Source of the DNA: an uncultured Tateyamaria sp.
Lineage (GTDB): Bacteria; Pseudomonadota; Alphaproteobacteria; Rhodobacterales; Rhodobacteraceae
Direction of reading: 5' to 3'
NCBI RefSeq assembly: GCF_947496075.1
Contig: NZ_CANMBJ010000003.1
Span: forward strand, 213,834-277,833
DNA: 64,000 bases
Each line of letters begins with the position of its first letter. Position 1 is the stretch's first letter. This document shows, in pieces, positions 1-64,000 of the stretch. A model generated the notes under the pieces. That model made no database searches and had not been told where the DNA came from. It saw only the letters and a list, made by a program, of their open reading frames with translations. The translations under genes were made by a program, and so were the position numbers.

Positions 1-2
1 CG

Positions 3-491
3 GTTGCCGCTAAACGGGCGGGCGTCGCGCTTGAAACACCCAACGGCCAAGGCTTGCGGATCGTCAACATCCTCAACAAGGGGCAGTTCGAGTTTTACAG
101 CGGCTACGGACAGACCTTGGAAAGCGGCAGCGCGTTGCTTGCCTCGCTTGATAGGTCGCCATCACGCGTGCTGGTCATGGACTTTGTCAGCCCTTTCGCT
201 TCGCTTGCAGGATTGCCGCCGCAAGAAGGGGGCAATGCCTGGATGCATGACAACCGCAACTTCGATCTCGAGGTCCATCTTCCTGCTGAAGAGATGCTGG
301 GTGGTGTGGAGGTCGTCATGATCCCCAAGCAGCCCGTCGCAGAAGGAACGACCGAGAAGATGCAGCAAATCTACGGTCCATACCTCGAGAAGCACTTTGA
401 ACTGACGAAGACGAGCGAAGCCTGGTTCCTTTACGAGCGTCGACCGGCGAACAAGACAGACATTAATCCTGTCGGTCCCCAAAACAGCTAG
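3..491 (+). CDS. C-terminal part of an unidentified protein (5' end outside window)
   Basis: An open frame enters from the left edge (first full codon at 3) and stops at 491, so about 162 C-terminal residues are seen. TTG and ATG codons inside it could be starts, but the frame is continuous to the edge and reads like folded protein throughout. The last part contains YGPYLEKHFELTKTSEAWFL, an aromatic, charged tail like the periplasmic C-termini of some polytopic membrane proteins; that comparison is an impression only. It converges with opgG, with about 36 bp between stops. I do not recognise the family and assign no function. Confidence 0.6.
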   Translation, partial: VAAKRAGVALETPNGQGLRIVNILNKGQFEFYSGYGQTLESGSALLASLDRSPSRVLVMDFVSPFASLAGLPPQEGGNAWMHDNRNFDLEVHLPAEEMLGGVEVVMIPKQPVAEGTTEKMQQIYGPYLEKHFELTKTSEAWFLYERRPANKTDINPVGPQNS

Positions 492-527
492 TCGGCTAGA
501 GCACATCGCCAGAACGCATGACAGGGC

Positions 528-2156
528 TTACCCCTGTCCGAGTTCTACCCACGCATCCGTCAACCAGGTTTCAGTCAACGCGCGGTCCCTAAGTTGCAGA
601 TAAGCACGTAAACTTACGGGTTCCGGGCCGGTTTGTTCGAAATCGAAGGTCAGCCGCCAATGATCGGTTCCCACGACGGGGTACGCATCAATTGGTTCGA
701 GGATACGACCATTCACAGCATCGATGACTGGTACAACACCACTATCGCGATTTAGCCCGTTCAAAGACGGCCCTTCGAAATCGATCACCATCTTGCCAAC
801 GCCCTCTGGCAGTGGGTCGCCGGGTACACCACCCTGACCCTGCCGCGTCGCTACGACCCAGGCAACAGCTTCCGGCAAGGGATCACGTGCGCGCCATTCG
901 ATCTCGTAGTCAAATTGGAAGGCAGCACCCTTGTCGGTTGCGCTGTCTGGCACCCAGTAAGAGACGACGTTGTCAAAAGTTTCGTCTTCCGTTGGGATCA
1001 GCACAAGTTGCACTTGTCCGGGTCCCCAATCTCCAATTGGCCTGACCCAGGCGGACGGGCGTCGATTATAAAAAACGCCATCGTCCTGATAGTTTTCAAA
1101 CGTGCGGTCGCGTTGGATCAGTCCGAAGCCTGCAGGGTTTTCATCCATGAAGCTTGATGTCGTAACACTTGAAGGATTGCTCAGTGGTCGCCAAAGCCGT
1201 TCGCCGCTTCCGGCTGCCATGGCAAGGCCATCGCTATCATGAATTTCCGGACGCCAGTCCTCGCCCCCGGCGCGGTCGCGCTCTGAATACCAATACATGC
1301 TGGTGAGTGGTGCGACGCCCAACCGTTCAATCCCCTCGCGCAAGAAAAGATGCGCAGAAATGCGTGTCAAATGCCCACCATAGGCCGCGTTGCGGACAAC
1401 GCCGAACCGGTAGACGCCCGTGATCGAGGGGCCGTCCAGCTCGGCCCAAATGGACAGCTCTTCGTCATCTTGTTCAGGTGGGCCAAGCCAGAATGCAGTG
1501 AACCGAGGGAACTCCTCCGGCGTATTCAACCCGGTGTTGATCGCGATGCCGCGCGTTGACAGCCCGTATTGTGCTTCGGGTCCATCTGTCCGGAAATACG
1601 ACGCGCCCAGAAAGGATATCCAGTCGGGTTCAAGACCGGGCCGCATGACTCTGAAGCCTGCAAAACCAAAGCCTTCGGGGAGGTCGAGCGCGGGATTGTC
1701 CTCGGGCATCGAGAAAAAGTCGCGGATGAAAGGCACTTCGTGTGCTGTACCCGCTTCGTCCCGTATATAAATCCGAACCGGTTCAGGAAAGTAGCGGCCC
1801 GGGTGGAAGAGCTGAACAGGTGCCTTGTTTCTTCCGACGTAAAGCGTTGCGTCCTCTCGAAACTGGATCTGCCAATGGGCGCTGTAATTTACCTTCTCTA
1901 TAAGCTCGGGCGCGGGGATGTGGGCTGGCTCAAACGGTTTGGTCGCAGCGTCGCGAGCTTTGTCGATCAGCTTTTCAAATGTCACAGGCTCTGTTGAACC
2001 TGCCGCGCCTGATTGTATCCCGTCCCAAAGGCTTAACGTCAGAAAGGCAGCTGATCCGCCAAGAACAGCACGACGCGAGGGCTGCGGGAACAGGGTGTGC
2101 AGCCTCCCCTGGCCATATGCCGCCGTTTGGGAAGATGAAGTATTGATCGATTTCAT
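528..2156 (-). CDS. opgG: Periplasmic glucan biosynthesis protein OpgG/OpgD (MdoG family)
   Basis: The 542-residue product has a twin-arginine-like signal (SRRAVLGG at residues 27-34, then a hydrophobic stretch) and a mature part with MdoG-family features: FEPAHIPAPELIEKVNYSAH after the signal, the central GIAINTGLNTPEEFPRFTAF segment and a C-terminal Ig-like region ending LTDAWVELGQG. The family acts in the periplasm on the backbone or branching of osmoregulated periplasmic glucans. A Tat signal is more typical of OpgD than of Sec-exported OpgG. No opgH glycosyltransferase is visible here. It is divergent from the siderophore importer with about 350 bp between start codons. Start ATG at 2156. 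Confidence 0.85.
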   Translation of the reverse strand: MKSINTSSSQTAAYGQGRLHTLFPQPSRRAVLGGSAAFLTLSLWDGIQSGAAGSTEPVTFEKLIDKARDAATKPFEPAHIPAPELIEKVNYSAHWQIQFREDATLYVGRNKAPVQLFHPGRYFPEPVRIYIRDEAGTAHEVPFIRDFFSMPEDNPALDLPEGFGFAGFRVMRPGLEPDWISFLGASYFRTDGPEAQYGLSTRGIAINTGLNTPEEFPRFTAFWLGPPEQDDEELSIWAELDGPSITGVYRFGVVRNAAYGGHLTRISAHLFLREGIERLGVAPLTSMYWYSERDRAGGEDWRPEIHDSDGLAMAAGSGERLWRPLSNPSSVTTSSFMDENPAGFGLIQRDRTFENYQDDGVFYNRRPSAWVRPIGDWGPGQVQLVLIPTEDETFDNVVSYWVPDSATDKGAAFQFDYEIEWRARDPLPEAVAWVVATRQGQGGVPGDPLPEGVGKMVIDFEGPSLNGLNRDSGVVPVIDAVNGRILEPIDAYPVVGTDHWRLTFDFEQTGPEPVSLRAYLQLRDRALTETWLTDAWVELGQG

Positions 2157-2382
2157 GCAAAAAGCCTCACCGCGTTAAGGTGTTTTGGTTCGGGTGATAA
2201 GTTGTTGTCCGTATGTATAGGCCTGCATGGGCCACCATCAATTTCCTGTGCCGGAACCGGCGCAACTTCGCCGAGTTTGCAAGGCGATGTGCGCTCATCC
2301 GCCTCTGCATGCGTCACGGCAGCAGAACCCATCAGGCTGTTCTGCAAAGAGGGGGCTGCGAGGTATCCTCTATTGCTCACCC

Positions 2383-2419
2383 CTGTGCTTAAGGCACAGT
2401 CAGGTTGATTTCCTGACAG
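2383..2419. promoter_or_regulatory. Two adjacent dyads with a candidate iron box before the siderophore importer
   Basis: Between opgG and the importer lie two inverted repeats back to back. CTGTGC and GCACAG (2383-2388 and 2394-2399) are separated by 5 bp. GTCAGG and CCTGAC (2399-2404 and 2412-2417) are separated by 7 bp. The second contains, on the minus strand, CTGTCAGGAAAT (2408-2419), close to the TTGTCAGGAT box seen at other iron promoters in the window. An iron-responsive operator for the importer-receptor operon is the likely role, but this is inference. Confidence 0.5.
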
Positions 2420-2509
2420 AAACACTTGTGTTTGGACAATGACCATGATGTATGGACCCGCCAGCACAATGCGAGCCTGAAATTCTGCAAGACAGGACCG
2501 GCGCGCCCA

Positions 2510-3736
2510 GTGTTTCCCAGTTCAAAGATTTCCGTTGCCCTGCTGGGGCTATATTTGGCGCAGGCTGTGCCCCTTTACCTCGTGGCAGCCGCGTTGCCGC
2601 CAATCCTGCGCGCCAATGGCGTGGGGTTGGATGTGATCGGCGGTTTGGGAATTTTGCTGGCTCCGTGGGTTCTAAAGGTGCTCTGGGCCCCTTGGGTTGA
2701 TCGGTACTGCCATGACCCGAAGGTCGGGCGAAAAGCGATCGTTGTGGGATGTCTGCTCGTGACGCTTGGCGGCATCCTGGCGCTGTCCATGTTTGATCCC
2801 GTCAAGGATGCGGCGATTTTCTTTCCAATCCTGATGGCAATGTCGCTGTCGTCGGCCACGCAGGATATCGCGTCAGATGGCTGGGCGGTGGAGCACCTTC
2901 CGCCGGATGACCAGCCTGGCGGCAACGCGCTACAAGGCGGGGCTGTTGCCCTTGGTGTGGTGGTCGGAGGATCGGGCACACTCATATTGTACGATCTGTT
3001 GGGTTGGTCGCAGACGTTGTGGGTCATGGCCGCGCTGACCTGTTTCTTGGTTCTGCCGTTCCTGAGGCTGCCCGAAGGGACAGGCCAACGGACCCTTCCC
3101 GCTGATCGGGGCCGGCCAGGGCTGTTGCGCTTCCTGAGCGTTGAAGGTGCATGGGCAATGCTTGCCTTTGCGCTGATCATCCGCCTGCCTGAAGGGCTGG
3201 TGAAAGCATTGGAACAGCCGTTCCTTGTCGATCAGGGTTTCACCTTGGCAGAGGTTGGCGCGATATCAGGTGGCTCGGCCGCCGCCGTCGGCCTGTTTGG
3301 CGCATTTGTCGCTGCGTGGTTGATCCGGCTTGGGGGTTTGCTGCCTTTTCTTATCCTCTTGATCTGCGGCCGCACCTTGGCATTTGGCGCTTTCTACGTT
3401 GCGGCCACAATGGGCATCACGCAGTGGATGCTCATCCTCTTGTCGGTCTGTGATACTGTCTTGCGTTACATTGAGATCGTGGGATTGTTCACCGCGTTCA
3501 TGCGTTTTGCCTCGCTCAGGCAAGCCGCCACAGACTTCACATTGCTCACGAGTGCGACCCTGCTGATGTACATGATCGGTGGCATCGTCGCCGGCCAGTT
3601 GGCTGAGACGGTGGGATACGGACCCGTCTTCCTCTCTGCTGCGCTGTTGTCTGGGATCGCGGGCTGGATTGCGCTGCTTCTGCTGCCTGCCCGCGTCCGC
3701 ACCATCCCCCTTACTACCGCTACGGAGACTTCTTGA
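2510..3736 (+). CDS. RhtX-like MFS siderophore importer (AmpG-related)
   Basis: Predicted 408-residue, roughly 12-helix major facilitator. It begins with SKISVALLGLYLAQAVPLYL, the first membrane segment, and has the loop APWVDRYCHDPKVGRKA after helix 2 and the helix 4-5 region SSATQDIASDGWAVEHL, as in AmpG/RhtX/FptX permeases. That group includes single-protein inner-membrane permeases for siderophores such as rhizobactin. I chose GTG 2510 because it directly precedes helix 1 and has AGGA upstream. The frame is open back to a TTG at 2426, which lacks a Shine-Dalgarno and overlaps the regulatory dyads. The stop overlaps the receptor start (TGATG). A solute other than a siderophore is possible, but the context argues strongly for ferrisiderophore import. 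Confidence 0.8.
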   Translation: MFPSSKISVALLGLYLAQAVPLYLVAAALPPILRANGVGLDVIGGLGILLAPWVLKVLWAPWVDRYCHDPKVGRKAIVVGCLLVTLGGILALSMFDPVKDAAIFFPILMAMSLSSATQDIASDGWAVEHLPPDDQPGGNALQGGAVALGVVVGGSGTLILYDLLGWSQTLWVMAALTCFLVLPFLRLPEGTGQRTLPADRGRPGLLRFLSVEGAWAMLAFALIIRLPEGLVKALEQPFLVDQGFTLAEVGAISGGSAAAVGLFGAFVAAWLIRLGGLLPFLILLICGRTLAFGAFYVAATMGITQWMLILLSVCDTVLRYIEIVGLFTAFMRFASLRQAATDFTLLTSATLLMYMIGGIVAGQLAETVGYGPVFLSAALLSGIAGWIALLLLPARVRTIPLTTATETS

Positions 3737-5901
3737 TGATCTTGACCCGCCTTTTCGCCGGTACCAGCGCCATTGCGCTCTTCATCGGTACTCCCCTGTT
3801 AGCACAGGAACAGGGAGAACCCGTCGAATTGGGCGAAATCGTGATTCAGGCAGTACGGACCGGCGCAACCGAAAGTTCAATTCCCGGCACTGTGCAAGTT
3901 GTCGATGGCGAACAAATCATTGAGCGGGTTCGCCGTGGGCAAACGCTCTCGGGTGCCCTATCAGACCTGGTGCCGGGTCTCGCACCTGCCAATGGTACCA
4001 TTGGCGGGGCGAGCCAAACCTTGCGGGGTAGGACGACACAAATCCTGATCGACGGCGTGGCGCGGACGTCGGAATTGCGCGGTTTTGATCGGGAGCTTTC
4101 CGTTCTGGATCCGAACTCCATCGAACGAATAGAAATCATCAAAGGTTCAACCGCGCGTTTTGGCAATGGAGCCACCGGCGGTATCATCAACATCGTGACC
4201 AAAAAACCTGCGGAGGAACGACGGACAACTGTTGAAACCCGCCTGTCCGGGCAGAGCGAAGGCGGCAGCCTGGGCAACGAACTTTTCCTGTCGCACGATA
4301 CGCGCGCGGGTGACTTAGGTCTAAGGTTCGAGCTTTCGCGCAGCGACACAGGCGCATCTTTCGATGGCGACGGCAACCGCATACCTTCGGACCCGCTGAT
4401 CGGGCAGGGCGGTGGCAGTAACGTCGAGCGCTATTCTTTTGGTGTGGCTGCAAACTGGGCACGGGGACCGCACGAGCTGGACGTTCGGCTTGACACCTAC
4501 CAGCTGGAACAAGAGATTGATTACTTCGCCGACTACGACAACAACCCCGCGCGCGTCTCAGACCGTCGTTACACTGGGGAACCGGTTGAGGATCGGGGCG
4601 TAAGTGCGAATGTCACCTATCGGTATGACAACACAGCCTGGGGTGATCTTGAAATCAACGCATATGCTACCGACATCGAACGCCGCTCAGCGCTATCCGA
4701 GCCGGGGCCGGCAAATCAGCTCTATTATTCTGTCAGCACCACCGATCTGACGCAGGACCCGCTATCCCAGGGCGAACTCTTCACAACAACCTACGGCATC
4801 TCTGCCACGCTGCGCACGCCGATGGAGTGGCTTGCGCCGGATGCAACACTCACATGGGGTATCGACCTTGGCCGGGATGAAGTCGAGCAGAAGACGCTTG
4901 ATGGTCGGGACCTGCTTGCACCAATGAAGCAAGATAGTATCGCGATCTTTGCACAGGCCGACATTCCGATCGGACCACGACTGAATCTGAGCACCGGGCT
5001 CCGGGCCGAGCGTTTCTCGCTCGATATCTCTGACTTCAACCGACCCACCGGTGTGTTTTTGTTCGAAGTAGCCGAAGGATCCTTTGTCCCGGTTGTACTT
5101 GCGCCGGTCGATGTGATCGGCGGCGATTTCGATTATGACGCCGTGGTCGGCAATCTTGGGCTAGTGTACGAGCTGTCACCAACAACCTCGATTTACGGAG
5201 GGTTCAGCCAAGGCTTTTCCCTGCCGGATGTTGGTGCATTTACACGACGGGCCGGTACGTCAGGCGGGTCATCAACCGTTTCCTTTGCCGATATCCAACC
5301 GGAAGCACAGATCGTGGACACTTGGGAGTTGGGGGTGCGGTACGATACAGACCGATTATCTATCGATAGCTCTGTTTACTATTCGACCTCAGACGACGGT
5401 GTGACCTTCGATGCCTCGACAAGTGAGATCAGCCAGCAGAAAGAGGAGATATGGGGCGCGGAATTTAGTCTCGACTATGACATGCGCGACGATTGGAGCG
5501 TCGGCGCGCAACTTGCCTTTGTCGAAGGAAGGTTCGACAGTGACGATGATGGCGACGTCGATGCCTGGCTACCGAACAACCGCATTCCCTCCCCATTTAC
5601 CGCCACGTTATACACCGATCGGTCCTTTGCGAACGGGCTGAACCTGTCTGGCGAAGTTGTCTTTTCTGCCGAGCGCGATCGCCCCGGACATCCGCAGCTT
5701 GAGGACATGTTCAGCGTCAACGTCGGTGGCTCTTATCCGGTTGGCGCCGGTCGTGTGACATTCGGGGTGACCAATCTGTTCGACCGCCAACAAGAAAACA
5801 GTGCGGCTAGCAGCGTGCGCTACAACGAACTGACCAACGATGCCGTACGCGTCGCGGATGAAGGGCGTCGGATATCGGTCGGCTACTCGGTGTCATTCTA
5901 A
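3736..5901 (+). CDS. TonB-dependent ferrisiderophore receptor
   Basis: 721 residues. A signal peptide ends near LLAQEQGE. The TonB-box region and plug follow (GEIVIQAVRTGATESSIPGT, then DPNSIERIEIIKGSTARFGN and GATGGIINIVTKKP, the usual plug motifs), then a beta-barrel ending in the C-terminal phenylalanine of GYSVSF. The domain order matches outer-membrane receptors of the hydroxamate/aerobactin/rhizobactin type. Start ATG 3736 overlaps the importer's stop by one base and has GGAGA upstream, so the two are translationally coupled. The next genes are siderophore biosynthetic, suggesting uptake of the self-made ferrisiderophore. Confidence 0.9.
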   Translation: MILTRLFAGTSAIALFIGTPLLAQEQGEPVELGEIVIQAVRTGATESSIPGTVQVVDGEQIIERVRRGQTLSGALSDLVPGLAPANGTIGGASQTLRGRTTQILIDGVARTSELRGFDRELSVLDPNSIERIEIIKGSTARFGNGATGGIINIVTKKPAEERRTTVETRLSGQSEGGSLGNELFLSHDTRAGDLGLRFELSRSDTGASFDGDGNRIPSDPLIGQGGGSNVERYSFGVAANWARGPHELDVRLDTYQLEQEIDYFADYDNNPARVSDRRYTGEPVEDRGVSANVTYRYDNTAWGDLEINAYATDIERRSALSEPGPANQLYYSVSTTDLTQDPLSQGELFTTTYGISATLRTPMEWLAPDATLTWGIDLGRDEVEQKTLDGRDLLAPMKQDSIAIFAQADIPIGPRLNLSTGLRAERFSLDISDFNRPTGVFLFEVAEGSFVPVVLAPVDVIGGDFDYDAVVGNLGLVYELSPTTSIYGGFSQGFSLPDVGAFTRRAGTSGGSSTVSFADIQPEAQIVDTWELGVRYDTDRLSIDSSVYYSTSDDGVTFDASTSEISQQKEEIWGAEFSLDYDMRDDWSVGAQLAFVEGRFDSDDDGDVDAWLPNNRIPSPFTATLYTDRSFANGLNLSGEVVFSAERDRPGHPQLEDMFSVNVGGSYPVGAGRVTFGVTNLFDRQQENSAASSVRYNELTNDAVRVADEGRRISVGYSVSF

Positions 5902-5908
5902 TACGCTG

Positions 5909-5943
5909 CCCTACCGCACTCTGACTTGTAGAGCGCGGTAGGG
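5909..5943. terminator. Hairpin between convergent receptor and monooxygenase genes
   Basis: CCCTACCGC (5909-5917) and GCGGTAGGG (5935-5943) form a perfect 9-bp stem with a 17-nt loop in the 51-bp gap between convergent genes. There is no clear T-run on either side. A bidirectional terminator is the natural reading. Confidence 0.55.
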
Positions 5944-5952
5944 TATACTGGA

Positions 5953-7260
5953 TCATGCTGGAATGCGCACCGCATCCTCCGCTACCTCACCACCGGCCCA
6001 ATCGACCAAACCGGCCGGTGAACGCCGCAGCGCATCAAAAAGCGGCCTGCCAGTAAAGTCTTCCAAGATCGCTGCACTTCGCCAAGCTGTCAGGCTCAGT
6101 TGCGGATCAACAATGCCATGTGATTGCCGCCCGTGGTTCAGCCCGTAGATTGGAGTTTCTTCTGGGCCATCCCATTGCACACGGTAACGGCCATCCAGTG
6201 TTAACGCGCCACCCAGCTCGGTGTCCAACCGGTCACGAATGGGGTCAAGACAGTGTGGTACGGCAGGTCGAAAGCCTGTGGCAAGTATCACGATATCTGC
6301 GTTCAATTCTTCAACGGCTTTCAATGGCGTTTCCGCGTTCAAACAAAAACCGCCGAAACGCTGCTTGATCCGCGTTACAGTTCGCCCCGGGCGAAGGGAA
6401 ACAACATCGCAACCATCCACATATCTGTGGCGATACAGTTGGCGATAAATCTCGTCCGCCGTGGACGGCGTCAGCCCGTCGCTGCTGTACTTCTGCGCGG
6501 ATACGGCGGCTTCTTTCGCAGCGTCTGTCAGGCCAAGAAACACATCATGGTAAGCAGGCGTGTAGATCTGATCGACAAGACCACCTTCTTGCAGGTGCCA
6601 GAACGCGCTGCGCCGACTCAGCCATGTCAACTCGGCTGGCATGGGGGCGGCGCGAAGCAGATCAAGCACAATTTCGGCACCTGTCTGACCTCCGCCAATT
6701 ACGGCGACACGTTTGCCAGAGATGTCCAGGCTGCGCTCCAGGTATTCGACCCCATGGAAACAGTTTGGCCCAAGAGGTGCCTGCGGTGGCACATGGGGAA
6801 CCGGACCAGTGCCGATCGACAATCCTCGGGCCTTTAACGTGTTTCCGGAGGCTGTGCGCAGAACAAAACGATGACCGTCATGCTCTACTTCTTGCACGGT
6901 TGCGCCAAACTGGCAGGTCTCAAGATTGCGCGCGACCCACGCCATATAGTCTGTAAACTCCTGCCGCGATACGGTTTCAAACCGGGCAGCCATGAAGTCG
7001 TAAAAACGGCCTTGCTGGACAAGGTAGTTCAGAAAGCTCAATGCACTGGTCGGCAGAACCGGTGTGACCATATCCTTGAGATAAGACGTCTGCATGGCAC
7101 TATCGTCAAAGGCGAGGCCCGCATGCCAGGAGAACGTCGGCTTCTGGTCCAGAAATCGTGTCTTTAGACCGGGCACGTCGTGTGCAAGTGCCGCGAGACT
7201 GAGATTAAAGGGGCCGATACCGATGCCGGCAAGGTCCATGGATAAGGTATCAGATGTCAT
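5953..7260 (-). CDS. FAD-dependent amine/lysine N6-monooxygenase of siderophore synthesis (IucD/RhbE-like)
   Basis: 435 residues. It hydroxylates the side-chain amine of the siderophore precursor (L-lysine or a diamine) using FAD and NADPH. FAD motif GIGIGPFNLSL at residues 12-22, substrate region WHAGLAFDDSAMQTSYLKD, NADPH motif VIGGGQTGAE near 187-196 and ATGFRP in the C-terminal part are all typical of the IucD/PvdA/SidA class. Start ATG 7260 follows the upstream gene's stop by one base with AGGACC before it; a further upstream in-frame extension lies inside the exporter gene. It is co-transcribed after the exporter. The substrate cannot be read from the sequence. Confidence 0.88.
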   Translation of the reverse strand: MTSDTLSMDLAGIGIGPFNLSLAALAHDVPGLKTRFLDQKPTFSWHAGLAFDDSAMQTSYLKDMVTPVLPTSALSFLNYLVQQGRFYDFMAARFETVSRQEFTDYMAWVARNLETCQFGATVQEVEHDGHRFVLRTASGNTLKARGLSIGTGPVPHVPPQAPLGPNCFHGVEYLERSLDISGKRVAVIGGGQTGAEIVLDLLRAAPMPAELTWLSRRSAFWHLQEGGLVDQIYTPAYHDVFLGLTDAAKEAAVSAQKYSSDGLTPSTADEIYRQLYRHRYVDGCDVVSLRPGRTVTRIKQRFGGFCLNAETPLKAVEELNADIVILATGFRPAVPHCLDPIRDRLDTELGGALTLDGRYRVQWDGPEETPIYGLNHGRQSHGIVDPQLSLTAWRSAAILEDFTGRPLFDALRRSPAGLVDWAGGEVAEDAVRIPA

Positions 7261-7261
7261 T

Positions 7262-8362
7262 TCAGGTCCTTTGTGTTGAGGGAGGAGCAAAGGCCAGTGC
7301 GGCACCGGAGAGTGCGACAATGGCAAAGGGCGCTGCCGGGGAAAGCGCCATCAGCGCTGATCCCAATGCCACCCCGCCGGCCAGTGCCGCGATCTGGATC
7401 GCGCCATTCCAACCGGTGACCTGAAGCTGGGCATAGTCCTTGCGGGTCATGATTTCAGATAGGTTGAGAATAAAGAGCAGCCCGGTTGAGCCGCCGATGA
7501 CAAAACTGAGTAGAAGGAAAATGGTCAGCCGATCTGCTAACGGCACAAACGCTGCAGCCAGCACCAGAAGCAGACCCGCAAAGCGGGCACCGCGCTGGCC
7601 TACGTGCCGCGCAAGCAGGCGTAGCGACAGAAACAGACCAAGGTTTGCTGCGGCTAGGCAAAGCCCGGCATAGCTGGCTGCCCGCACGGGATTGGCATCC
7701 AGTTGATCAAGGATAAGAGGGGCCAGTCCGATCTGAGCCGCACCAACTGCAGATTGCGTCAGAACCGTCACCCGAAACGCTGTCAGCTTTGGCAGGCGAA
7801 CACTGGTGCGTAGGCGAGGTGCGACTGTACCGCAGCTCATCACTAGGCTGATTGCCACTCCAATAGCAGCGGGCAAAAGCGGTACCAACGGTGAGATCAA
7901 AAGAAGAGGCCCGATGAGAGCCGCTGAAAAAATGCGCCCGACACTGCCCATGGACTGCACGATGCCCAATCCAGTGCGACCGTCTTTCTGGGCAGCACCT
8001 TGAGTTTGCGCGGCCATCATCAAGCCTGCCGCCGAAACGCCCTGTACTGATCTAATCAGGACCAACAGGGTAAAGGTAAAGGTTGTGCTCCAGCCATGCA
8101 TATCGGTCCCAACCATGTAGAGCAGCGCAAGATTGGCGAGCAGAAGTCCGCCGAGACCGCCAAGCATGACTACCCGTCCACCCAGCAAACTGACAAAAGG
8201 TAACGCAACGCCCGCTGTGACCAAACCCATGGCCACCGCCAGCCCAATCTCACTTTCATGCAAGCCCAAGGCCAGCGCGAGAACCGGCACCATGCCGATC
8301 AACGCCGTCTGCTGGAATGCGTGACCGGCAAGAACCGGCCAGAAAATCGAGAGAGGTGACAT
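7262..8362 (-). CDS. MFS transporter, probable siderophore exporter
   Basis: 366 residues, about 12 predicted helices, starting MSPLSIFWPVLAGHAFQQTA. It belongs to the major facilitator family by its helix pattern and the helix 2-3 loop GVALPFVSLLGGRVVML. Start ATG 8362 is preferred: an open frame runs further upstream but would cross the divergent synthetase gene and has no transporter-like sequence. The monooxygenase follows one base after its stop, and the synthetases are divergent. Export of the newly made siderophore is inferred from position. An iron-type box lies 14-23 nt upstream of the start. Confidence 0.75.
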   Translation of the reverse strand: MSPLSIFWPVLAGHAFQQTALIGMVPVLALALGLHESEIGLAVAMGLVTAGVALPFVSLLGGRVVMLGGLGGLLLANLALLYMVGTDMHGWSTTFTFTLLVLIRSVQGVSAAGLMMAAQTQGAAQKDGRTGLGIVQSMGSVGRIFSAALIGPLLLISPLVPLLPAAIGVAISLVMSCGTVAPRLRTSVRLPKLTAFRVTVLTQSAVGAAQIGLAPLILDQLDANPVRAASYAGLCLAAANLGLFLSLRLLARHVGQRGARFAGLLLVLAAAFVPLADRLTIFLLLSFVIGGSTGLLFILNLSEIMTRKDYAQLQVTGWNGAIQIAALAGGVALGSALMALSPAAPFAIVALSGAALAFAPPSTQRT

Positions 8363-8375
8363 GGCAACCTTGCGA

Positions 8376-8385
8376 ATCCTGACAA
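8376..8385 (-). promoter_or_regulatory. Iron-type box TTGTCAGGAT between exporter and synthetase operons
   Basis: Exact decamer TTGTCAGGAT read on the minus strand, in the 93-bp gap between the exporter (minus) and the first synthetase (plus). GAC-N7-GTC symmetry is present around it (GACTGTTTTTGTC). The same decamer lies before the heme receptor (12999) and before the hemP operon (38367). It could control both divergent siderophore operons. Confidence 0.6.
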
Positions 8386-8455
8386 AAACAGTCGGTAATA
8401 CCTGCGAGACAGACAGTAAACGCGAATATTCCCGTTCGGCGAAAGGGCGCACATT

Positions 8456-10102
8456 ATGACTCACTCCCAAATGGCTGGCGATCTTGCGGCGCTTGATGCC
8501 TTTCTCAATTCGGCTCTGCGCGAAGGTCAATTGGCCGAGGCACAGCTTGGTGAGGCCAGCCTGCGTTTTAAGGATCACGTGGGGCGGAGCATCACAGTCG
8601 AGGTCAGGCAAAAATCAAACCTACGTACACTCTTTGGGCCTGGGATCAGGCGTCATCGCACACAAGGCTGGGAGGACCTCAGCGTAGCGCAGCTCTTGAC
8701 CTCCTTGGCAAAATCAGGAGGCGACACTTTCCGAACCCGCGTCATGGATAGCTTGGCAGGTCTTCGTCGCGCGCCGTTGATGAACGGAGACGCTGCTGCC
8801 TGGAATTTCCTTGCGGCCGAACAGGCGCTCAAAGCAGGTCATCCGTTCCACCCCAATCCGCGCAGCCGTGACGAGATGACTGCGGATGATGCCAAACGCT
8901 ATGCACCGGAGCACGAGCAGACATTTCAATTGCACTGGTTTGCGGCTGACCCCGCTCTGGTCGCATCGAACACCGGTGCAGCGGAGTACTTACGGCTGTT
9001 GGCAGATGCCGATCTTGGCGCGACAGATCGTGGCAAGGTTCTTCTCCCTTGGCATCCTTGGCAGGCTGAGCGGCTTGCCAACCAGAAGGCCATACAGGAC
9101 CTGATCGACAGCGGGGCGCTCGTCGATCTCGGTCGTGGCAAAGGTGCATGGGGCGCAACGTCATCGATGCGCTGCCTGCATGCTTGGCACGCGCCTTTCA
9201 TGGTAAAAACGTCTTTGTCACTGCGTTTAACCAACTCGGTCCGACACTTGTCCCTGCGCGAAGTGGTGCGGGGTGTTCACATCTCTGACCTGCTCAAATC
9301 GGATCTTGGCGCACGGATCAATCGGGACTTTCCAACGCTGAACATTCTCGGGGAACCGGGCTATGCCGCATTGTGTGACGGGGCGGGCGCAGTACGCGAC
9401 GACACAATCGTCGTCCTGCGTGACAACCCTTTTCGCGATGCTTCACAGCCGGGTCCAGTGATGCTAGCCGCTTTGTGCGAAGCAGCGCCCAATGGGCGGT
9501 CACCTCTTGGAAGACTGATACTTAGCCTTGGCCCGGATGCTGCACCCCGGTGGTTTGCCCGCTTTTTGGAGGTCGCCATCATACCACTCCTTGAGCTGCG
9601 CGCGCAATACGGGCTTCTGTTTGGCGCTCATCAGCAGAACCTGATGCTGGCCCTCGATGGGGGGTGGCCCAAGGCCGTTTGGATCCGGGATTGCCAAGGT
9701 ACCGGTCATCTGGACAGCTTCCACGAGATGTTGACGCAACATTGCCCCGGTATCGGCGAAGGTGCCGAGAATGTCGTGAATGCCGGGCTCGGCGATGGTC
9801 TGGTCACGTATTACGTCGTGATCAACAGCGTTCTGAACACGCTTTCCACCCTCGTTCTGGATAGGTTGGCAGACGAGGATCAACTGACCGACCTGTTGCG
9901 CGATTTCCTGCGACGCGCCCGGGCACAAACCCCCGGAGATCCCACGCTTTACACCAAGCTTCTCGAACAACCGACCCTCACCTGCAAAGGAAATTTCGCA
10001 ACCAGCCTCAGCGGCGTGAACGAAGCCGATGGCGACGCGCGCGGACAGGTCGCCAGTTTCCTTGACCTTCCCAACCCTTTATTGGAGCCCGTCCACGCAT
10101 GA
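8456..10102 (+). CDS. NIS siderophore synthetase, IucA/RhbC-like
   Basis: 548 residues of the IucA/IucC family, which joins citrate (or a citryl intermediate) to N-hydroxy-N-acyl amines through ATP-dependent adenylation. Visible family motifs are GHPFHPNPRSR (128-138, nucleotide/phosphate loop), LLPWHPWQ (196-203), the KTSLSLRLTNSVR segment (251-263) and a C-terminal ferric-iron-reductase-like half with YGLLFGAHQQN. It heads an operon with the acetyltransferase and a second synthetase, each overlapping by ATGA. That order equals iucA-iucB-iucC and suggests this enzyme does the first condensation. Weak AAGGG ribosome site before ATG 8456. Confidence 0.88.
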   Translation: MTHSQMAGDLAALDAFLNSALREGQLAEAQLGEASLRFKDHVGRSITVEVRQKSNLRTLFGPGIRRHRTQGWEDLSVAQLLTSLAKSGGDTFRTRVMDSLAGLRRAPLMNGDAAAWNFLAAEQALKAGHPFHPNPRSRDEMTADDAKRYAPEHEQTFQLHWFAADPALVASNTGAAEYLRLLADADLGATDRGKVLLPWHPWQAERLANQKAIQDLIDSGALVDLGRGKGAWGATSSMRCLHAWHAPFMVKTSLSLRLTNSVRHLSLREVVRGVHISDLLKSDLGARINRDFPTLNILGEPGYAALCDGAGAVRDDTIVVLRDNPFRDASQPGPVMLAALCEAAPNGRSPLGRLILSLGPDAAPRWFARFLEVAIIPLLELRAQYGLLFGAHQQNLMLALDGGWPKAVWIRDCQGTGHLDSFHEMLTQHCPGIGEGAENVVNAGLGDGLVTYYVVINSVLNTLSTLVLDRLADEDQLTDLLRDFLRRARAQTPGDPTLYTKLLEQPTLTCKGNFATSLSGVNEADGDARGQVASFLDLPNPLLEPVHA

Positions 10103-10989
10103 CCCTCGATGCTGCAACGCTGACTGAAGCGGCCTTTCCATCCCCCAACGATCTTGAACCGTTCGCGCGGTGGGTCGAAGACCGCTTTGCTCAAGACGGC
10201 AAAGCGGCGCATATCGACCTGCCACCCGAGCTAACACACCTTGGCCTTGACGCCCGACTGCCCGGATATGTTGACACTAGGGGCGGAGCACGGCGCATTC
10301 ATCGTTCCGGTTTTCTGCAATCACCCGAACCTTGGCTCAAGCATCCACAGACACGTTTCCAAAGCGCAGGATTGATTGAAGGCCCCGATGGTCGGAATCA
10401 CCCCCTACGTCCTGCAAATCCGCAGGGCGTCGTTTACGAGCGGTTCTTTGTTGATGCGGGCATAACCGTCACTTTTCGCTCGGTAGGTATCGACCACGAT
10501 CTTGATACCTTTCACCGTTGGCAGAATGACCCGCGCGTTGCTTATTTCTGGGAAGAAGATCGATCACGTGAAGAATTGCGCGGCTTTCTTGAAGACCGAT
10601 TGTCTGACCCGCACAATTTCTCGGTGATCGGGGAATATAACGGCGTGCCCGTGGGGTATTTCGAGATTTACTGGGCGCGCGAAGACAGATTGGGCGCATA
10701 CTACGATGCGGGTCTCTGGGATCGCGGCTGGCACGGTCTGATCGGTGAAGTCAGTGCACTTGGACGCGCCAAAACATCTGCCTGGATTCGTGCGCTGACC
10801 CATTACATCTTTCTTGATTGCCCAATGACAGATCTGGTCGTGGGCGAACCACGTGTCGATAATGCAAAGCTGCTTCGCTATGCGGACGCACTGGCGTATC
10901 GAAAGATCAAGGAATTTGATTTTCCACATAAACGATCTGCCCTGATGCATTGCGCCCGGGACGACTTTTTCAGCCGGGTGGCGCTATGA
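10099..10989 (+). CDS. N-hydroxy-amine acetyltransferase (IucB/RhbD-like GNAT)
   Basis: 296 residues with a C-terminal GNAT domain. FHRWQNDPRVAYFWEED opens the acyltransferase fold, GEYNGVPVGYFEIYWA is the central strand pair, GLWDRGWHGLIGEV takes the acyl-CoA region, and VVGEPRVDNAKLLRYADAL closes it, as in IucB/RhbD/MbtK-type enzymes. The role is acetyl (or acyl) transfer to the hydroxylated amine, giving the hydroxamate. It overlaps both neighbouring synthetase genes by four bases, so strong translational coupling is expected. Confidence 0.87.
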   Translation: MTLDAATLTEAAFPSPNDLEPFARWVEDRFAQDGKAAHIDLPPELTHLGLDARLPGYVDTRGGARRIHRSGFLQSPEPWLKHPQTRFQSAGLIEGPDGRNHPLRPANPQGVVYERFFVDAGITVTFRSVGIDHDLDTFHRWQNDPRVAYFWEEDRSREELRGFLEDRLSDPHNFSVIGEYNGVPVGYFEIYWAREDRLGAYYDAGLWDRGWHGLIGEVSALGRAKTSAWIRALTHYIFLDCPMTDLVVGEPRVDNAKLLRYADALAYRKIKEFDFPHKRSALMHCARDDFFSRVAL

Positions 10990-12752
10990 CCAAGAGCCTG
11001 GATACAGCGCGCCGACGGCTGCTGGCCAAGATGATCAGTGAGTTGAGTTGGGAAGAGGTTCTGCACCCGGAAGAAGGCAATGCGTTCCAGCTTATACTGG
11101 CGTCGAACCGGGTCTATCGTTTTCAGGCGACGCGGCGCATTTGGGACAATCTGGATATCGAACCGGAGAGTTTGTCCGTTGATACTGGTGAAACTCCTTG
11201 CCCGCTGCGGTTTGTCGTTGATGCGCGTGAAGAGTTGGGCATGACCCCTGACACCGAAGCAATGTTTTTGCGTGAGCTGTCGAATACTCTGCGACAAGAT
11301 ATCGAGTTGAAGCGGCTTTTTGGCGGTTTGGATGCACAAGCCTTGATCGCTTTGCCGCCGCGCACTTTACATGCTGCCCTTGAGGGGCATCCGAAGGCAG
11401 TCGCGAACAAAGGGCGACTTGGTTGGGACACGGCGGACCTGGCCGCCTACGCGCCAGAATACAAGGAGCCAATGCAGCTTTTCTGGCTTGCGGCTGACCA
11501 AACACTGTTGCGCAGCGGCAAGTCCAGAAACATTAGCGAAAATGATCTGCTTGGTGACATCTTCGGAACCGATCAGAGAGATCCTCTCAGGCAAGAAGCA
11601 CAGCAAGCGGGGGCAACGGATACGCATGTTTTACTGCCGGTTCATCCGTGGCAATGGCACAATCACCTTGAACAGTCCTTTGTGGTCGAGATCGCGCAAC
11701 AAAGGTTGATACCGCTGGGTCAGCATGGTCCGGAATTCGTGGCGACACCCAGCCTGCGCACACTGACACCTGTCAACGGAGGCCCATATGAGGTCAAGCT
11801 GTCGCTGGGTATTCTCAATACGTCCGCATGGAGAGGCATGCCTGGGAAATACATCGAACATGGCGGAGCGCTGTCAGACTGGCTGACTGACATCGTTCGG
11901 GCCGATCCACTCCTGGCAGGCCGTGTCATCGTTCTGCGCGAAGCCTTGGGCCATTGGGCTGCTCACCCGACCCTGTCTGATTGCCCCGATGCCCCTTATC
12001 GCCATCATGAAATGCTTGGTGCCATCTGGCGCGAGAACGCGGATGCAAAGACCAGCCCCAACCAAAAGGCTGTATTGGCAGCCGCTCTGTTTCACCAAGG
12101 CGCGTGCGGCACACCATTGGCCCAAGCCTATGCCAATGCGGCTGGGCTCAGCATCGCGGTCTGGCTGGAAGCGCTTTTCAAAGTCACCGTGGTTCCGCTC
12201 TGGCACATGCTTTGCCGTTATGGCGTAGGCTTCATCGCTCACGGCCAGAACATTACGGTCATTCTGGAAAATCACATTCCGGTTGGCATGGCTCTCAAGG
12301 ATTTTCAGGGCGATCTGGATCTTGTCGACCAAGATTTTCCGGAGATGGAAGGTTTGGACCCAGAGATACGCGCGCTGTTGCCGCGTAAGCCACCTGCTTA
12401 CATCATCCACGATATTCAGACCGCCCATTTTGTGACCGTGCTGCGCTTTTTATCAATGACCTTGGCGCGCACTGGGCAAATTGAAGAAAGCCGTTTCTAC
12501 GATATTTTGCGGGACGTCCTCTTGGACTATAAAATTTCGCATCTCGAACTTGCAGAGCGCCACAACATGTTTGATTTGTTTGAGCAAACGATGCCGAAGG
12601 TTTGCATCAACAAAGTGCGTCTTGCGATTGGCTACGGTGACAGTGGCGAACGTCCTTTGCCAGCGCGCGGTACCGATCTTGTGAATCCGCTTGCGAACAA
12701 CGGACATTTACAAGGTGCCATCGATGGAGAGTTGCTGTCTGCAAGCCGTTAA
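10986..12752 (+). CDS. NIS siderophore synthetase, IucC/RhbF-like
   Basis: 588 residues. Second IucA/IucC-type synthetase with EGHPKAVANKGRLG (133-146), LLPVHPWQW (216-224), VKLSLGILNTSAWRGMPG and, near the C-terminus, RYGVGFIAHGQN with KDFQGDLDL, all family signatures. It would catalyse the second amide bond to the citrate backbone, finishing an aerobactin-, schizokinen- or rhizobactin-type siderophore. Start ATG 10986 lies in an ATGA overlap with the acetyltransferase; a longer frame upstream is only overlap. No diaminobutyrate aminotransferase/decarboxylase genes (rhbA/rhbB-like) are adjacent. Confidence 0.88.
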   Translation: MTKSLDTARRRLLAKMISELSWEEVLHPEEGNAFQLILASNRVYRFQATRRIWDNLDIEPESLSVDTGETPCPLRFVVDAREELGMTPDTEAMFLRELSNTLRQDIELKRLFGGLDAQALIALPPRTLHAALEGHPKAVANKGRLGWDTADLAAYAPEYKEPMQLFWLAADQTLLRSGKSRNISENDLLGDIFGTDQRDPLRQEAQQAGATDTHVLLPVHPWQWHNHLEQSFVVEIAQQRLIPLGQHGPEFVATPSLRTLTPVNGGPYEVKLSLGILNTSAWRGMPGKYIEHGGALSDWLTDIVRADPLLAGRVIVLREALGHWAAHPTLSDCPDAPYRHHEMLGAIWRENADAKTSPNQKAVLAAALFHQGACGTPLAQAYANAAGLSIAVWLEALFKVTVVPLWHMLCRYGVGFIAHGQNITVILENHIPVGMALKDFQGDLDLVDQDFPEMEGLDPEIRALLPRKPPAYIIHDIQTAHFVTVLRFLSMTLARTGQIEESRFYDILRDVLLDYKISHLELAERHNMFDLFEQTMPKVCINKVRLAIGYGDSGERPLPARGTDLVNPLANNGHLQGAIDGELLSASR

Positions 12753-12815
12753 GTCGCCGCGGAAACTGAGGCAGGGTCCTCCACTATCGAAGAACGCGTA
12801 ATGCGTTGAGACGAA

Positions 12816-12954
12816 GGCGGTTTGACACGCTTTCGCACGGGATGGGTGAAAGGAAGCTTCATACTCAAGTCCGCGCTGCACGAACCAGATGCCAGCGTTG
12901 GATGTTGAAACATTGGCTTTTCAGTTGGCCGTGCGAAAGCGTGCAAGAACCGCC
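12816..12954. repeat. 139-bp inverted-repeat element upstream of the heme receptor
   Basis: Two arms, 12816-12840 and 12929-12954, are inverted copies. A 15-bp block (CACGCTTTCGCACGG against CCGTGCGAAAGCGTG) and an outer 7-bp block (GGCGGTT against AACCGCC) match exactly, with only 3-4 nt mismatched between them. The 88-bp spacer shows no convincing gene. It lies in the 335-bp gap between the synthetase operon and the heme receptor. It may be a MITE-like element or a large transcript hairpin ending the siderophore operon. No target-site duplication is evident. Confidence 0.6.
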
Positions 12955-12998
12955 GCGAATGAACAAGCGCTACCGTATCCCAATAATCTTTACTTCTT

Positions 12999-13008
12999 TT
13001 GTCAGGAT
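12999..13008 (+). promoter_or_regulatory. Iron-type box TTGTCAGGAT before the heme receptor
   Basis: Exact copy of the decamer found at 8376 (minus) and 38367 (plus), 80 bp upstream of the receptor start, with a T-rich left flank (CTTCTTTTGTCAGGATATGT). The TTGTCA could also serve as a -35 element, so binding there would block transcription. Inference from recurrence and context. Confidence 0.6.
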
Positions 13009-13087
13009 ATGTACTACCTAAAATGATCGCGCGCCCCACCTCCATCGGCAGGTCCCGTGCTGCAAAGAGGACAATTATGGGGGTTTT

Positions 13088-15139
13088 ATGCAGCGTTGCA
13101 TATTTGGGGGTGCGGCTATTGCAGCCGTTTTTGCAAGTTCTGTTCAAGCACAGGAAGCACCGGTTGAATTGCCGCCGCTCATTCTCGGCACCGCTTTGCG
13201 GGACGATCGAAACCTTCTGGATACGCCAGTCGCAGCCACTGTCATCGAAGGTGAAGAGCTTGACCGCGGACAGGCTGACACTTTCGACGAACTGGTTGGA
13301 GACGTACCGGGCGTTCTGATCGAAGGCGGGCCGCGTGGTGTCGCGCAAGAGCCGAACATCCGTGGATTTCAGGACGAACAAGTTGTCCTGCGGCTGGATG
13401 GGGGACGTTTGAACTTCAACCGGGGTCATAGTGGTCGTTTCTTTTTTGATCCAGACATTGTGCAACGTGTCGAAATTGTCAGGGGAGGGGGATCGACCCT
13501 GTTTGGATCGGGCGCCATTGGTGGCGTGATCGCGGTGGAAACCAAGGATGCCGCTGACTTGTTGCGCCCCGGCCAAACAACAGGCGCACGCTTGCGGTTT
13601 GGCTATACGGACAATGGTGAAATCTATGGCCCGTCGACCACACTTTATGGGGATTACGGCGCGTTCGACGTACTGGCATTTCTTGGTGGACGCGAAGCCG
13701 GAGCGAACCAGGACGATGGCGATGGAAACCCTATCGCCCGGTCGGAGATCGACTCTGCCAATGGACTTTTGAAGTTTGGGTTTGAACCAAATGATGAACA
13801 GCGTTTTGAACTGAATCTATCTTACTATGAGGATGATGGCTTTGTGCCCGCAGCCGCGGATTCAATTGCAACCTTCGACCCAATCACGGGCAACGATTCC
13901 GAGCGGTCGTCAGAAGTTTTCACGTACCGGCTGTCATGGGACTGGAACCCCGAGGGGTCCGATTGGATTGACCTGTCCGTGCTGGTCTACGGCAATACGC
14001 TGGAAATCCAGGATGACCGCGTGCGGGACGGGCGGGCAGACTTTACCGAATACGACACTGTAGGGTTTGAAATTGTGAACCGATCACGGTTCGACATCGG
14101 TGTTCCGGTGGATTTGGTCTATGGTGTCGAAGCGTTCAGAGACGAACAAACAGGCACGCGTAATGGTGCGCCCCGGACGCAATTCCCGGATGCCGAAGCG
14201 ACGACATATGGTGTTTTTGCGGAGGCGACATTTGGCGTTAGCGATCGTTTAGACATCATCGCTGGTGTGCGATTTGATCAATATGATCGAGACGTGGATG
14301 ATCCAACGCTCGAGGACGCGGATGATAGTTTCTTTGCACCGCGGATCGGGTTCAGCTACCGACCCAATGACAATTGGCAAATTTTCGGAAATGTCGCGCG
14401 TGCATTCAGAGCACCAACGTTAAGTGAACTGTACAATGACGGGGTGCATTTCCCACTTGGCCCGGTATTTACCAACAACTTTGTTCCTACACCCGATCTA
14501 CGCCCTGAAGAGTCAACACAGATTGAATTGGGGGGGCGGTTTGAGAAGACGAATATGTTCCGCCCAGGGGACTCGCTGCGGTTCTCAGCCAATGCGTATT
14601 ATGCTGATGTGGAAGACTTTATTGACACTGTCGTGACACCGCCGGATTTTGACCGGTTTCTTAACCCTGCACCCGGTGAGTTTCCGACCACTGAAGTCGG
14701 CGACACGTTTCAGCGCAACATTGATGCGGAGTTGTACGGGTTCGAGGCCGAGCTGGACTACGACGCGGGCAATTGGTTTGGCGGACTTGCAGTGAGTTTA
14801 CCCGATGGCAATGCGAAGGAAGATGGCGAGGAATTGGGTTCAATACCTCAGCCACGTTTGACGGCCACACTCGGGTATCGGCCGACTTCAGAATGGACGA
14901 TTGGAGGCCGCGTTACCTTTGCCGGACACCAAAACGATTTCCCCGAAACTGGGAGCGCAGGCGAAAGCTATACCGTCGTCGACCTGTTCGGGTCATGGTC
15001 CCCGTCAGAGGGGCCGTTGCAGAACGCCACCTTCCGTGCCGGCATCGACAATGTATTTGACGAACAATACACGATCTTCCCCAATGAGTTGCCGCAGCCT
15101 GGGCGGTCTCTCAAAGTGTCGGCGGCATTCGAGTTCTGA
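13088..15139 (+). CDS. hmuR: TonB-dependent heme/hemoprotein receptor (HmuR-type)
   Basis: 683 residues. Signal peptide (to about SSVQAQEAP), plug domain with PNIRGFQDEQVVLRLDGGRL and RVEIVRGGGSTLFGSGAIGG, then a 22-strand-type barrel. The heme-receptor signature is FRAPTLSELYNDGVHF followed by PTPDLRPEES. In this family an FRAP...NPNL segment carries the heme-binding His; here NPNL reads TPDL and the His of GVHF is in place. It ends with aromatic SAAFEF. It stands alone behind an iron-type box, 17 kb from hmuSTUV, which would take the heme onward. Start ATG 13088 is the first Met before the signal peptide. Confidence 0.87.
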   Translation: MQRCIFGGAAIAAVFASSVQAQEAPVELPPLILGTALRDDRNLLDTPVAATVIEGEELDRGQADTFDELVGDVPGVLIEGGPRGVAQEPNIRGFQDEQVVLRLDGGRLNFNRGHSGRFFFDPDIVQRVEIVRGGGSTLFGSGAIGGVIAVETKDAADLLRPGQTTGARLRFGYTDNGEIYGPSTTLYGDYGAFDVLAFLGGREAGANQDDGDGNPIARSEIDSANGLLKFGFEPNDEQRFELNLSYYEDDGFVPAAADSIATFDPITGNDSERSSEVFTYRLSWDWNPEGSDWIDLSVLVYGNTLEIQDDRVRDGRADFTEYDTVGFEIVNRSRFDIGVPVDLVYGVEAFRDEQTGTRNGAPRTQFPDAEATTYGVFAEATFGVSDRLDIIAGVRFDQYDRDVDDPTLEDADDSFFAPRIGFSYRPNDNWQIFGNVARAFRAPTLSELYNDGVHFPLGPVFTNNFVPTPDLRPEESTQIELGGRFEKTNMFRPGDSLRFSANAYYADVEDFIDTVVTPPDFDRFLNPAPGEFPTTEVGDTFQRNIDAELYGFEAELDYDAGNWFGGLAVSLPDGNAKEDGEELGSIPQPRLTATLGYRPTSEWTIGGRVTFAGHQNDFPETGSAGESYTVVDLFGSWSPSEGPLQNATFRAGIDNVFDEQYTIFPNELPQPGRSLKVSAAFEF

Positions 15140-15166
15140 GCTTGTACATTGAAGTATTCCAGCAGG

Positions 15167-15184
15167 CGGGTCCGCGGTGGCCCG
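15167..15184 (+). terminator. Probable rho-independent terminator after the heme receptor
   Basis: CGGGTCC (15167-15173) pairs with GGCCCG (15179-15184), with one bulged T and a 5-nt loop. A pyrimidine-rich TCTGTCTCTTT tail follows. It lies about 28 bp past the receptor stop. Confidence 0.5.
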
Positions 15185-15245
15185 TCTGTCTCTTTGCGCC
15201 GTGACGAAGGTCAGCGTAAGGTGCTCTTTCACGCCTTGCTATATC

Positions 15246-15266
15246 TGATTAATTCTATCAGGAAAT
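15246..15266 (+). promoter_or_regulatory. Iron-type box with perfect dyad upstream of the 15.4-16.1 kb genes
   Basis: CTGAT-N7-ATCAG is a perfect dyad (15245-15261) that also reads TGA-N9-TCA, the form of a RirA/IRO-type site. Its right half runs on as ATCAGGAAAT, matching the TCAGGA core of the other boxes here. It lies 91 bp upstream of ATG 15357. Suggests that the downstream pair of genes is, or was, iron-regulated. Confidence 0.5.
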
Positions 15267-15356
15267 GCGTACCCAGTGAGTGCGGATTCTCTGCTTGCCC
15301 GGCATCATTCGACATTCGGGGCTAAGTGCCCCGCTCAGATGAAAGCTGGCTGTATC

Positions 15357-15566
15357 ATGACCCTGTTTACCAATTTGTTGCGCATGGATGCCTTGACCCA
15401 ACCTTATGGGTGTGGCCTGCATCCCAAGCTGCGTGCAGCCATCGAGGCCGATACACGCTGGCCAAGCAAAGCTACGTCGCCCGCCCCTGTGGAGGGAGCG
15501 CAGTTGCCAGAGGGCGTGACCCGTTTGCCTTTACATGCGCCCCGGCCCGGGCAGAAACGGGCATGA
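15357..15566 (+). CDS. Small hypothetical protein (69 aa) coupled to a frameshifted gene
   Basis: ATG 15357 opens a 69-codon frame (starts MTLFTNLLRMDALTQPYGCG, ends APRPGQKRA). Its TGA overlaps the next start as ATGA (15563-15566), the coupling style used throughout this region. No recognised domain, no signal peptide or membrane segment; a single Cys; proline-rich second half. An overlapping frame from 15326 is open too but reads less naturally. The ribosome site is weak. It sits 91 bp after an iron-type box. Function unknown; it could be an unconserved leader frame. Confidence 0.4.
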   Translation: MTLFTNLLRMDALTQPYGCGLHPKLRAAIEADTRWPSKATSPAPVEGAQLPEGVTRLPLHAPRPGQKRA

Positions 15567-16062
15567 GACTGCGCGCATTGCCCGAGGGCAGGGTTGATCT
15601 GGATCTGAGCGATTTGGATTTTGACACATTCGAGGCAGGTCTGCTTGCGGTTTCTCGGTATTTCTTTTTGACCACGCGGCACCCGAACGTCAGGCTTGGC
15701 AAACCGGTTTTGCCGTTGCCGTCGAACGATGGGGACCTGATATCGGATTGCCCGCTGCGCATGCCGTGGCAAAGTTGGTGCGAGCCGTGTACGACGCCCG
15801 TTCCGATTTTGGGTTCCATGATCCCTTTGGCACAGAGGCTCGCACGCGCGTCACCCCGGACGAAGCGACGATGATGCGCATGCTACACCACATGCGGCGG
15901 GACGAGACACCGGATGCTCGCGATGCCGTTGAGGCTTTGACCCTTGGCGGAATGGACCCACATGTAATCCGCGCAGGGCTCACTCTGTCCGCCAGATTTA
16001 GCGGCGGTGTACCTGAACAGAGGCACGCAGGCTGTCGCCCAAAGCTCCGCGTGGTGTCCTGA
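15563..16062 (+). pseudogene. Iron-linked family member A, frameshifted
   Basis: The frame from ATG 15563 reads FEAGLLAVSRYFF, then hits a T-run (TTTCTTTTTG, 15660-15669). After this the sensible protein continues in another frame (DHAAPERQAWQTG ... RVTPDEATMMRMLHHMRRDE ... DPHVIRAGLTLSARF) to TGA 16062. Adding one T restores about 166 codons in one frame. The restored protein aligns by eye with the genes at 36408, 38792 and 42033 over its whole length. So this is either a recently broken gene, a homopolymer assembly error, or, less likely, slippage on the T-run. No known domain recognised. Upstream gene overlap (ATGA) and the iron-type box suggest an iron-regulated operon. Confidence 0.6.
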
Positions 16063-16103
16063 ACAGCTATTGTTGGCCGCAGCATCCTTGTACAGGCAAA
16101 CGC

Positions 16104-16919
16104 ATGATTCAGATCGTCCCCTTTGCCAAAGAGTATTTGCTGGCAGCCGAAGCCCTATCGACGCAACAGGGATGGCCACACACAGTGGCCGAGTGGCAGC
16201 AAATGCTGGCGTTGGGACAGGGTTTGGCGGCCCTGCAAAACGGGCAAGTGGTGGGGACCACACTTTCGTGGACACATGATCGTGCCGCGACCCTTGGCAT
16301 GGTGATTGTCGATCAAGAGCATCGCGGGCAGGGGATTGCTGCTCGGCTCGTGCAAGCTGCGCTGGATCGGATAGGTGATCTTCCTGTGGTACTGACAGCG
16401 ACCGACATGGCGCGCCGTGGATACGCACGTTTGGGCTTTGAGAAGGTAGGGATGGTAGACACATGCCGGGGCGTCCCTGTTTCGCTTTCCCGGGATCCAG
16501 ATGTTGAGGCCGGTTTCAGTGACGAAGTGCTGGTATTGGACGCAGCTGCACGGGGCTGGGACCGAAGCCACGTCTTGCGCAGTTTGATTGCGGGGGGCGC
16601 AACCTGTTAGAGCTTGCGGAACAGGGATGGTGTTACAGCCTATGTGTTCGACCGTGCAGTAGGACAGGGCAGGGTGATTGGCCCGATTGTGGCCCAGGAC
16701 CTGAAGATGGCAGAAACGCTGGTGCGTCACTGTTTCGCCACGCGTCCCAGCGCACATATGCGCATCGACAGCGACCCGACGCTTGGGCTGAGCGATCGTT
16801 TACCAGCCCTAGGGCTGAAAAAAGCAAGCTGGGGGACGGTGATGATCCGAGGCACTATTGAACGTGCTCCAGAGGGCGCACCAGCTGTCTATGGGCTGGT
16901 CAGCCAAGCATATAGCTAA
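16104..16919 (+). pseudogene. Two-domain GNAT acetyltransferase interrupted by an in-frame TAG
   Basis: ATG 16104 starts a GNAT domain with a clear acetyl-CoA loop (VIVDQEHRGQGIAARLV) and DMARRGYARLGF. The frame stops at TAG 16608-16610 just after RSLIAGGAT. The same frame then resumes as RDGVTAYVFDRAVGQGRVIG and runs to 16919, which reads like the C-terminal domain that follows GNAT in this enzyme type. Because both halves share a frame, a single nonsense change explains it. The N-terminal 168 residues could still fold as a GNAT enzyme. Substrate unknown. It follows member A by 41 bp, perhaps in one transcript. Confidence 0.65.
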
Positions 16920-17345
16920 CAAGCTGGCTTACACCTCATGCGCACTGAAAAGGACCCGGCCTCGGTCCGCGAAAAAAGAGACCAGCCACCAGCTCGATGA
17001 TCAAGCGCGCACGATTGATCGACTGATGTGAGCCAGCCTTGATTTGGCGGCCTACAAAAATTCAGAGATAAATCTCGCCCGCGAACCATATGTCCGCCGG
17101 TAACCAATCGCTTCCGCTCCCGCCCCAGCCCCGGTTCAACCAGAACCAGCGATCACAGGCCGTTTCGATCCAGCAAACGATAAAGCATTTGCACACGATG
17201 CGTGATTGCCAACCGTAGCCGTATGACACCGGATAGTGGCTGAGCCAGCCTGTTCCGATCACGGCCGCACTATCTTATTCGGCGCTTACTGGGCGATCTG
17301 AGAATGCGTTTTTGTGTTCCCATGAAATACCATCTTGACGCGGCA
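16920..17345. other. Non-coding stretch between acetyltransferase pseudogene and lacI-type gene
   Basis: No gene is supported; short minus-strand frames here are low-complexity and unlike proteins. A GGACC-N7-GGTCC hairpin (16952-16968) followed on the minus strand by TTTT could stop antisense transcription. GATCAA/TTGATC (near 16998-17022) is a further small inverted repeat. Otherwise I see nothing. Confidence 0.4.
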
Positions 17346-17359
17346 TGTTACCGCGAACA
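17346..17359. promoter_or_regulatory. LacI-type operator, imperfect, at the first lacI gene
   Basis: TGTTACCGCGAACA matches the island's operator TGTTACCGATAACA at 12 of 14 positions and ends 11 bp before ATG 17371. This suggests autoregulation of the regulator. Confidence 0.5.
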
Positions 17360-17370
17360 CCCTAAGACCC

Positions 17371-18402
17371 ATGTCTCATAACCCCGCCAAATCAACCGGT
17401 CCCGTCACAATGCGTGACGTGGCGCGCGCCGCAGGCGTGTCGCGGATGACCGTAAGTCGAGCGTTAAAGAAGGACAGCCCTGTTTCTCAGGACACGCGCG
17501 ACCGGATCCTCAAGGTCGTACGGGAAATGAACTATGTGCCTGATCAGATGGCAGGCAGCCTTACCACCAAACGCTCTGGCTTTGTTGCCGTGCTTGTTCC
17601 CTCTCTGAACAACCTACACTTTGCAGAAACGGTGCAGGCGCTCACCGAAGAGCTGGAGGGGATAGGGCAACAGATCCTGCTTGGGCACACCGACTATTCT
17701 CCTGAGCGTGAGGAACAACTCGTCGAAGACATGCTCAAACGCCGACCCGAGGCGATTGTTCTGTCCTACGACGGGCATTCGGATCGGACCATCGCGCTGT
17801 TAAGCGACGCACATATCCCTGTGATCGAGTTGTGGGAACGACCTGACAATCCCATCGGCCACACGATCGGCTTTTCTAACCGGCGGGCCGCGGCAGACAT
17901 GACCCGCGCTCTAATTGACCGAGGCTATCGCAACATCGCCTTTGTGGGCGAAGCCGATGACGACTGGACCCGCGGCGCCGCGCGGCGCAAAGGCTATCTC
18001 GACGCGATGGAAGAGGCGGGCCTGCCCATGGACCGGGCGCTCAAGATCGGCAAACCACCTTTGTCCATCGAAGAGGGTGCTGCCGCCGCCACCCGTTTGC
18101 TGAACGACTTTCCGGACACCGATTGCGTGTTTTGCGTGTCCGACGCACCCGCCTTTGGCGTTTTGTCGGTAATGCTGAAACTGGGCAAGTCCGTGCCCGG
18201 AGACATCGGTATCGCCGGCTTTGGTGATTTCGAGGTTTCGCGCTTTGCCACGCCGACAATTTCGACGGTCTCCGTCGATCCCAAGACCATCGGACGCGAG
18301 ACCGGGCGACTGATCGGACGCCTCTTGTCAGACGACAATCCGGTGAGTCGCACATTGATCCCTGTGCCAGTCAATCTGACCTTCCGCGACAGCACGAAAT
18401 AA
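17371..18402 (+). CDS. LacI/GntR-type regulator of the idonate/gluconate island (1)
   Basis: 343 residues. N-terminal helix-turn-helix MRDVARAAGVSRMTVSRALK (14-33), hinge region near YVPDQMAGSLTTKRSGFVAV, then a periplasmic-binding-protein-like effector domain with TRGAARRKGYLDAME and GDIGIAGFGDFEVSRFATPTIST. It should bind palindromic operators and release on binding a sugar acid or its phosphate. I chose ATG 17371 because the frame upstream (from 17335) would run across the candidate operator and lacks protein character. The adjacent ABC operon carries the strongest operator pair. It is clearly related to the second regulator at 26477. Confidence 0.88.
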   Translation: MSHNPAKSTGPVTMRDVARAAGVSRMTVSRALKKDSPVSQDTRDRILKVVREMNYVPDQMAGSLTTKRSGFVAVLVPSLNNLHFAETVQALTEELEGIGQQILLGHTDYSPEREEQLVEDMLKRRPEAIVLSYDGHSDRTIALLSDAHIPVIELWERPDNPIGHTIGFSNRRAAADMTRALIDRGYRNIAFVGEADDDWTRGAARRKGYLDAMEEAGLPMDRALKIGKPPLSIEEGAAAATRLLNDFPDTDCVFCVSDAPAFGVLSVMLKLGKSVPGDIGIAGFGDFEVSRFATPTISTVSVDPKTIGRETGRLIGRLLSDDNPVSRTLIPVPVNLTFRDSTK

Positions 18403-18446
18403 CGAAACCAAGGCTTTTCAGGCGTTTACGCAGGGCAATTTTCCTT

Positions 18447-18484
18447 GTGTTACCGGTCACAATTGTTAATGTGACCGGTAACAC
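18447..18484. promoter_or_regulatory. Paired LacI-type operators before the ABC sugar importer
   Basis: TGTTACCGGTCACA (18448-18461) and its exact reverse complement TGTGACCGGTAACA (18470-18483) are separated by 8 bp, making one large palindrome. Each copy is itself a near-palindrome around ACCGGT. It lies 18 bp upstream of ATG 18502, where a repressor would block the promoter. Same motif family as 17346, 25939 and 29996. Confidence 0.8.
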
Positions 18485-18501
18485 AGAACGAAAGTGTACC
18501 C

Positions 18502-19590
18502 ATGCCCACCATCCGGCTCGACAATCTGGTAAAACGCTACGGCAACGTCGAGGTCCTGCACGGGATCGAACTTGAGATGGCCGAGAACGAGTTTACCGTA
18601 CTCGTAGGCCCCTCTGGCTGCGGCAAATCCACGACCCTGCGCATGATCGCTGGGCTCGAAGACGTGTCAGATGGCGAGATCTACGTCGACGACAAGCCGG
18701 TCAGCCATCTAGAGCCAAAGGAACGCGATCTGGCAATGGTGTTCCAGGACTACGCGCTCTACCCACACATGAACGTGGCGCAGAACATCAGCTTTGCCCT
18801 GCGCCTTGCCCGCCGCCCGAAATCCGAGATCAACGCCAAGGTCAAGGACGTGGCCGAAATGGTTGGTCTGACCGATTTTCTGGGCCGCAAACCAGGTGCC
18901 CTGTCTGGTGGTCAACGCCAGCGGGTCGCGATGGCCCGCGCGCTGGCGAAAGACTCGGGCATATTCCTGTTCGACGAACCGCTGTCGAACCTAGATGCCA
19001 AGCTGCGAGGCCAGATGCGGGCAGAACTGGCGCTGATGAGCCAGCGTGTCCAAAAAAACATGATCTACGTCACCCACGACCAGATCGAGGCGATGACGCT
19101 GGCTGACCGCATCGTCGTTATGCACGGCGGCTACATCCAGCAGCAAGGAACACCCGAAGAGCTGTTCAAACGCCCGGTCAACAAGTTCGTGGCGGGCTTC
19201 ATGGGCATGCCGCCGATGAACTTCCTCGACGGCACACTGGACGAGCGGGCAGGGGACATTTGGGTCACCGGTGACGGGTTCGATCTGAAGCTATCGGGTG
19301 ACATCGCAACCAAGGCCAAAGCGCATTCCAGCCGCGACATCACGCTGGGCATCCGCCCATCGGACCTGAGCTACGCAGAGGACGCCGACCCGGCACAAGC
19401 CCTCACCCTTGACGTGCAAGTGTCGGAATATGTCGGCGCGCAATCCGTCCTGCTGTGCAAATGCGGATCAGCGCAGGTGATGGTCGAGGTGAACTCGGAA
19501 ACGCCCGTCGCCCTTGGCCAGACCCTCACTTTCGCAGTCAACCAACGCGGCGTGCACCTGTTCGACCGCACAACTGAAATCGCACTTTGA
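18502..19590 (+). CDS. ugpC: Sugar ABC importer ATP-binding protein (UgpC/MalK type)
   Basis: 362 residues. Walker A GPSGCGKST (36-44), signature LSGGQRQR, Walker B IFLFDEPLSNLDAKLR, the H-loop VTHDQIEAMTLADRI, and a C-terminal OB-type regulatory domain (residues about 240-362) typical of MalK/UgpC. It powers import through the two permeases downstream. The gene order ATPase - binding protein - permease - permease forms one operon under the 18447 operator. The symbol reflects the subfamily, not a proven glycerol-phosphate substrate; context points to a sugar acid such as idonate or gluconate. Confidence 0.88.
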   Translation: MPTIRLDNLVKRYGNVEVLHGIELEMAENEFTVLVGPSGCGKSTTLRMIAGLEDVSDGEIYVDDKPVSHLEPKERDLAMVFQDYALYPHMNVAQNISFALRLARRPKSEINAKVKDVAEMVGLTDFLGRKPGALSGGQRQRVAMARALAKDSGIFLFDEPLSNLDAKLRGQMRAELALMSQRVQKNMIYVTHDQIEAMTLADRIVVMHGGYIQQQGTPEELFKRPVNKFVAGFMGMPPMNFLDGTLDERAGDIWVTGDGFDLKLSGDIATKAKAHSSRDITLGIRPSDLSYAEDADPAQALTLDVQVSEYVGAQSVLLCKCGSAQVMVEVNSETPVALGQTLTFAVNQRGVHLFDRTTEIAL

Positions 19591-19619
19591 AAACCAAAAA
19601 AGTTCTAAGGGAGGAACAC

Positions 19620-20948
19620 ATGTTCAAAGCACTAAAAACCACGGCGGTGGGTCTGACGACCGCCGCTATCATGGTGGGGGCGGCATTTGCCAATCCCTAC
19701 GAGGAATACGCGGGCACGACCCTGATCGTAAACTTCCCCGCACACCCGCATTACAACGCCGCGATGAAGGTACTGCCCGAGTTCACCAAGGAGACGGGCA
19801 TCGAGGTCGAGGTGGATCAGCTACCTTACCTCAAGATGCGCGAGCGTCAGACGCTGGAATTGGCGCAGGACGAAGGCGAATATGACCTCATTGCCTACGT
19901 CGTGTTTTCCAAGGCGGATTATGTCTTTGCCGACCAACTGGAAAACCTTGCCAAGTATTTCATGAACCCCAAGCTAGCTGACCCCAGCTATGACGCCGAT
20001 GACCTGATCGACGGCTATGTCGAGAACATCGGCGTTGCAGGTGGCACCAAGGGATATCTGCCGGGCAAGACCGGATCGCTCTTTGGTATCCCGTTCGGCT
20101 CGGAAACCTCTGTTCTTGCCTATCGCAAGGACATCTTTGAAAAGCACGGCATCGCCGAACCCAAAAACTATGACCAACTGCTTGATGCAGCTTGCAAAAT
20201 TCCCGAGGTCGAGCCTGGCATGGGTGGTATGGCCTCGCGCGCGGCATCCGGCCACCAGGCCAGTCACGCATTCCTTCTGCACCTCGCCCCGCTAGGCGGT
20301 CGCGTCTTTGACGACGCATGGAACCCGATCATCAACAACGCCGCGGGTGTCGAAGCAGCCAATGCGCTGAAAACGATTGTGGATTGTGGCCCCGAAGGTG
20401 CGATGAGCTTTGGCCCGTCTGAAGCAGCAAACGCATTTGCCAGCGGTCAGGCGGCAATGTTCATGGACTCCATCGCGTTCATGCCAGGGTTCGAAGATCC
20501 AGAGCGCAGCCAAGTTGTAGGTAAGGTCGGCTATGCCATGCATCCCGAAGGTGTGCGTCGCGGCAGCCAAACCGGTGGTTTCGGCATCGGTATCCCCAAG
20601 AATGCAGAGAACAAGGAAGCTGCTTTCTTGCTCATGCAGTGGCTGACCTCCAAGCAGGGTGACCTTATGGTCGCCATGGAAGGTGGTAACCCCTCACGCT
20701 TCTCGACCTACCAGGATGCGGGCCTGAACGAAAAATACCCGTTCGCCGCGACCTTTGGTGAAGCTCTGAAATATGCGGATCCCGACTGGCGCCCGATCAT
20801 CCCCGTCTGGGGCAAGATCAACGCGGACATCGGCACGACCATGTCCAAGGTGCTGACCGAAGATCTGGACATTCAGGAAGCGTTGGATGGCGTGGCCGAA
20901 CGGACCCGCGCCGTGATGGACGACGCTGGCTACTACACCTGGCAGTAA
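19620..20948 (+). CDS. Sugar ABC importer periplasmic binding protein
   Basis: 442 residues. Signal peptide MFKALKTTAVGLTTAAIM...AFA, then a cluster-B type extracellular solute-binding fold: TLIVNFPAHPHYNAAMKVL, PEFTKETGIEVEVDQLPY, FGIPFGSETSVLAYRKDIFE, FASGQAAMFMDSIAFMPGF. These are typical of SBP_bac_1 proteins for sugars and polyols. A strong AAGGGAGGA precedes ATG 19620. It captures the substrate in the periplasm. The ligand is not readable; an aldonic acid is inferred from the neighbours. A strong hairpin follows, so its message could exceed that of the permeases. Confidence 0.87.
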   Translation: MFKALKTTAVGLTTAAIMVGAAFANPYEEYAGTTLIVNFPAHPHYNAAMKVLPEFTKETGIEVEVDQLPYLKMRERQTLELAQDEGEYDLIAYVVFSKADYVFADQLENLAKYFMNPKLADPSYDADDLIDGYVENIGVAGGTKGYLPGKTGSLFGIPFGSETSVLAYRKDIFEKHGIAEPKNYDQLLDAACKIPEVEPGMGGMASRAASGHQASHAFLLHLAPLGGRVFDDAWNPIINNAAGVEAANALKTIVDCGPEGAMSFGPSEAANAFASGQAAMFMDSIAFMPGFEDPERSQVVGKVGYAMHPEGVRRGSQTGGFGIGIPKNAENKEAAFLLMQWLTSKQGDLMVAMEGGNPSRFSTYQDAGLNEKYPFAATFGEALKYADPDWRPIIPVWGKINADIGTTMSKVLTEDLDIQEALDGVAERTRAVMDDAGYYTWQ

Positions 20949-20961
20949 GCCTTTCCTCCTG

Positions 20962-20993
20962 CCGGGGCGTGTGGTGTCACACCCGCGCCCCGG
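20962..20993 (+). terminator. Intra-operon attenuator after the binding-protein gene
   Basis: CCGGGGCG (20962-20969) pairs with CGCCCCGG (20986-20993); an inner GTGTG/CACAC stem strengthens it, and TCTTTT follows. Placed between binding protein and permeases, it fits partial termination that keeps binding protein in excess. Confidence 0.7.
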
Positions 20994-21026
20994 TCTTTTC
21001 CCTTACGACCTTGGAAAGAATGACCC

Positions 21027-21938
21027 ATGCGCACCGCGATGGCCAACCGACTGACGCCCTACATGTTCATGGCACCGGCCGTGATCATTATGGCAATCGC
21101 GCTGATGTACCCGCTGGGCTACATGGTCTGGGGCTCTTTCCGCGACTGGAATCCGAGCCAGACCATTGGCGAGGCCGAATTCGTGGGCCTTAAGAACTAC
21201 ATCTTCCTTTGGAACGACCCGAATTTTCACGAAAGCCTGGGCGTCACGCTGCGCTTTGCTTTTTTTGTCGTCACCATCGAGATGATCATCGGCGTGGGCC
21301 TCGCGCTGCTGCTCGACCGCGAGATCCGTGGCATCTCGATCCTGCGCACAATGTTCATCCTGCCGATGATGATCGCTCCCGTCGTGGTCGGCCTCATGTG
21401 GCGCTACATGTACCACCCAACGGTCGGCACGTTTAATCGCTTCCTCGACAGCATCGGCCTGCCGCGCGTGGACTGGCTGGGGGATTATGCGCTGACGTCA
21501 GTCATTATTGCCGATATCTGGCAATGGACGCCTTTCATCTTCATTCTCTCGCTTGCTGCTCTGCAATCGCTGCCGCGGTCTGCGCTGGAGGCGGCCCGGA
21601 TCGACGGTGCCACCGCCTGGCAGCAGATCATCCACATCAAACTGCCTTTGATGATGCCCGTTCTGATCGTCACCGCACTTCTACGCCTGATCGACGCCTT
21701 CAAAGTGCTGGAAGTGATCCTCGTGATGACCGAAGGCGGCCCGGGCTTGTCGACCGAAATCTTGGCCCTGCGGATCAGCCGCACCGCCACCGAATTCCGT
21801 GAACTCGGCGTCGCCGCCGCCATGTCCAACTACCTGCTGATCCTGCTGCTCTTGCTGACCGTCGGCATGTTCGCCTTCAACCGCTGGCAGGAAGCACGTG
21901 CCGCTCGCCTGAATGCGCTGGTCGAGGAGGAAAGCTGA
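21027..21938 (+). CDS. Sugar ABC importer permease 1 (MalF type)
   Basis: 303 residues with about six membrane helices. The conserved EAA loop reads SALEAARIDGATAWQQIIHIKLPLMMPVL, which contacts the ATPase. Helix 1 is LTPYMFMAPAVIIMAIALMYP. Binding-protein-dependent permease of the sugar (CUT1) class. It is separated from the binding protein by the attenuator hairpin and overlaps the second permease by one base (TGATG). GGAAAG lies before ATG 21027; a second Met at residue 5 (MANRL) is an alternative start. Confidence 0.87.
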   Translation: MRTAMANRLTPYMFMAPAVIIMAIALMYPLGYMVWGSFRDWNPSQTIGEAEFVGLKNYIFLWNDPNFHESLGVTLRFAFFVVTIEMIIGVGLALLLDREIRGISILRTMFILPMMIAPVVVGLMWRYMYHPTVGTFNRFLDSIGLPRVDWLGDYALTSVIIADIWQWTPFIFILSLAALQSLPRSALEAARIDGATAWQQIIHIKLPLMMPVLIVTALLRLIDAFKVLEVILVMTEGGPGLSTEILALRISRTATEFRELGVAAAMSNYLLILLLLLTVGMFAFNRWQEARAARLNALVEEES

Positions 21939-22873
21939 TGTCGACCCCCAATTCCCGCGCCAATCCGGCATTCTACGCTGTCATTGCCCTGCTGGTGTTC
22001 ATGTCTGTCGGCCCCGTGATCCTGATGTTCATGAACTCGTTCAAACTGGACGTGGACATCATCTCGGGCACCTCTGGTCTGATCTTCCTGCCCACCATTC
22101 AGAACTATGAAAAGGCGCTGTGCGATGTGCTCTGGTACGAGCCGGACCACATAGACTTCTGCTCACTTAAGTTCGGCAACGCCTTCATCAACTCGCTAAT
22201 CATCGCGCTGGTCTCGACCGCACTGACGCTGGTGATCGGGTGCATGGCGGCCTACGCCTTGGTGCGGTTCCGGTTCATGGGGCGGGATACCGTGTCGCTT
22301 AGCACACTCATGGTCCGCATGGTGCCGCCTGCCGTGCTGCTCGTCCCTGTGTTTGGTTTGTGGAATAACGAGTTCTGTCTGGATCGCGATGGCCTCATTG
22401 GCGGAGCGATCCGGGACACGTTTGGCGGCCGGGGTGATGTCTGCCTTGCAGGCACGCACTCCGGTATCATCCTGATCTACGTGGCGATGAACCTGCCCTT
22501 TGTGATCTGGATCCTGCAAAGCTTCATCGTTCAGGTACCGCGCTCACTGGAAGAGGCCGCGCGCGTCGACGGGGCAGGGCCTTTTCAGGTGTTCTTCAAA
22601 GTCGTCCTGCCGCTGATCAAACCCGGCCTCGCCGCTGCCGCCATCTTCACCTTCCGCATCGCGTGGAATGAGTACCTGCTCGCATCCGCCCTGTCGGACC
22701 GTGACACGCGCACTGTGCCGATCCTGATCGTGAACAACATGTCGGAATTCAACGTGGAATGGGGGGTTATCATGGCCACGGGCATGCTGCTGGCCATACC
22801 ACCCATCATCTTCACGCTGCTGGCCAGCCGGCAGATCATCACCGGCATGACGGCAGGGGCGGTCAAAGGTTGA
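21938..22873 (+). CDS. Sugar ABC importer permease 2 (MalG type)
   Basis: 311 residues, six predicted helices. EAA loop RSLEEAARVDGAGPFQVFFKVVLPLIKPGL; MalG-like C-terminal end QIITGMTAGAVKG. An insert of about 40 residues with Cys (EFCLDRDGLIGGAIRDTFGGRGDVCLAGTHS) lengthens the periplasmic loop between helices 3 and 4; an earlier loop also carries Cys residues (LCDVLWYEPDHIDFCSLKFG). It partners the first permease. The stop overlaps the start of the cytochrome gene (TGATG), so the latter belongs to the operon. Confidence 0.87.
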   Translation: MSTPNSRANPAFYAVIALLVFMSVGPVILMFMNSFKLDVDIISGTSGLIFLPTIQNYEKALCDVLWYEPDHIDFCSLKFGNAFINSLIIALVSTALTLVIGCMAAYALVRFRFMGRDTVSLSTLMVRMVPPAVLLVPVFGLWNNEFCLDRDGLIGGAIRDTFGGRGDVCLAGTHSGIILIYVAMNLPFVIWILQSFIVQVPRSLEEAARVDGAGPFQVFFKVVLPLIKPGLAAAAIFTFRIAWNEYLLASALSDRDTRTVPILIVNNMSEFNVEWGVIMATGMLLAIPPIIFTLLASRQIITGMTAGAVKG

Positions 22874-23616
22874 TGGACTGGCTTCTCGCCCCCATCGATC
22901 CGACGCGTGCGCATGAGGTGGGCTTCGCCATCTCGTGGCACGCCCGGTCGATGGTGCTGGCGTGGGGCATACTTGCGCCATTGGCAGTAATTATCGCCCG
23001 CTTCTTCAAGGTGATGCCGGGGCAGGATTGGCCACGTGAACTGGACAACCAGGTCTGGTGGCGCAGCCATTGGATGGGACAGTCTCTGGTGGTCGGTCTG
23101 TCGATCTTTGGTCTGGCGCTGGTGCTGCCAAGCGATCTTGCCACGATGAACCTGCACAATTGGCTCGGTTACGTCGTGCTGGTGGGCGCATTGTTGCAAG
23201 TCGTGCTGGGGCTGTGCCGGGGTTCCAAAGGCGGACCCACAGACGCACAGTTGCGCGGGCACCACTACGACATGACACCTTGGCGGCGCATGTTCGAAGC
23301 ATTGCACAAGATGATTGGATATGCGGTCATCCTGCTGGCAATCCTAACAATCGCGTTGGGCTTGTGGAAAGCCAACGGACCGGTCTGGATGTGGCTGGTT
23401 TTGGCGATATGGTGGACGACACTGCTGGCCGTATTCGTGCTGATGCAAAAACGAGGGATGGCCGTGGACACATATCAGGCGATCTGGGGCACCGACCCCG
23501 ACCATCCTGGCAATCAGGGGCCAGCCCCCGGCTGGGGGATGCGCCGACTGGGCGAAACAGAAGAAGGAAGAGACGATGTTCGGCGTCATCGAGGGGACCG
23601 GGTTCGAAGTCATTGA
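22873..23616 (+). CDS. Cytochrome b561-type membrane protein in the sugar operon
   Basis: 247 residues, about five helices. HARSMVLAWGILAPLAVIIA is the classic b561 second-helix motif, with further candidate heme-ligand histidines in WWRSHWMGQS, NLHNWLGYV and ALHKMIGYA. The family moves electrons across or within membranes, often paired with periplasmic redox domains. The start overlaps the permease stop (TGATG), and the C-terminus overlaps the gluconolactonase gene by 41 bp. A cytochrome inside a sugar-import operon is unusual. Possibly it accepts electrons from a periplasmic sugar dehydrogenase encoded elsewhere; that is speculation. The hydrophilic tail after GWGMRRLGETEEG may be shadow coding over the next gene. 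Confidence 0.82.
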   Translation: MDWLLAPIDPTRAHEVGFAISWHARSMVLAWGILAPLAVIIARFFKVMPGQDWPRELDNQVWWRSHWMGQSLVVGLSIFGLALVLPSDLATMNLHNWLGYVVLVGALLQVVLGLCRGSKGGPTDAQLRGHHYDMTPWRRMFEALHKMIGYAVILLAILTIALGLWKANGPVWMWLVLAIWWTTLLAVFVLMQKRGMAVDTYQAIWGTDPDHPGNQGPAPGWGMRRLGETEEGRDDVRRHRGDRVRSH

Positions 23617-24499
23617 ACCCGAATTTGCGGAATGCTTCGTGGGCCACGCGCGGGTCGAGCGGCTCTGGACAGGCGCCCGCTGGTCCGAGGGGCCTGTGTG
23701 GTTTGCCGCTGGGCAATACCTGCTGTGGTCCGACATCCCAAACAACCGCATTTTGCGCTACGACGACACGGATGGGTCAGTCTCAACTTTTCGCCAGCCG
23801 TCCAACAACTCCAACGGCCACACGGTGGACCGGCAAGGGCGGTTGGTGTCCTGCGAACACCTCGCCCGCCGGGTCACGCGCACCGAGCATGACGGCTCAA
23901 TCACAGTCATTGCGGACAACTACCAAGGTAAGCGGCTGAACTCGCCCAACGATGTGGTCGTGAAATCCGACGGCTCGGTGTGGTTTACTGACCCCAGCTA
24001 CGGCATTCTCATGGACTACGAAGGCGACCGCGCCGACAGCGAAATCGGTGCCTGCCACGTGTACCGCGTCGACCAATCGGGCGAGATCAGCATCGCGGAC
24101 GACGACTACGTCAAACCCAACGGCCTCGCCTTTTCACCAGACGAGGCGTTGCTCTACATCGCCGACACCGGCATCACCCACGACGCAGACGGCCCCAAGC
24201 ACATCCGCCGCCACAGCGTCAACGCCGATGGCACACTGTCCGGTGGCGAGGTGTTCGCCACCTGCACCGAAGGGCTGTTCGATGGCTTCCGCCTCGACAC
24301 CCATGGCCGGATCTGGAGCTCAGCCGCCGATGGCGTGCACTGCATCAACAGCGACGGCATGCTGATCGGCAAAGTGCACATCCCCGAATTGGTCGGGAAT
24401 GTGTGTTTCGGAGGGGAGAAGCTGAACCGGCTCTTTATCGCCGGCACAACCTCGCTCTATTCGGTCTTCCTCAACGTAAACGGGGTCTCACCCGTTTAG
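23576..24499 (+). CDS. SMP-30/gluconolactonase-family lactonase
   Basis: 307 residues, a six-bladed propeller of the SMP-30/LRE family. RWSEGPVWFAAGQYLLWSDI carries the metal-ligand Glu, LNSPNDVVVKSDGSVWFTDP the Asn, and KPNGLAFSPDEALLYIADTG the second Asn/Asp region. No signal peptide, so cytoplasmic. It hydrolyses aldonolactones to aldonic acids, which fits gluconate or idonate production ahead of Gnd and gluconokinase. Start ATG 23576 lies inside the cytochrome gene; AGAAGGAAGAG precedes it. It is convergent with gnd, the two overlapping by 12 bp. Confidence 0.88.
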   Translation: MFGVIEGTGFEVIEPEFAECFVGHARVERLWTGARWSEGPVWFAAGQYLLWSDIPNNRILRYDDTDGSVSTFRQPSNNSNGHTVDRQGRLVSCEHLARRVTRTEHDGSITVIADNYQGKRLNSPNDVVVKSDGSVWFTDPSYGILMDYEGDRADSEIGACHVYRVDQSGEISIADDDYVKPNGLAFSPDEALLYIADTGITHDADGPKHIRRHSVNADGTLSGGEVFATCTEGLFDGFRLDTHGRIWSSAADGVHCINSDGMLIGKVHIPELVGNVCFGGEKLNRLFIAGTTSLYSVFLNVNGVSPV

Positions 24500-25909
24500 G
24501 TGCTGATCCAGCCACGGGCCATGATGCGCACCGTCCTTGTCGGTGCGCTCAAAGCTATGCGCTCCGAAATAGTCGCGCTGTGCTTGCAGCATGTTGGCGG
24601 TCGTCCGTGCGCTGGTCAGCGTGTCGAAGTAGTTCAGCGCCGCAGCCAGTGCAGGCACCGGCTGCCCCGCACCCATCGCCACGACGGCAACCTTACGCAG
24701 CCCGGCTATATTCGTTTTCAGAATGTCCGCAAAATACGGAGCAAGGGCGAGGTTCTGTTCTGGCGCATTTGTCAGCGCAGATGCCATGTCGTTCAACATG
24801 GCGGAACGAATGATGCATCCCTCGCGCCAGACCTCGGCAATCTCTGCCATGGGTAGCTCCCAACCATAATCCGCGCTGGCTTTGATCAACAATTCAAAGC
24901 CTTGGGCATAGCACAGCACCTTGCCTGCAATCAGCGCCTGTTCGAGATCATCGAAGCTCACCGCGCCATCCGACATCGCACCGCCGGTCGATCCAAACGC
25001 ATCCGCGCCCGCCAAGCGTAAGTCCCGTGCGGCCGACATATTTCGAGCAAAGACCGCCGCCTCAATCACCGGTACTGGCGCACCCAGCATCTGGCTTTCA
25101 ATTGCGGTCCAGCGCCCGGTTCCCTTTTGCCCCGCACGATCCAGAATTATGTCAAGCACCGGATTGCCAGTCTCAGGGTCTGTCGCGGCAGACACCTTGC
25201 CCGAAATCTCGATCAGATAGCTTTGCAGCAAGCCCTCATTCCACCGATCAAACACGGCACCACAGGCAGTTGCATCCATCCCCATACCATCCCGCATGAC
25301 CCCGTAAGCTTCGGCAATCAGCTGCATGTCGGCGTATTCGATCCCGTTGTGCACCGTTTTGACGAAATGCCCGGCACCGCCTGTACCCATGTAGGTGGCA
25401 CAGGGCTGGCCGTCGTATTTTGCCGAAATCGCTCGAAGGATATGAGCCACACGGTCCCATGCCGCCGATGTCCCACCGCCCATTATCGACGGACCAAAAC
25501 GCGCCCCTTCTGCCCCGCCTGACACTCCAACACCTAGAAACGGCACGCCGGAATCTTCAGCATCCCTCGCACGCCGCTCACTATCGTGGAAGTTCGCGTT
25601 GCCCGCATCGATGATCATGTCTTCGGCATCTAGCAGTGGACGCAGCTGTGCGATCTGCGCGTCCACTGCATCGCCCGCCGGCACCATCAGGATAATGTTG
25701 CGGGGGCTGGCCAGACCTTGCACAAAATCCTCAAGCTCTGCGTGGCCCGTAATATGCTTGGCCAGATCACCCGCCTTGTCCATGAACTCAGGGATGCGCT
25801 CCGACGTACGATTGTGAACCGCCACCAAAAACCCATTGTCGGCAATGTTCAGCGCCAACATGGCACCCATTGTGCCCAACCCGATCACACCGATTTCTGC
25901 TTCAGACAT
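24488..25909 (-). CDS. gnd: 6-phosphogluconate dehydrogenase, decarboxylating
   Basis: 473 residues. NADP-binding GLGTMG (10-15), the family signature around GVSGGAEGARFGPSIMGGG, KTVHNGIEYADMQLIAEAY with the catalytic Lys and Asn region, and the C-terminal all-helical domain. It oxidises 6-phosphogluconate to ribulose 5-phosphate plus CO2. Together with the gluconokinase at 28698 this drains gluconate into the pentose phosphate pathway. Start ATG 25909 is preceded by GAGGAAAG; the longer frame upstream would cross the operator. The operator at 25939 lies 30 bp upstream. Confidence 0.92.
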   Translation of the reverse strand: MSEAEIGVIGLGTMGAMLALNIADNGFLVAVHNRTSERIPEFMDKAGDLAKHITGHAELEDFVQGLASPRNIILMVPAGDAVDAQIAQLRPLLDAEDMIIDAGNANFHDSERRARDAEDSGVPFLGVGVSGGAEGARFGPSIMGGGTSAAWDRVAHILRAISAKYDGQPCATYMGTGGAGHFVKTVHNGIEYADMQLIAEAYGVMRDGMGMDATACGAVFDRWNEGLLQSYLIEISGKVSAATDPETGNPVLDIILDRAGQKGTGRWTAIESQMLGAPVPVIEAAVFARNMSAARDLRLAGADAFGSTGGAMSDGAVSFDDLEQALIAGKVLCYAQGFELLIKASADYGWELPMAEIAEVWREGCIIRSAMLNDMASALTNAPEQNLALAPYFADILKTNIAGLRKVAVVAMGAGQPVPALAAALNYFDTLTSARTTANMLQAQRDYFGAHSFERTDKDGAHHGPWLDQHLNG

Positions 25910-25938
25910 GTGCTTTCCTCTTTTGTGTGGCACTGTTA

Positions 25939-25952
25939 TGTTACCGATAACA
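25939..25952. promoter_or_regulatory. LacI-type operator between gnd and the GlcG-like gene
   Basis: TGTTACCGATAACA, near-perfect palindrome (TGTTA-CCGA-TAACA), in the divergent gap between gnd (minus) and the small HbpS/GlcG-like gene (plus). It could control both. Matches the islands at 18447 and 29996. Confidence 0.75.
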
Positions 25953-25975
25953 AACACGATCGAAGGATGGAAGCC

Positions 25976-26407
25976 ATGCATGTCGAAAACTCACTGGTGC
26001 TGACACACCGGGCTGTCCTGACAATGCTGCAGGCCGCCGTTTCGAGAGCAGAAGAAATGGGGCAACCGCAATGTATCGTTATCGTGGATGCCAGTGGGGT
26101 CGCTCTGGGTCAGATCAGGATGTCCGGAGCAAAATTCCTCAGCCTCAAAAGCGCCGAAACCAAGGCACGTACTGCCGCCTCGATCCGCGCGCCCAGCGAT
26201 GCAATCCCGGAACAGGTCGGCCTTTACATTGCGGCCGCCACGGGCAACGACGTTACACGACTTGGTGGCGGGTTGCCGATCTATGTTGATGGAACATGCA
26301 TCGGCGGTATTGGTGTTGGATCGGGCACACCTGAGCAGGATAAGGACGTTGCACGGGCAGCGCTTACGGCCATTGGTGCCGAGATAACGCACCAAACATC
26401 AGCTTAA
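25976..26407 (+). CDS. GlcG/HbpS-family small protein
   Basis: 143 residues of the GlcG/HbpS/PduO-C fold (profilin-like): LTHRAVLTMLQAAVSRAEEM, IVIVDASGVALGQIRMSGA, SLKSAETKARTAASIRAPS, GGLPIYVDGTCIGGIGVGSG. Members bind heme (HbpS) or sit in glycolate and aldehyde pathways (GlcG), usually with no proven catalysis. Start ATG 25976 with GAAGGA 8 bp before it; an in-frame ATG at 25967 is possible. It lacks a signal peptide. Divergent from gnd under a LacI-type operator, so an accessory role in sugar-acid metabolism is likelier than heme here. Confidence 0.75.
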   Translation: MHVENSLVLTHRAVLTMLQAAVSRAEEMGQPQCIVIVDASGVALGQIRMSGAKFLSLKSAETKARTAASIRAPSDAIPEQVGLYIAAATGNDVTRLGGGLPIYVDGTCIGGIGVGSGTPEQDKDVARAALTAIGAEITHQTSA

Positions 26408-26450
26408 TAATTTACATAACTATGATTATTGGCTCATATTAGGCTCACGT

Positions 26451-26462
26451 TCAAACGTTTGA
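26451..26462. other. 12-bp perfect palindrome between convergent genes
   Basis: TCAAACGTTTGA lies in the 69-bp AT-rich gap between the GlcG-like gene and the second lacI gene, both of which end there. It resembles a LacI-family site in form but has no promoter beside it. Role unknown. Confidence 0.35.
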
Positions 26463-26476
26463 CGAAACGGTCTGGG

Positions 26477-27481
26477 TCAGCTTGTCTCTCCCACCACCAA
26501 AGCAGAACCGACATCAATTCTGACTGGTGCGTCGATCTCTTCATTGAATATTCCATGCAACAAAGACACGACCTGTCGCCCGATATCCTCGGCCTGGACG
26601 TCCACGGTGGTTATCCGCGGGTTTGACACTTTGGCGACCTCAAAGTGGCCAAATCCCGTGATTGCCAGATCATCAGGCACGCTCAGACCCATACGTTGCA
26701 CTGCGCTCAAACAGCCAAATGCCACCGGGTCGGACACGCAGACCAGAGCATCATATTGTGCCACTTCGCGTCCCATCGTTTCAATTACGGCAGCGCCGTG
26801 ACGCATAGAGACCGGCGCAGGACCGGCATCGATCATTGCGACAGCGGGCAGTCCACGGGCACGAGCAGCTTCGACTGCACCAGCCCGACGCACTGCGCCG
26901 CGCATATCCGCGCCTTCCGACGCACCGACAAAGGCCAACTTGCGCCGCCCCGTTTGCGCCAGATGCTCCACGATGTGATCCATGGCATCACTGTTCGAAA
27001 ATCCGACGACATGACCCAACGGATCGGTCGGCAAATCCCACATTTCAATCACCGGCAGGTCTCGGCCCTGCACCAGCTTTCGGGTTTCATCGGTGTGGTG
27101 GCCACCCGTCAGCACCAGAGCCTCGGGGTTGCGGGTCAGCAATTGGCGCACCAACTCTTCCTCGCGTTCAACCCGATAATTCGTACTGCCAAGAAGCAGT
27201 TGTAATCCGGACTCACCCAACCCGTTTGTAAGCGCCCGGAACGTTTCGGCAAAATTTGCATTGTTCACCGACGGAAGTGTAACCGCAACAAACCCGCTTT
27301 TCTGCGTGCGAAAGGCCTGTGCTGTGCTGTCATAGACATAGCCAAGATCATCTGCGACTTGCCGCACCTTCGCGCGCGTCTTGGCGTTCACAGTGCGGTC
27401 GTCGCGCAGGGCGCGGCTGACGGTCATGGGCGACATTCCCACCGCCTGCGCCACGTCCCGCATGGTGACACGCGCACCCAT
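26477..27481 (-). CDS. LacI/GntR-type regulator of the idonate/gluconate island (2)
   Basis: 334 residues. Helix-turn-helix MRDVAQAVGMSPMTVSRALR (7-26), hinge, and effector domain with RTQKSGFVAVTLPSVNNANFAETF and DDLAITGFGHFEVAKVSNPR. It resembles the regulator at 17371 over most of its length, with clear but modest identity. It is last in a minus-strand operon (SDR - gluconokinase - reductase - small monooxygenase-like - this gene) that starts beside the operator pair at 29996, so it probably controls its own operon. Which regulator acts at which operator cannot be told. Confidence 0.88.
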   Translation of the reverse strand: MGARVTMRDVAQAVGMSPMTVSRALRDDRTVNAKTRAKVRQVADDLGYVYDSTAQAFRTQKSGFVAVTLPSVNNANFAETFRALTNGLGESGLQLLLGSTNYRVEREEELVRQLLTRNPEALVLTGGHHTDETRKLVQGRDLPVIEMWDLPTDPLGHVVGFSNSDAMDHIVEHLAQTGRRKLAFVGASEGADMRGAVRRAGAVEAARARGLPAVAMIDAGPAPVSMRHGAAVIETMGREVAQYDALVCVSDPVAFGCLSAVQRMGLSVPDDLAITGFGHFEVAKVSNPRITTVDVQAEDIGRQVVSLLHGIFNEEIDAPVRIDVGSALVVGETS

Positions 27482-27484
27482 GGC

Positions 27485-27817
27485 TTACGCCCGAAATTCG
27501 TTTAGCTGGGTGACGTGGTGGTGAATGCGACCATCGAAATGCTCAGCCACAATCTCTCCGGTCACGTCCCGCGATTGCGCGCGGAACGGACTGTCCAACG
27601 CGTCCTGCATCGCGGCGGCATCGGGATAGGTAATGGCGAGGATCAACGGAAACTCTGGCGCGCCCTCGTCCCGGTCGTCGCTAAACATCACCCGCACATC
27701 CGTATTGCCGGGAAACTGCTTCCACAAGGGCACCAACCGCTCCAGCACGGCAGCGCGAAAGGCATCGGCCTGACCAGGCTTCACCGATCCTTCGAACAGG
27801 GCAAACCGCGTGATCAT
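27485..27817 (-). CDS. Small ferredoxin-like (ABM/EthD-type) protein
   Basis: 110 residues starting MITRFALFEGSVKPGQADAF. It looks like a dimeric alpha-beta-barrel protein: an N-terminal strand, an amphipathic helix FRAAVLERLVPLWKQF, strands VRVMFSDD and FPLILAITYP, and a C-terminal helix with HFDGRIHHHVTQLNEF. Such proteins include quinol monooxygenases, EthD-type accessory proteins and sugar-acid mutarotase-like folds. ATGA overlap with the reductase upstream, 3 bp before the regulator. The exact activity is not clear; a mutarotase or isomerase helper for the sugar-acid pathway is possible. Confidence 0.7.
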   Translation of the reverse strand: MITRFALFEGSVKPGQADAFRAAVLERLVPLWKQFPGNTDVRVMFSDDRDEGAPEFPLILAITYPDAAAMQDALDSPFRAQSRDVTGEIVAEHFDGRIHHHVTQLNEFRA

Positions 27818-28701
27818 ACTTCTATCTCCTCTTTTGCGCCTTGGAAGAATTCCATGAGCGCTGCCTGATCTTCTCCGCCCAGTCCGGCAGCGGTCAGCAT
27901 CCGGTGAATTTCGGCACATAGGGCAGTCATGGGCATCGACGTGCCGGTTTGCCGTGCCAGATCGTTCACCATGTTCAAATCCTTGACCATGTTGTCGATG
28001 CGGCCCGTACGGCGGTAATCCTTGTTGGCGTACCGGGGCAGATACTCCTGCAACAGAGCTGAATCTGCCCGCCCACCCTTGAGCGCCTGCGGGATCTTTT
28101 CGGCATCCACACCCGCATCCAGCGCCAATTGCGTGGCCTCTGCCACGGCCATAAAGCCCAAACCACACAGCACCTGGTTGATCAGCTTCGTGGTCTGCCC
28201 GGCACCGGACGGCCCCATGTGAGTGTAGTTCGACGCCACATGCTTCAGCGCCACATGGGCACGTTCCACATCCTTGGCCTCGCCCCCCGCCATCAAAGTT
28301 AACTCGCCGATGAGCGCCTTGGGTGCGCCGCCAGACAATGGGCTGTCGACCCAGGCCAGATCACGTTCTGCAGCCATCTTTGCAAACTTACGCGTCGCAT
28401 CCGGTTCGATCGAGGACATATCGATAATGACAGTGCCCGGCTTCGCCCCGTCTGCAATCCCGTCTTTGCCAAAGGCGGCAAGGCCCACGATGCGCGAAGC
28501 GTTTAGGCTGGTGATCACGAAGTCCACGTCGCGCGCTGCCTCGGTCGCAGAGGCAGCCGCAACCGCCCCCTTCTCCACCAGTGCGTCTACCCGTTCCTTA
28601 TCCAGATCGAAGACATGCAGGGAATTTCCGGTCTCCAGCAACCTTGTTCCAATGGCGCCGCCCATGGCGCCCGCCCCGATCAAGGCAATCTTATCGCTCA
28701 T
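27814..28701 (-). CDS. NAD-binding beta-hydroxyacid dehydrogenase (GarR/HIBADH type)
   Basis: 295 residues. Rossmann motif GAGAMGGAIGTRLLETG (8-24), substrate loop DSPLSGGAPKALIGELTLMAGG, and the catalytic-Lys helix GPSGAGQTTKLINQVLCG, all in the order of 3-hydroxyisobutyrate and tartronate-semialdehyde reductases. It would oxidise or reduce a 3-hydroxyacid. In this operon the substrate may be a sugar-acid breakdown product, but it is not determined. It overlaps both neighbours by 4 bp. Confidence 0.85.
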   Translation of the reverse strand: MSDKIALIGAGAMGGAIGTRLLETGNSLHVFDLDKERVDALVEKGAVAAASATEAARDVDFVITSLNASRIVGLAAFGKDGIADGAKPGTVIIDMSSIEPDATRKFAKMAAERDLAWVDSPLSGGAPKALIGELTLMAGGEAKDVERAHVALKHVASNYTHMGPSGAGQTTKLINQVLCGLGFMAVAEATQLALDAGVDAEKIPQALKGGRADSALLQEYLPRYANKDYRRTGRIDNMVKDLNMVNDLARQTGTSMPMTALCAEIHRMLTAAGLGGEDQAALMEFFQGAKEEIEV

Positions 28702-29197
28702 ATCATCGTCCCCCTCACGTAATCCTCGGATTGCGCGACCACCTGCTCAAAGGGGCGCGCGATATCGATCTCTCCCCCCCACTCATCGCGATCCAGCCGT
28801 TCCAACGTCGCGAACTGACTATCGAGTAGGGACGCAGGCATGAAATGTCCGGGCCGATGGGCGACCCGCTGGGCCAGCACATCGCGTGGCGCGTCTAGAT
28901 GCAGGAAGTGCACCGGCTCGTCGACATGCGCCCGAATCCAGTCACGATACTTCTTTTTCAGCGCTGAACAGCCAATGGCGATGGCGCCTTCGTGCCTCGC
29001 CAGCATTCGGCCCACATCGGCCAACCAGGGCGCGCGGTCGTCATCATCCAGCGGCACACCTTTCGCCATCTTGTCGATATTTTCTTGCGGATGAAGATCA
29101 TCACCATCAACGAACTCCATATCGCATAGCACCTGCAAAGCCGTGCCAACCGACGACTTGCCGCAGCCCGACACTCCCATCAGAACGTAGCACCGCA

Positions 29198-29198
<1 letters not shown>
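28698..29198 (-). CDS. gntK: Gluconokinase
   Basis: 166 residues with P-loop GVSGCGKSS (8-16), DGDDLHPQENIDKMAKGVPLDDDDRAPWL (substrate and Mg region) and CSALKKKYRDWIR, all highly conserved in GntK/IdnK thermoresistant gluconokinases. It phosphorylates D-gluconate to 6-phosphogluconate, the substrate of the nearby gnd. It lies between the SDR and the reductase in the same operon, with 1-4 bp overlaps. Confidence 0.93.
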
Positions 29199-29953
<755 letters not shown>

Positions 29954-29995
29954 GCGACACTCCGAATATGTGGGGCGGGATTGACGGCCGCCAAT

Positions 29996-30023
29996 TGTTA
30001 TCGATAACATGATACCGATAACA
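29996..30023. promoter_or_regulatory. Tandem LacI-type operators in the divergent idnO / dehydrogenase promoter
   Basis: TGTTATCGATAACA (29996-30009, perfect palindrome) is followed directly by TGATACCGATAACA (30010-30023). They fill the gap between idnO (minus, start 29953) and the 2-hydroxyacid dehydrogenase (plus, start 30047). They could switch both operons together. Confidence 0.8.
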
Positions 30024-30046
30024 TCGCGTGTCAACGAGGAATCGCA

Positions 30047-30994
30047 ATGCCAAAACCCATCGTCCTCCAAGTCGGCCCTTACCCGGACTGGGACCAAGAC
30101 CCGCTCGACGCAGCCTTTGACGTCAAACGTCTGTTCGAGGCATCAGACGCCCCTGCGTTCCTTGCCACACATGGCCCACATGTACGGGCCATCGCCACGC
30201 GGGGCGAGCTGGGCGCCGATGCCGACATGATTTCCGCTTGCCCCGCGCTCGAACTGATCTCAGTCTACGGGGTGGGCTATGACGCCGTCGATCTAAGCGC
30301 CTGCAAGCCGCGCAACATCCGCGTAACCAACACCCCGGACGTGCTGACCGAGGATGTGGCGGACCTCGGCGTCGCCATGATGCTGTGCCAATCCCGGGGT
30401 ATGGTCGGGGCAGAGACATGGGTGCGCGATGGCTCTTGGGCCGACAAGGGGCTCTATCCGCTAAAACGCCGCGTCTTCGGGCGCAAGGCGGGCATCTTGG
30501 GACTTGGCCGCATCGGGTTCGAGGTGGGCAAGCGATTGGCGGGCTTTGGCATGGACATCGCCTATTCCGATATCGCGGCCAAGGACTACGCGCCAGACTG
30601 GACCTTCATCAATGATCCCTTGACGCTAGCACAGCACGCCGACTTCCTCTTTGTCACCCTCGCCGCCTCAGCCAAAACACGTCATATCGTGAACAAGGAC
30701 ATCATCGAAGCGGTCGGCCCCGACGGCATGATAATCAACATCTCGCGCGCTTCCAACATCGACGAGGATGCGCTGATCGAAGCTCTACGCTCCGGTGCGC
30801 TTGGCTCCGCAGCGCTCGACGTGTTCGAAAAGGAACCGGCGCTCGACCCCCGCTTTCTGGACCTCGACAATGTGCTGGTGCAGCCACACCACGCCTCAGG
30901 TACAATCGAGACACGCAAGGCCATGGGCCAGCTTCTGCGCGACAACCTGACTGCCCATTTCGCAGGCGACGCCCTGCTGACCCCCGTTCTGTGA
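30047..30994 (+). CDS. D-2-hydroxyacid dehydrogenase (glyoxylate/hydroxypyruvate/2-ketogluconate reductase type)
   Basis: 315 residues. NAD(P)-binding GILGLGRIGFEVGKRL, catalytic Arg in NISRASNIDE, Glu in VFEKEP and His in QPHHASGT, the canonical triad of the family. Members such as GhrB reduce glyoxylate, hydroxypyruvate and 2-ketogluconate; in this locus a 2-keto sugar acid is plausible. It is divergent from idnO over the operator pair and leads into the idnD-like gene 11 bp later. GAGGAATCGCA precedes ATG 30047. Confidence 0.85.
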   Translation: MPKPIVLQVGPYPDWDQDPLDAAFDVKRLFEASDAPAFLATHGPHVRAIATRGELGADADMISACPALELISVYGVGYDAVDLSACKPRNIRVTNTPDVLTEDVADLGVAMMLCQSRGMVGAETWVRDGSWADKGLYPLKRRVFGRKAGILGLGRIGFEVGKRLAGFGMDIAYSDIAAKDYAPDWTFINDPLTLAQHADFLFVTLAASAKTRHIVNKDIIEAVGPDGMIINISRASNIDEDALIEALRSGALGSAALDVFEKEPALDPRFLDLDNVLVQPHHASGTIETRKAMGQLLRDNLTAHFAGDALLTPVL

Positions 30995-31005
30995 AAGGCC
31001 ACACA

Positions 31006-32034
31006 ATGAAAGTCATCGTTGCCCACGCGGCCAAGGACCTGCGGGTCGAAACCCGCGACATGCCAACACCCGGCCCGGGCCAGGTGCTGGTCAAGATGGC
31101 CGCGGGCGGCATCTGCGGCTCGGACCTGCACTACTACAACCACGGCGGCTTCGGTCCGATCCAACTGCGGGAACCGATGATCCTCGGGCACGAAGTCGCG
31201 GGACATATCGAGGCTGTAGGCGACAACGTCACAGACCTGGATACAGGCACGCTTGTCGCCGTGTCCCCTTCCCGCCCCTGCGGCGCCTGCAAATACTGCG
31301 CTGAGGGCAGCCAGAATCATTGCCTCAACATGCGGTTCTACGGCTCTGCCATGCCTTTCCCCCACATCCAGGGCGCGTTCCGCGAATACATCGTGGCCGA
31401 GGCCACCCAATGCGCCCCGGCAGGCGAGCTGAGCGCAGGCGAGGCGGCAATGGCCGAACCTTTGTCGGTCGTCCTGCACGCCGCCAAACAGGCAGGCGAC
31501 CTGATGGGCAAACGGGTGCTTGTCACCGGCTGCGGCCCCATCGGCCTTCTAGCGGTTCTGGTCGCGCGGGCGGCAGGCGCGGTCGAGATCGCCGCCACAG
31601 ACATCTCCAACTTCACTTTGTCCAAGGCGCGCGACGTGGGCGCAGATCACACCGTCAACGTCGCCGAAACCCCCGACGGGCTTAGCCAATTCGAAGCAGA
31701 CAAAGGCCATTTCGACGTGCTCTTCGAATGCTCCGGCGTGGCTTCTGCCCTCGCCTCGGCGGTCACGGCAATGCGCCCCGGCGCAACCATCATGCAACTC
31801 GGGCTCGGGGGCGACATGACCCTGCCGATGCAGGCGATGACAGCCAAAGAGCTGCAGCTCAAAGGGTCCTTCCGCTTCCATGCGGAGTTCTTCACAGCCG
31901 TCGAAATGATGCGCACCGGACGGCTTGATGTGACCCCGCTCATCACCCATGCCATCGACATCGACGCAGCGGTCGACGCCTTCGAACTGGCTGGTGACCG
32001 GTCGCAAGCGGTCAAGGTCAACATCACGTTCTGA
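31006..32034 (+). CDS. idnD: Zinc alcohol dehydrogenase, L-idonate 5-dehydrogenase type
   Basis: 342 residues, medium-chain dehydrogenase. Catalytic zinc ligands C37 (GGICGSD), H62 and E63 (GHE); structural zinc cysteines C92, C95, C98 and C106; Rossmann VTGCGPIGLLAVLVA. The stretch SDLHYYNHGGFGPIQLREPM is characteristic of L-idonate 5-dehydrogenases. It oxidises L-idonate to 5-keto-D-gluconate. I take ATG 31006 rather than the GTG at 30991, which overlaps the upstream stop. Second gene of the operon begun at 30047. hmuS follows 139 bp later on the same strand, so read-through is possible. Confidence 0.88.
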   Translation: MKVIVAHAAKDLRVETRDMPTPGPGQVLVKMAAGGICGSDLHYYNHGGFGPIQLREPMILGHEVAGHIEAVGDNVTDLDTGTLVAVSPSRPCGACKYCAEGSQNHCLNMRFYGSAMPFPHIQGAFREYIVAEATQCAPAGELSAGEAAMAEPLSVVLHAAKQAGDLMGKRVLVTGCGPIGLLAVLVARAAGAVEIAATDISNFTLSKARDVGADHTVNVAETPDGLSQFEADKGHFDVLFECSGVASALASAVTAMRPGATIMQLGLGGDMTLPMQAMTAKELQLKGSFRFHAEFFTAVEMMRTGRLDVTPLITHAIDIDAAVDAFELAGDRSQAVKVNITF

Positions 32035-32173
32035 TGACCGCCGGCGGTGCAATATGCATCGCCGCTTGTCCTCGCCTTTAAAGTCTACTATTTTTATCGG
32101 AAATCACCGAACGCAGCCAAGCCGCCCGGCCCAGCCATCCCCCTGCCCTTTTCAAGCATCAGGATCTGGCCGC

Positions 32174-33214
32174 GTGTCTGCACCTCACCTTTCCGCCGAA
32201 ACGATCCGCGCCCGGCGCGCGGACAACCCCGACACCCGCGACCGCGACTTTGCCGACGGCCTCGGCATAAGCGAAGGCATGCTGGTCGACGCCTATTGCA
32301 GCCGTGGCGTCACCCGCATCGACCCGCATCCTGACACGGTGATGGACGCGGCGCAAAAGCTGGGCGAGGTCATGGCCCTCACCCGTAACGCCTCGTGCGT
32401 GCACGAGAAAATCGGGACCTACGACAACTATCACCCCGGCCACCACGCCGCGATGATCCTGACCGAAAACATCGACCTGCGCATCTTCCCCAGCCACTGG
32501 CAACATGCTTTTCTGGTCGAACGGGACAGCGACGCAGGCACGCGGCGCAGCCTCCAGGTGTTCGATGCCGCAGGCGACGCGGTGCACAAGATCATCCTGC
32601 AACACGGCTCGAACCGCGCAGCCTTTGCCGATCTGGTCAAGACACTGGCCTCCGACAACCAGTCACCCGAAGCCATGTTTGCCGAACGCCAAGCTCCCGA
32701 AGCGCCCAAGATCGCTGAGGACAAGATCGACATTCTGCGCAAGGAATGGCAGCGGTTGACAGACACGCACCAATTCCTGCGGCTGGTATCGAAGCTCAAG
32801 ATGAACCGGCTGGGCGCCTACCGTGCGGCGGGGGCACCTTTTGCCCGGTCGCTCGATCCATCCGCTGTCGACACGCTGCTGACCGACCTGCAACGCACGG
32901 AAACCGAGATTATGCTCTTTGTCGGCAATCGCGGCTGCATCCAGATCCACACCGGCACGCTACACAGTCTCAAACCCATGGGGCCTTGGCAGAATGTGAT
33001 GGACCCGCGCTTCAACCTTCACCTGCGCCGTGATCACGTGGCCGAGGTTTGGGCCGTAGACAAACCCACCCAACGCGGCACCGCCACATCGGTTGAAGCA
33101 TTCGATGCCGACGGCGCGCTTATCTTTCAGATCTTCGGCGTGCCCAAGGAAGGCCGTGATAGCCGCCCGGCCTTCCGCGCCATTGTCGCGGAATTGGACG
33201 GAGTGGCTACGTGA
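32174..33214 (+). CDS. hmuS: Hemin-degrading/chaperone protein HmuS
   Basis: 346 residues, duplicated HmuS/HemS/ChuS fold. Each half has the family pattern: VMALTRNASCVHEKIGTYDN and NIDLRIFPSHWQHAFLVERD in the first, EIMLFVGNRGCIQIHTG and MDPRFNLHLRRDHVAEVWAV in the second. The His of LRRDH is the usual heme ligand. It takes or degrades heme delivered by HmuTUV in the cytoplasm. GTG 32174 has AGGA about 10 bp before it; the frame is open further upstream but that part is not protein-like. It overlaps hmuT (GTGATG). Confidence 0.87.
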   Translation: MSAPHLSAETIRARRADNPDTRDRDFADGLGISEGMLVDAYCSRGVTRIDPHPDTVMDAAQKLGEVMALTRNASCVHEKIGTYDNYHPGHHAAMILTENIDLRIFPSHWQHAFLVERDSDAGTRRSLQVFDAAGDAVHKIILQHGSNRAAFADLVKTLASDNQSPEAMFAERQAPEAPKIAEDKIDILRKEWQRLTDTHQFLRLVSKLKMNRLGAYRAAGAPFARSLDPSAVDTLLTDLQRTETEIMLFVGNRGCIQIHTGTLHSLKPMGPWQNVMDPRFNLHLRRDHVAEVWAVDKPTQRGTATSVEAFDADGALIFQIFGVPKEGRDSRPAFRAIVAELDGVAT

Positions 33215-34068
33215 TGGACCGCCGCGACTTCATCGCCCTGTCGCTGGCCTTCGCCGCGGCACAGCCCACCCACGCTCTTGCCGCCAGCGATGCGCAAGAC
33301 GTCATCGCCATCGGCGGCGACGTGACCGAGATCATTTATGCACTTGGTCAGGGGCACCGGCTGCTCGCGCGCGACGCCACCTCGACCTTCCCGGCAGAGG
33401 CGCAGGCGCTGCCGGATGTAGGCTACATGCGTAGCTTGTCCGCCGAAGGTGTCTTGTCCTTCGCCCCCTCCCTCATCGTCTCGGCCGAAGGCGCTGGCCC
33501 GCCCGAGGTGATCGACATTCTTCGGTCCGCGGCAGTGAATTTCGCCGAAGTGCCGGAAGGCTATGATGCCGGCGCAATCGTGGAAAAGATCAACGCGGTT
33601 GGCGCTGCCCTCGATGTGCAAGAACTGGCCCAGACCCTCGCGGCCGAAACCCGTGTCGCGCTTTACGCGGCTCAGGATCGCGCGACACGCCTGAACGCGG
33701 AGAAGAAGAGGGTGCTGTTCATCCTGTCGACCCAAGGGGGTCGGATCATGGCCTCCGGCACAGGCACCGGGGCGGACGGGATCATCCGAATGGCGGGGGC
33801 AACCAATGCCGTGTCCGAATTCGAAGGCTACAAACCCCTGTCGGACGAAGCGGTCAGTGCCGCTGCCCCCGACGCAATCCTGATGATGGACCGCAGTGGC
33901 GATCACGCCTCGACCGACGAAGAGCTGTTTGCGCTGCCTGCCCTGTTGGCAACACCCGCAGCGCAAAAACGTGATGTAGTGCGCATGGATGGGCTGTTCC
34001 TGCTGGGATTCGGCCCACGCACGGCGGATGCGGTCACTGCGCTGCACCGCGCCCTGTATCCGATCTAG
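33214..34068 (+). CDS. hmuT: Heme ABC importer periplasmic binding protein HmuT
   Basis: 284 residues. A signal MDRRDFIALSLAFAAAQPTH with twin Arg at 3-4 (Tat-like), then a class III binding protein: VIAIGGDVTEIIYALGQGHRL, LPDVGYMRSLSAEGVLSFAPSLIVSAEGAGPP, VLFILSTQGGRIMASGTGTGADGIIRMAGATNA, typical HmuT/ShuT sequence. The Tyr of GYMRSL is the expected heme ligand. It receives heme in the periplasm and passes it to HmuUV. It overlaps hmuS by one base. Confidence 0.87.
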   Translation: MDRRDFIALSLAFAAAQPTHALAASDAQDVIAIGGDVTEIIYALGQGHRLLARDATSTFPAEAQALPDVGYMRSLSAEGVLSFAPSLIVSAEGAGPPEVIDILRSAAVNFAEVPEGYDAGAIVEKINAVGAALDVQELAQTLAAETRVALYAAQDRATRLNAEKKRVLFILSTQGGRIMASGTGTGADGIIRMAGATNAVSEFEGYKPLSDEAVSAAAPDAILMMDRSGDHASTDEELFALPALLATPAAQKRDVVRMDGLFLLGFGPRTADAVTALHRALYPI

Positions 34069-34091
34069 CGCCCTTGGCACTGGCTGATCAT

Positions 34092-35132
34092 ATGCCGAAA
34101 AGCCGTGTGTCACGGGCGCGGCACATGCATGTCTGGTTGGCGGTTACCCTTGTGGTTGTCGGCCTGTTCAGCCTGACGATTGGCGCGACGGATGTGTCGC
34201 TGGGCCCGGCACTGCAAAAGGTGGTGAGGGGGCAAGCCCTGACACGGACCGAGGCCATCGTGCTTTGGGACATTCGCGCCCCGCGGCTGGCGCTTGGTGT
34301 TTTGGTTGGGGCTGCGCTGGCCGTGGGCGGCACGGTGATGCAGGGGCTTTTTCGCAATCCTCTCGCGGACCCCGGACTGGTGGGCGTCAGCGCGGGTGCG
34401 GGTCTGGGGGCGATCTCTGCCATTGTTTTGGTTGGATTTGCACCTGCATGGCTTGTGCGGAATGTTGGGGATCACCTGGTCCCGGTGGCTGCCTTTCTGG
34501 GCGGATGGGGCAGCACGCTCTTGCTCTATCGGGTGTCGACGCGGCGCGGGCGCACGTCTGTGGCAACGATGTTACTTGCGGGCATCGCCCTTGGCGCCTT
34601 GGCCGGGGCCTTGTCAGGCATCCTCGTTTACATTTCTGACGACCGACAGCTGCGGGATCTGACGTTCTGGGGGTTGGGATCGCTTGGTGGCGCCAGCTGG
34701 GCCAAGGCACTGGCCGCTGGGCCGATCATCGTGATCTCAGTTCTGGCGGCCTGTGCCTTGGGTCGCGGCCTGAACGGGCTCGCACTCGGTGAAGCAACGG
34801 CAGCGCATATCGGACTGAACGTGCAGCGGGTCAAGAATATGGCAATCCTGACAGTGGCAGCCGCCACCGGTGCCGCCGTCGCTGTATCTGGCGGGATCGG
34901 GTTCATCGGAATTATTGTACCCCACCTGCTGAGGCTGGCCATGGGTCCCGACCACCGCCCGCTCCTGATCAACGCGGCCTTGCTGGGCGCGTTGCTGCTG
35001 GTGCTGGCGGACGTGATCGCGCGGGTCATCATCGCACCTGCCGAACTGCCCATTGGCATTGTCACGGCGGTACTGGGTGCGCCAGTCTTTCTCTGGATCC
35101 TGTTGCGACAGCGCGGGATGGTGGACCTGTGA
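34092..35132 (+). CDS. hmuU: Heme ABC importer permease HmuU
   Basis: 346 residues, about ten helices, FecCD family. LWDIRAPRLALGVLVGAALAVGG, GLFRNPLADPGLVGVSAGAGLG, and GGIGFIGIIVPHLLRLAMGPDHR (ATPase-contact loop) are diagnostic. ATG 34092 is chosen over TTG 34074; neither has a good ribosome site, and ATG 34125 is a third option. The stop overlaps hmuV (GTGA), in the usual hmuSTUV order. Confidence 0.87.
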   Translation: MPKSRVSRARHMHVWLAVTLVVVGLFSLTIGATDVSLGPALQKVVRGQALTRTEAIVLWDIRAPRLALGVLVGAALAVGGTVMQGLFRNPLADPGLVGVSAGAGLGAISAIVLVGFAPAWLVRNVGDHLVPVAAFLGGWGSTLLLYRVSTRRGRTSVATMLLAGIALGALAGALSGILVYISDDRQLRDLTFWGLGSLGGASWAKALAAGPIIVISVLAACALGRGLNGLALGEATAAHIGLNVQRVKNMAILTVAAATGAAVAVSGGIGFIGIIVPHLLRLAMGPDHRPLLINAALLGALLLVLADVIARVIIAPAELPIGIVTAVLGAPVFLWILLRQRGMVDL

Positions 35133-35935
35133 CGCTTACGGTGCGCAACCTCGCAGTGCATTATGGACGCAAGACCGTCATCGACGGGCTGTACGCTGAC
35201 GCGCTGCCCGGCGCACTGACAGCCATCGTCGGGCCAAACGGGTCCGGCAAATCGACCCTGATCAAGGCAATGTGCGGCGACCTGCCCTATGACGGCACCA
35301 TCACGCTGAACGGCATCGATGTGTTCCGTGCACAGCCCTGGGAACTGGCCGCCGTGCGGGGGGTGTTGCCCCAGACCTCAACCCTTGCCTTTCCCTTTCA
35401 CGCCATCGAGGTGGTCAAGATCGGCCTGACCTCAGGCACGGAAGCAGATCACGAAGGGCGGGCGAGCGCCGCGCTGGCGCGGGTGGGCCTAGCCGGTTAC
35501 GCCAACCGCTACTATCAGGAACTGTCAGGCGGCGAACAGCAACGGGTGCAACTGGCCCGCGTACTGGCGCAGGCGTGGGCGCCCGCTACTGCAAGTGGCC
35601 CGAACTGGCTCATGCTGGATGAGCCGGTCTCCAGCCTCGATATCGCGCATCAATTGCAAGTGATGCGGATCGCCCAGAACTTCGCGCGCGCAGGTGGCGG
35701 TGTCGTGGCCGTGATGCACGATCTGAATCTGACGGGCCTGTTCGCCGATCAGGTCCTTGTCATGGCCGAAGGCCAGGTGCTGGCCGCAGGCCGCCCTGCC
35801 GACGTGATGACAGACGGGGTGCTGTCGCGCGCTTATGGATGTGATTTGCGGGTCAATACGGCGCCGCAAGGCATGGCCCCATTCGTGTTGCCGCACAGCA
35901 TCGATGCATCTGGCAATGCAGGTTTCGCAGAGTAA
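35129..35935 (+). CDS. hmuV: Heme ABC importer ATPase HmuV
   Basis: 268 residues. Walker A GPNGSGKST, Q-loop LPQTSTLAFPF, signature LSGGEQQR, Walker B NWLMLDEPVSSLD, and H-loop VMHDLN, as in the HmuV/FecE class. It energises heme import through HmuU. Starts at GTG 35129 inside the hmuU stop. The IscR-like regulator follows 11 bp after its stop, in one transcription unit. Confidence 0.88.
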   Translation: MTLTVRNLAVHYGRKTVIDGLYADALPGALTAIVGPNGSGKSTLIKAMCGDLPYDGTITLNGIDVFRAQPWELAAVRGVLPQTSTLAFPFHAIEVVKIGLTSGTEADHEGRASAALARVGLAGYANRYYQELSGGEQQRVQLARVLAQAWAPATASGPNWLMLDEPVSSLDIAHQLQVMRIAQNFARAGGGVVAVMHDLNLTGLFADQVLVMAEGQVLAAGRPADVMTDGVLSRAYGCDLRVNTAPQGMAPFVLPHSIDASGNAGFAE

Positions 35936-35946
35936 GGAGACGCGCC

Positions 35947-36405
35947 ATGAAGCTCAGCACAAAGGGACGATACGCGCTGGTCGCTCTGGTCGACATCGCC
36001 TTTCACCAAGATGCCGGACTGGTGTCGATGAACGACATCAGCCGGCGGCAAGACATCTCTTTGCCATATCTCGAACAACTCTTTGCAAAGCTTAGGCGGC
36101 ACGGGCTTGTCATCTCGGTACGCGGCCCCGCCGGTGGATACAAGCTGGCCCGCGCACCCCATGACATCCGCATCGATGCTGTACTGGCCGCCGTGGACGA
36201 ATCGGTAAATGCGCTGCGTCAGGGTGCCGGGGCCAAGGGCGGCGCGTCAGGCACGCAGGCTCAGTCTCTGTCCAACCGCCTCTGGGAAGGGCTCAGTGCG
36301 CATGTCTATGTGTTCCTGCACCGCACAACGCTGGCGGATGTGATCGACAATGAACTGGTGCCCTGCCCGGCCATCCCCGCCCTGTTCGAAGTCGAAGACG
36401 CCTGA
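35947..36405 (+). CDS. iscR: Rrf2/IscR-type regulator with a single cysteine
   Basis: 152 residues, winged-helix Rrf2 family: MKLSTKGRYALVALVDIA, ISRRQDISLPYLEQLFAKLRRHGLV, VRGPAGGYKLAR. The three Cys that hold the cluster in E. coli IscR are absent: the loop reads LRQGAGAKGGASGTQAQSLS before NRLWEGLS. Only C140 (ELVPCPAIPALF) remains. A one-Cys IscR with unusual cluster ligation is known from Rhodobacter sphaeroides, from my recall. Here the gene sits downstream of hmuV (11 bp; AAGGAGACGCGCC ribosome site), rather than at an isc/suf operon. It is a good candidate for the regulator of the TCAGGA boxes in this window; that link is inferred. Confidence 0.83.
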   Translation: MKLSTKGRYALVALVDIAFHQDAGLVSMNDISRRQDISLPYLEQLFAKLRRHGLVISVRGPAGGYKLARAPHDIRIDAVLAAVDESVNALRQGAGAKGGASGTQAQSLSNRLWEGLSAHVYVFLHRTTLADVIDNELVPCPAIPALFEVEDA

Positions 36406-36407
36406 GA

Positions 36408-36977
36408 TCACACCCGGATCGTGTCGCGCGTCGTTGCACCGACACAATCGGCAAAGCCGCGCGCGGCAGCAATCACGCGGTCGGTCGCATGGCCCTCGCA
36501 CAAAAGCATAGCTGATGAGGCCAGCATGGATACACGGTGCGCCCGCGCATGCTGCACCAGTTGCAGCAAGTGCCGTTCGTCTTCAGTGACAATGCTGGAA
36601 CATCCTTCGCATCGGGGATTGGAAAAGCGAAAGGTCGACCGACGGGACGTGCGCATTTCGTGTACGACCGCCAAGGCCCTGCGCATCTTTTCCGCGCTGT
36701 CGGGGCCGGGAAAGAAATAGTCCGCCCCAAGCATGGCCGTCACCCATGCGCCGCCAAGCGGTTCAGAAAAGGACACACAGAAATACCGCGCGGCGGACAG
36801 GAATCCGTACTCGACGGCATCCGCATCTAACGCTTCTAAGGACGTGTCGCCCATAGACATAAGGTGGCAACAATTGTGTGGTCTATCAGCCATGATACTC
36901 ATCCTTGGCGGGTCGGCCGTCACGGTCAGCGACAGTTGCGGACCCGCGTTCAGGCAAGACCCGATGGCAATAGACAT
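36408..36977 (-). CDS. Iron-linked family member B, hypothetical
   Basis: 189 residues from ATG 36977; a Met at the start of MSMGDTSLEALDAD is a likelier alternative, since the first 40 residues look unlike the rest. The core reads YGFLSAARYFCVSFSEP, RRALAVVHEMRTSRRSTFRF, NPRCEGCSSIVTEDERHLLQ and DRVIAAARGFADCV. CxxC (CEGC) is visible. No known domain recognised, soluble, mainly helical. By eye it aligns end to end with the genes at 15563, 38792 and 42033. It converges with the IscR-like gene (3 bp apart). A role in iron or heme handling is guessed from location only. Confidence 0.7.
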   Translation of the reverse strand: MSIAIGSCLNAGPQLSLTVTADPPRMSIMADRPHNCCHLMSMGDTSLEALDADAVEYGFLSAARYFCVSFSEPLGGAWVTAMLGADYFFPGPDSAEKMRRALAVVHEMRTSRRSTFRFSNPRCEGCSSIVTEDERHLLQLVQHARAHRVSMLASSAMLLCEGHATDRVIAAARGFADCVGATTRDTIRV

Positions 36978-37160
36978 CCATCGGATGCGTTCGCATTCGC
37001 AGCAGATCAGGCTTTACTCCGTCCGCAAACTTGGCTGCAAAATCCAGCAGCCGCAGTATCCCCGGTAGATCTCGTGACATCGCCAAAGCCCCCATTCACA
37101 ACAGAATTCCCGGGCATACGATTGGTTTCGCGGCTTGGTTTTAGAAAGATGATAGAAAAA

Positions 37161-37170
37161 CTCAGGATTC
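37161..37170 (+). promoter_or_regulatory. Iron-type box CTCAGGATTC before the iron-binding protein
   Basis: TCAGGAT core with AT-rich left flank (TGAT-N7-CTCAGG). It lies 109 bp upstream of ATG 37279, in the 301-bp gap after member B. Degenerate relative to TTGTCAGGAT. Beyond this box and the hairpin that follows, I see no gene in the gap. Confidence 0.45.
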
Positions 37171-37171
37171 G

Positions 37172-37209
37172 GCAAGCCATTTCCGACAATTTTGCTCGGA
37201 AAGGCTTGC
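37172..37209 (+). other. Long near-perfect hairpin in the leader of the iron-binding protein gene
   Basis: GCAAGCC + TTTCCGA (37172-37186, one bulged A) pair with TCGGAAA + GGCTTGC (37196-37209), so 14 bp with a 9-nt loop. It starts one base after the iron-type box and ends 69 bp before ATG 37279. No immediate T-run on the plus strand. It may be a leader structure, a protein-binding dyad, or a terminator for antisense transcripts. Confidence 0.6.
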
Positions 37210-37278
37210 TTTCCGCCGGGGCTGCTGTAATTGACTGTTTCTGTAAGATTAAGATCTGTGGGAACAGGGAGTATTTCC

Positions 37279-38298
37279 ATGACTGCAAGAACCTATTTCG
37301 TCACCCTTGCTGCTGCGGCCATCACCGCCGCAAGTGCTGCGGCCGAAGGCGAACTGAATCTGTATTCATCACGCCACTACGACACCGATGAACGCCTGTA
37401 TTCAGAATTCACCGAAGCCACCGGCATCACCATCAACCGCATCGAAGGCAAGGCCGACGAGCTCATCGAGCGGATGAAAGCCGAAGGTGCCAACTCGCCC
37501 GCCGACATCCTACTGACAGTAGATACTTCGCGCCTGGAACGCGCCAAGGACGCAGGCGTGTTGCAGTCGATCGAAAGCGAAACGCTCGAAGCGCGTATCC
37601 CCGCCAACCTTCAGGACGGCGACAATCAGTGGTTCGGCTTCAGCCAGCGCGCGCGCATCATCTTTTATGACAAGAATGACGTGGCAAACCCGCCCGCGAC
37701 CTATGTGGATCTCGCGGACCCTGACTATAAAGGCCAAGTGTGTCACCGTTCGTCCTCGAACGTCTACTCCCAAACTCTGCTGTCGGCTGTGATCCAGAAC
37801 CACGGCGAAGAAGCTGCCAAAGGCTGGGCACAGGGTGTGGTCGACAACTTTGCCCGCTCGCCCCAGGGCGGCGACACGGACCAGCTGCGCGGTCTGGTGT
37901 CTGGCGAGTGCGACATCTCGATCTCAAACACCTACTACTTCGCCCGCGCCATCCGCAAAGATGTCGATGGTCTGCCTGCCGATGCCCGCGCCAATATCGG
38001 CTGGGTCTTCCCCGCGCAGAATGCCGAAGGCGCGCACATGAACCTGTCAGGTGGCGGCGTAGCGGCAAACGCTCCGAACAAGGAAAACGCAATTGCGTTC
38101 ATGGAGTATCTGGCCAGCGATCAGGCGCAGCAATACTTCTCGGCTGGCAACGATGAATACCCTGCCGTACCTGGCGTCGGCCTCAGCCCATCGGTGGCTG
38201 CGCTTGGGCTGTTCCGCCCCGATGGCGTGGACCTGACCGAGGTGGCCAAGAACGTGCCGACCGCTCAGAAGATCTTTAACGAGGTGGGCTGGGAGTAA
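37279..38298 (+). CDS. Periplasmic Fe3+ ABC-transport binding protein (FbpA/FutA type)
   Basis: 339 residues. Signal peptide MTARTYFVTLAAAAITAASAAAE; mature start GELNLYSSRHYDTDERLYSEF, the FutA/FbpA hallmark. Ferric-iron ligands are expected at H33/Y34 and the Tyr pair Y219-Y220 (ISNTYYFARAI). AGGGAG before ATG 37279. It would carry free Fe3+ in the periplasm. No partner permease or ATPase (FbpB/C) adjoins; a terminator closes the gene, so the membrane parts must be elsewhere or it works as an iron-sequestering protein. Confidence 0.87.
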   Translation: MTARTYFVTLAAAAITAASAAAEGELNLYSSRHYDTDERLYSEFTEATGITINRIEGKADELIERMKAEGANSPADILLTVDTSRLERAKDAGVLQSIESETLEARIPANLQDGDNQWFGFSQRARIIFYDKNDVANPPATYVDLADPDYKGQVCHRSSSNVYSQTLLSAVIQNHGEEAAKGWAQGVVDNFARSPQGGDTDQLRGLVSGECDISISNTYYFARAIRKDVDGLPADARANIGWVFPAQNAEGAHMNLSGGGVAANAPNKENAIAFMEYLASDQAQQYFSAGNDEYPAVPGVGLSPSVAALGLFRPDGVDLTEVAKNVPTAQKIFNEVGWE

Positions 38299-38324
38299 TT
38301 CCGCTCAAACGATGAAGAATTAGG

Positions 38325-38349
38325 AAGGCGCGGTAAAAGACCGCGCCTT
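38325..38349 (+). terminator. Rho-independent terminator after the iron-binding protein gene
   Basis: AAGGCGCGGT (38325-38334) and ACCGCGCCTT (38340-38349) form a perfect 10-bp stem with an AAAAG loop, followed by TTCTTTT. Strong, and isolates this gene from the hemP operon. Confidence 0.9.
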
Positions 38350-38366
38350 TTCTTTTCCTACTGGAA

Positions 38367-38376
38367 TTGTCAGGAT
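38367..38376 (+). promoter_or_regulatory. Iron-type box TTGTCAGGAT before the hemP operon
   Basis: Exact decamer, third full copy in the window, in the 174-bp gap after the terminator. It is 97 bp upstream of the first start codon (38473). Confidence 0.65.
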
Positions 38377-38472
38377 TGACGTACCCGACAAAAACAATCA
38401 ACATATCTGCAATGAGTCTCAGCCACCCTATTCGGGCAGCCCGGACGCCGCTGGCCCAACAGGAGGTGAGAC

Positions 38473-38625
38473 ATGGTGAGACGACACGTAAGCAGACGCG
38501 AAAAAGCCCGCAGGTGCTGTGAAAAGCCGTGCTGCCAGGAACTGCTGCAGGGTGCCCTTGGTGGGCTCTACGGCGATGATCAATGTCTTGAGCGCATGCT
38601 TGATCATCTGGAGCGGGCATCATGA
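38473..38625 (+). CDS. 50-aa cysteine-rich basic protein coupled to hemP
   Basis: ATG 38473 follows a textbook AGGAGGTGAG, the strongest ribosome site in the region, which supports real translation. The product has two CC pairs close together (ARRCCEKPCCQE) and a fifth Cys (DDQCLERML), an Arg-rich N-terminus and an amphipathic end. Its TGA overlaps the hemP start (ATGA). No known family recognised. Position and cysteines suggest binding of a metal, heme or a cluster, or a leader for translational control of hemP. Small size makes it easy to miss in annotation. Confidence 0.7.
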   Translation: MVRRHVSRREKARRCCEKPCCQELLQGALGGLYGDDQCLERMLDHLERAS

Positions 38626-38795
38626 ATGCGATGACACAGGTCCCGAACACAACAACCGCGCCCGACCCGCAGCAGATCGATACCTATGACGCACGCGATC
38701 TGATCAAGGACGGTGTGCAGGCGTCCATCGTGCTGGATGGACAGGTTTACTATCTGCGCATCACCCGCGCAGGCAAATTGATCCTCACAAAATGA
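38622..38795 (+). CDS. hemP: Hemin uptake protein HemP
   Basis: 57 residues. The C-terminal half, LIKDGVQASIVLDGQVYYLR followed by ITRAGKLILTK, is the HemP family signature (small beta-rich protein). HemP is linked to heme uptake; in some bacteria it acts as an activator of heme receptor genes. It overlaps the preceding Cys-rich gene and the following member C gene by ATGA, so all three are translated as a coupled set. Confidence 0.9.
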   Translation: MNAMTQVPNTTTAPDPQQIDTYDARDLIKDGVQASIVLDGQVYYLRITRAGKLILTK

Positions 38796-39262
38796 GCAGC
38801 GCACATCACGCCCGTGGAGGTGCGGCCGTCGCCGCTCTCAACCGCATGGACGAATGGGAAGCCAACCTTGTCCTGAATTTGCGCCTGTGGTGCGAAGGGC
38901 CTGCCGGCAAATCGCAGGCGCGCCAGGATTATAGTAATGTGTTCCCCGCGCCCGAAGCAGATCGCGCATGGCAAACCTTTGAAGGTCTGCTGAACAAGAT
39001 CATCTGCACCGCTTCCCGACCGCTTGTCCGGCACGAGGTGGGGTGCAACTGCGTTGGTTCGGACGAATGCGTTTTCGTAAACCTTGTCCGCACGGCATCC
39101 GACGGACATCTGAACGACGCAGCGCTGATTGCAACGCTGCTGTCGGGTCCGGCCCACGCTGAGCACATCGCCCTTATGGCGGGCGAAGTCGGCACCACGA
39201 TCCGACGCATCCACAGACCAGTACCACCCGCAGCCAAACCCAACGAGGTGCGCCTGCACTAA
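38792..39262 (+). CDS. Iron-linked family member C, hypothetical
   Basis: 156 residues, soluble, no signal. Segments: MDEWEANLVLNLRLWCEGPA, ADRAWQTFEGLLNKIICTAS, HEVGCNCVGSDECVFVNLVR, HIALMAGEVGTTIRR. GCNC and DEC give a Cys cluster. It aligns by eye with the genes at 15563, 36408 and 42033. Coupled to hemP by ATGA, and 33 bp before the imelysin gene. Function unknown; the tight link to hemP suggests a part in heme or iron sensing. Confidence 0.75.
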   Translation: MSSAHHARGGAAVAALNRMDEWEANLVLNLRLWCEGPAGKSQARQDYSNVFPAPEADRAWQTFEGLLNKIICTASRPLVRHEVGCNCVGSDECVFVNLVRTASDGHLNDAALIATLLSGPAHAEHIALMAGEVGTTIRRIHRPVPPAAKPNEVRLH

Positions 39263-39295
39263 CCCGTCAGAAAACAAAATAAGGGAAAGCCACCT

Positions 39296-40555
39296 ATGAA
39301 ACTGACAATGACCACTGCACTCGGGACAGTGCTATTGGCAGCCGCCCCCGCACTTGCGGATAAGGCCGCCGTTTTAGACAATTATGCTGATATTGCGCTT
39401 GCCAAATACACTGACAGCCTGACCACAGCTCAAACGTTGTTGGCAGCGGTAACTGACCTCACCGAAAACCCTTCGGCCGAAGCCCTGCAGGCGGCGAAAG
39501 AGGCATGGCTGGCGTCTCGCGTGCCCTACCAACAGACTGAAGTTTACCGCTTTGGCAACGCCATCGTCGATGACTGGGAAGGCAAGGTGAACGCTTGGCC
39601 ACTGGACGAAGGGTTGATCGACTATGTCGACGCCTCCTATGGCGGGGCGACAGATGAAAACGAATATGCCGTATTGAATGTTGTGGCGAACGCAACCTTC
39701 ACCCTATCAGGTGAGACTGTTGACGCGTCAGACATCACGCCTGAACTGCTCGAAGGTGCGCTGCACGAGGCGGACGGCGTCGAATCGAACGTCGCGACCG
39801 GCTATCACGCCATCGAATTTCTGCTGTGGGGTCAGGATCTTAACGGCCACGACGCAGGTGCAGGTAATCGCCCCTGGACGGACTACGCCGCGGGTGACGC
39901 CTGCACAGGCGGGAACTGCGACCGCCGCGCCGACTATCTGACAGCAGCAACGGAGCTGCTGGTGTCAGATCTGGAATGGATGGTCGCGCAATGGCAGGAC
40001 GGCGGGGATGCCCGCACCCAACTGACCGCAGACGAAAACGCAGGCATCAGCACCATCCTGACCGGCATGGGCTCGCTCAGCTACGGCGAGCAGGCCGGTG
40101 AGCGAATGCGCCTTGGCGTGCTGTTGAACGACCCCGAGGAAGAGCACGACTGCTTCTCGGACAACACGCATAACAGTCACTTCTACGACGCGCTTGGCAT
40201 CCGCAACGTCTATCTGGGCAGCTATACGTCCATCGACGGCACCATCGTGTCGGGCGAAAGTCTGTCGTCGCTCGTCGCTGCGACTGACGCGGGTGTCGAC
40301 ACCGAACTGCGCGCCAAGCTGGATGCAACGATGCTGGAAATGTCAGAGATGAAAACGGCCGCCGAAGCCGGGTTTGCCTATGACATGATGCTTGAGCGCG
40401 GCAATGACGCGGGCGAGGCGCTGATCATGGGCGCAGTTGAAGCGCTGGTGGATCAAACCCGGTCTATCGAACGGGCCGTGGTAGCCCTTGGCGTTGACGC
40501 GATCGAGTTCGAAGGCTCGGACAGCCTCGACAACCCCGACGCTGTGTTCCAGTAA
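39296..40555 (+). CDS. Imelysin / IrpA-type iron-regulated periplasmic protein
   Basis: 419 residues. Signal MKLTMTTALGTVLLAAAPALA; the M75/imelysin motif GxHxxE is G169-Y-H171-A-I-E174 within GYHAIEFLLWGQDLNGHDAG, as in IrpA. A CxxxNC (ACTGGNC) and a further Cys follow. Members are iron-regulated outer-surface or periplasmic proteins, probably iron-binding rather than proteases. AAGGGAAAG before ATG 39296. It lies in one unit with hemP and member C. Paired with a second imelysin at 44054. Confidence 0.87.
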   Translation: MKLTMTTALGTVLLAAAPALADKAAVLDNYADIALAKYTDSLTTAQTLLAAVTDLTENPSAEALQAAKEAWLASRVPYQQTEVYRFGNAIVDDWEGKVNAWPLDEGLIDYVDASYGGATDENEYAVLNVVANATFTLSGETVDASDITPELLEGALHEADGVESNVATGYHAIEFLLWGQDLNGHDAGAGNRPWTDYAAGDACTGGNCDRRADYLTAATELLVSDLEWMVAQWQDGGDARTQLTADENAGISTILTGMGSLSYGEQAGERMRLGVLLNDPEEEHDCFSDNTHNSHFYDALGIRNVYLGSYTSIDGTIVSGESLSSLVAATDAGVDTELRAKLDATMLEMSEMKTAAEAGFAYDMMLERGNDAGEALIMGAVEALVDQTRSIERAVVALGVDAIEFEGSDSLDNPDAVFQ

Positions 40556-40628
40556 CGGTTCCCCATGCGTGGCACCGGGGTTCCCCTAAACCCCGCCGCG
40601 CACATCGCCATCCTCCGGGTGGCCCCCT

Positions 40629-40666
40629 CGCGCGCACCGGATGTTTCCGCGTTTCCGGTGCGCGCG
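40629..40666 (+). terminator. Strong hairpin after the IrpA-type gene
   Basis: CGCGCGCACCGGA (40629-40641) and TCCGGTGCGCGCG (40654-40666) are perfectly complementary with a 12-nt loop. Only a short TT follows. Probably ends the hemP operon; a processed or stabilising structure is possible. Confidence 0.65.
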
Positions 40667-40720
40667 TTGCAAATCCAGACCTGAATACCCAGCTCAGCTC
40701 AGCAACAGCGAGGTTACCGA

Positions 40721-40978
40721 ATGGCCAAGACCCCAAGCCCCTGCATCGACGTCTGCAAGTTCAAACGCGAAGGTCATTGTATCGGCTGTTCCATGACCAA
40801 GACGCAGAAATCGATGTTCAAGCAGTTGAAGAAGGACAAGCACCGCGCAGCCTTTGTCGAGATGGTGGTGACCCAGCAAAAGATGCTCGGCCAGTACAAG
40901 CACTGGGTGCCGCAATACCTGCGCAAATGCCTCAAGAAGAAAGCGAAATCCGTTCAGGCGGTGCGCGACGCGGCCTGA
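40721..40978 (+). CDS. DUF1289-type small cysteine protein
   Basis: 85 residues. PSPCIDVCKFKREGHCIGCS matches the DUF1289 four-Cys pattern (CxxxCxxxxxxxCxxC), then a Lys-rich helical part (MFKQLKKDKHRAAF, KCLKKKAKS). Cys arrangement suggests a metal or Fe-S site. Usual members are shorter at the C-terminus. It is preceded by GCGAGG and lies between the hairpin at 40629 and the frameshifted secreted-protein gene. Function is not established. Confidence 0.8.
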   Translation: MAKTPSPCIDVCKFKREGHCIGCSMTKTQKSMFKQLKKDKHRAAFVEMVVTQQKMLGQYKHWVPQYLRKCLKKKAKSVQAVRDAA

Positions 40979-41001
40979 CATCCTGACACAAGGATCGCGC
41001 C

Positions 41002-41402
41002 ATGCTCCGCCTTCCTGCCACCTGTCTCCTTCTCTCTACCCCTGCCGTTGCCGACTACAGTCTGGCCATCACGGACACCGGCAAACGCGACTATTACTGT
41101 ACGATCACCGTGGCCCTGACCAATGACAGTGATGCGCATCTGACTGAAATCAACGCGTTCTTTCTGAACTATATCGGCGACAAACAAGTGGGCGGTCCAA
41201 GGGCGCTTCCTTTTTCAATGTCGCGCCCGGCGCTTCGGTGTCAGCGGTTTTCGAAACGCCCAACGCGCCTTGCGCCGAGGTCGAGCGTTACGACATGATC
41301 ATCGGCGCCTGCCGCCTTGGTTCGTCATTCGAAGACAAAAGCGTGTGTGTCGACCAAATGGCACTCACCCCACCCTTCGGGGCGGCGGCACCCCTTGAGT
41401 GA
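41002..41402 (+). pseudogene. Secreted four-Cys protein, frameshifted
   Basis: ATG 41002 opens a signal peptide (LPATCLLLSTPAVA) and a domain with YCTITVALTNDSDAHLTEIN and FFLNYIGDKQVG. At the GGG of 41190-41192 the coherent protein moves to another frame (RSKGASFFNVAPGASVSAVF, ETPNAPCAEVERYDMIIGAC, KSVCVDQMAL) ending TGA 41402. One extra G joins them into about 133 residues. The joined protein resembles the one at 56352 beside exbB: same C-TxTxxxTN start and similarly spaced later Cys. So a homopolymer deletion in the genome or in the assembly. AGGA precedes the start. Confidence 0.6.
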
Positions 41403-41410
41403 CAAGAAAA

Positions 41411-41433
41411 AAGCCGCCCCAGCGGAACGGCTT
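41411..41433 (-). terminator. Rho-independent terminator of dps
   Basis: Read on the minus strand, AAGCCG and CGGCTT (41428-41433 and 41411-41416) bracket a GC-rich centre, followed by TTTTTTCTT. It lies about 22 bp after the dps stop. Confidence 0.75.
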
Positions 41434-41455
41434 CAAAAATTACTGCTTGCTCACA

Positions 41456-41926
41456 TCACGCCAGATGGGACCGCAGGAACCATGCGAACTTTTCGTGCTC
41501 CTGACCGCGCGCAATGCACAAGTCTTCGGTCAGTGTGTCGCCATGCTCGGCTGCCAACTCGCCACAGCCCGCCAGTGTTGCAGCCAGGGTTTCCTGCGCT
41601 TCCTGCATGATCTTGATCATCTCTTTGTCGGTCGCATGGCCGTCATGCTCTTTGACCTTGGAGCGCGCCAACATGCCCGCAAGCGTACCCTCGGCAAACG
41701 CATCGATCGCGCGGATACGTTCGGCCAGATCGTCCTGCGCAACAAAATGATCTTCGTAAATCTTCTGAAACAGGTCGTGCAGCGGGCCAAAGGCCATGCC
41801 CTTTACATTCCAATGGAAATTCTGCGCCAGCATCGTCGTCACCGCGGTTTCCGCAACAGACTGGTTCAACGCTTCGGCAATGGCAGCGCGTGCATCAGTA
41901 GACAGCGCAACAGCTGTTTGAGTCAT
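41456..41926 (-). CDS. dps: Dps ferritin-like DNA-protection protein
   Basis: 156 residues, Dps family. Ferroxidase residues lie in NFHWNVKGMAFGPLHDLFQKIYED (the two His and Asp) and HFVAQDDLAERIRAI (D and E). It oxidises and stores Fe2+ with H2O2 and binds DNA under stress. Start ATG 41926. An Irr-type operator lies about 100 bp upstream (42022). Member D gene is directly upstream on the same strand. Confidence 0.92.
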   Translation of the reverse strand: MTQTAVALSTDARAAIAEALNQSVAETAVTTMLAQNFHWNVKGMAFGPLHDLFQKIYEDHFVAQDDLAERIRAIDAFAEGTLAGMLARSKVKEHDGHATDKEMIKIMQEAQETLAATLAGCGELAAEHGDTLTEDLCIARGQEHEKFAWFLRSHLA

Positions 41927-42021
41927 CCCTACAATCCTCTTTATTTTGACGCTGGCTTGCACGGTGCTGGCTGGCTTGCCCAGTATTAGTTAGGCACCCA
42001 GATCAGATAGGCAAGTGGTTT

Positions 42022-42036
42022 TTAGAACAATTCTAA
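42022..42036. promoter_or_regulatory. Irr-type (ICE) operator upstream of dps
   Basis: TTAGAACAATTCTAA, perfect 6-bp arms with a 3-bp spacer, the form of Irr/ICE boxes in alphaproteobacteria. It lies 96 bp upstream of dps and overlaps the last codons and stop of member D. Irr is the iron-responsive heme-binding Fur-family regulator known from rhizobia and relatives; the Irr gene itself is not in the window. Confidence 0.65.
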
Positions 42037-42455
42037 CTCAGAGAAAAATACTCTGAAATACGGCCCACCAGAAAACGGACCAAACGACGGTGTTCCGGCA
42101 GCACGCGGGACCTCAGCAGAAAGCCGACGCTTGCCTCATCCCGACGCACCACAGCCTGACCGAGCTGTATCAGCCACGTCTCATCAAAAGACATCTCAAG
42201 CGTGCCGGGCGTATGCAATCGCGCGGGTTTTCCAAGGGCTTGGCTCAAACATCGCATCAACGCCTCGGCATGGGCTTCTTGCGAGGCAGTGCGGGTCACA
42301 TGCAACAAGGCGCAGGCTTCAAACAAGTCGGCGCGCGGTTTGGACCGGCATGACATGGACATGAAACGCAAGTGATTGATAAAGGCAAACGCCTCGGCTG
42401 ATACTGGCCGAATGGGCCGCGGTTCAGCCACCATATCCAATCGCAAGGGCACCAT
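42033..42455 (-). CDS. Iron-linked family member D, hypothetical
   Basis: 140 residues. Segments AEAFAFINHLRFMSMSCRSK, AHAEALMRCLSQALGKPARL, LEMSFDETWLIQLGQAVVRR and HRRLVRFLVGRISEYF align by eye with the genes at 15563, 36408 and 38792. No Cys motif here except two single Cys in the N-terminal half. GGAGA about 9 bp before ATG 42455. It lies between dps (downstream, same strand) and the di-heme gene (divergent), with an iron-type box in the divergent gap. Function unknown. Confidence 0.7.
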   Translation of the reverse strand: MVPLRLDMVAEPRPIRPVSAEAFAFINHLRFMSMSCRSKPRADLFEACALLHVTRTASQEAHAEALMRCLSQALGKPARLHTPGTLEMSFDETWLIQLGQAVVRRDEASVGFLLRSRVLPEHRRLVRFLVGRISEYFSLS

Positions 42456-42504
42456 GTCGCAGGTCTCTCCAAGGGTGCGAAGCAGGAATCACCTCGCCAA
42501 TACA

Positions 42505-42514
42505 AATTCCTGAG
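42505..42514 (-). promoter_or_regulatory. Iron-type box between member D and the di-heme protein gene
   Basis: On the minus strand the sequence reads CTCAGGAATT, a degenerate TCAGGA box, 14 bp before ATG 42529 and 50 bp before ATG 42455. An AT-rich tract (TATATTTATAA) beside it could be a -10 region. Confidence 0.45.
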
Positions 42515-42528
42515 TATATTTATAAGCT

Positions 42529-44052
42529 ATGAGTAAGATCACAAGCATATTCCCGACCATACTTGTCGGACTTTTGACATTTCCTGCCGGTGCAGTGGCC
42601 GAACTCACAGACTTACACCTGCCTGTGATTCCAAGAACAGCGGCCGAGGCCGAGCGTATCTCGGCTGTCACGCAACCCACCACCGATTTCACAAAAGCCG
42701 AACAATTCGAAAACAATCCGGCCGGGGCCGCGACTGTACGCGTCAGCGACACACGCAACGCATTCAGTCAGCCATCGGGCAATATCAGCTTTGAAAAAGA
42801 GCTGGATTTCAAAGTCGGCAACGGCCTGTTCAAAAAGCTGTGGGTGTCTTCGCCCTCGTCCACACTTGCATCCGACGGGCTAGGGCCACTCTTCAACGCG
42901 CGGTCGTGCCAGCGCTGCCACCTGAAAGACGGGCGGGGTCATCCACCTGCGGGGCCAGACGACAAAGCAACATCAATGCTCGTGCGCGTGTCAATCCCCG
43001 GCGGCGCATCCCTCGAGGACATTGCAGACTACATCACCACCCAGCCCGACCCGAACTACGGCGGCCAGATTCAGGATTTCTCGGTCGCAGGGGTCGATGC
43101 CGAGGCAAAGCTGCAAATCACCTATACCGAAGAGGTCATCGCGCTCTCGGGCGGTGAAACCGCCTCCCTCCGACACCCCGCCTATGACCTGATCAACCTC
43201 GGCTACGGCCCGCTGCACCCAGATGTGATGCTGAGCCCGCGCGTGGCGCCGCAAATGATCGGGCTGGGCCTGCTCGACGCGATCCCCGCGGCGGATATCC
43301 TCGCAATGGCCGATCCCGATGATGCGGATGGTGATGGCATCTCGGGCAAGGCCCAAATCGTCATGTCCAGCGCATACAATGTGCCGATGTTGGGGCGGTT
43401 CGGCCTCAAGGCGGGCAAGCCCTCTGTCTGGGAACAATCGGCAGGCGCTTTTTCCGGTGACATCGGTATCTCAACCACATTGCACCCCGCAGGTTACGGC
43501 GACTGTACCGAAGCGCAGACCAAATGCCGCACGGCACCCAACGGCAATACAACGGCGCACGACGATGCCGAGATCGGCGATGTGGGGCTTGAACTGGTGT
43601 CGTTCTATTCCTCGAACCTTGGCGTGCCCGCGCGCCGCGATATCGATGATCCGCAGGTGCTACGGGGCAAGCAAGTGTTCTATGATACCGGCTGCATCTC
43701 CTGCCACACACCCAAGCACGTCACGCACCGGCTCGACGGACAACCCGAACAAAGCTTTCAGCTGATCTGGCCCTATACCGATCTGCTCCTGCACGACATG
43801 GGCCCCGGTCTGGCCGACAACCGGCCCGAGGCGCGCGCGAATGGCCAGGAATGGCGCACACCGCCGCTTTGGGGTGTCGGCTTGACGGAAACCGTGTCCG
43901 GCCACACGTTGTTCCTACACGACGGGCGCGCCCGCAACCTGCTTGAAGCGGTCCTCTGGCACGGGGGCGAGGCCAAACCACACAAACAAACGGTCATCGA
44001 CATGCCGCCACCCGACCGCGCCGCCTTGATCCGTTTCCTTGAAAGCCTCTGA
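42529..44052 (+). CDS. Di-heme c-type oxidoreductase (DUF1111, thiol-oxidoreductase-like)
   Basis: 507 residues, exported (signal to about AVAE). Two heme c sites: CQRCH (127-131) and CISCH in the C-terminal half, in the arrangement of DUF1111 / di-heme cytochrome peroxidase-like proteins. LFNARSCQRCH and GRDLLEAVLWHGGEA-like ending (RARNLLEAVLWHGGEAKP) fit that family. Acts in the periplasm. First of a run (this gene - imelysin - DUF1513) also found together in other proteobacteria next to IrpA. A periplasmic electron-transfer step tied to iron is likely; the substrate is unknown. Confidence 0.85.
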   Translation: MSKITSIFPTILVGLLTFPAGAVAELTDLHLPVIPRTAAEAERISAVTQPTTDFTKAEQFENNPAGAATVRVSDTRNAFSQPSGNISFEKELDFKVGNGLFKKLWVSSPSSTLASDGLGPLFNARSCQRCHLKDGRGHPPAGPDDKATSMLVRVSIPGGASLEDIADYITTQPDPNYGGQIQDFSVAGVDAEAKLQITYTEEVIALSGGETASLRHPAYDLINLGYGPLHPDVMLSPRVAPQMIGLGLLDAIPAADILAMADPDDADGDGISGKAQIVMSSAYNVPMLGRFGLKAGKPSVWEQSAGAFSGDIGISTTLHPAGYGDCTEAQTKCRTAPNGNTTAHDDAEIGDVGLELVSFYSSNLGVPARRDIDDPQVLRGKQVFYDTGCISCHTPKHVTHRLDGQPEQSFQLIWPYTDLLLHDMGPGLADNRPEARANGQEWRTPPLWGVGLTETVSGHTLFLHDGRARNLLEAVLWHGGEAKPHKQTVIDMPPPDRAALIRFLESL

Positions 44053-44053
44053 C

Positions 44054-45022
44054 ATGCGCTTTGCCCTGATCCTCCCCTTCCTCGCCCTACCCGCTTTTGC
44101 CGACGTGCAGACGGCATTGGATGATCACATCCTGCCCGGCTACATGCGCCTTGCGGACGAAACGGCAAAACTCGCCGAGGCGGCACAGGCCGATTGCACC
44201 CCCGACGCGCTGCAACCGGCGTTTCACGCCGCGTATGACGCGTGGATCAGCATCAGCCACATCCATTTCGGGCCGTTGGAAGATCAGGCGCTTACACTCA
44301 CCATGTCATTTTGGCCCGACCCCAAGAACAGCACCAGCAAAGCGCTCGCACGTTTGACCACTGCTGCTGATCCCATCGTCGATCAACCAGAAGCGTTTGG
44401 CGATGTTTCTGCGGCGGCTCAGGGCTTCACGGCCCTCGAACGGATGCTCTACGATCCGCAGCCCGATGCGGATTACGCGTGCCGTCTGACACAGGCCATC
44501 GCCACGGGTCTGGCGCAGAAGTCCGACAGCCTAAACGCTGCCTGGCCCGCCTTCGCCGACCAGATGCTGAGCGCAGGCACCGGCGGTAACGCCCGCTTTC
44601 AAAGCGATATGGAGGCGCAACGCGCCCTCTACACGGCCCTGTCCACCGGTCTTGAATTCCTGCATGATCAACGCCTTGGTCGCCCCCTTGGAACGTTTGA
44701 CCGCCCTCGGCCCAGCCGAGCCGAAGCGCGGCGCTCGGAACGGTCCCTCCGCCATATCGAATTACAGCTTGCAGCCCTGGAACGGCTCGCCGCAGCGATG
44801 ACCAACGCCGATCTTGGCGCGACAAGCGCTGCCTTTGCCGAAGCGCAGGCACGGGCCGACGCCCTGGAAGACCCGGCTCTGCAGGGCGTCGCCGACGCCG
44901 AGCAACGCTTCAAGGTCGAGGTGCTGCAACAGGCCGTGCGCGCCGTACAGGTCGCCGTGATTGACGAGATCGGCACACCCCTCGGCATCACTGCCGGGTT
45001 CAACGCGCTCGACGGAGACTGA
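44054..45022 (+). CDS. Second imelysin-family periplasmic protein
   Basis: 322 residues with signal peptide MRFALILPFLALPAFA. Imelysin fold: AAYDAWISISHIHFGPLED, FWPDPKNSTSKALARL, and QGFTALERMLYDPQPDADYA. The GxHxxE motif is degenerate here (GFTALE, His replaced by Thr), so metal binding may differ from the IrpA-type gene at 39296. ATG 44054 follows the di-heme stop by one base; its stop overlaps the DUF1513 start. An iron-linked role follows from the gene set. Confidence 0.82.
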   Translation: MRFALILPFLALPAFADVQTALDDHILPGYMRLADETAKLAEAAQADCTPDALQPAFHAAYDAWISISHIHFGPLEDQALTLTMSFWPDPKNSTSKALARLTTAADPIVDQPEAFGDVSAAAQGFTALERMLYDPQPDADYACRLTQAIATGLAQKSDSLNAAWPAFADQMLSAGTGGNARFQSDMEAQRALYTALSTGLEFLHDQRLGRPLGTFDRPRPSRAEARRSERSLRHIELQLAALERLAAAMTNADLGATSAAFAEAQARADALEDPALQGVADAEQRFKVEVLQQAVRAVQVAVIDEIGTPLGITAGFNALDGD

Positions 45023-46092
45023 TGCCCTCGCGTCGCGCCTTCCTTGCCGGGCTGACCTCGGCCTCGCTCACACCCACGCTCGGATGGGCAGATGTGGGCA
45101 ACCCGATCGCACTCAGCGCCGCGATGGATCGCGAGGGGCGCTACCTGCTTATTGGGCTGACGGCCGCTGGCGACATCGCCTTTCGCATCCCCCTGCCCGC
45201 CCGTGGCCATGCGGCTGCCGCCCATCCCCACCTGGCCGAAGCCGTTGCTATCGCCCGCCGCCCCGGCACCTTTGCCAAGGTGATCGACTGCAGCACCGGT
45301 GACGTCACCCAAACCCTGCGCGCACCGACAGGGCGGCACTTCTACGGGCACGGCGCCTTCTCCGGCGATGGCACCCTGCTCTTCACCCCGGAAAACGACA
45401 TCGCGACGGGACAGGGACGCATCGGCGTCTGGGACTGCAGCGCAGGCTACAGACGGCTCGATGATTTCACATCAGCCGGAATCGGACCGCACGAGATCCT
45501 GCGCCTGCCAAACGGCACGCTCGCCGTCGCCAACGGGGGCATCCGCACCCATCCCGCAACAGGACGAGACAAGCTCAACCTCGATACCATGCGACCCAAC
45601 CTCGCGCTGTTTGACACGAGCGGACGGATGACGGATTTCGCTGAAGTGCCAGAGGCCCGTCACCACAACTCCCTCCGCCATATCGCGGCAGCTCCCGACG
45701 GAACTGTCGTCTGTGGCTTCCAATGGCAGGGCGATCCGTTCGACACACCCCCTCTGGTGGCGCTCTACACCGGCAACGGCACATTGAAGCCAACGGATAT
45801 GGACGAAACAATGCTCTACCAGTTGGACGGATATATCGGCAGCGTTAGCGCCTTCGGAACAGGGCACTACGCAGCGTCCTCACCCCGCGGCGGTCTGGCT
45901 TTTCAATTCGACCAAACAGGTCAGCAGGTTGGCACGTACCGGATGCACGACGTCTGCGGGCTGTGTGCCGCACCGGACGACACCTGCCTTGTGACGGACG
46001 GCACCGGCCAGGTCCACACATTGACGCGTGACACGCTCACACACCGCACGACATACACGCTCGCCTTCGACAACCACCTGACCGCCATCTGA
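45022..46092 (+). CDS. DUF1513 exported propeller-like protein
   Basis: 356 residues. Tat-type signal MPSRRAFLAGLTSASL (RR at 4-5). Repeated blade-like segments, with TGRHFYGHGAFSGDGTLLFT, IGPHEILRLPNGTLAVANGG and RHHNSLRHIAAAPDGTVVCG, as in DUF1513. The Tat route suggests folding with a cofactor in the cytoplasm. It overlaps the imelysin stop by one base. Known to accompany imelysin and thiol-oxidoreductase genes; biochemical function not established. Confidence 0.82.
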   Translation: MPSRRAFLAGLTSASLTPTLGWADVGNPIALSAAMDREGRYLLIGLTAAGDIAFRIPLPARGHAAAAHPHLAEAVAIARRPGTFAKVIDCSTGDVTQTLRAPTGRHFYGHGAFSGDGTLLFTPENDIATGQGRIGVWDCSAGYRRLDDFTSAGIGPHEILRLPNGTLAVANGGIRTHPATGRDKLNLDTMRPNLALFDTSGRMTDFAEVPEARHHNSLRHIAAAPDGTVVCGFQWQGDPFDTPPLVALYTGNGTLKPTDMDETMLYQLDGYIGSVSAFGTGHYAASSPRGGLAFQFDQTGQQVGTYRMHDVCGLCAAPDDTCLVTDGTGQVHTLTRDTLTHRTTYTLAFDNHLTAI

Positions 46093-46103
46093 AAGGGCCG
46101 CCC

Positions 46104-46427
46104 ATGTTTATCGCCATGAACCGCTTCACCGTAACCAAGCATAAAGCAGAGGCATTCGAAGCGCTCTGGCTCGGGCGCGACAGCCACCTGAAAACCATGG
46201 ATGGCTTTGTCGAATTTCACATGCTCAAAGGACCCGAAAACGAAGACGGCACACGGCTCTACGCCTCGCATACGGTCTGGTCATCGGAAGAGACATTTCG
46301 CGCCTGGACCCGGTCAGACGCCTTCCGTGCAGCGCACAAGGACGCAGGCAACACGGCCAAGCTGCACGAGGGCGCACCAACGTTCGAAGGCTTCTCAGTG
46401 ATACAGGAAATCTCGGCAGACGCCTAA
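46104..46427 (+). CDS. IsdG/HmoA-type heme monooxygenase candidate (ABM domain)
   Basis: 107 residues, single antibiotic-biosynthesis-monooxygenase domain. The IsdG catalytic triad is in register: N6 (MNRF), W68 (FRAWTRSDAF) and H78 (AAHKD), compared with N7, W67 and H77 of IsdG. It would open heme and release iron in the cytoplasm; HmuS at 32174 is the other candidate. It follows DUF1513 by 11 bp and ends the iron block. An unrelated ABM activity cannot be excluded. Confidence 0.78.
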   Translation: MFIAMNRFTVTKHKAEAFEALWLGRDSHLKTMDGFVEFHMLKGPENEDGTRLYASHTVWSSEETFRAWTRSDAFRAAHKDAGNTAKLHEGAPTFEGFSVIQEISADA

Positions 46428-46597
46428 GTAAACGCGTCCGCTTTGACGCAACCGCGTATGCTTTGAGCTGCCTCAACATAAATCGCTTTTTGTGCTTGGG
46501 TCCGCTTCAAAAAACGCAGACAGCACCGATATTGGTGGCTATCGACCTTGTTCAAATACTTTCGGCGAAAATCGCCAGTACAAATGGGCTCCGTGAC

Positions 46598-48490
46598 ATG
46601 ATCCACCAGCTCCGGCAGAATGCTCTGTCTGCTGTCCACCGCCTTCTGTTGATCGCACTCGTTTGCGCCAGCTCGACCGGAACAGCTACCGCGAACCAGC
46701 AGTGGCAGGAAACGCTGGAAGGCTTTGTGGATGGATTCGTAACGACCGGTCTGGATCAGGACGCCGTTGCGGGTGCCGTGGTGGTTATCGTCTCCGGCGA
46801 TGACGTCATCCTGTCACGTGGCTATAGGCTGTCGGATGTCAGAACCGCACGCTCTATGAGCCCCGAGGCTGACATCATCCCGCTGGCATCCGTCACCAAG
46901 GTGTTCACTGCACTGGCGATCCTGCAACTGGAAGACAACGGTCGGCTTTCCTTGGACGACCCCATTGCGCGGCACCTTCCCAGGCTACAGCTGAACCAGC
47001 GTTTCGGTGATGTTACAATTGCTCATCTGCTCAGCCATACAGCGGGGCTGGAAGAACGCTATTCGGGATATTTCGCGGTGCATGGCGAACAGGGCAACAC
47101 ACCGGCGATTGAACAGATTTCAAAAATCCTGCCACGGCAGATTCGTCCACCCGAAGATGTCATATCCTACTCGAATGCCAGCTACGTTTTGCTGGGTGAA
47201 ATCATTGCTCAAGTCTCGGGCCAGCCGTTCGAAGAATATATTACCGATACCATCCTGTCCCCTTTGGGAATTGACAACGCCCGCTTCATGCATGAGCCAT
47301 CCGAACTTCGAGGGACCAGCCCGTTTCATGTTTGGGATACCGGTCGCTATGTCGCCATCGATCCATCGCCTTTTCACGCGATACATCTAAGCTCGGGCGG
47401 TCTCGCGCTGACGGCCGAAGCTATGGGCCGGATCATGCAACTGTTGCTGGCGAAAGGCACCGGCGATGAAACGCCTGCTCTGACCTCAACCAGCATTAAT
47501 AAGATGTACGAACCCGCGTGGCCGGACGCTGCAGAGTTTTCCGGGCGCGCACTTGGGTACTGGACCGAACGCTGGGCCGGTCACACGGTCTACCACCATG
47601 GCGGCAGCCATTTTGGGTTCCACACCAATATGGTGCTCGTCCCGTCCATGGACCTGGGGTTCTTTGTTGCCGCAAATGGTCCCAGTGGCAGTGCGCTCAC
47701 GAGGTTGCCACGCCGTGTGCTCAGAGAAGTGATTGCACCGCATGAACGTCCGGTTGCGGCGCGTTCCGACTGCGACACCGCCTGCCTGCGCGATTTCACT
47801 GGTCATTACATCCCCACGCGGCGCAACGAGACTGGTCTGGATCGATTGCATGCCCTCAATTCCCATCGCATGGACCTACAAATCGCCGATGACGATATGC
47901 TTCTTTTGTCCGGCCTTGACCATTCCCGCCTGTTTCAAGCAATAGCGGAGGACCAATTCGAAACGCCAGAAGGCGATTTTCGTCTTGGGTTTCGACGCGA
48001 TGTATCCGGCGGTGTCATCGGCGCTCACTTTAGCGGCGGGATTCACACATTCGACCGCACAGGGTTTTGGCACAGCGCAGCCTCACTAAACTCAGCGCTG
48101 TGGGCGGCTTTGGCCGGTTCTCTTCTGTGTTTGGCGGGCGCGGTGATAACGTGGCGCTCAAAAAGCCACCTGACAGGTATGACTTGCTCGTTGGGCTTGG
48201 GCTGGATAGTGGGCGTCGGTATTTACATGGTTGTCCTGGTGCCACTGCTGAATGGTCGAGACCTTTCTTCTCATGCCTCCGCAGGTATCGGTCTTTGGAC
48301 TCTAACCTGCCTCTATGCGGCTGCCGTGGGGACCCTTGTGTGGTCCGCAGCATGGCTTCTACGCCCGCTGCAAAGCGCAAATGCAATGCGAACGGAGCGG
48401 TTTGTGGTCTTCGCTGCTATGCCCCTTTTTGCGTGGGCCCTTCTCGCCGCTTGGATTTGGAATTTGCCAACCGCCGCCCTGACATGGTGA
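46598..48490 (+). CDS. Membrane-anchored beta-lactamase-family serine hydrolase
   Basis: 630 residues. A hydrophobic N-terminus (VHRLLLIALVCASSTGTA) leads to a class-C/PBP4* type domain with SxxK (S98-V-T-K101), YxN (Y191-S-N193) and HGGS (YHHGGSHFG). The C-terminal 140 residues hold about four membrane helices. It probably acts on peptidoglycan peptides or another D-amino-acid substrate at the membrane; the last part is unusual for beta-lactamases. ATG 46598 is chosen since the upstream frame to 46463 is not protein-like. The next gene is a regulator on the same strand. Confidence 0.83.
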   Translation: MIHQLRQNALSAVHRLLLIALVCASSTGTATANQQWQETLEGFVDGFVTTGLDQDAVAGAVVVIVSGDDVILSRGYRLSDVRTARSMSPEADIIPLASVTKVFTALAILQLEDNGRLSLDDPIARHLPRLQLNQRFGDVTIAHLLSHTAGLEERYSGYFAVHGEQGNTPAIEQISKILPRQIRPPEDVISYSNASYVLLGEIIAQVSGQPFEEYITDTILSPLGIDNARFMHEPSELRGTSPFHVWDTGRYVAIDPSPFHAIHLSSGGLALTAEAMGRIMQLLLAKGTGDETPALTSTSINKMYEPAWPDAAEFSGRALGYWTERWAGHTVYHHGGSHFGFHTNMVLVPSMDLGFFVAANGPSGSALTRLPRRVLREVIAPHERPVAARSDCDTACLRDFTGHYIPTRRNETGLDRLHALNSHRMDLQIADDDMLLLSGLDHSRLFQAIAEDQFETPEGDFRLGFRRDVSGGVIGAHFSGGIHTFDRTGFWHSAASLNSALWAALAGSLLCLAGAVITWRSKSHLTGMTCSLGLGWIVGVGIYMVVLVPLLNGRDLSSHASAGIGLWTLTCLYAAAVGTLVWSAAWLLRPLQSANAMRTERFVVFAAMPLFAWALLAAWIWNLPTAALTW

Positions 48491-48616
48491 AAATCAAAAA
48501 CTCTTTGGCGGTTGGAACAGAAAGCAAACGATGACACGCCCCTAGACCAATGGCGGTGTGTGGCGCATCTTTCGGTCAGATGCAGGATGTAACAGCCATC
48601 AGGTCGATATGAGTCC

Positions 48617-49657
48617 ATGATATTTATCCCGCTGCCTTTTGTCGTTGCGCTTCTGCTGGTGCTCCTCTTCCTCAGTGTGGTGCAGCGGAACAATGAACAT
48701 CCGACAAACTTCGCATTTCTTGCACTCATCGCCTTGGCCGCAATGCAATCCGCTCTCATCGGCCTGCGCTTCGGCTATGGGGTTGAGTGGTTGCGGTTTC
48801 TCTCGCCCCTCATTGCAAGCGTGATGGCCCCAGTGGTGTATTTTGGGTCTTTGCATCTCGCCAAGCCACGCCCTTATGCAAAGACCCTGACAGTTGCGTC
48901 TCATGGTATTCCACTGCTGCTCGTCTCGCTCTCCATGCTGGCTTGGCCGCTTGCGCTTGATGCCATCATCATCGGCACGTTCATTGTCTACGCAGTCCTG
49001 CTGCTGCTTCTTCTGCGGTCGGGCGAAGACTCGCTCAGATTGGTTGCGCTTGAAGGCGTGGGGACCGTTCACCGCGCTCTGGTCTTTGCAGCGCTCGTCC
49101 TGCTGTTCTCGGCAGCGATCGACACCCTGATCACCTTCGATATTGCCTTCATGGACGCGCGCCACGTGCCGCAACTGGTTTCGGTTGGGAATGTCGCAAC
49201 CTTGCTCTTCCTCTCCATAGCCGGTGCTGTTGCAAGCAGAGGCCGAGCACCGGAAGATCACGCACCCCCGCCGGTTCGGATGCAGCCGGAACCAGAGGCC
49301 CCGGATGACCCGGTGATCATGAACAAGATCGAAGAGCTGATGACAAAAACCCGTATTTATCGGGATGCTGACCTGAACCTTGATCGGCTCGCACGACGGC
49401 TGATCACCCCGGCCCGGCAAATCTCCGGGGCCATCAATCGAACGACGGGAAAGAATGTTTCGCAATACGTCAATGATTTCCGCATCAGCGAAGCCTGCGA
49501 ACAGTTACGATCTGGCACCAAGTCGGTAACAGAAATCATGTTCGACGCCGGGTTTCAGACCAAATCGAACTTTAACCGCGAGTTCCGTCGCGTTACCGGC
49601 ATGACCCCTTTGGAGTGGCGCAAAGCCAAAGGATTGCAACAAGAGTTTGAAGCCTGA
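48617..49657 (+). CDS. Membrane-embedded AraC-family regulator
   Basis: 346 residues. About seven hydrophobic helices fill the first 215 residues, then an AraC HTH domain (residues about 240-340) with LDRLARRLITPARQISGAIN, QYVNDFRISEACEQLRSG and IMFDAGFQTKSNFNREFRRV. Regulators of this form are held at the inner membrane and sense signals there. It lies between the serine hydrolase and the ABC efflux operon and probably controls one of them, most likely the efflux genes 90 bp downstream. Confidence 0.85.
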   Translation: MIFIPLPFVVALLLVLLFLSVVQRNNEHPTNFAFLALIALAAMQSALIGLRFGYGVEWLRFLSPLIASVMAPVVYFGSLHLAKPRPYAKTLTVASHGIPLLLVSLSMLAWPLALDAIIIGTFIVYAVLLLLLLRSGEDSLRLVALEGVGTVHRALVFAALVLLFSAAIDTLITFDIAFMDARHVPQLVSVGNVATLLFLSIAGAVASRGRAPEDHAPPPVRMQPEPEAPDDPVIMNKIEELMTKTRIYRDADLNLDRLARRLITPARQISGAINRTTGKNVSQYVNDFRISEACEQLRSGTKSVTEIMFDAGFQTKSNFNREFRRVTGMTPLEWRKAKGLQQEFEA

Positions 49658-49747
49658 CAGCCACCTGAAGTGACTAAATCGCGATTTTGAACGTCCCGGA
49701 TCGTGATCTAGGTCGCGGACAAACAGCACGCCGCCGATCCTGGTGGC

Positions 49748-50836
49748 ATGAACACATTCACCGATCACAACCGCCAGATGGCAGAGACATTGCGAGAGCT
49801 TTCAATGTCTCCAGTCCCATCACCCGACATGGTGCCAACACCGCTCCGGCGCTTTCCTCTGAAATTGGCCGCCGTCCTCGCCGGCACTGCACTGCTGTTG
49901 GCCGGTGCCGCCTTCGGCCTACGATCAGAAGGGACCCAAACGCCATTCCAAAGCGCGCCGGCAGCGAAAGAACAACTTCCACCTTTGTCAGAGGCCTCGC
50001 CCTCGGTAGCCGCACCTATGGTTCGGGAGATTACCGGATCAGGTTACGTCATCGCCCCGGACATGGCCGTCATCTACGCCGAACGCGGTGGTACAATCAC
50101 CGACATTCTGGTCGAGCCCGGGGATCACGTGGTTGCAGGGCAAGCTTTGCTTCTGGTCGAAGAGTCCGGTGTCCGCTTCGCCGCCCAAGAGGCACAGCTC
50201 GCGCACACTGAAGCGAAGCTGACGCTTGCAGCCGCACGCATATCCGAGGCGCAGGCCAAGAACATTTTGAACCGGCGGACGGAGTTGCGCCAACGAGGGG
50301 TGATCGCTAGCGAACGACTTGAAGACGCAGAACATGCCTTCCTCATCGCAGCCAACTCTGTCGAGCAGGCCAAGGCCACGCTCGACGACGCGGAGCTGGC
50401 GCTACAAATCGCCGAAGACAGGGTTGCCGACCTAACCGTGCGCGCGCCGATCCCGGGCACGGTGACCCAACTCTCGGCGCATGTCGGCGACGCAGTGCTC
50501 GACCGCGTTGACGCGATCCACGACGGGATCGGTCTGATGATAATTGCCCGGCTCGACACCTTGGCGATCGATGCTGATGTGGCCGAAAAGGCAATCGGAC
50601 GCCTTCAGGCGAACCTCGTTGGCGAGGCTGTGCTGGACGCCTTTCCAGATCACACCTTCAACTTCGAACTCCACCGGGTCGCACCATACGTGAACGCAGC
50701 CAGAGGAACTGTCGCGCTGCGACTTGCACCCATCGCGCCGCCGCCGGGTATCCGGCCCGGCATGGCCGCCCGCATCCGCATTGCGCTGTCCCCTTCCTCC
50801 TCGCACGACACACAAGAAACCGGAGCCAGAAACTGA
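49748..50836 (+). CDS. HlyD/MacA-type periplasmic adaptor of an ABC efflux system
   Basis: 362 residues. One N-terminal membrane anchor (LKLAAVLAGTALLLAGAAFG), then a lipoyl half (GGTITDILVEPGDHVVAGQALLLVEES), a coiled-coil hairpin (about 150-225), the returning lipoyl half (APIPGTVTQLSAHVGDAVLDR) and a C-terminal beta domain. It would connect the ABC pump to the outer membrane. The stop overlaps the ATPase start (TGATG); no outer-membrane channel gene is present. Confidence 0.87.
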   Translation: MNTFTDHNRQMAETLRELSMSPVPSPDMVPTPLRRFPLKLAAVLAGTALLLAGAAFGLRSEGTQTPFQSAPAAKEQLPPLSEASPSVAAPMVREITGSGYVIAPDMAVIYAERGGTITDILVEPGDHVVAGQALLLVEESGVRFAAQEAQLAHTEAKLTLAAARISEAQAKNILNRRTELRQRGVIASERLEDAEHAFLIAANSVEQAKATLDDAELALQIAEDRVADLTVRAPIPGTVTQLSAHVGDAVLDRVDAIHDGIGLMIIARLDTLAIDADVAEKAIGRLQANLVGEAVLDAFPDHTFNFELHRVAPYVNAARGTVALRLAPIAPPPGIRPGMAARIRIALSPSSSHDTQETGARN

Positions 50837-51546
50837 TGACGACATTAAAAACCGAAAGCCCGTTCATTGCCCTCAGCGGCGTCAGCAAAACCTACCGAAC
50901 CGGCAATGAGAGCTTACCAATTTTCACAAATCTCGACATGACCATCCAAGGTGGCGATTTCGTTGCCGTGATGGGCCCTTCCGGCTCCGGCAAATCAACA
51001 CTTCTCAATTTGCTTGCCGGCATCGACCACGCCGACACCGGCGACATTCAAATCGCCGGCCAAAGACTGGACCACATGGGCGAGGCGGCTCGCGCAGCCT
51101 GGCGCGCGCATCACCTCGGGATCGTGTTCCAGTTCTACAACCTGTTGCCGATGCTCACGGCGGCGGAGAATGTCGAACTGCCGCTGCTGCTCAAGCCGAT
51201 CCCTGCATCCGTGCGGCGTGAGCGGGTCGCCAAGGTGCTCGACCTGGTTGGTCTCGGCGGACGTGGCAAACAGAACCCCACGCGGATGTCGGGCGGTCAA
51301 CAGCAGCGCGTCAGCATCGCCCGCGCCATCGTGGCCGACCCAAGCCTCCTGCTCTGTGACGAACCAACCGGAGATCTCGACCGCAAATCCGCCGACGACG
51401 TTCTGGCCATGCTCGGGTATCTGAACCGCGAATTGGGCAAGACCATTGTCATGGTGACCCATGATCCCGAAGCGGCCAACGCCGCCAATCGGACACTGCA
51501 TCTGGACAAAGGAGTCTTTGTCGAAAACGAGCAGGTGGCAGCATGA
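50836..51546 (+). CDS. MacB/LolD-type ABC exporter ATPase
   Basis: 236 residues. Walker A GPSGSGKST (47-55), signature MSGGQQQRVSIARA, Walker B SLLLCDEPTGDLD, H-loop VTHDPEA; the DLD and AAENVELPLLLKP features are typical of MacB/LolD. It energises the two FtsX-type permeases downstream. ATGA overlap with permease 1. Confidence 0.9.
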   Translation: MTTLKTESPFIALSGVSKTYRTGNESLPIFTNLDMTIQGGDFVAVMGPSGSGKSTLLNLLAGIDHADTGDIQIAGQRLDHMGEAARAAWRAHHLGIVFQFYNLLPMLTAAENVELPLLLKPIPASVRRERVAKVLDLVGLGGRGKQNPTRMSGGQQQRVSIARAIVADPSLLLCDEPTGDLDRKSADDVLAMLGYLNRELGKTIVMVTHDPEAANAANRTLHLDKGVFVENEQVAA

Positions 51547-52685
51547 CTTTTCTTGGCCTCATCCGAAAAAGCGCGGTGCGCAAACCGCTGCGAGGCAGTC
51601 TTCTGATCGTTTCCGTCGCCATGGCTTTCCTGATCTACGGGCTGACAGCCAGCTTCATCGCCGGATCACAGGGTACAGCCGCCGCCAGCGATGATCTTCT
51701 TGGCGTGATGAATGCTGCTGGTCGGGCACAACCCTTGCCGCTGGCATACTTACCTCGGATCACTGAACTGCAGGGCGTTGCCGCGGTCAGCCCAATAACG
51801 CGCCTGCGCGGCAGTGTGGGCGACGCACGCAACGTCGTGGCAGTCAGCGCGGGCAACCCGGACAAGTTACTTGCAGTCAGCGGCAAAGAACTCGGGCTGA
51901 CAAACGCTATGGTCGATGCGCTCGATGATGGGCGCGACAAGGTTCTTGTTGGCCGCGCACTGGCCCAAGCACAGGGTTGGAGCATCGACGACACACTGAC
52001 CGTGACGGCCTTTCGCACCAGAAAAGCCGATGGAAGCCGAGACTGGCGTTTCGAAATTGCGGGCATATTCGATGGCAAAAGCCCCAGCACCGACACCTAC
52101 TTCATCCTCGCCCAGTATGATTACATCAACAACGCACGAGGCAAAAACAGGGATACAGTATCCACCTTCGCGCTGCGCCCTGAACCGGATGTCTCCCCAC
52201 AGCAACTGGCGCCGCGGATCGATGCGCTTTTTGCCAATTCGGCGGCGCCCACGCGCACGCTGTCCGAAAAGCAGTTTCTGAGCGCGTTCCTCAGCCAATA
52301 CGCCGATGTCAAACGCGTGGTCACGCTGGTTGTCAGCGTCTCATTCGTGACGCTCTTGATGATTGTCGTAAACACGTTGGTTTTTGCGCTCCGCGAGCGC
52401 CGCTTTGAAATCGGCGTTTTGAAGGTTCTGGGGTTTCGGTCATCCCGGATCATGATGATGGTTCTTGCCGAAGCGCTCTTCGTGTTCCTGGTCGGCGGCA
52501 CGATCGGCATTTGCCTGGCCAAGCTGGCCAGCCTTGCCGCCCCACCCGCGCTTGGGCTGGTTCTGGACACAAATGTAGCCCTCCGGGCCTTTGCACTGAT
52601 TTTCCTGCTTGGTCTTACCTCCGGAGCACTTCCGGCACTTTCGGCCATGCGCACGCCAATCCTGTCAGCTTTCAGAACGAGGTAA
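51543..52685 (+). CDS. FtsX/MacB-type ABC permease 1
   Basis: 380 residues. One N-terminal helix (GSLLIVSVAMAFLIYGLTAS), a large periplasmic domain (about 45-255), then three C-terminal helices (VVTLVVSVSFVTLLMIVVNTLVF, FRSSRIMMMVLAEALFVFLV, and the last near GLTSGALPALSAMRTPIL), the FtsX layout. Works as a heterodimer with the next gene. Substrate unknown. Confidence 0.87.
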   Translation: MTFLGLIRKSAVRKPLRGSLLIVSVAMAFLIYGLTASFIAGSQGTAAASDDLLGVMNAAGRAQPLPLAYLPRITELQGVAAVSPITRLRGSVGDARNVVAVSAGNPDKLLAVSGKELGLTNAMVDALDDGRDKVLVGRALAQAQGWSIDDTLTVTAFRTRKADGSRDWRFEIAGIFDGKSPSTDTYFILAQYDYINNARGKNRDTVSTFALRPEPDVSPQQLAPRIDALFANSAAPTRTLSEKQFLSAFLSQYADVKRVVTLVVSVSFVTLLMIVVNTLVFALRERRFEIGVLKVLGFRSSRIMMMVLAEALFVFLVGGTIGICLAKLASLAAPPALGLVLDTNVALRAFALIFLLGLTSGALPALSAMRTPILSAFRTR

Positions 52686-52690
52686 CACCA

Positions 52691-53893
52691 ATGATGGCTT
52701 CCATACGACAAACCATGGCAATGAGCCGGGCCACGTTGCTCAGTGTGCCTCGGCGCATGGCCATCTCGCTCTCAATGGTCGGATCAATCATGCTGGTCGT
52801 GTGCGTCCTGAGCGGTTTCCTGTCCATGGCGCGCGGTTTTGAAATCACGCTCCAAAGCGCCGGATCACCCGACGTTGCCGTTATCCTGGGCGGCGGCACG
52901 CGCGAGGAAGTGAACTCCGAAATCCCTCCTGATATCGCACGGTCCATCATGGCAAAAGGCAATGACATCGGCGTCCTGCGGAATGCTTCAGGCACACCAA
53001 TCCTGTCACGTGAACTTGTGGTCCCGGTTGAGTATCGCACGCAGCTCGACACAGCGGGAACGACGCTGGCGCTCCGCGGAATGGAGGCCTCTGGTCTGAC
53101 GATCCGATCGGGCGTGACGCTTTCATCAGGTCGCCTCGTATCATCAGGCGCGCGCGAGATTCTGGTGGGGGAACAACTGGCAACAAAATATCCGGGCCTC
53201 GACATCGGAAACGACATCCGGCTGGGCCCGGTCGTCTGGACGGTGGTCGGCCATTTTTCCGCCGGTGGAAGTGCATTCGAGTCCGAGATCTGGGGAGGTT
53301 TCGACGCGGTCGCTTCGGCGTTCAACCGCGTGGGAGAGGTGCAAAGCCTGCGGCTGAAGCTGACCGAACCTACCGCAATCGACAGGCTCAAATTGTCCAT
53401 GTCCGAGTTTGCCGACGCACAGCTCATGGCCTTCACCGAAGCCGATCTTTACGCCGGGCAATCCGAGGCAACCGCCCAACTGATCCGAATGTTCGGCTGG
53501 CCCATTTCGTTGTTGATGGCGATCGGTGCCACCGCGGGCGCGCTCAACACCATGATGAGCTCGCTGTCGGATCGGACGGTCGAAATCGCTACGGTTCGTG
53601 CGCTGGGTTTCAATCGCTTTTCTGCTTTTTTCTCTACCTGGCTGGAAGCGTTCCTTCTCTCTGCGGTTGGTGCCAGTCTTGGTCTCACCCTCTCGTGGCT
53701 GGCACTGAACGGCTGGCAAACCAGCACGATGGGGGCCAACGGCGCCCAGATGGCGTTCCGATTTGTCGTTAATGCCGATGTGATGACGATCACCGCTTTG
53801 GTGGGCGTTGCCATCGGAGGGGTCGGCGGGGCTCTACCCGCATTTGCAGCTGCCCGGCTTCCCGTTGCAACCGCACTAAGAGCGCGGGGATAA
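52691..53893 (+). CDS. FtsX/MacB-type ABC permease 2
   Basis: 400 residues. Same layout as permease 1: N-terminal helix LSMVGSIMLVVCVLSGFL, periplasmic domain, then a helix block SLLMAIGATAGALNTMMSSL, TVRALGFNRFSAFFSTWLEAFLLSAVGASLG. GAGG precedes ATG 52691; a longer upstream frame lies inside permease 1 and is not coding. It is the last gene of the efflux operon; the tonB operon converges 36 bp later. Confidence 0.87.
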   Translation: MMASIRQTMAMSRATLLSVPRRMAISLSMVGSIMLVVCVLSGFLSMARGFEITLQSAGSPDVAVILGGGTREEVNSEIPPDIARSIMAKGNDIGVLRNASGTPILSRELVVPVEYRTQLDTAGTTLALRGMEASGLTIRSGVTLSSGRLVSSGAREILVGEQLATKYPGLDIGNDIRLGPVVWTVVGHFSAGGSAFESEIWGGFDAVASAFNRVGEVQSLRLKLTEPTAIDRLKLSMSEFADAQLMAFTEADLYAGQSEATAQLIRMFGWPISLLMAIGATAGALNTMMSSLSDRTVEIATVRALGFNRFSAFFSTWLEAFLLSAVGASLGLTLSWLALNGWQTSTMGANGAQMAFRFVVNADVMTITALVGVAIGGVGGALPAFAAARLPVATALRARG

Positions 53894-53929
53894 AGCGTTG
53901 TCGTTCCCAAACCAACCGCTGCGAACTTA

Positions 53930-54937
53930 TTATCGCCCCTTGATCTGGATGCTGAACGACCGCTGCGCGCCCGGTGGAGGGACAGGAAACGGTGCGGCAC
54001 CCCGGATCACCTGCAAGGCCGCGTTGTCCAGATCGCGAGAGCCGGAGCTGCGTGCCACCGACACGGCACTCAATCCACCATTCGATGCGATGCGGAAGCT
54101 GACGGTGGCCACACCACGATCCCCGACACGCGGGCGACGTGCACGTTGCAGCTTTCGCATGATCTCGCCGGGATAGTTCGATGCTGCCGCGTTGCCTGCC
54201 TGCGCTGCTCCCGCGTTCCCCGTTGCCCGCGGTGCCGCACGCACCGCCGTGCCGTCTGCCGCCCCAGCGCGCGTGTTCGTCCGCGCCTGATTGCCACGCG
54301 GCGCAGGGGGATCAGGGGTTCGGCTTGCCGTCTGCTGTGTTGTCTGACGCGGCGCTGGCGGCGGATCATCCGGCTTGTTGCGCTCTTCAAAGGCACGGGT
54401 GCGGACCTTGGGCCGCAACGATTGCGTCAGATTCAACCGGTCAGGGTCTACCGCGGTCAGGGTGTCGGGTGGTGCAGCTGGTTGCAGCGCGGGCGGTGTC
54501 TCGGAAACAGAGGGCGCGACACGCAGAGTGGGTTGTGGGACCGGCGCTGCATCAATCGCAGACGCACTGGCCGTCACCTGATCTGGCTCGACGCCGGGTA
54601 TTGTGTCATCCACGTCTTGCTGTTCGACACGTGTATCTGGCTCCGCGACCCGGATGTTTTTGATGGGCGCCTGATTGATCGTCTGCTCAGTCGGCTCAAC
54701 CGTCTCCACTGTCTGCTCAACCGGGACAGGTTCCGTCACATCGGTGGTTTCGATGCCGGTCAACGTGCCCTGGGCCAGATCGGCAAAAGCATTGCCCAGT
54801 GACGCCTCGGTCGCCCCGGTCTGCCCACCTTCCATTTCGACAGGTTTGATAAGGTCCAGACGAATCAACCCACCCACATGAAGGGTGGCAGCCATCAGAA
54901 CCGCCAGCACTGCGACAGAACGTGACCCGGCAATCAT
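53930..54937 (-). CDS. tonB: Energy transducer TonB
   Basis: 335 residues. One N-terminal helix (VAVLAVLMAATLHVGGLI), a long Pro/Glu-rich periplasmic linker, and a C-terminal TonB domain: RKLQRARRPRVGDRGVATVS, FRIASNGGLSAVSVARSSGS and DLDNAALQVIRGAAPFPVPP. It passes the proton-motive force from ExbBD to the TonB receptors, such as those at 3736 and 13088. Last gene of the exb operon, ATGA overlap with exbD. Confidence 0.92.
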   Translation of the reverse strand: MIAGSRSVAVLAVLMAATLHVGGLIRLDLIKPVEMEGGQTGATEASLGNAFADLAQGTLTGIETTDVTEPVPVEQTVETVEPTEQTINQAPIKNIRVAEPDTRVEQQDVDDTIPGVEPDQVTASASAIDAAPVPQPTLRVAPSVSETPPALQPAAPPDTLTAVDPDRLNLTQSLRPKVRTRAFEERNKPDDPPPAPRQTTQQTASRTPDPPAPRGNQARTNTRAGAADGTAVRAAPRATGNAGAAQAGNAAASNYPGEIMRKLQRARRPRVGDRGVATVSFRIASNGGLSAVSVARSSGSRDLDNAALQVIRGAAPFPVPPPGAQRSFSIQIKGR

Positions 54938-55323
54938 TCCAGCCCCCGTTCAGTTACGATGATCACCTTTCCAGCACCGGCACGGCGCAAATCTCTGCCC
55001 AGAGCGACCAGTTGAGCGGCGGGCAGCGTGCGGTCCGGCACAATGCGCACCTCGTCCCGCGCTTCGGGGTCAAGCCCGGACACATAAATCTCTGCATCCG
55101 CTTGATCAGTGCCACGGAAACTCAAAGTCCCATCGGCGCGAATGACCAGCGCATCCGATGGGGGCCGCCCCTCAAGATCGGCGGTCCTGACAAGGGTCAT
55201 GTCCCGATCCAACGGCGGTGCCAACGTGCCTGCGACCATGAAAAACACCAGCATCAGGAACACGATGTTGATCAGGGCAATGGTCGGCTCTCGCCTTGAC
55301 CTTGGCGCACGCCCACGCATCAC
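54934..55323 (-). CDS. exbD: ExbD-type biopolymer transport protein 2
   Basis: 129 residues, N-in with a single helix (PTIALINIVFLMLVFFMVAGTL) whose polar residues match ExbD/TolR, and a periplasmic domain. Overlaps the upstream exbD by ATGA. Two ExbD copies of diverged sequence in one operon suggest a hetero-ExbD complex. Confidence 0.87.
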   Translation of the reverse strand: MMRGRAPRSRREPTIALINIVFLMLVFFMVAGTLAPPLDRDMTLVRTADLEGRPPSDALVIRADGTLSFRGTDQADAEIYVSGLDPEARDEVRIVPDRTLPAAQLVALGRDLRRAGAGKVIIVTERGLE

Positions 55324-55706
55324 GCATCCCCCAACACGGTGACGCGCAATCCTTGAACGGCACGCAGGACAACCAGCACATCGGTCAGCCGCTGTGCCGT
55401 CACCCCACCCTGCAAGCTGACAATCAGTGGCTGCACCTCTGCCGCAGGCACAGTGTCACGCAACGATGCTTCCAGCAGCGCGATCCCGACACGTTCACCA
55501 TTCAGCGCCAACATCTCCTCACCGACCTGCAAAAACAGCGGCGGCACGTCTGCGGGTGCTGCAGCCTGCCCTGGCCCTCCGGCAGTCAACTCGACCTCCG
55601 CAAATTTCGAAAAGGTCGACGTAAGCATAAAGAACAGCAGCAACAGAAAGATCACGTCGATCAGCGACGTCATCGACAACCGCCGCACCCGTCGCGTTCT
55701 AGCCAT
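55320..55706 (-). CDS. exbD: ExbD-type biopolymer transport protein 1
   Basis: 128 residues. Helix SLIDVIFLLLLFFMLTSTF carries the conserved Asp (LIDVIFL) that takes part in proton transfer. The other copy (54934) has Asn in that place (LINIVFL), so this one may be the proton-carrying partner. Overlaps exbB at its start. Confidence 0.88.
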   Translation of the reverse strand: MARTRRVRRLSMTSLIDVIFLLLLFFMLTSTFSKFAEVELTAGGPGQAAAPADVPPLFLQVGEEMLALNGERVGIALLEASLRDTVPAAEVQPLIVSLQGGVTAQRLTDVLVVLRAVQGLRVTVLGDA

Positions 55707-56352
55707 GGGCGGGCATCATGTTCGCGCCCGGGTCGGATGCACCCGCCCGATTGGCAGGAGCAAGAGCCGTCAGAACAAAGGTGTCGGCCACAACCCGCTC
55801 CGCCTCCATCCGCGCCTCAAACCAGGACAGCAACAGTGCTGTCGGCATAGCGACGACCAGCCCGACAGCCGTGGTCAAAAGCGCCACCCATATCCCACCC
55901 GCAAGAATAGAGGGGTCCACCTGTGCCCCCGCGGCCTGCAACGACTGGAACGCCTCGATCATCCCCAGAACAGTACCAAACAGCCCCAGAAGAGGGGCCA
56001 GTTGTGCCACAGAATCCAAGTATCGGAATCCCCTCTCCAACTGGGAAAAACGCTCCTCCGCCATGGCCAGCAGACGGTCCTTGTCACGCCCTTCAAATGC
56101 TGCGGCCACAACGGGTGCCAGATAACTCTTTGATTGCTCAAGCGCCGTCCGCGCACTTGTCCGATCGCCTGCGTCCCAAGCCGCCACAGCCGTGCGCAAC
56201 GCCGCATGGTGACCGACATGCGCCACCGAAAACTGCCACAGTTTGTAGAGAACAACAGCGAGGGTGACGACCGACACCCCGATCAGCACCATAACCACGG
56301 GGCCGCCCAGATCGAACACGGCCATCAATTGTGCAAAAATCGCATCCAACAT
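55699..56352 (-). CDS. exbB: ExbB/TolQ-type proton channel protein
   Basis: 217 residues, three helices (GGPVVMVLIGVSVVTLAVVLY; ... APLLGLFGTVLGMIEAFQSL; ... GIWVALLTTAVGLVVAMPTALLL), the MotA/TolQ/ExbB family. Pentameric channel that drives ExbD and TonB. It follows the secreted-protein gene by a one-base overlap. Confidence 0.9.
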   Translation of the reverse strand: MLDAIFAQLMAVFDLGGPVVMVLIGVSVVTLAVVLYKLWQFSVAHVGHHAALRTAVAAWDAGDRTSARTALEQSKSYLAPVVAAAFEGRDKDRLLAMAEERFSQLERGFRYLDSVAQLAPLLGLFGTVLGMIEAFQSLQAAGAQVDPSILAGGIWVALLTTAVGLVVAMPTALLLSWFEARMEAERVVADTFVLTALAPANRAGASDPGANMMPAHG

Positions 56353-56783
56353 CAGCCCAGCACCTCGATCTCGACCCGGCTCGACGGCAGCAGGCCTTTG
56401 GCGCAGTCGCCCTGCGCCAGACCCTCGGCCGTGCAGGTATGCAGACCATTGAACAGCACGCGACCCAAGCCCTCGCAGGACAATTCCGGCACGGCAAATT
56501 GGCGGACACGCGGGCGACCCACCGGCAAGGCTCCGAAGTCGAACAGGGTCAATCGGTCCACGCGACCGGCGGCATCAAACAGCACGGTTTCATAGACAAG
56601 CTTGTCGATATCAACAGGATGGCCGTTGGTGACCATGAAGGTCAGGGTACAGGTCCCCTCCCCGTCCGATACGGTGTTCAACTCGACGGCCACCTTGCCG
56701 GTCACATCGGTCTCTTGGGCAGCAACCGCCGTGGGCGCCAGTATCAAGATCAATGCAAAAAGACGTGCAAACGTTGTCCCCAT
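56352..56783 (-). CDS. Secreted four-Cys protein heading the exb-tonB operon
   Basis: 143 residues. Signal peptide MGTTFARLFALILILAPTAVAAQ; mature part with GTCTLTFMVTNGHPVDIDKL, YETVLFDAAGRVDRLTLFDF, FAVPELSCEGLGRVLFNGLH and TCTAEGLAQGDCAKGLLPSS. Four Cys suggest two disulfides. It resembles the frameshifted protein at 41002. As first gene of the exbB-exbD-exbD-tonB operon it may assist receptor energisation or sense state in the periplasm; no known domain was recognised. Start ATG 56783 fits the signal peptide; the upstream frame is not protein-like. Confidence 0.78.
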   Translation of the reverse strand: MGTTFARLFALILILAPTAVAAQETDVTGKVAVELNTVSDGEGTCTLTFMVTNGHPVDIDKLVYETVLFDAAGRVDRLTLFDFGALPVGRPRVRQFAVPELSCEGLGRVLFNGLHTCTAEGLAQGDCAKGLLPSSRVEIEVLG

Positions 56784-56874
56784 GTCATGCTCCTCGGTCG
56801 AGAGTAAGGGCTGACCTGGCAAGCGGCTGGGGACCCGGGTTACGGTCTTAAAACCACTAATATGGCCGTATCGC

Positions 56875-56884
56875 AATACCTGAT
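56875..56884 (-). promoter_or_regulatory. Weak iron-type box before the exb-tonB operon
   Basis: Minus strand ATCAGGTATT, 92 bp upstream of ATG 56783, inside the AT-rich gap shared with the next operon's end. It matches ATCAGG of the box at 15257 but lacks the following GA. A low-quality candidate supported by the function of the operon. Confidence 0.3.
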
Positions 56885-56918
56885 TAAAGCACTCGGCGGG
56901 TAGGACGTTTGCAACCAG

Positions 56919-58553
56919 TCACTGCGCCGGATGTTCTCTTACACTCTCCACAGATGGAACGGCGGCAAGCAGGTTCCGCGTGTAGTCCTGCTGCGGCGAT
57001 GCAAACACCGCGTTGCGCGTACCGTATTCAACGATATCGCCCATATACATGACCGCCACGTCGTCACACATCTGCTGTACCACGCCGAGGTCATGACTAA
57101 TGAAAAGATAGGTCAGGCCGAGATCTCTTTGCAGGTCGTGCAGCAGATCCAGAATCTGAGCCTGTATGATCACATCAAGGGCGGACACCGCCTCGTCGCA
57201 GATGATCAGACTGGGGTTGGTGGAAAGCGCCCGCGCAATGCTGATCCGTTGCCGCTGCCCACCCGAGAACTGGTGCGGAAACAGGTGCATCTGCTCGCGC
57301 TCCAGCCCCACCTGTTCAAACAACTCCGCCACCCGCGCATCGCGTTGCGCAGCGGGCAAATTGCCCAGATTGTCCATCGGTTCGCGCACGATAGCGCCCG
57401 CACGCAGGCGCGGGTTGAGCGACGAATAGGGATCTTGAAAGATCACCTGCACATTCGTGCGCGCCCGGCGCAACGCCTCGCCCTCAAGCGACAGCATGTC
57501 CGTGCCATCCAGAGTCACCTGCCCAGCCTGCGCCGCCACCAACCGCGCCACCGCAAGGGCTGCCGTGGTCTTGCCCGACCCACTCTCCCCCACGATGGCC
57601 AGCGTTTTGCCCCGCTCCACATCAAAGCTGATGCCGTTCACAGCGGTGAACATCTCGCGCTTGCCCCAGCGTTTCTTCACGGGGAACTGCACGGTCAGGT
57701 CGCGGACACTCAGAAGGGGCTGCTCAACCTCTGCCTTCTGTTCGTTCAGGTCGCGCGTTTCCGGCGTCAGATGCGGCACGCTGGCGATCAGCGACCTCGT
57801 GTATGCGTGCTGCGGGCGGTTGATCAGGTTGGCGACAGTGCCATCCTCGACCTTTTCACCCTTGAGCATGACAACCACCCGATCAGCCATTTCGGCGACC
57901 ACACCCATGTCATGGGTGATCAGGATCGTCGCAGTCTGGGTCTCCTTCGCCAGCTCGCGCATCAAGTCAAAGATTTCGGCCTGCACAGTCACATCCAGGG
58001 CCGTGGTTGGCTCATCCGCGATCAGGATCTTGGGCCGACAGGCCAGCGCCATGGCAATCATCACCCGCTGGCGCTGCCCGCCGGACATCTCGTGCGGATA
58101 GGTGCCGGCACGGCCCTTGGCGTTGGGAATGCGCACCGCATCCAGCAGATCAACAGCATTGGCCCAGGCCTGCGCAACGCCTTGGTTCTGGTGATGGCGC
58201 AGCACCTCTGCAATCTGCTCTCCTACGGTATAGACCGGGTTGAGCGATGTCATCGGCTCCTGAAAAATCATGCCGATCTGGTTGCCCCGGATGCGACGCA
58301 GGTTGGCGTCTTCCATCTGCGTCATGTCCTGACCTTCGAACATGATCCGGCCCGCGGCGACACGGCCAATGCGCGGCAGCAGCCCCATAACCGCAAGCGC
58401 AGTCATCGATTTGCCGCTGCCGGATTCGCCCACAATGCTCAGGGTCTCACCGGGGTTCAGCCAAAGCGACAGATCATCGACAACCGGCACCATTCCGCCC
58501 CGAGTGGCCAGCTCGATGCGCAGGTTTTCGACAGAAAGAAGCGGTGCGCTCAT
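56919..58553 (-). CDS. Fused DppD-DppF-type peptide ABC ATPase (two ATP-binding domains)
   Basis: 544 residues with two complete ABC domains. First: GESGSGKSM, MSGGQRQRVMIAMAL, ILIADEPTTALDVT. Second (from about 285): GESGSGKTT, FSGGQRQRISIARAL, IICDEAVSALDV. This is the YejF-type fusion of the oligopeptide/nickel family. It powers the permeases upstream in the same minus-strand operon, overlapping by ATGA. The downstream gene on the same strand starts only 137 bp later, with an intervening promoter region. Confidence 0.9.
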   Translation of the reverse strand: MSAPLLSVENLRIELATRGGMVPVVDDLSLWLNPGETLSIVGESGSGKSMTALAVMGLLPRIGRVAAGRIMFEGQDMTQMEDANLRRIRGNQIGMIFQEPMTSLNPVYTVGEQIAEVLRHHQNQGVAQAWANAVDLLDAVRIPNAKGRAGTYPHEMSGGQRQRVMIAMALACRPKILIADEPTTALDVTVQAEIFDLMRELAKETQTATILITHDMGVVAEMADRVVVMLKGEKVEDGTVANLINRPQHAYTRSLIASVPHLTPETRDLNEQKAEVEQPLLSVRDLTVQFPVKKRWGKREMFTAVNGISFDVERGKTLAIVGESGSGKTTAALAVARLVAAQAGQVTLDGTDMLSLEGEALRRARTNVQVIFQDPYSSLNPRLRAGAIVREPMDNLGNLPAAQRDARVAELFEQVGLEREQMHLFPHQFSGGQRQRISIARALSTNPSLIICDEAVSALDVIIQAQILDLLHDLQRDLGLTYLFISHDLGVVQQMCDDVAVMYMGDIVEYGTRNAVFASPQQDYTRNLLAAVPSVESVREHPAQ

Positions 58554-59416
58554 CGTTCCCTCAGCTTTGGGTTCAGGGCGTCGTTCAGGCCGTCACCCAC
58601 AAGACTGATGGCCAGAACGGTAATAAAAATGGCGATGCCCGGCACGGTGACGGTGTAGCTGGCGTCGAGGATATACTGCCGGTTCGACCCGATGATCTGG
58701 CCCCAACTGGCGACATTCGGGTCAGTCAGACCCAGAAAGCTCAAGCCCGCCTCGAACAGGATGGCCGAACCAACCATGAGGGCCGCCTGCACGATGATGG
58801 GTGGCAGCGCGTTGGGCAGGATCACCCGGAACATCAACCCGCCATTGCGCACGCCCCCGGCGCGGGCGGCGGTGACATATTCCAGCTCGCGGATGCGCAA
58901 AAACTCCGCCCGTGTGATCCGCGCCACGGCAGGCCAGCTGACAAGGCCAATGGCAATGGTGATCATCATCAGCGACGCGCCAAACAGCGCAACAATGACC
59001 ATGGAAAACAAAAGCGTCGGCAGGACCTGAAAAAACTCGGTCAGGCGCATCAACACTTCTTCGACCCAACCGCGATAGAACCCGGCAAGCGCGCCAATGG
59101 TGATGCCGATGGTGACGGTGACAAAGGCAGCGGCAAGGCCAACCGTCAGCGACACCCGCGCACCGTGGATGAGTAGGGACAACAGGTCCCGCCCAAGGTA
59201 GTCGGTGCCAAACAGATACCCTTCTGTCCCAGGCGGGGTGAACGGAGCCCAGACCATGTCAAACGGGTTGCCGGGATAGAGCACCGGCCCAAGAAGGGCG
59301 ATGGCAACGATCGCCAGCAGAATAACCAGCCCCGCCACCGCCGCATGGTTGCGCCGAAACATCTCGAACGCTTCGGCAAAGGGCGACCGAGCCTTGAGTT
59401 GCGTTTGCTCGCTCAT
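58550..59416 (-). CDS. Dpp-type ABC permease (DppC-like)
   Basis: 288 residues, about six helices. N-terminal cytoplasmic part FAEAFEMFRRNHAAVAGLVI, the Dpp/Opp loop GTDYLGRDLLSLLIHGARVSL, and the EAA region ITRAEFLRIRELEYVTAARAGG. Pairs with the permease at 59413. Substrate peptide, amine or glutathione-like, unknown. Confidence 0.88.
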   Translation of the reverse strand: MSEQTQLKARSPFAEAFEMFRRNHAAVAGLVILLAIVAIALLGPVLYPGNPFDMVWAPFTPPGTEGYLFGTDYLGRDLLSLLIHGARVSLTVGLAAAFVTVTIGITIGALAGFYRGWVEEVLMRLTEFFQVLPTLLFSMVIVALFGASLMMITIAIGLVSWPAVARITRAEFLRIRELEYVTAARAGGVRNGGLMFRVILPNALPPIIVQAALMVGSAILFEAGLSFLGLTDPNVASWGQIIGSNRQYILDASYTVTVPGIAIFITVLAISLVGDGLNDALNPKLRER

Positions 59417-60387
59417 GCCTTCCCCCTGACCCGCGGATCAATCAGGCGCAGCACAAGGTCCGTCAGCAGGTTGCCAACAATCACCACAAGTGCGGAGAAA
59501 AAGAGGATACCCAAAATCGTCGGGGTGTCCCGTGCAAGGATCGAGGTCAGCGCAAGCTGCCCCAGCCCCGGCCATGAAAACACAGTTTCGACCAGCACGG
59601 CGCCCGAGATCACGGCCGAAAACTGCAAACCTGCCAGCGTCACAACCGGCGGCAGCGCGTTCTTGAGCGCGTGCTTCATCGTCACGTCACGCGGCGACAA
59701 CCCCTTGGCCTTTGCCGTGCGGACATAGTCCGATCCCAGAACCTCCAGCATCGAGGCGCGGCACAGGCGGGAATAAAGCGCGATGAAGATCGACCCAAGC
59801 GTCAACATCGGCAGCACCAGATGGTGCGCAACCGACAGCACTTGGGGAAAGAAACCTTCAACCGTCACGTCCCGCATCCCTGCGACGGGAAAGAGCGGGA
59901 CTTTCAGCGAAAAGGCAATCAGCAGCAGGATACCCGTCCAGAACACAGGCGCGGCATAGCCGAACAGCGCAAAGAGCGTCACAATATGGCTCAGGATACC
60001 GTTGGGCCGCTGCGCCGCGAACACGCCCAACAGAATGCCCACCACAAGCGCAAAGATCTGCGCGGAAAACACCAGCAGCAACGTGGCGGGCAAACGCTCA
60101 AAGATCATCTCGGTCACGGGGCGATTGTAGAAATACGATTGGCCCAGATCGAACTGGAACACCCGCCAGATGTAGTTGCCCAACTGCACGATAACGGGTT
60201 GATCCAACCCGTACTCGGCCCGGATTTGAGCCACCAGCTCGGCACTGGCCCCGCCCATATCGGCGGCAATCGTATCAACCACATCGCCCGGTGCCAGATT
60301 GATCATGGTGAAATTCAGCACCAGGACAGCTAGCAACAGCAGCAACCCGTAAAGGGTGCGTTGCGCCAGTACGACCAGAAATCCCAT
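59413..60387 (-). CDS. Dpp-type ABC permease (DppB-like)
   Basis: 324 residues. First helix YGLLLLLAVLVLNFTMINLAPGD, then GDVVDTIAADMGG and the EAA region MLEVLGSDYVRTAKAKGLSP, with LVETVFSWPGLGQL, as in DppB. GAGGTGG precedes ATG 60387, which is preferred over a Met four codons earlier. Overlaps the DppC-like gene by ATGA. Confidence 0.88.
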   Translation of the reverse strand: MGFLVVLAQRTLYGLLLLLAVLVLNFTMINLAPGDVVDTIAADMGGASAELVAQIRAEYGLDQPVIVQLGNYIWRVFQFDLGQSYFYNRPVTEMIFERLPATLLLVFSAQIFALVVGILLGVFAAQRPNGILSHIVTLFALFGYAAPVFWTGILLLIAFSLKVPLFPVAGMRDVTVEGFFPQVLSVAHHLVLPMLTLGSIFIALYSRLCRASMLEVLGSDYVRTAKAKGLSPRDVTMKHALKNALPPVVTLAGLQFSAVISGAVLVETVFSWPGLGQLALTSILARDTPTILGILFFSALVVIVGNLLTDLVLRLIDPRVRGKA

Positions 60388-60451
60388 GCACCACCACCTC
60401 AATGAAAACCTGCCCCGAACATCGGGGCAGGAAGGTCTTTCTCAGGACAAC

Positions 60452-62032
60452 TTACTCTTTCAAGAAGACAAGGTCATAGGGAGAGGAGGATGACCAAATG
60501 CCCAGAGGCGGGTTACCGACCTTTTTGTTGTAGATCGTGTGATACGGAAGCGTATTGGTCCAATAGACCGGCAGGTCATCTGCCAGAATCTCTTGGAACT
60601 CCTTGTAAAGCGCTGCACGTTTATCGGGGTCAATCTCCTGCCCCGCTGCCGCCATCAGCTCATCGATCCGTTCGTTGGCGTATTGCTGCGTGTTGGACCA
60701 GATGACGCCTTCTTTGATGTTCTGGCTGTCATAGGTGCGGTGCACCCCGATCACCGGGTCGCCCCAGTTGAACACAGTGTCCCAGGTCATGTCGAAATCG
60801 TGGTTCGAGATTTTGTTGGCCCAGGTCGGAAAGTCGACAAAAGAATTCACGCTGACATCAATACCAACCTTGGCCAGCGACGCCTTGGTGAACTCGGCCT
60901 GCGGCTTTGTTGTCGGGTTGCCATGGTCAATGGTCAGCGAAAAGCGGATGCCGTCTGCGCCCTTTTCATACCCCGCCTCGTCCAGCAGCGCATTGGCCTT
61001 GTCGATGTCCAGATCATACCCGTTCACATCCGGGTAGTAGAGCGGTGAACCGGGGTGGATACCCGTCTTCGACTCCTGGCTCAGCCCCAGCATTATGGCG
61101 TTCAGGATGAAATTCTTGTCGATGGCATAGGCAATCGCCTGACGCACCCGCTTGTCGGCGAGCGGCCCGTCCGACCCGGTGTTGAACGCCAACCAGTTGA
61201 TCGGACCGATGGCGGCATAGCCTTCGTCCGTGGCAACCAGATCATCGTTCTCGGACATCCGCTTGATGTTGCGCACGGTGTTCTCGAACGTCGTCATATG
61301 CAGCTCACCGTTTTCCATGCCGATGGCACGGGCCGACGCGTCCTTGATGATGCGATAGACAATGCGGTCCAGATACGGACGCCCCTCGATAAAGAAGTCG
61401 TCGTTGCGCTCCAGGATAACCTGCTGGTCTGCCGTGAACTCCACGAACTTGAACGGACCAGAGCCAACCACATCCTTCCCATTGCGGGGATGCGATTTCG
61501 GATCCTGACCATCGCCGTAGATATGCTTGGGAATGATCGGCATCAACTGCGATGACATGGCCAGGAGCAGCGCCGGGTGCGGCTGTGACAGCTTCAGGAT
61601 GGCAGTGTGATCATCCGGCGTCTCGACCGCCTCAACCACACCGAACATGGTCTTGAACGGGTGGTTCGCCTTGATGGTCTCGACCGAGAATGCGACGTCC
61701 TCGGACGTGATCGGTTCGCCATCATGGAAGGTGGCGCCCTGCACAAGGTTCAGGGTCATCGACAGGCCGTCATCCGACCACGCCCAGCTTTCGGCAAGGT
61801 AGGGCTGCGGCGTCCAATCCTCATCATAGCGCAGCGGCGCCGCGAACAGTTGCGCCCCCGGCGCACCCGTCACGATGCCTGACTGGACGGCCGGGTTCAG
61901 GTGACGCGGGGTCTGCGGAAGGGTCGTGATCAGGGTCCCGCCACGCACGGGGTCTTCGGCCATGGCCGTCGTTCCCAGCAGGGCGGCAACCCCCGCGGCA
62001 ATGGCCAGGTGTCTCAACACAGCGATCTTCAT
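60452..62032 (-). CDS. Peptide/nickel-type ABC periplasmic binding protein
   Basis: 526 residues, signal MKIAVLRHLAIAAGVAALLGTTAMA. SBP_bac_5 features: GGTLITTLPQTPRHLNPAVQ, YLAESWAWSDDGLSMTLNL, TFHDGEPITSEDVAFSVE, GPINWLAFNTGSDGPLADKRVRQAIAYAID. First gene of the operon SBP - permease - permease - fused ATPase. Two A/T-rich repeats upstream (62093-62139) resemble a site at the lysR start. The ligand is unknown; the amidohydrolase nearby suggests an amide- or peptide-containing compound. Confidence 0.88.
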   Translation of the reverse strand: MKIAVLRHLAIAAGVAALLGTTAMAEDPVRGGTLITTLPQTPRHLNPAVQSGIVTGAPGAQLFAAPLRYDEDWTPQPYLAESWAWSDDGLSMTLNLVQGATFHDGEPITSEDVAFSVETIKANHPFKTMFGVVEAVETPDDHTAILKLSQPHPALLLAMSSQLMPIIPKHIYGDGQDPKSHPRNGKDVVGSGPFKFVEFTADQQVILERNDDFFIEGRPYLDRIVYRIIKDASARAIGMENGELHMTTFENTVRNIKRMSENDDLVATDEGYAAIGPINWLAFNTGSDGPLADKRVRQAIAYAIDKNFILNAIMLGLSQESKTGIHPGSPLYYPDVNGYDLDIDKANALLDEAGYEKGADGIRFSLTIDHGNPTTKPQAEFTKASLAKVGIDVSVNSFVDFPTWANKISNHDFDMTWDTVFNWGDPVIGVHRTYDSQNIKEGVIWSNTQQYANERIDELMAAAGQEIDPDKRAALYKEFQEILADDLPVYWTNTLPYHTIYNKKVGNPPLGIWSSSSPYDLVFLKE

Positions 62033-62092
62033 CGGTTCTTCTCCCAGGGTCTCTTTTTTGTTGAGAGAAGGTTAGGCGGCACCCATCATTCG

Positions 62093-62139
62093 AAAAAATA
62101 GTTTTAATACGTGTGAAAGCGCTAAAAAATAGCTCTTAT
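62093..62139. promoter_or_regulatory. Tandem LysR-type sites before the peptide importer operon
   Basis: AAAAAATAGTTTTAAT (62093-62108) and AAAAAATAGCTCTTAT (62124-62139) are repeated 31 bp apart, about three helical turns. Both resemble ATAAAATAGTATTTAT at 63091 in the lysR promoter. They lie 60-107 bp upstream of the binding-protein start, where a LysR activator would bind. Confidence 0.55.
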
Positions 62140-62148
62140 CATCTCAAC

Positions 62149-63084
62149 TCACTCGGCACGTACAGCCAGGTTTTCAAACACCCCATCGTCGCGAAGTGCA
62201 TGGCAACGCTCGATAAACCGCTGCACGGGATAGGGCAGCGTGACCCGCGATTGGGTCACCAGGCCAAAGCGCCGCGCCGGGATCGGGTCGGTGATGGGCA
62301 GAACGGTGATGCCTCGACTGTCGAGCGCCGCGCTTACAGGACGGGCATTCAGAATGGAAAAGCCAAATCCTGAGGCAATCAGCGTACGGATCATCTCGAC
62401 CGATGACGTGGCATGGGCCACGCGCACCGTCAAACCCGCATCGGCAAACAGGTCCGAATAATACGTGCCCGACCGCTGCAATTGCAGATTGATCATCGGC
62501 TGGTCCTGCAAATCGGCAAGGCTCACCGACTTTCGCTGTGCCAGCGGGTCCTGCGTGTTGACCATGGCATAGTGCGGCAGTTCGACCATCAGATCGAAGT
62601 CATGGTGGCTCCCGATCACTTCATCATAGGTAAAGGCGATATCGGCCGCACCCGTGTCCAGATACTCCGCAACATTGTCCATGTCGCCCTCGACCAGCTC
62701 GAACTGCACATTGGGAAACTCCGATTGGAACTGCTTGATCGCAGGCGGCAGGAATGTCGCCGCCGCCGTTGCGAAACAGGCCAACCGGATCGTGCCCGTC
62801 ACGGCCCCGCCAAGCGCGTAAAGCTCCGCCTCGAAATCCCTGTAGTCGGCCAGGAAGCGACTGATCAGTTTCAGCGTGTCGGCCCCGCCGGGGGTTTTCT
62901 GAATGCCCTTGGCCGGCACCCGCGTGAAAATGCCAAACCCCAACTCCGCCTCAAGCGCATCAATGGCCGCCGTGATCGAACTTTGTGAAATGCTCAGCGC
63001 TTCTGCTGCAGCCGCAATTGATCCCAGCCGTCCAGTCGCCTCAACGTAACGCATCTGCTTCAACGTCAGACCGACTGCCATCAT
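62149..63084 (-). CDS. LysR-family regulator
   Basis: 311 residues. N-terminal HTH LKQMRYVEATGRLGSIAAAAEALSIS with SQSSITAAIDALEAELG; then an effector domain with TGTIRLACFATAAATFLPPA, GDMDNVAEYLDTGAADIAFT. It is a LysR-type regulator, likely of the transporter operon downstream and of the divergent amidohydrolase, because matching sites lie at both promoters. Start ATG 63084 (or the next Met at 63081). Ligand unknown. Confidence 0.88.
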   Translation of the reverse strand: MMAVGLTLKQMRYVEATGRLGSIAAAAEALSISQSSITAAIDALEAELGFGIFTRVPAKGIQKTPGGADTLKLISRFLADYRDFEAELYALGGAVTGTIRLACFATAAATFLPPAIKQFQSEFPNVQFELVEGDMDNVAEYLDTGAADIAFTYDEVIGSHHDFDLMVELPHYAMVNTQDPLAQRKSVSLADLQDQPMINLQLQRSGTYYSDLFADAGLTVRVAHATSSVEMIRTLIASGFGFSILNARPVSAALDSRGITVLPITDPIPARRFGLVTQSRVTLPYPVQRFIERCHALRDDGVFENLAVRAE

Positions 63085-63090
63085 TCCCCC

Positions 63091-63106
63091 ATAAAATAGT
63101 ATTTAT
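63091..63106. promoter_or_regulatory. LysR-type site in the divergent lysR / amidohydrolase promoter
   Basis: ATAAAATAGTATTTAT, imperfect palindrome (ATAAA-N6-TTTAT), 7 bp from the lysR start and 83 bp from GTG 63189. Shares AAAATAG with the two sites at 62093 and 62124. Confidence 0.5.
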
Positions 63107-63188
63107 GCGGCGATTAAATCCAGTTTTTGGCAAAAAGAAAACCGCCTAGCCTTGCACGACAGACGTTTTCAGCCGCAGGCCCCCACAC

Positions 63189-64000
63189 GTGATCAAAATA
63201 CTCTCCGCCCGCAAAATCCTGACGATGAACCCACAAAAGCCGCACGCAACCCATGTGGCCATACGCGATGGCCTCATCCTTGGCGCAGGATCACTGGAAG
63301 AGCTTAAGGGTTGGGGCGACTATGAGCTCGACACCCAATTTGCAGACAAAGTGCTGATGCCCGGCCTTGTCGAAGGGCACTGCCATCTGCAGGAAGGCGC
63401 GCTTTGGTCCCACACCTATGTCGGCTTCTTCGACCGCATGTCGCCCGAGGGGGACATGCAGGCCGGCTGCAAAAACCTCGACGCCGTCCTGTCCAAGCTG
63501 GCCGCGGCAGAGGCGAAGCTTGACGATCCCGACGCCCCCCTGCCCGCCTGGTCGCTCGATCCGATCTATTTCGACAACCAGCGCGTAGACCGTGCGCAGC
63601 TCGACACGATCTCGACCACCCGCCCCATCGGGATCATGCATGCCTCGGGCCACATCATGAACGTCAATTCCAAGGCGCTGGAACTCGCAGGACTGATGAA
63701 ACCCGGAATCAATCACGAGGGCGTGCCGCTTGGGCCAGACGGCCTGCCCTCCGGCGAACTGAAAGGCCCCGATGTGATGAGCCCCGTCTCCATCCACGTA
63801 GGCTTCGACCGCGACATGCTCGCCTGCGACGAACAGGGCATGTGGCGCTTCGGCAAGCTTTGCGTGCGGGCTGGGGTCACAACGGCAACTGACCTTGCCG
63901 CGCGCCTGCCCGAAGATGCGGTTAAGCTGATGCACAAAGTCACCGACAACACCGCCTACCCCGCCCGCATCGTCCCCTTGCGCTTTCACCACGGTGTCAG
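63189..64000 (+). CDS. Amidohydrolase (YtcJ/Amidohydro_3 type), 3' end outside the window
   Basis: GTG 63189 opens a frame that runs off the right edge after about 270 residues. VIKILSARKILTMNPQKPH is the N-terminal beta-sandwich; VLMPGLVEGHCHLQEGALW carries the metal HxH; later segments are GIMHASGHIMNVNSKALELA and DGLPSGELKGPDVM. These match YtcJ-like amidohydrolases (metal-dependent hydrolases of amides or cyclic amides). Divergent from lysR. ATG at residue 13 (TMNPQ) is an alternative start but would cut the first strand. The substrate is unknown; probably the compound imported by the nearby ABC system. Confidence 0.82.
   Translation, partial: MIKILSARKILTMNPQKPHATHVAIRDGLILGAGSLEELKGWGDYELDTQFADKVLMPGLVEGHCHLQEGALWSHTYVGFFDRMSPEGDMQAGCKNLDAVLSKLAAAEAKLDDPDAPLPAWSLDPIYFDNQRVDRAQLDTISTTRPIGIMHASGHIMNVNSKALELAGLMKPGINHEGVPLGPDGLPSGELKGPDVMSPVSIHVGFDRDMLACDEQGMWRFGKLCVRAGVTTATDLAARLPEDAVKLMHKVTDNTAYPARIVPLRFHHGV

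Follow-up and report, generated by a model that had tools for sequence, protein, structure and literature searches.

Profile comparisons unite four small proteins among iron genes of an uncultured Tateyamaria sp. into one diverged family with predicted iron operators

Four small genes, here called A to D, are scattered among iron genes in the window (the whole 64,000-nucleotide stretch of an uncultured Tateyamaria sp. that was analyzed), raising the question of whether they encode unrelated hypothetical proteins or one family, and what would tie such a family to iron. The original prediction, made from the sequence with an alignment by eye, had assigned them a common layout, low mutual identity, and a different iron neighbor each. 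B, C, and D lie where they had been placed, the N-terminal part of A starts at 15563, and the motifs listed for the four proteins are present. A is split into two open stretches in different frames, an N part beginning at 15563 and a C part ending at 16062, and the ORF start given for B in Table 1 may precede the true start by some tens of codons. The iron neighbors were also borne out, with a gene for a TonB-dependent receptor by A, hmuSTUV and an IscR-like regulator (NCBIfam IscR is its best match, below the model's cut-off) by B, hemP by C, and dps by D.

Table 1. Positions of family members, neighboring genes, and predicted operators in the window
Feature	Position	Strand	Description
A	15563-16062	+	Fourth family member, frameshift-broken in first half
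B	36408-36977	-	189 aa, CxxC-bearing family member
C	38792-39262	+	156 aa, CxC-bearing family member, coupled to hemP
D	42033-42455	-	140 aa, family member without Cys pair, SFDExWL motif
IscR-like Rrf2 regulator	35947-36405	+	Pfam PF02082; VPCPAI tail; between hmuV and B
hemP	38622-38795	+	Pfam PF10636, E 7.5e-16
Imelysin gene	39296-40555	+	Pfam PF09375; directly downstream of C
dps	41456-41962	-	Pfam PF00210 Ferritin; directly downstream of D, short gap
Predicted operator, A	15243-15263		Score 20.9, highest in the window; about 300 bp upstream of A
Predicted operator, B	37181-37201		Score 18.1; between B and divergent solute-binding-protein gene (37231 ORF)
Second predicted site, B	37229-37249		Score 15.1
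Predicted operator, hemP-C operon	38355-38375		Score 14.4
Second predicted site, hemP-C operon	38383-38403		Score 11.6
Predicted operator, D	42508-42528		Score 15.2; between D and divergent di-heme oxidoreductase (DHOR) gene
Second predicted site, D	42551-42571		Score 9.6

Scans of B, C, D, and both pieces of A against Pfam and NCBIfam returned no annotation. Annotation was likewise lacking when PHROGs was scanned with B, C, D, and three relatives and when PDB sequences were queried with B or three alignments (A5, A7, and A2). None of five BLASTP pairs was significant (best E values of 4.3 for B-C, 3.6 for B-D, 1.1 for C-D, and 0.45 for B against the N-terminal piece of A; B and the C-terminal piece gave no alignment), so identity is low, as had been foreseen. 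Profile alignments by hhalign joined A to B (probability, 99.8; E, 5e-29), the AB profile to C (E, 1.3e-4; 120 columns), C to D (E, 9e-4; 124 columns), and AB to D (E, 4e-3; 120 columns); block-shuffled controls reached the real score in 0/100 cases for AB-C and for C-D and in 2/100 for AB-D. In profile searches of genomes drawn from larger groups, members of the other subfamilies filled 18 (AB profile), 15 (C profile), and 32 (D profile) of the 50 best non-own matches, where at most 0.5 was expected (16,399 ORFs). Unrelated ORFs also occurred within the top non-own matches, the best of them at an E of 0.0041 with the D profile. The N part of A was the best non-member match of the AB profile (E, 0.0016), and its C part, with relatives in 7 other genomes, matched the superfamily profile at an E of 1.1e-11, though it is absent from that profile's alignment (A7).

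A search of the genome with the superfamily profile returned four members, all within the window; because B, C, and D are built into the profile, their recovery is circular, but this does not apply to the recovery of A or to the lack of further members. Neither A nor B occurs in any of the three same-genus genomes examined. Of 21 relatives from outside the window's taxonomic order, 10 were matched by two or more of the three profiles at E ≤ 1e-3, compared with 0 of 4,221 control sequences made by shuffling or reversal; the relatives were hand-picked (20 were fetched of about 32 distinct places, chosen to include all four known two-profile places), so 10/21 is not a fair sample, whereas the shuffled control is. 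Judged from these profile comparisons, A, B, C, and D share common ancestry and are paralogues of one small-protein superfamily. The by-eye grouping is thus upheld by the alignments, the shuffled controls, and the intermediate relatives matched by two or three profiles, and the profiles joined the four proteins rather than placing them in separate known families. As a correction to the motif layout, the Arg of helix 1 and the Glu of the D-E pair are the sole columns without variation in the 29-row superfamily alignment. The family is undescribed; no description was found in the largely open-access literature searched.

Its nearest named relative is Pfam DUF6628 (PF20333), which gave no match to A to D at E ≤ 1. 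An outside relative matched by the AB, C, and D profiles (L217) also matched DUF6628 (E, 2.5e-4), and both it and another relative (L224) fall below the DUF6628 cut-off of 27 bits. A DUF6628 member above the cut-off (L237, genome G418) matched the superfamily profile (E, 3e-8) and was missed by the C, D, and AB profiles singly. On these profile matches DUF6628 shares superfamily ancestry with the A-D family; no paper naming it was found in the literature searched.

A 21-bp palindromic operator matrix, trained only on the hemP promoters of other genomes (74 of 80 C loci), assigns all four family genes a predicted iron operator (Table 1). Seven sites in the window score at least 12, against 0.1 in shuffles. 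Among relatives the operator was present in 36/54 AB rows and 19/30 D rows, counts in which tandem copies and the genes of the window itself are included and from which rows shorter than 300 bp were dropped, compared with 3.9% of 2,000 random pieces; it was absent even at a looser score of 8 in 14/54 and 8/30 rows, respectively. The frameshifted A (row L082) counts among the misses, as its site lay beyond the stretch scanned. The hemP promoter of Rhodobacter sphaeroides is bound by IscR and contains a 19-bp palindrome (PMC4618611, in excerpt). The hemP-C promoter of the window has its predicted 21-bp palindrome, and the palindrome at A to D is a candidate Iron-Rhodo-box. We regard the family and the predicted regulon, taken jointly, as nearly certain; genes that pass for "unrelated hypotheticals" within a regulon can belong to a single diverged family of paralogues.

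C is the gene partner of HemP, here a protein of 57 residues with a Pfam family of its own (HemP/HmuP, PF10636) that is matched by the neighbor at 38622 alone and not by A to D. The two genes overlap in an ATGA stop-start at 38792-38795, and this 4-nt overlap is kept in 66/80 related loci, the best 80 of 168 found by one query alignment and mutually related. The imelysin gene follows C in 56 of the 80. Within a fetched subset of 29 of the 50 C places outside the window's genome, hemP lies upstream of C in 24. Several loci have hemP adjoining D-dps with no C within the fetched 1.5 kb; therefore, C is not required everywhere hemP occurs. A search of the sequence upstream of hemP for a small Cys-rich ORF kept between loci gave 8/74 loci that fitted the rule, and these ORFs are too dissimilar for a family. 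The proposal that the four proteins are partners of HemP gained strong genetic support for C.

In the excerpted text of PMC9131926, HemP is a small protein needed for heme use in other bacteria whose mode of action is disputed (DNA-binding activator versus post-transcriptional activator), a dispute on which testing of C could bear. The R. sphaeroides hemP-irpA-bfd-bfr operon, which is under IscR, has hemP first and irpA next (RSP_1548, named imelysin in the excerpted text of PMC4344238), as in the window's order of hemP before the imelysin gene; it differs in having no C-like gene between hemP and irpA, going by the published gene listing. Many Rhodobacteraceae have hemP with a translationally coupled partner gene of which no mention was found in the literature searched.

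D lies upstream of dps in 23/27 other loci, on the same strand in all, and the order D-dps-DUF1289 recurs at L222, whose genome belongs to a different bacterial family. D itself matches neither the Pfam Ferritin model to which Dps belongs (PF00210) nor, significantly, any ferritin fold, and it is a candidate dedicated Dps accessory protein.

The link of B to hmu is weaker than those of C to hemP and D to dps. A FecCD-type permease gene lies near AB in 10/40 loci, against 0/20 control pieces, and an ABC ATPase probe, which is unspecific, scored in 16/40 against 4/20; half of the AB loci (20/40) have none of the probed iron genes within about 8 kb. A general linkage of AB to iron by gene order was considered and holds only in part. 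None of the probed genes is nearby in 14/20 fetched loci outside the window's taxonomic order, and with both sets of loci considered, the AB-iron link rests on the operator. The expected expansion in the iron loci is supported in the window, and the two counts speak against an iron role for the family as a whole. The neighbors of AB vary, and those of the outside loci are mixed in look, by eye; one outside member (L232) has a HemS-like gene about 1 kb away.

The likeliest role for A to D, among the readings weighed, is as new helper proteins in iron handling. As the best explanation of the whole, offered tentatively, these paralogues would be iron-regulated and partner-specific. Some branches of the superfamily would have been recruited into the iron-starvation regulon in Rhodobacteraceae, and their products, made under low iron, would each serve a particular partner. 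C would most likely bind HemP (or work on the same transcripts) and tune HemP activation of heme-uptake genes, D would most likely bind Dps and control its iron loading or DNA binding, and A and B would have a comparable task in heme or siderophore uptake. The scaffold common to all, with the helix-1 Arg and the D-E pair, may provide the frame for binding, to which B and C may add their Cys pairs as an optional metal, heme, or redox switch. The adaptor mechanism, which we infer, is possible. It is doubtful that an undescribed fold family supplies plug-in iron regulators (C for HemP, D for Dps, and A/B for heme or siderophore import) as duplicates of one scaffold co-induced at low iron. Contact with the partners is not proven by shared regulation and gene order.

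The Cys pairs that had been noted in B and C are present and are traits of the B and C subfamilies, and they invite the reading, which we consider unlikely, that the proteins sense or chaperone metal, heme, or Fe-S clusters; heme or a cluster would then be held by the Cys pairs (together with His81 in C), and the neighbors would simply share the pathway. Conservation speaks for this, since C85 (110/110), C87 (108/110), and H81 (109/110), followed by C94 (100/110) and C70 (94/110), recur in the C subfamily, as do C123 and C126 (17/17 each) and C160 (13/17) in the B subfamily; heme binding is also reported for two HemP-family proteins (PMC9131926, in excerpt). Yet the pair is missing from D, from most A-type proteins, and from some outside relatives, and C of the window is without C67, C70, and C94, three of the five Cys residues common in its subfamily. 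The metal site is therefore not a family property.

Equally improbable, in our view, is that A to D are co-regulated passengers from a general alphaproteobacterial family with an unrelated small-molecule or RNA role and no direct contact with HemP or Dps. The outside loci without probed genes, their mixed neighbors, and the variable surroundings of AB are in keeping with this, but the 4-nt overlap of hemP with C and the same-strand order of D and dps are kept across so many loci that they exceed what shared regulation needs.

Structure predictions agree with the sequence grouping. AlphaFold models of C (pLDDT, 86; helices 21-34, 37-50, 53-73, 90-103, 107-118, and 120-137) and of D from a D-only alignment (pLDDT, 79; helices 20-37, 45-51, 55-74, 90-103, 107-117, and 120-139), built from separate alignments, have six helices in identical order, helix 2 being shorter in D. 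Foldseek found no match at E ≤ 0.001 for either model against the PDB or for C against viral models; the ferritin and Dps matches of D are not significant (best E, 0.72). The top matches of C are AhpD chains (E, 0.42; TM, about 0.28), which would make the proteins AhpD-type redox enzymes using CxxC; this is very improbable, as no match is significant, D has no Cys pair, and the AhpD motif ExxCxxCxxxH is absent from B, which reads NPRCEGCSSIVTEDERH. Resemblance from composition alone is excluded by the shuffled and reversed controls. Chance resemblance between short helical proteins, to which the nonsignificant BLASTP pairs, the 2/100 block shuffles for AB-D, and the unrelated ORF at an E of 0.0041 would point, is the least credible reading, given the intermediates matched by two or three profiles, with none among shuffled copies, and the agreeing helix order of C and D.

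Intact B, C and D, together with a broken A, lie where the original prediction had placed them, and its expectation that low identity would leave all four annotated as unrelated hypotheticals was borne out: Pfam and NCBIfam scans with B, C, D and pieces of A gave no match above a cut-off, and none of five pairs tested by BLASTP among B, C, D and the A pieces was significant. Across 149 genomes from this bacterial family, a set that includes the window's own, relatives were found in 16 for B, 49 for C, 26 for D and 8 for the C part of A. A and B join directly, since searches with each recover relatives of the other.

Profile comparisons bring the remaining proteins together. The A−B alignment reached a probability of 99.8, and the joint A+B subfamily (AB), C and D were aligned to one another with E values of 1.3e-4 (AB−C), 9e-4 (C−D) and 4e-3 (AB−D), each alignment spanning 120 to 124 columns with a short Asp-Glu turn motif (D-E pair) in register. 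Real profiles scored 22.9 to 32.4 vs. 12.6 to 13.9 for reversed profiles; column-shuffled controls never attained the real scores, while block shuffles did so in 0 (AB−C), 0 (C−D) and 2 (AB−D) cases per 100. Members of other subfamilies made up 18 (AB), 15 (C) and 32 (D) of the top 50 non-own matches (at most 0.5 expected) among 16,399 unique six-frame ORFs from fetched loci, many of which are not genes, making p-values untrustworthy. Unrelated ORFs were interspersed (best E value 0.0041, D profile), and the enrichment is large despite these non-gene ORFs.

In a class-wide search of 289 genomes (the window's own counted), 25 had matches to C, 10 to D and 7 to AB. In 20 selected loci outside the window's order, a selection that deliberately took in four places matched by two profiles, 10 of 21 members were matched by two or more of the profiles at E ≤ 1e-3, those at loci L217 and L231 matching all three. 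Among 4,221 shuffled or reversed copies, none attained even 0.01. Just two columns are invariant in a 29-row alignment, the central Arg of helix 1 and the D-E pair's Glu, both picked out by eye in the original prediction. These profile alignments and outside intermediates show, at the level of sequence, common ancestry of A, B, C and D.

The predicted structures of C (from 70 sequences; pLDDT 86.4, pTM 0.82) and D (from 6 sequences only; pLDDT 78.8, pTM 0.71) are consistent with the shared layout proposed originally. Compared by helix order and boundaries, both models have six helices in identical order with nearly equal boundaries, although D has a shorter helix 2. Foldseek found no PDB match to either model at E ≤ 0.001. 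The outside relative at L217 matches Pfam DUF6628 (E value 2.5e-4, under the family cut-off), and a DUF6628 member above the cut-off is matched by our superfamily profile (E value 3e-8); our literature search found no paper naming DUF6628. Open-licence papers yielded no description of the A/B/C/D family. Its biological role may be that of a new kind of helper within a known pathway.

At E ≤ 0.001 the superfamily profile finds four members in the 4.94-Mb genome, all inside the window and spanning ~27 kb; because the profile includes B, C and D, only the recovery of A and the absence of further members are informative. At least one member occurs in 50 of 105 genomes of the same bacterial family. 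One relative (G314, locus L248) retains the whole cluster of receptor, hmuSTUV, AB, hemP, C, imelysin, DUF1289, dps, D, DHOR (di-heme oxidoreductase), imelysin and DUF1513. A and B were found in none of three same-genus genomes compared, which counts against long-term fixity of the cluster. Of the 20 loci from outside the window's order, 14 lack any probed gene, 4 have an ABC ATPase as the sole probed gene, and L232 has a HemS-like gene ~1 kb from the member. Opposite-strand member pairs were seen at L233 (4835-5895) and L228 (4266-5486; second copy judged by eye).

The stop of the window hemP (Pfam PF10636) shares ATGA with the start of C. In the best 80 of 168 C loci, almost all bearing the name of Rhodobacteraceae or of one of its genera, hemP ends at or just ahead of C in 74, with an exact 4-nt overlap in 66; an imelysin gene lies downstream in 56, and DHOR, a second imelysin and DUF1513 occur in 55 each. 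Of the further C loci (29 fetched of 50 places), 24 carry hemP upstream and 13 have imelysin nearby. The hemP start is itself overlapped by the terminal ATGA of a 50-codon Cys-rich ORF, so this ORF, hemP and C may be three coupled genes; at the equivalent place in a few relatives there is a small ORF whose end, by eye, is LEWLLDRLE-like. In 23 of 27 D loci outside the window, D is followed on its own strand by dps (gaps from about −3 to 190 nt); of the 27, 21 have DUF1289 nearby and 9 have hemP. The D-dps-DUF1289 block recurs in another bacterial family together with a receptor and hmuTU (L222).

De novo training on 74 hemP promoters from the best 80 C loci gave a palindromic operator matrix, ATCTGACTAAaTTAGTCAGAT. 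Seven window sites score at least 12, vs. 0.1 on average in shuffles.

Predicted operators and associated genes in the window
Feature	Position	Strand	Place or state	Score
Predicted operator	8377-8397		before ORF at 8456, siderophore stretch	≥12
Predicted operator	15243		at A	highest in window
A	15563-16062	+	frameshift-broken
Predicted operator	32082-32102		upstream of hmuS	≥12
IscR-like gene	35947-36405		between hmuV and B
B	36408-36977	−
Predicted operator	37181		at B	≥12
Predicted operator	37229		at B	≥12
Predicted operator	38355		hemP-C	≥12
Cys-rich ORF	38473-38625
C	38792-39262	+
D	42033-42455	−
Predicted operator	42508		D/DHOR	≥12

In relatives, the operator is upstream in 36 of 54 AB rows and 19 of 30 D rows, vs. 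3.9% of 2,000 random pieces. Iron limitation is reported to induce hemP in R. sphaeroides (PMC4176601, PMC3413700), and IscR binds a 19-bp palindrome, the Iron-Rhodo-box, in its hemP promoter (PMC4618611). The learned palindrome is likely the same as this box. The VPCPAI tail of the window IscR-like protein resembles, by eye, PCPAV, the heme motif that PMC4618611 gives for IscR of R. sphaeroides. Co-regulation of A, B, C and D by the operator is predicted.

The Cys pairs noted originally in B and C stand: CxxC is present in 17 of 17 B proteins, and the C subfamily has a nearly invariant CxC with His81 (C85 110/110, C87 108/110, H81 109/110). They do not extend to the whole family. A cofactor in B and C is possible on these residues; it cannot be the family's common function, because a Cys pair is missing from D, and C67, C70 and C94 from the window's C. 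Translational overlap of the hemP-C kind usually means proteins made in matched amounts and acting together. How HemP proteins activate heme-receptor genes is disputed, and heme binding is reported for two of them (PMC9131926). From the overlap and the HemP literature, we infer contact and effect of C with HemP and of D with Dps; C would be a HemP partner and D a Dps partner, both produced under iron shortage.

AB is less tied to iron genes by position than C and D. Of 40 AB loci, scanned up to ~8 kb per side, 10 have a FecCD-type permease nearby, vs. 0 of 20 control pieces. No probed gene occurs in 20 of the 40, so that the link of AB to iron is the operator. A is broken here although its operator scores best, and since relatives have intact copies, either recent gene loss or a sequencing error explains the break. 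CxxC is kept in B and lost from most A, as if the pair had split roles. Genes matching the AB profile are often adjacent in twos or threes (L239, L246, L250, L255, L266, L277), and genomes G092, G118 and G123 have one A-type and one B-type in the side-by-side set. At L244 (~8760-12001) and L249 (~8661-11904), AB lies beside genes that by eye are catalase-peroxidase-like and OxyR-type regulator-like.
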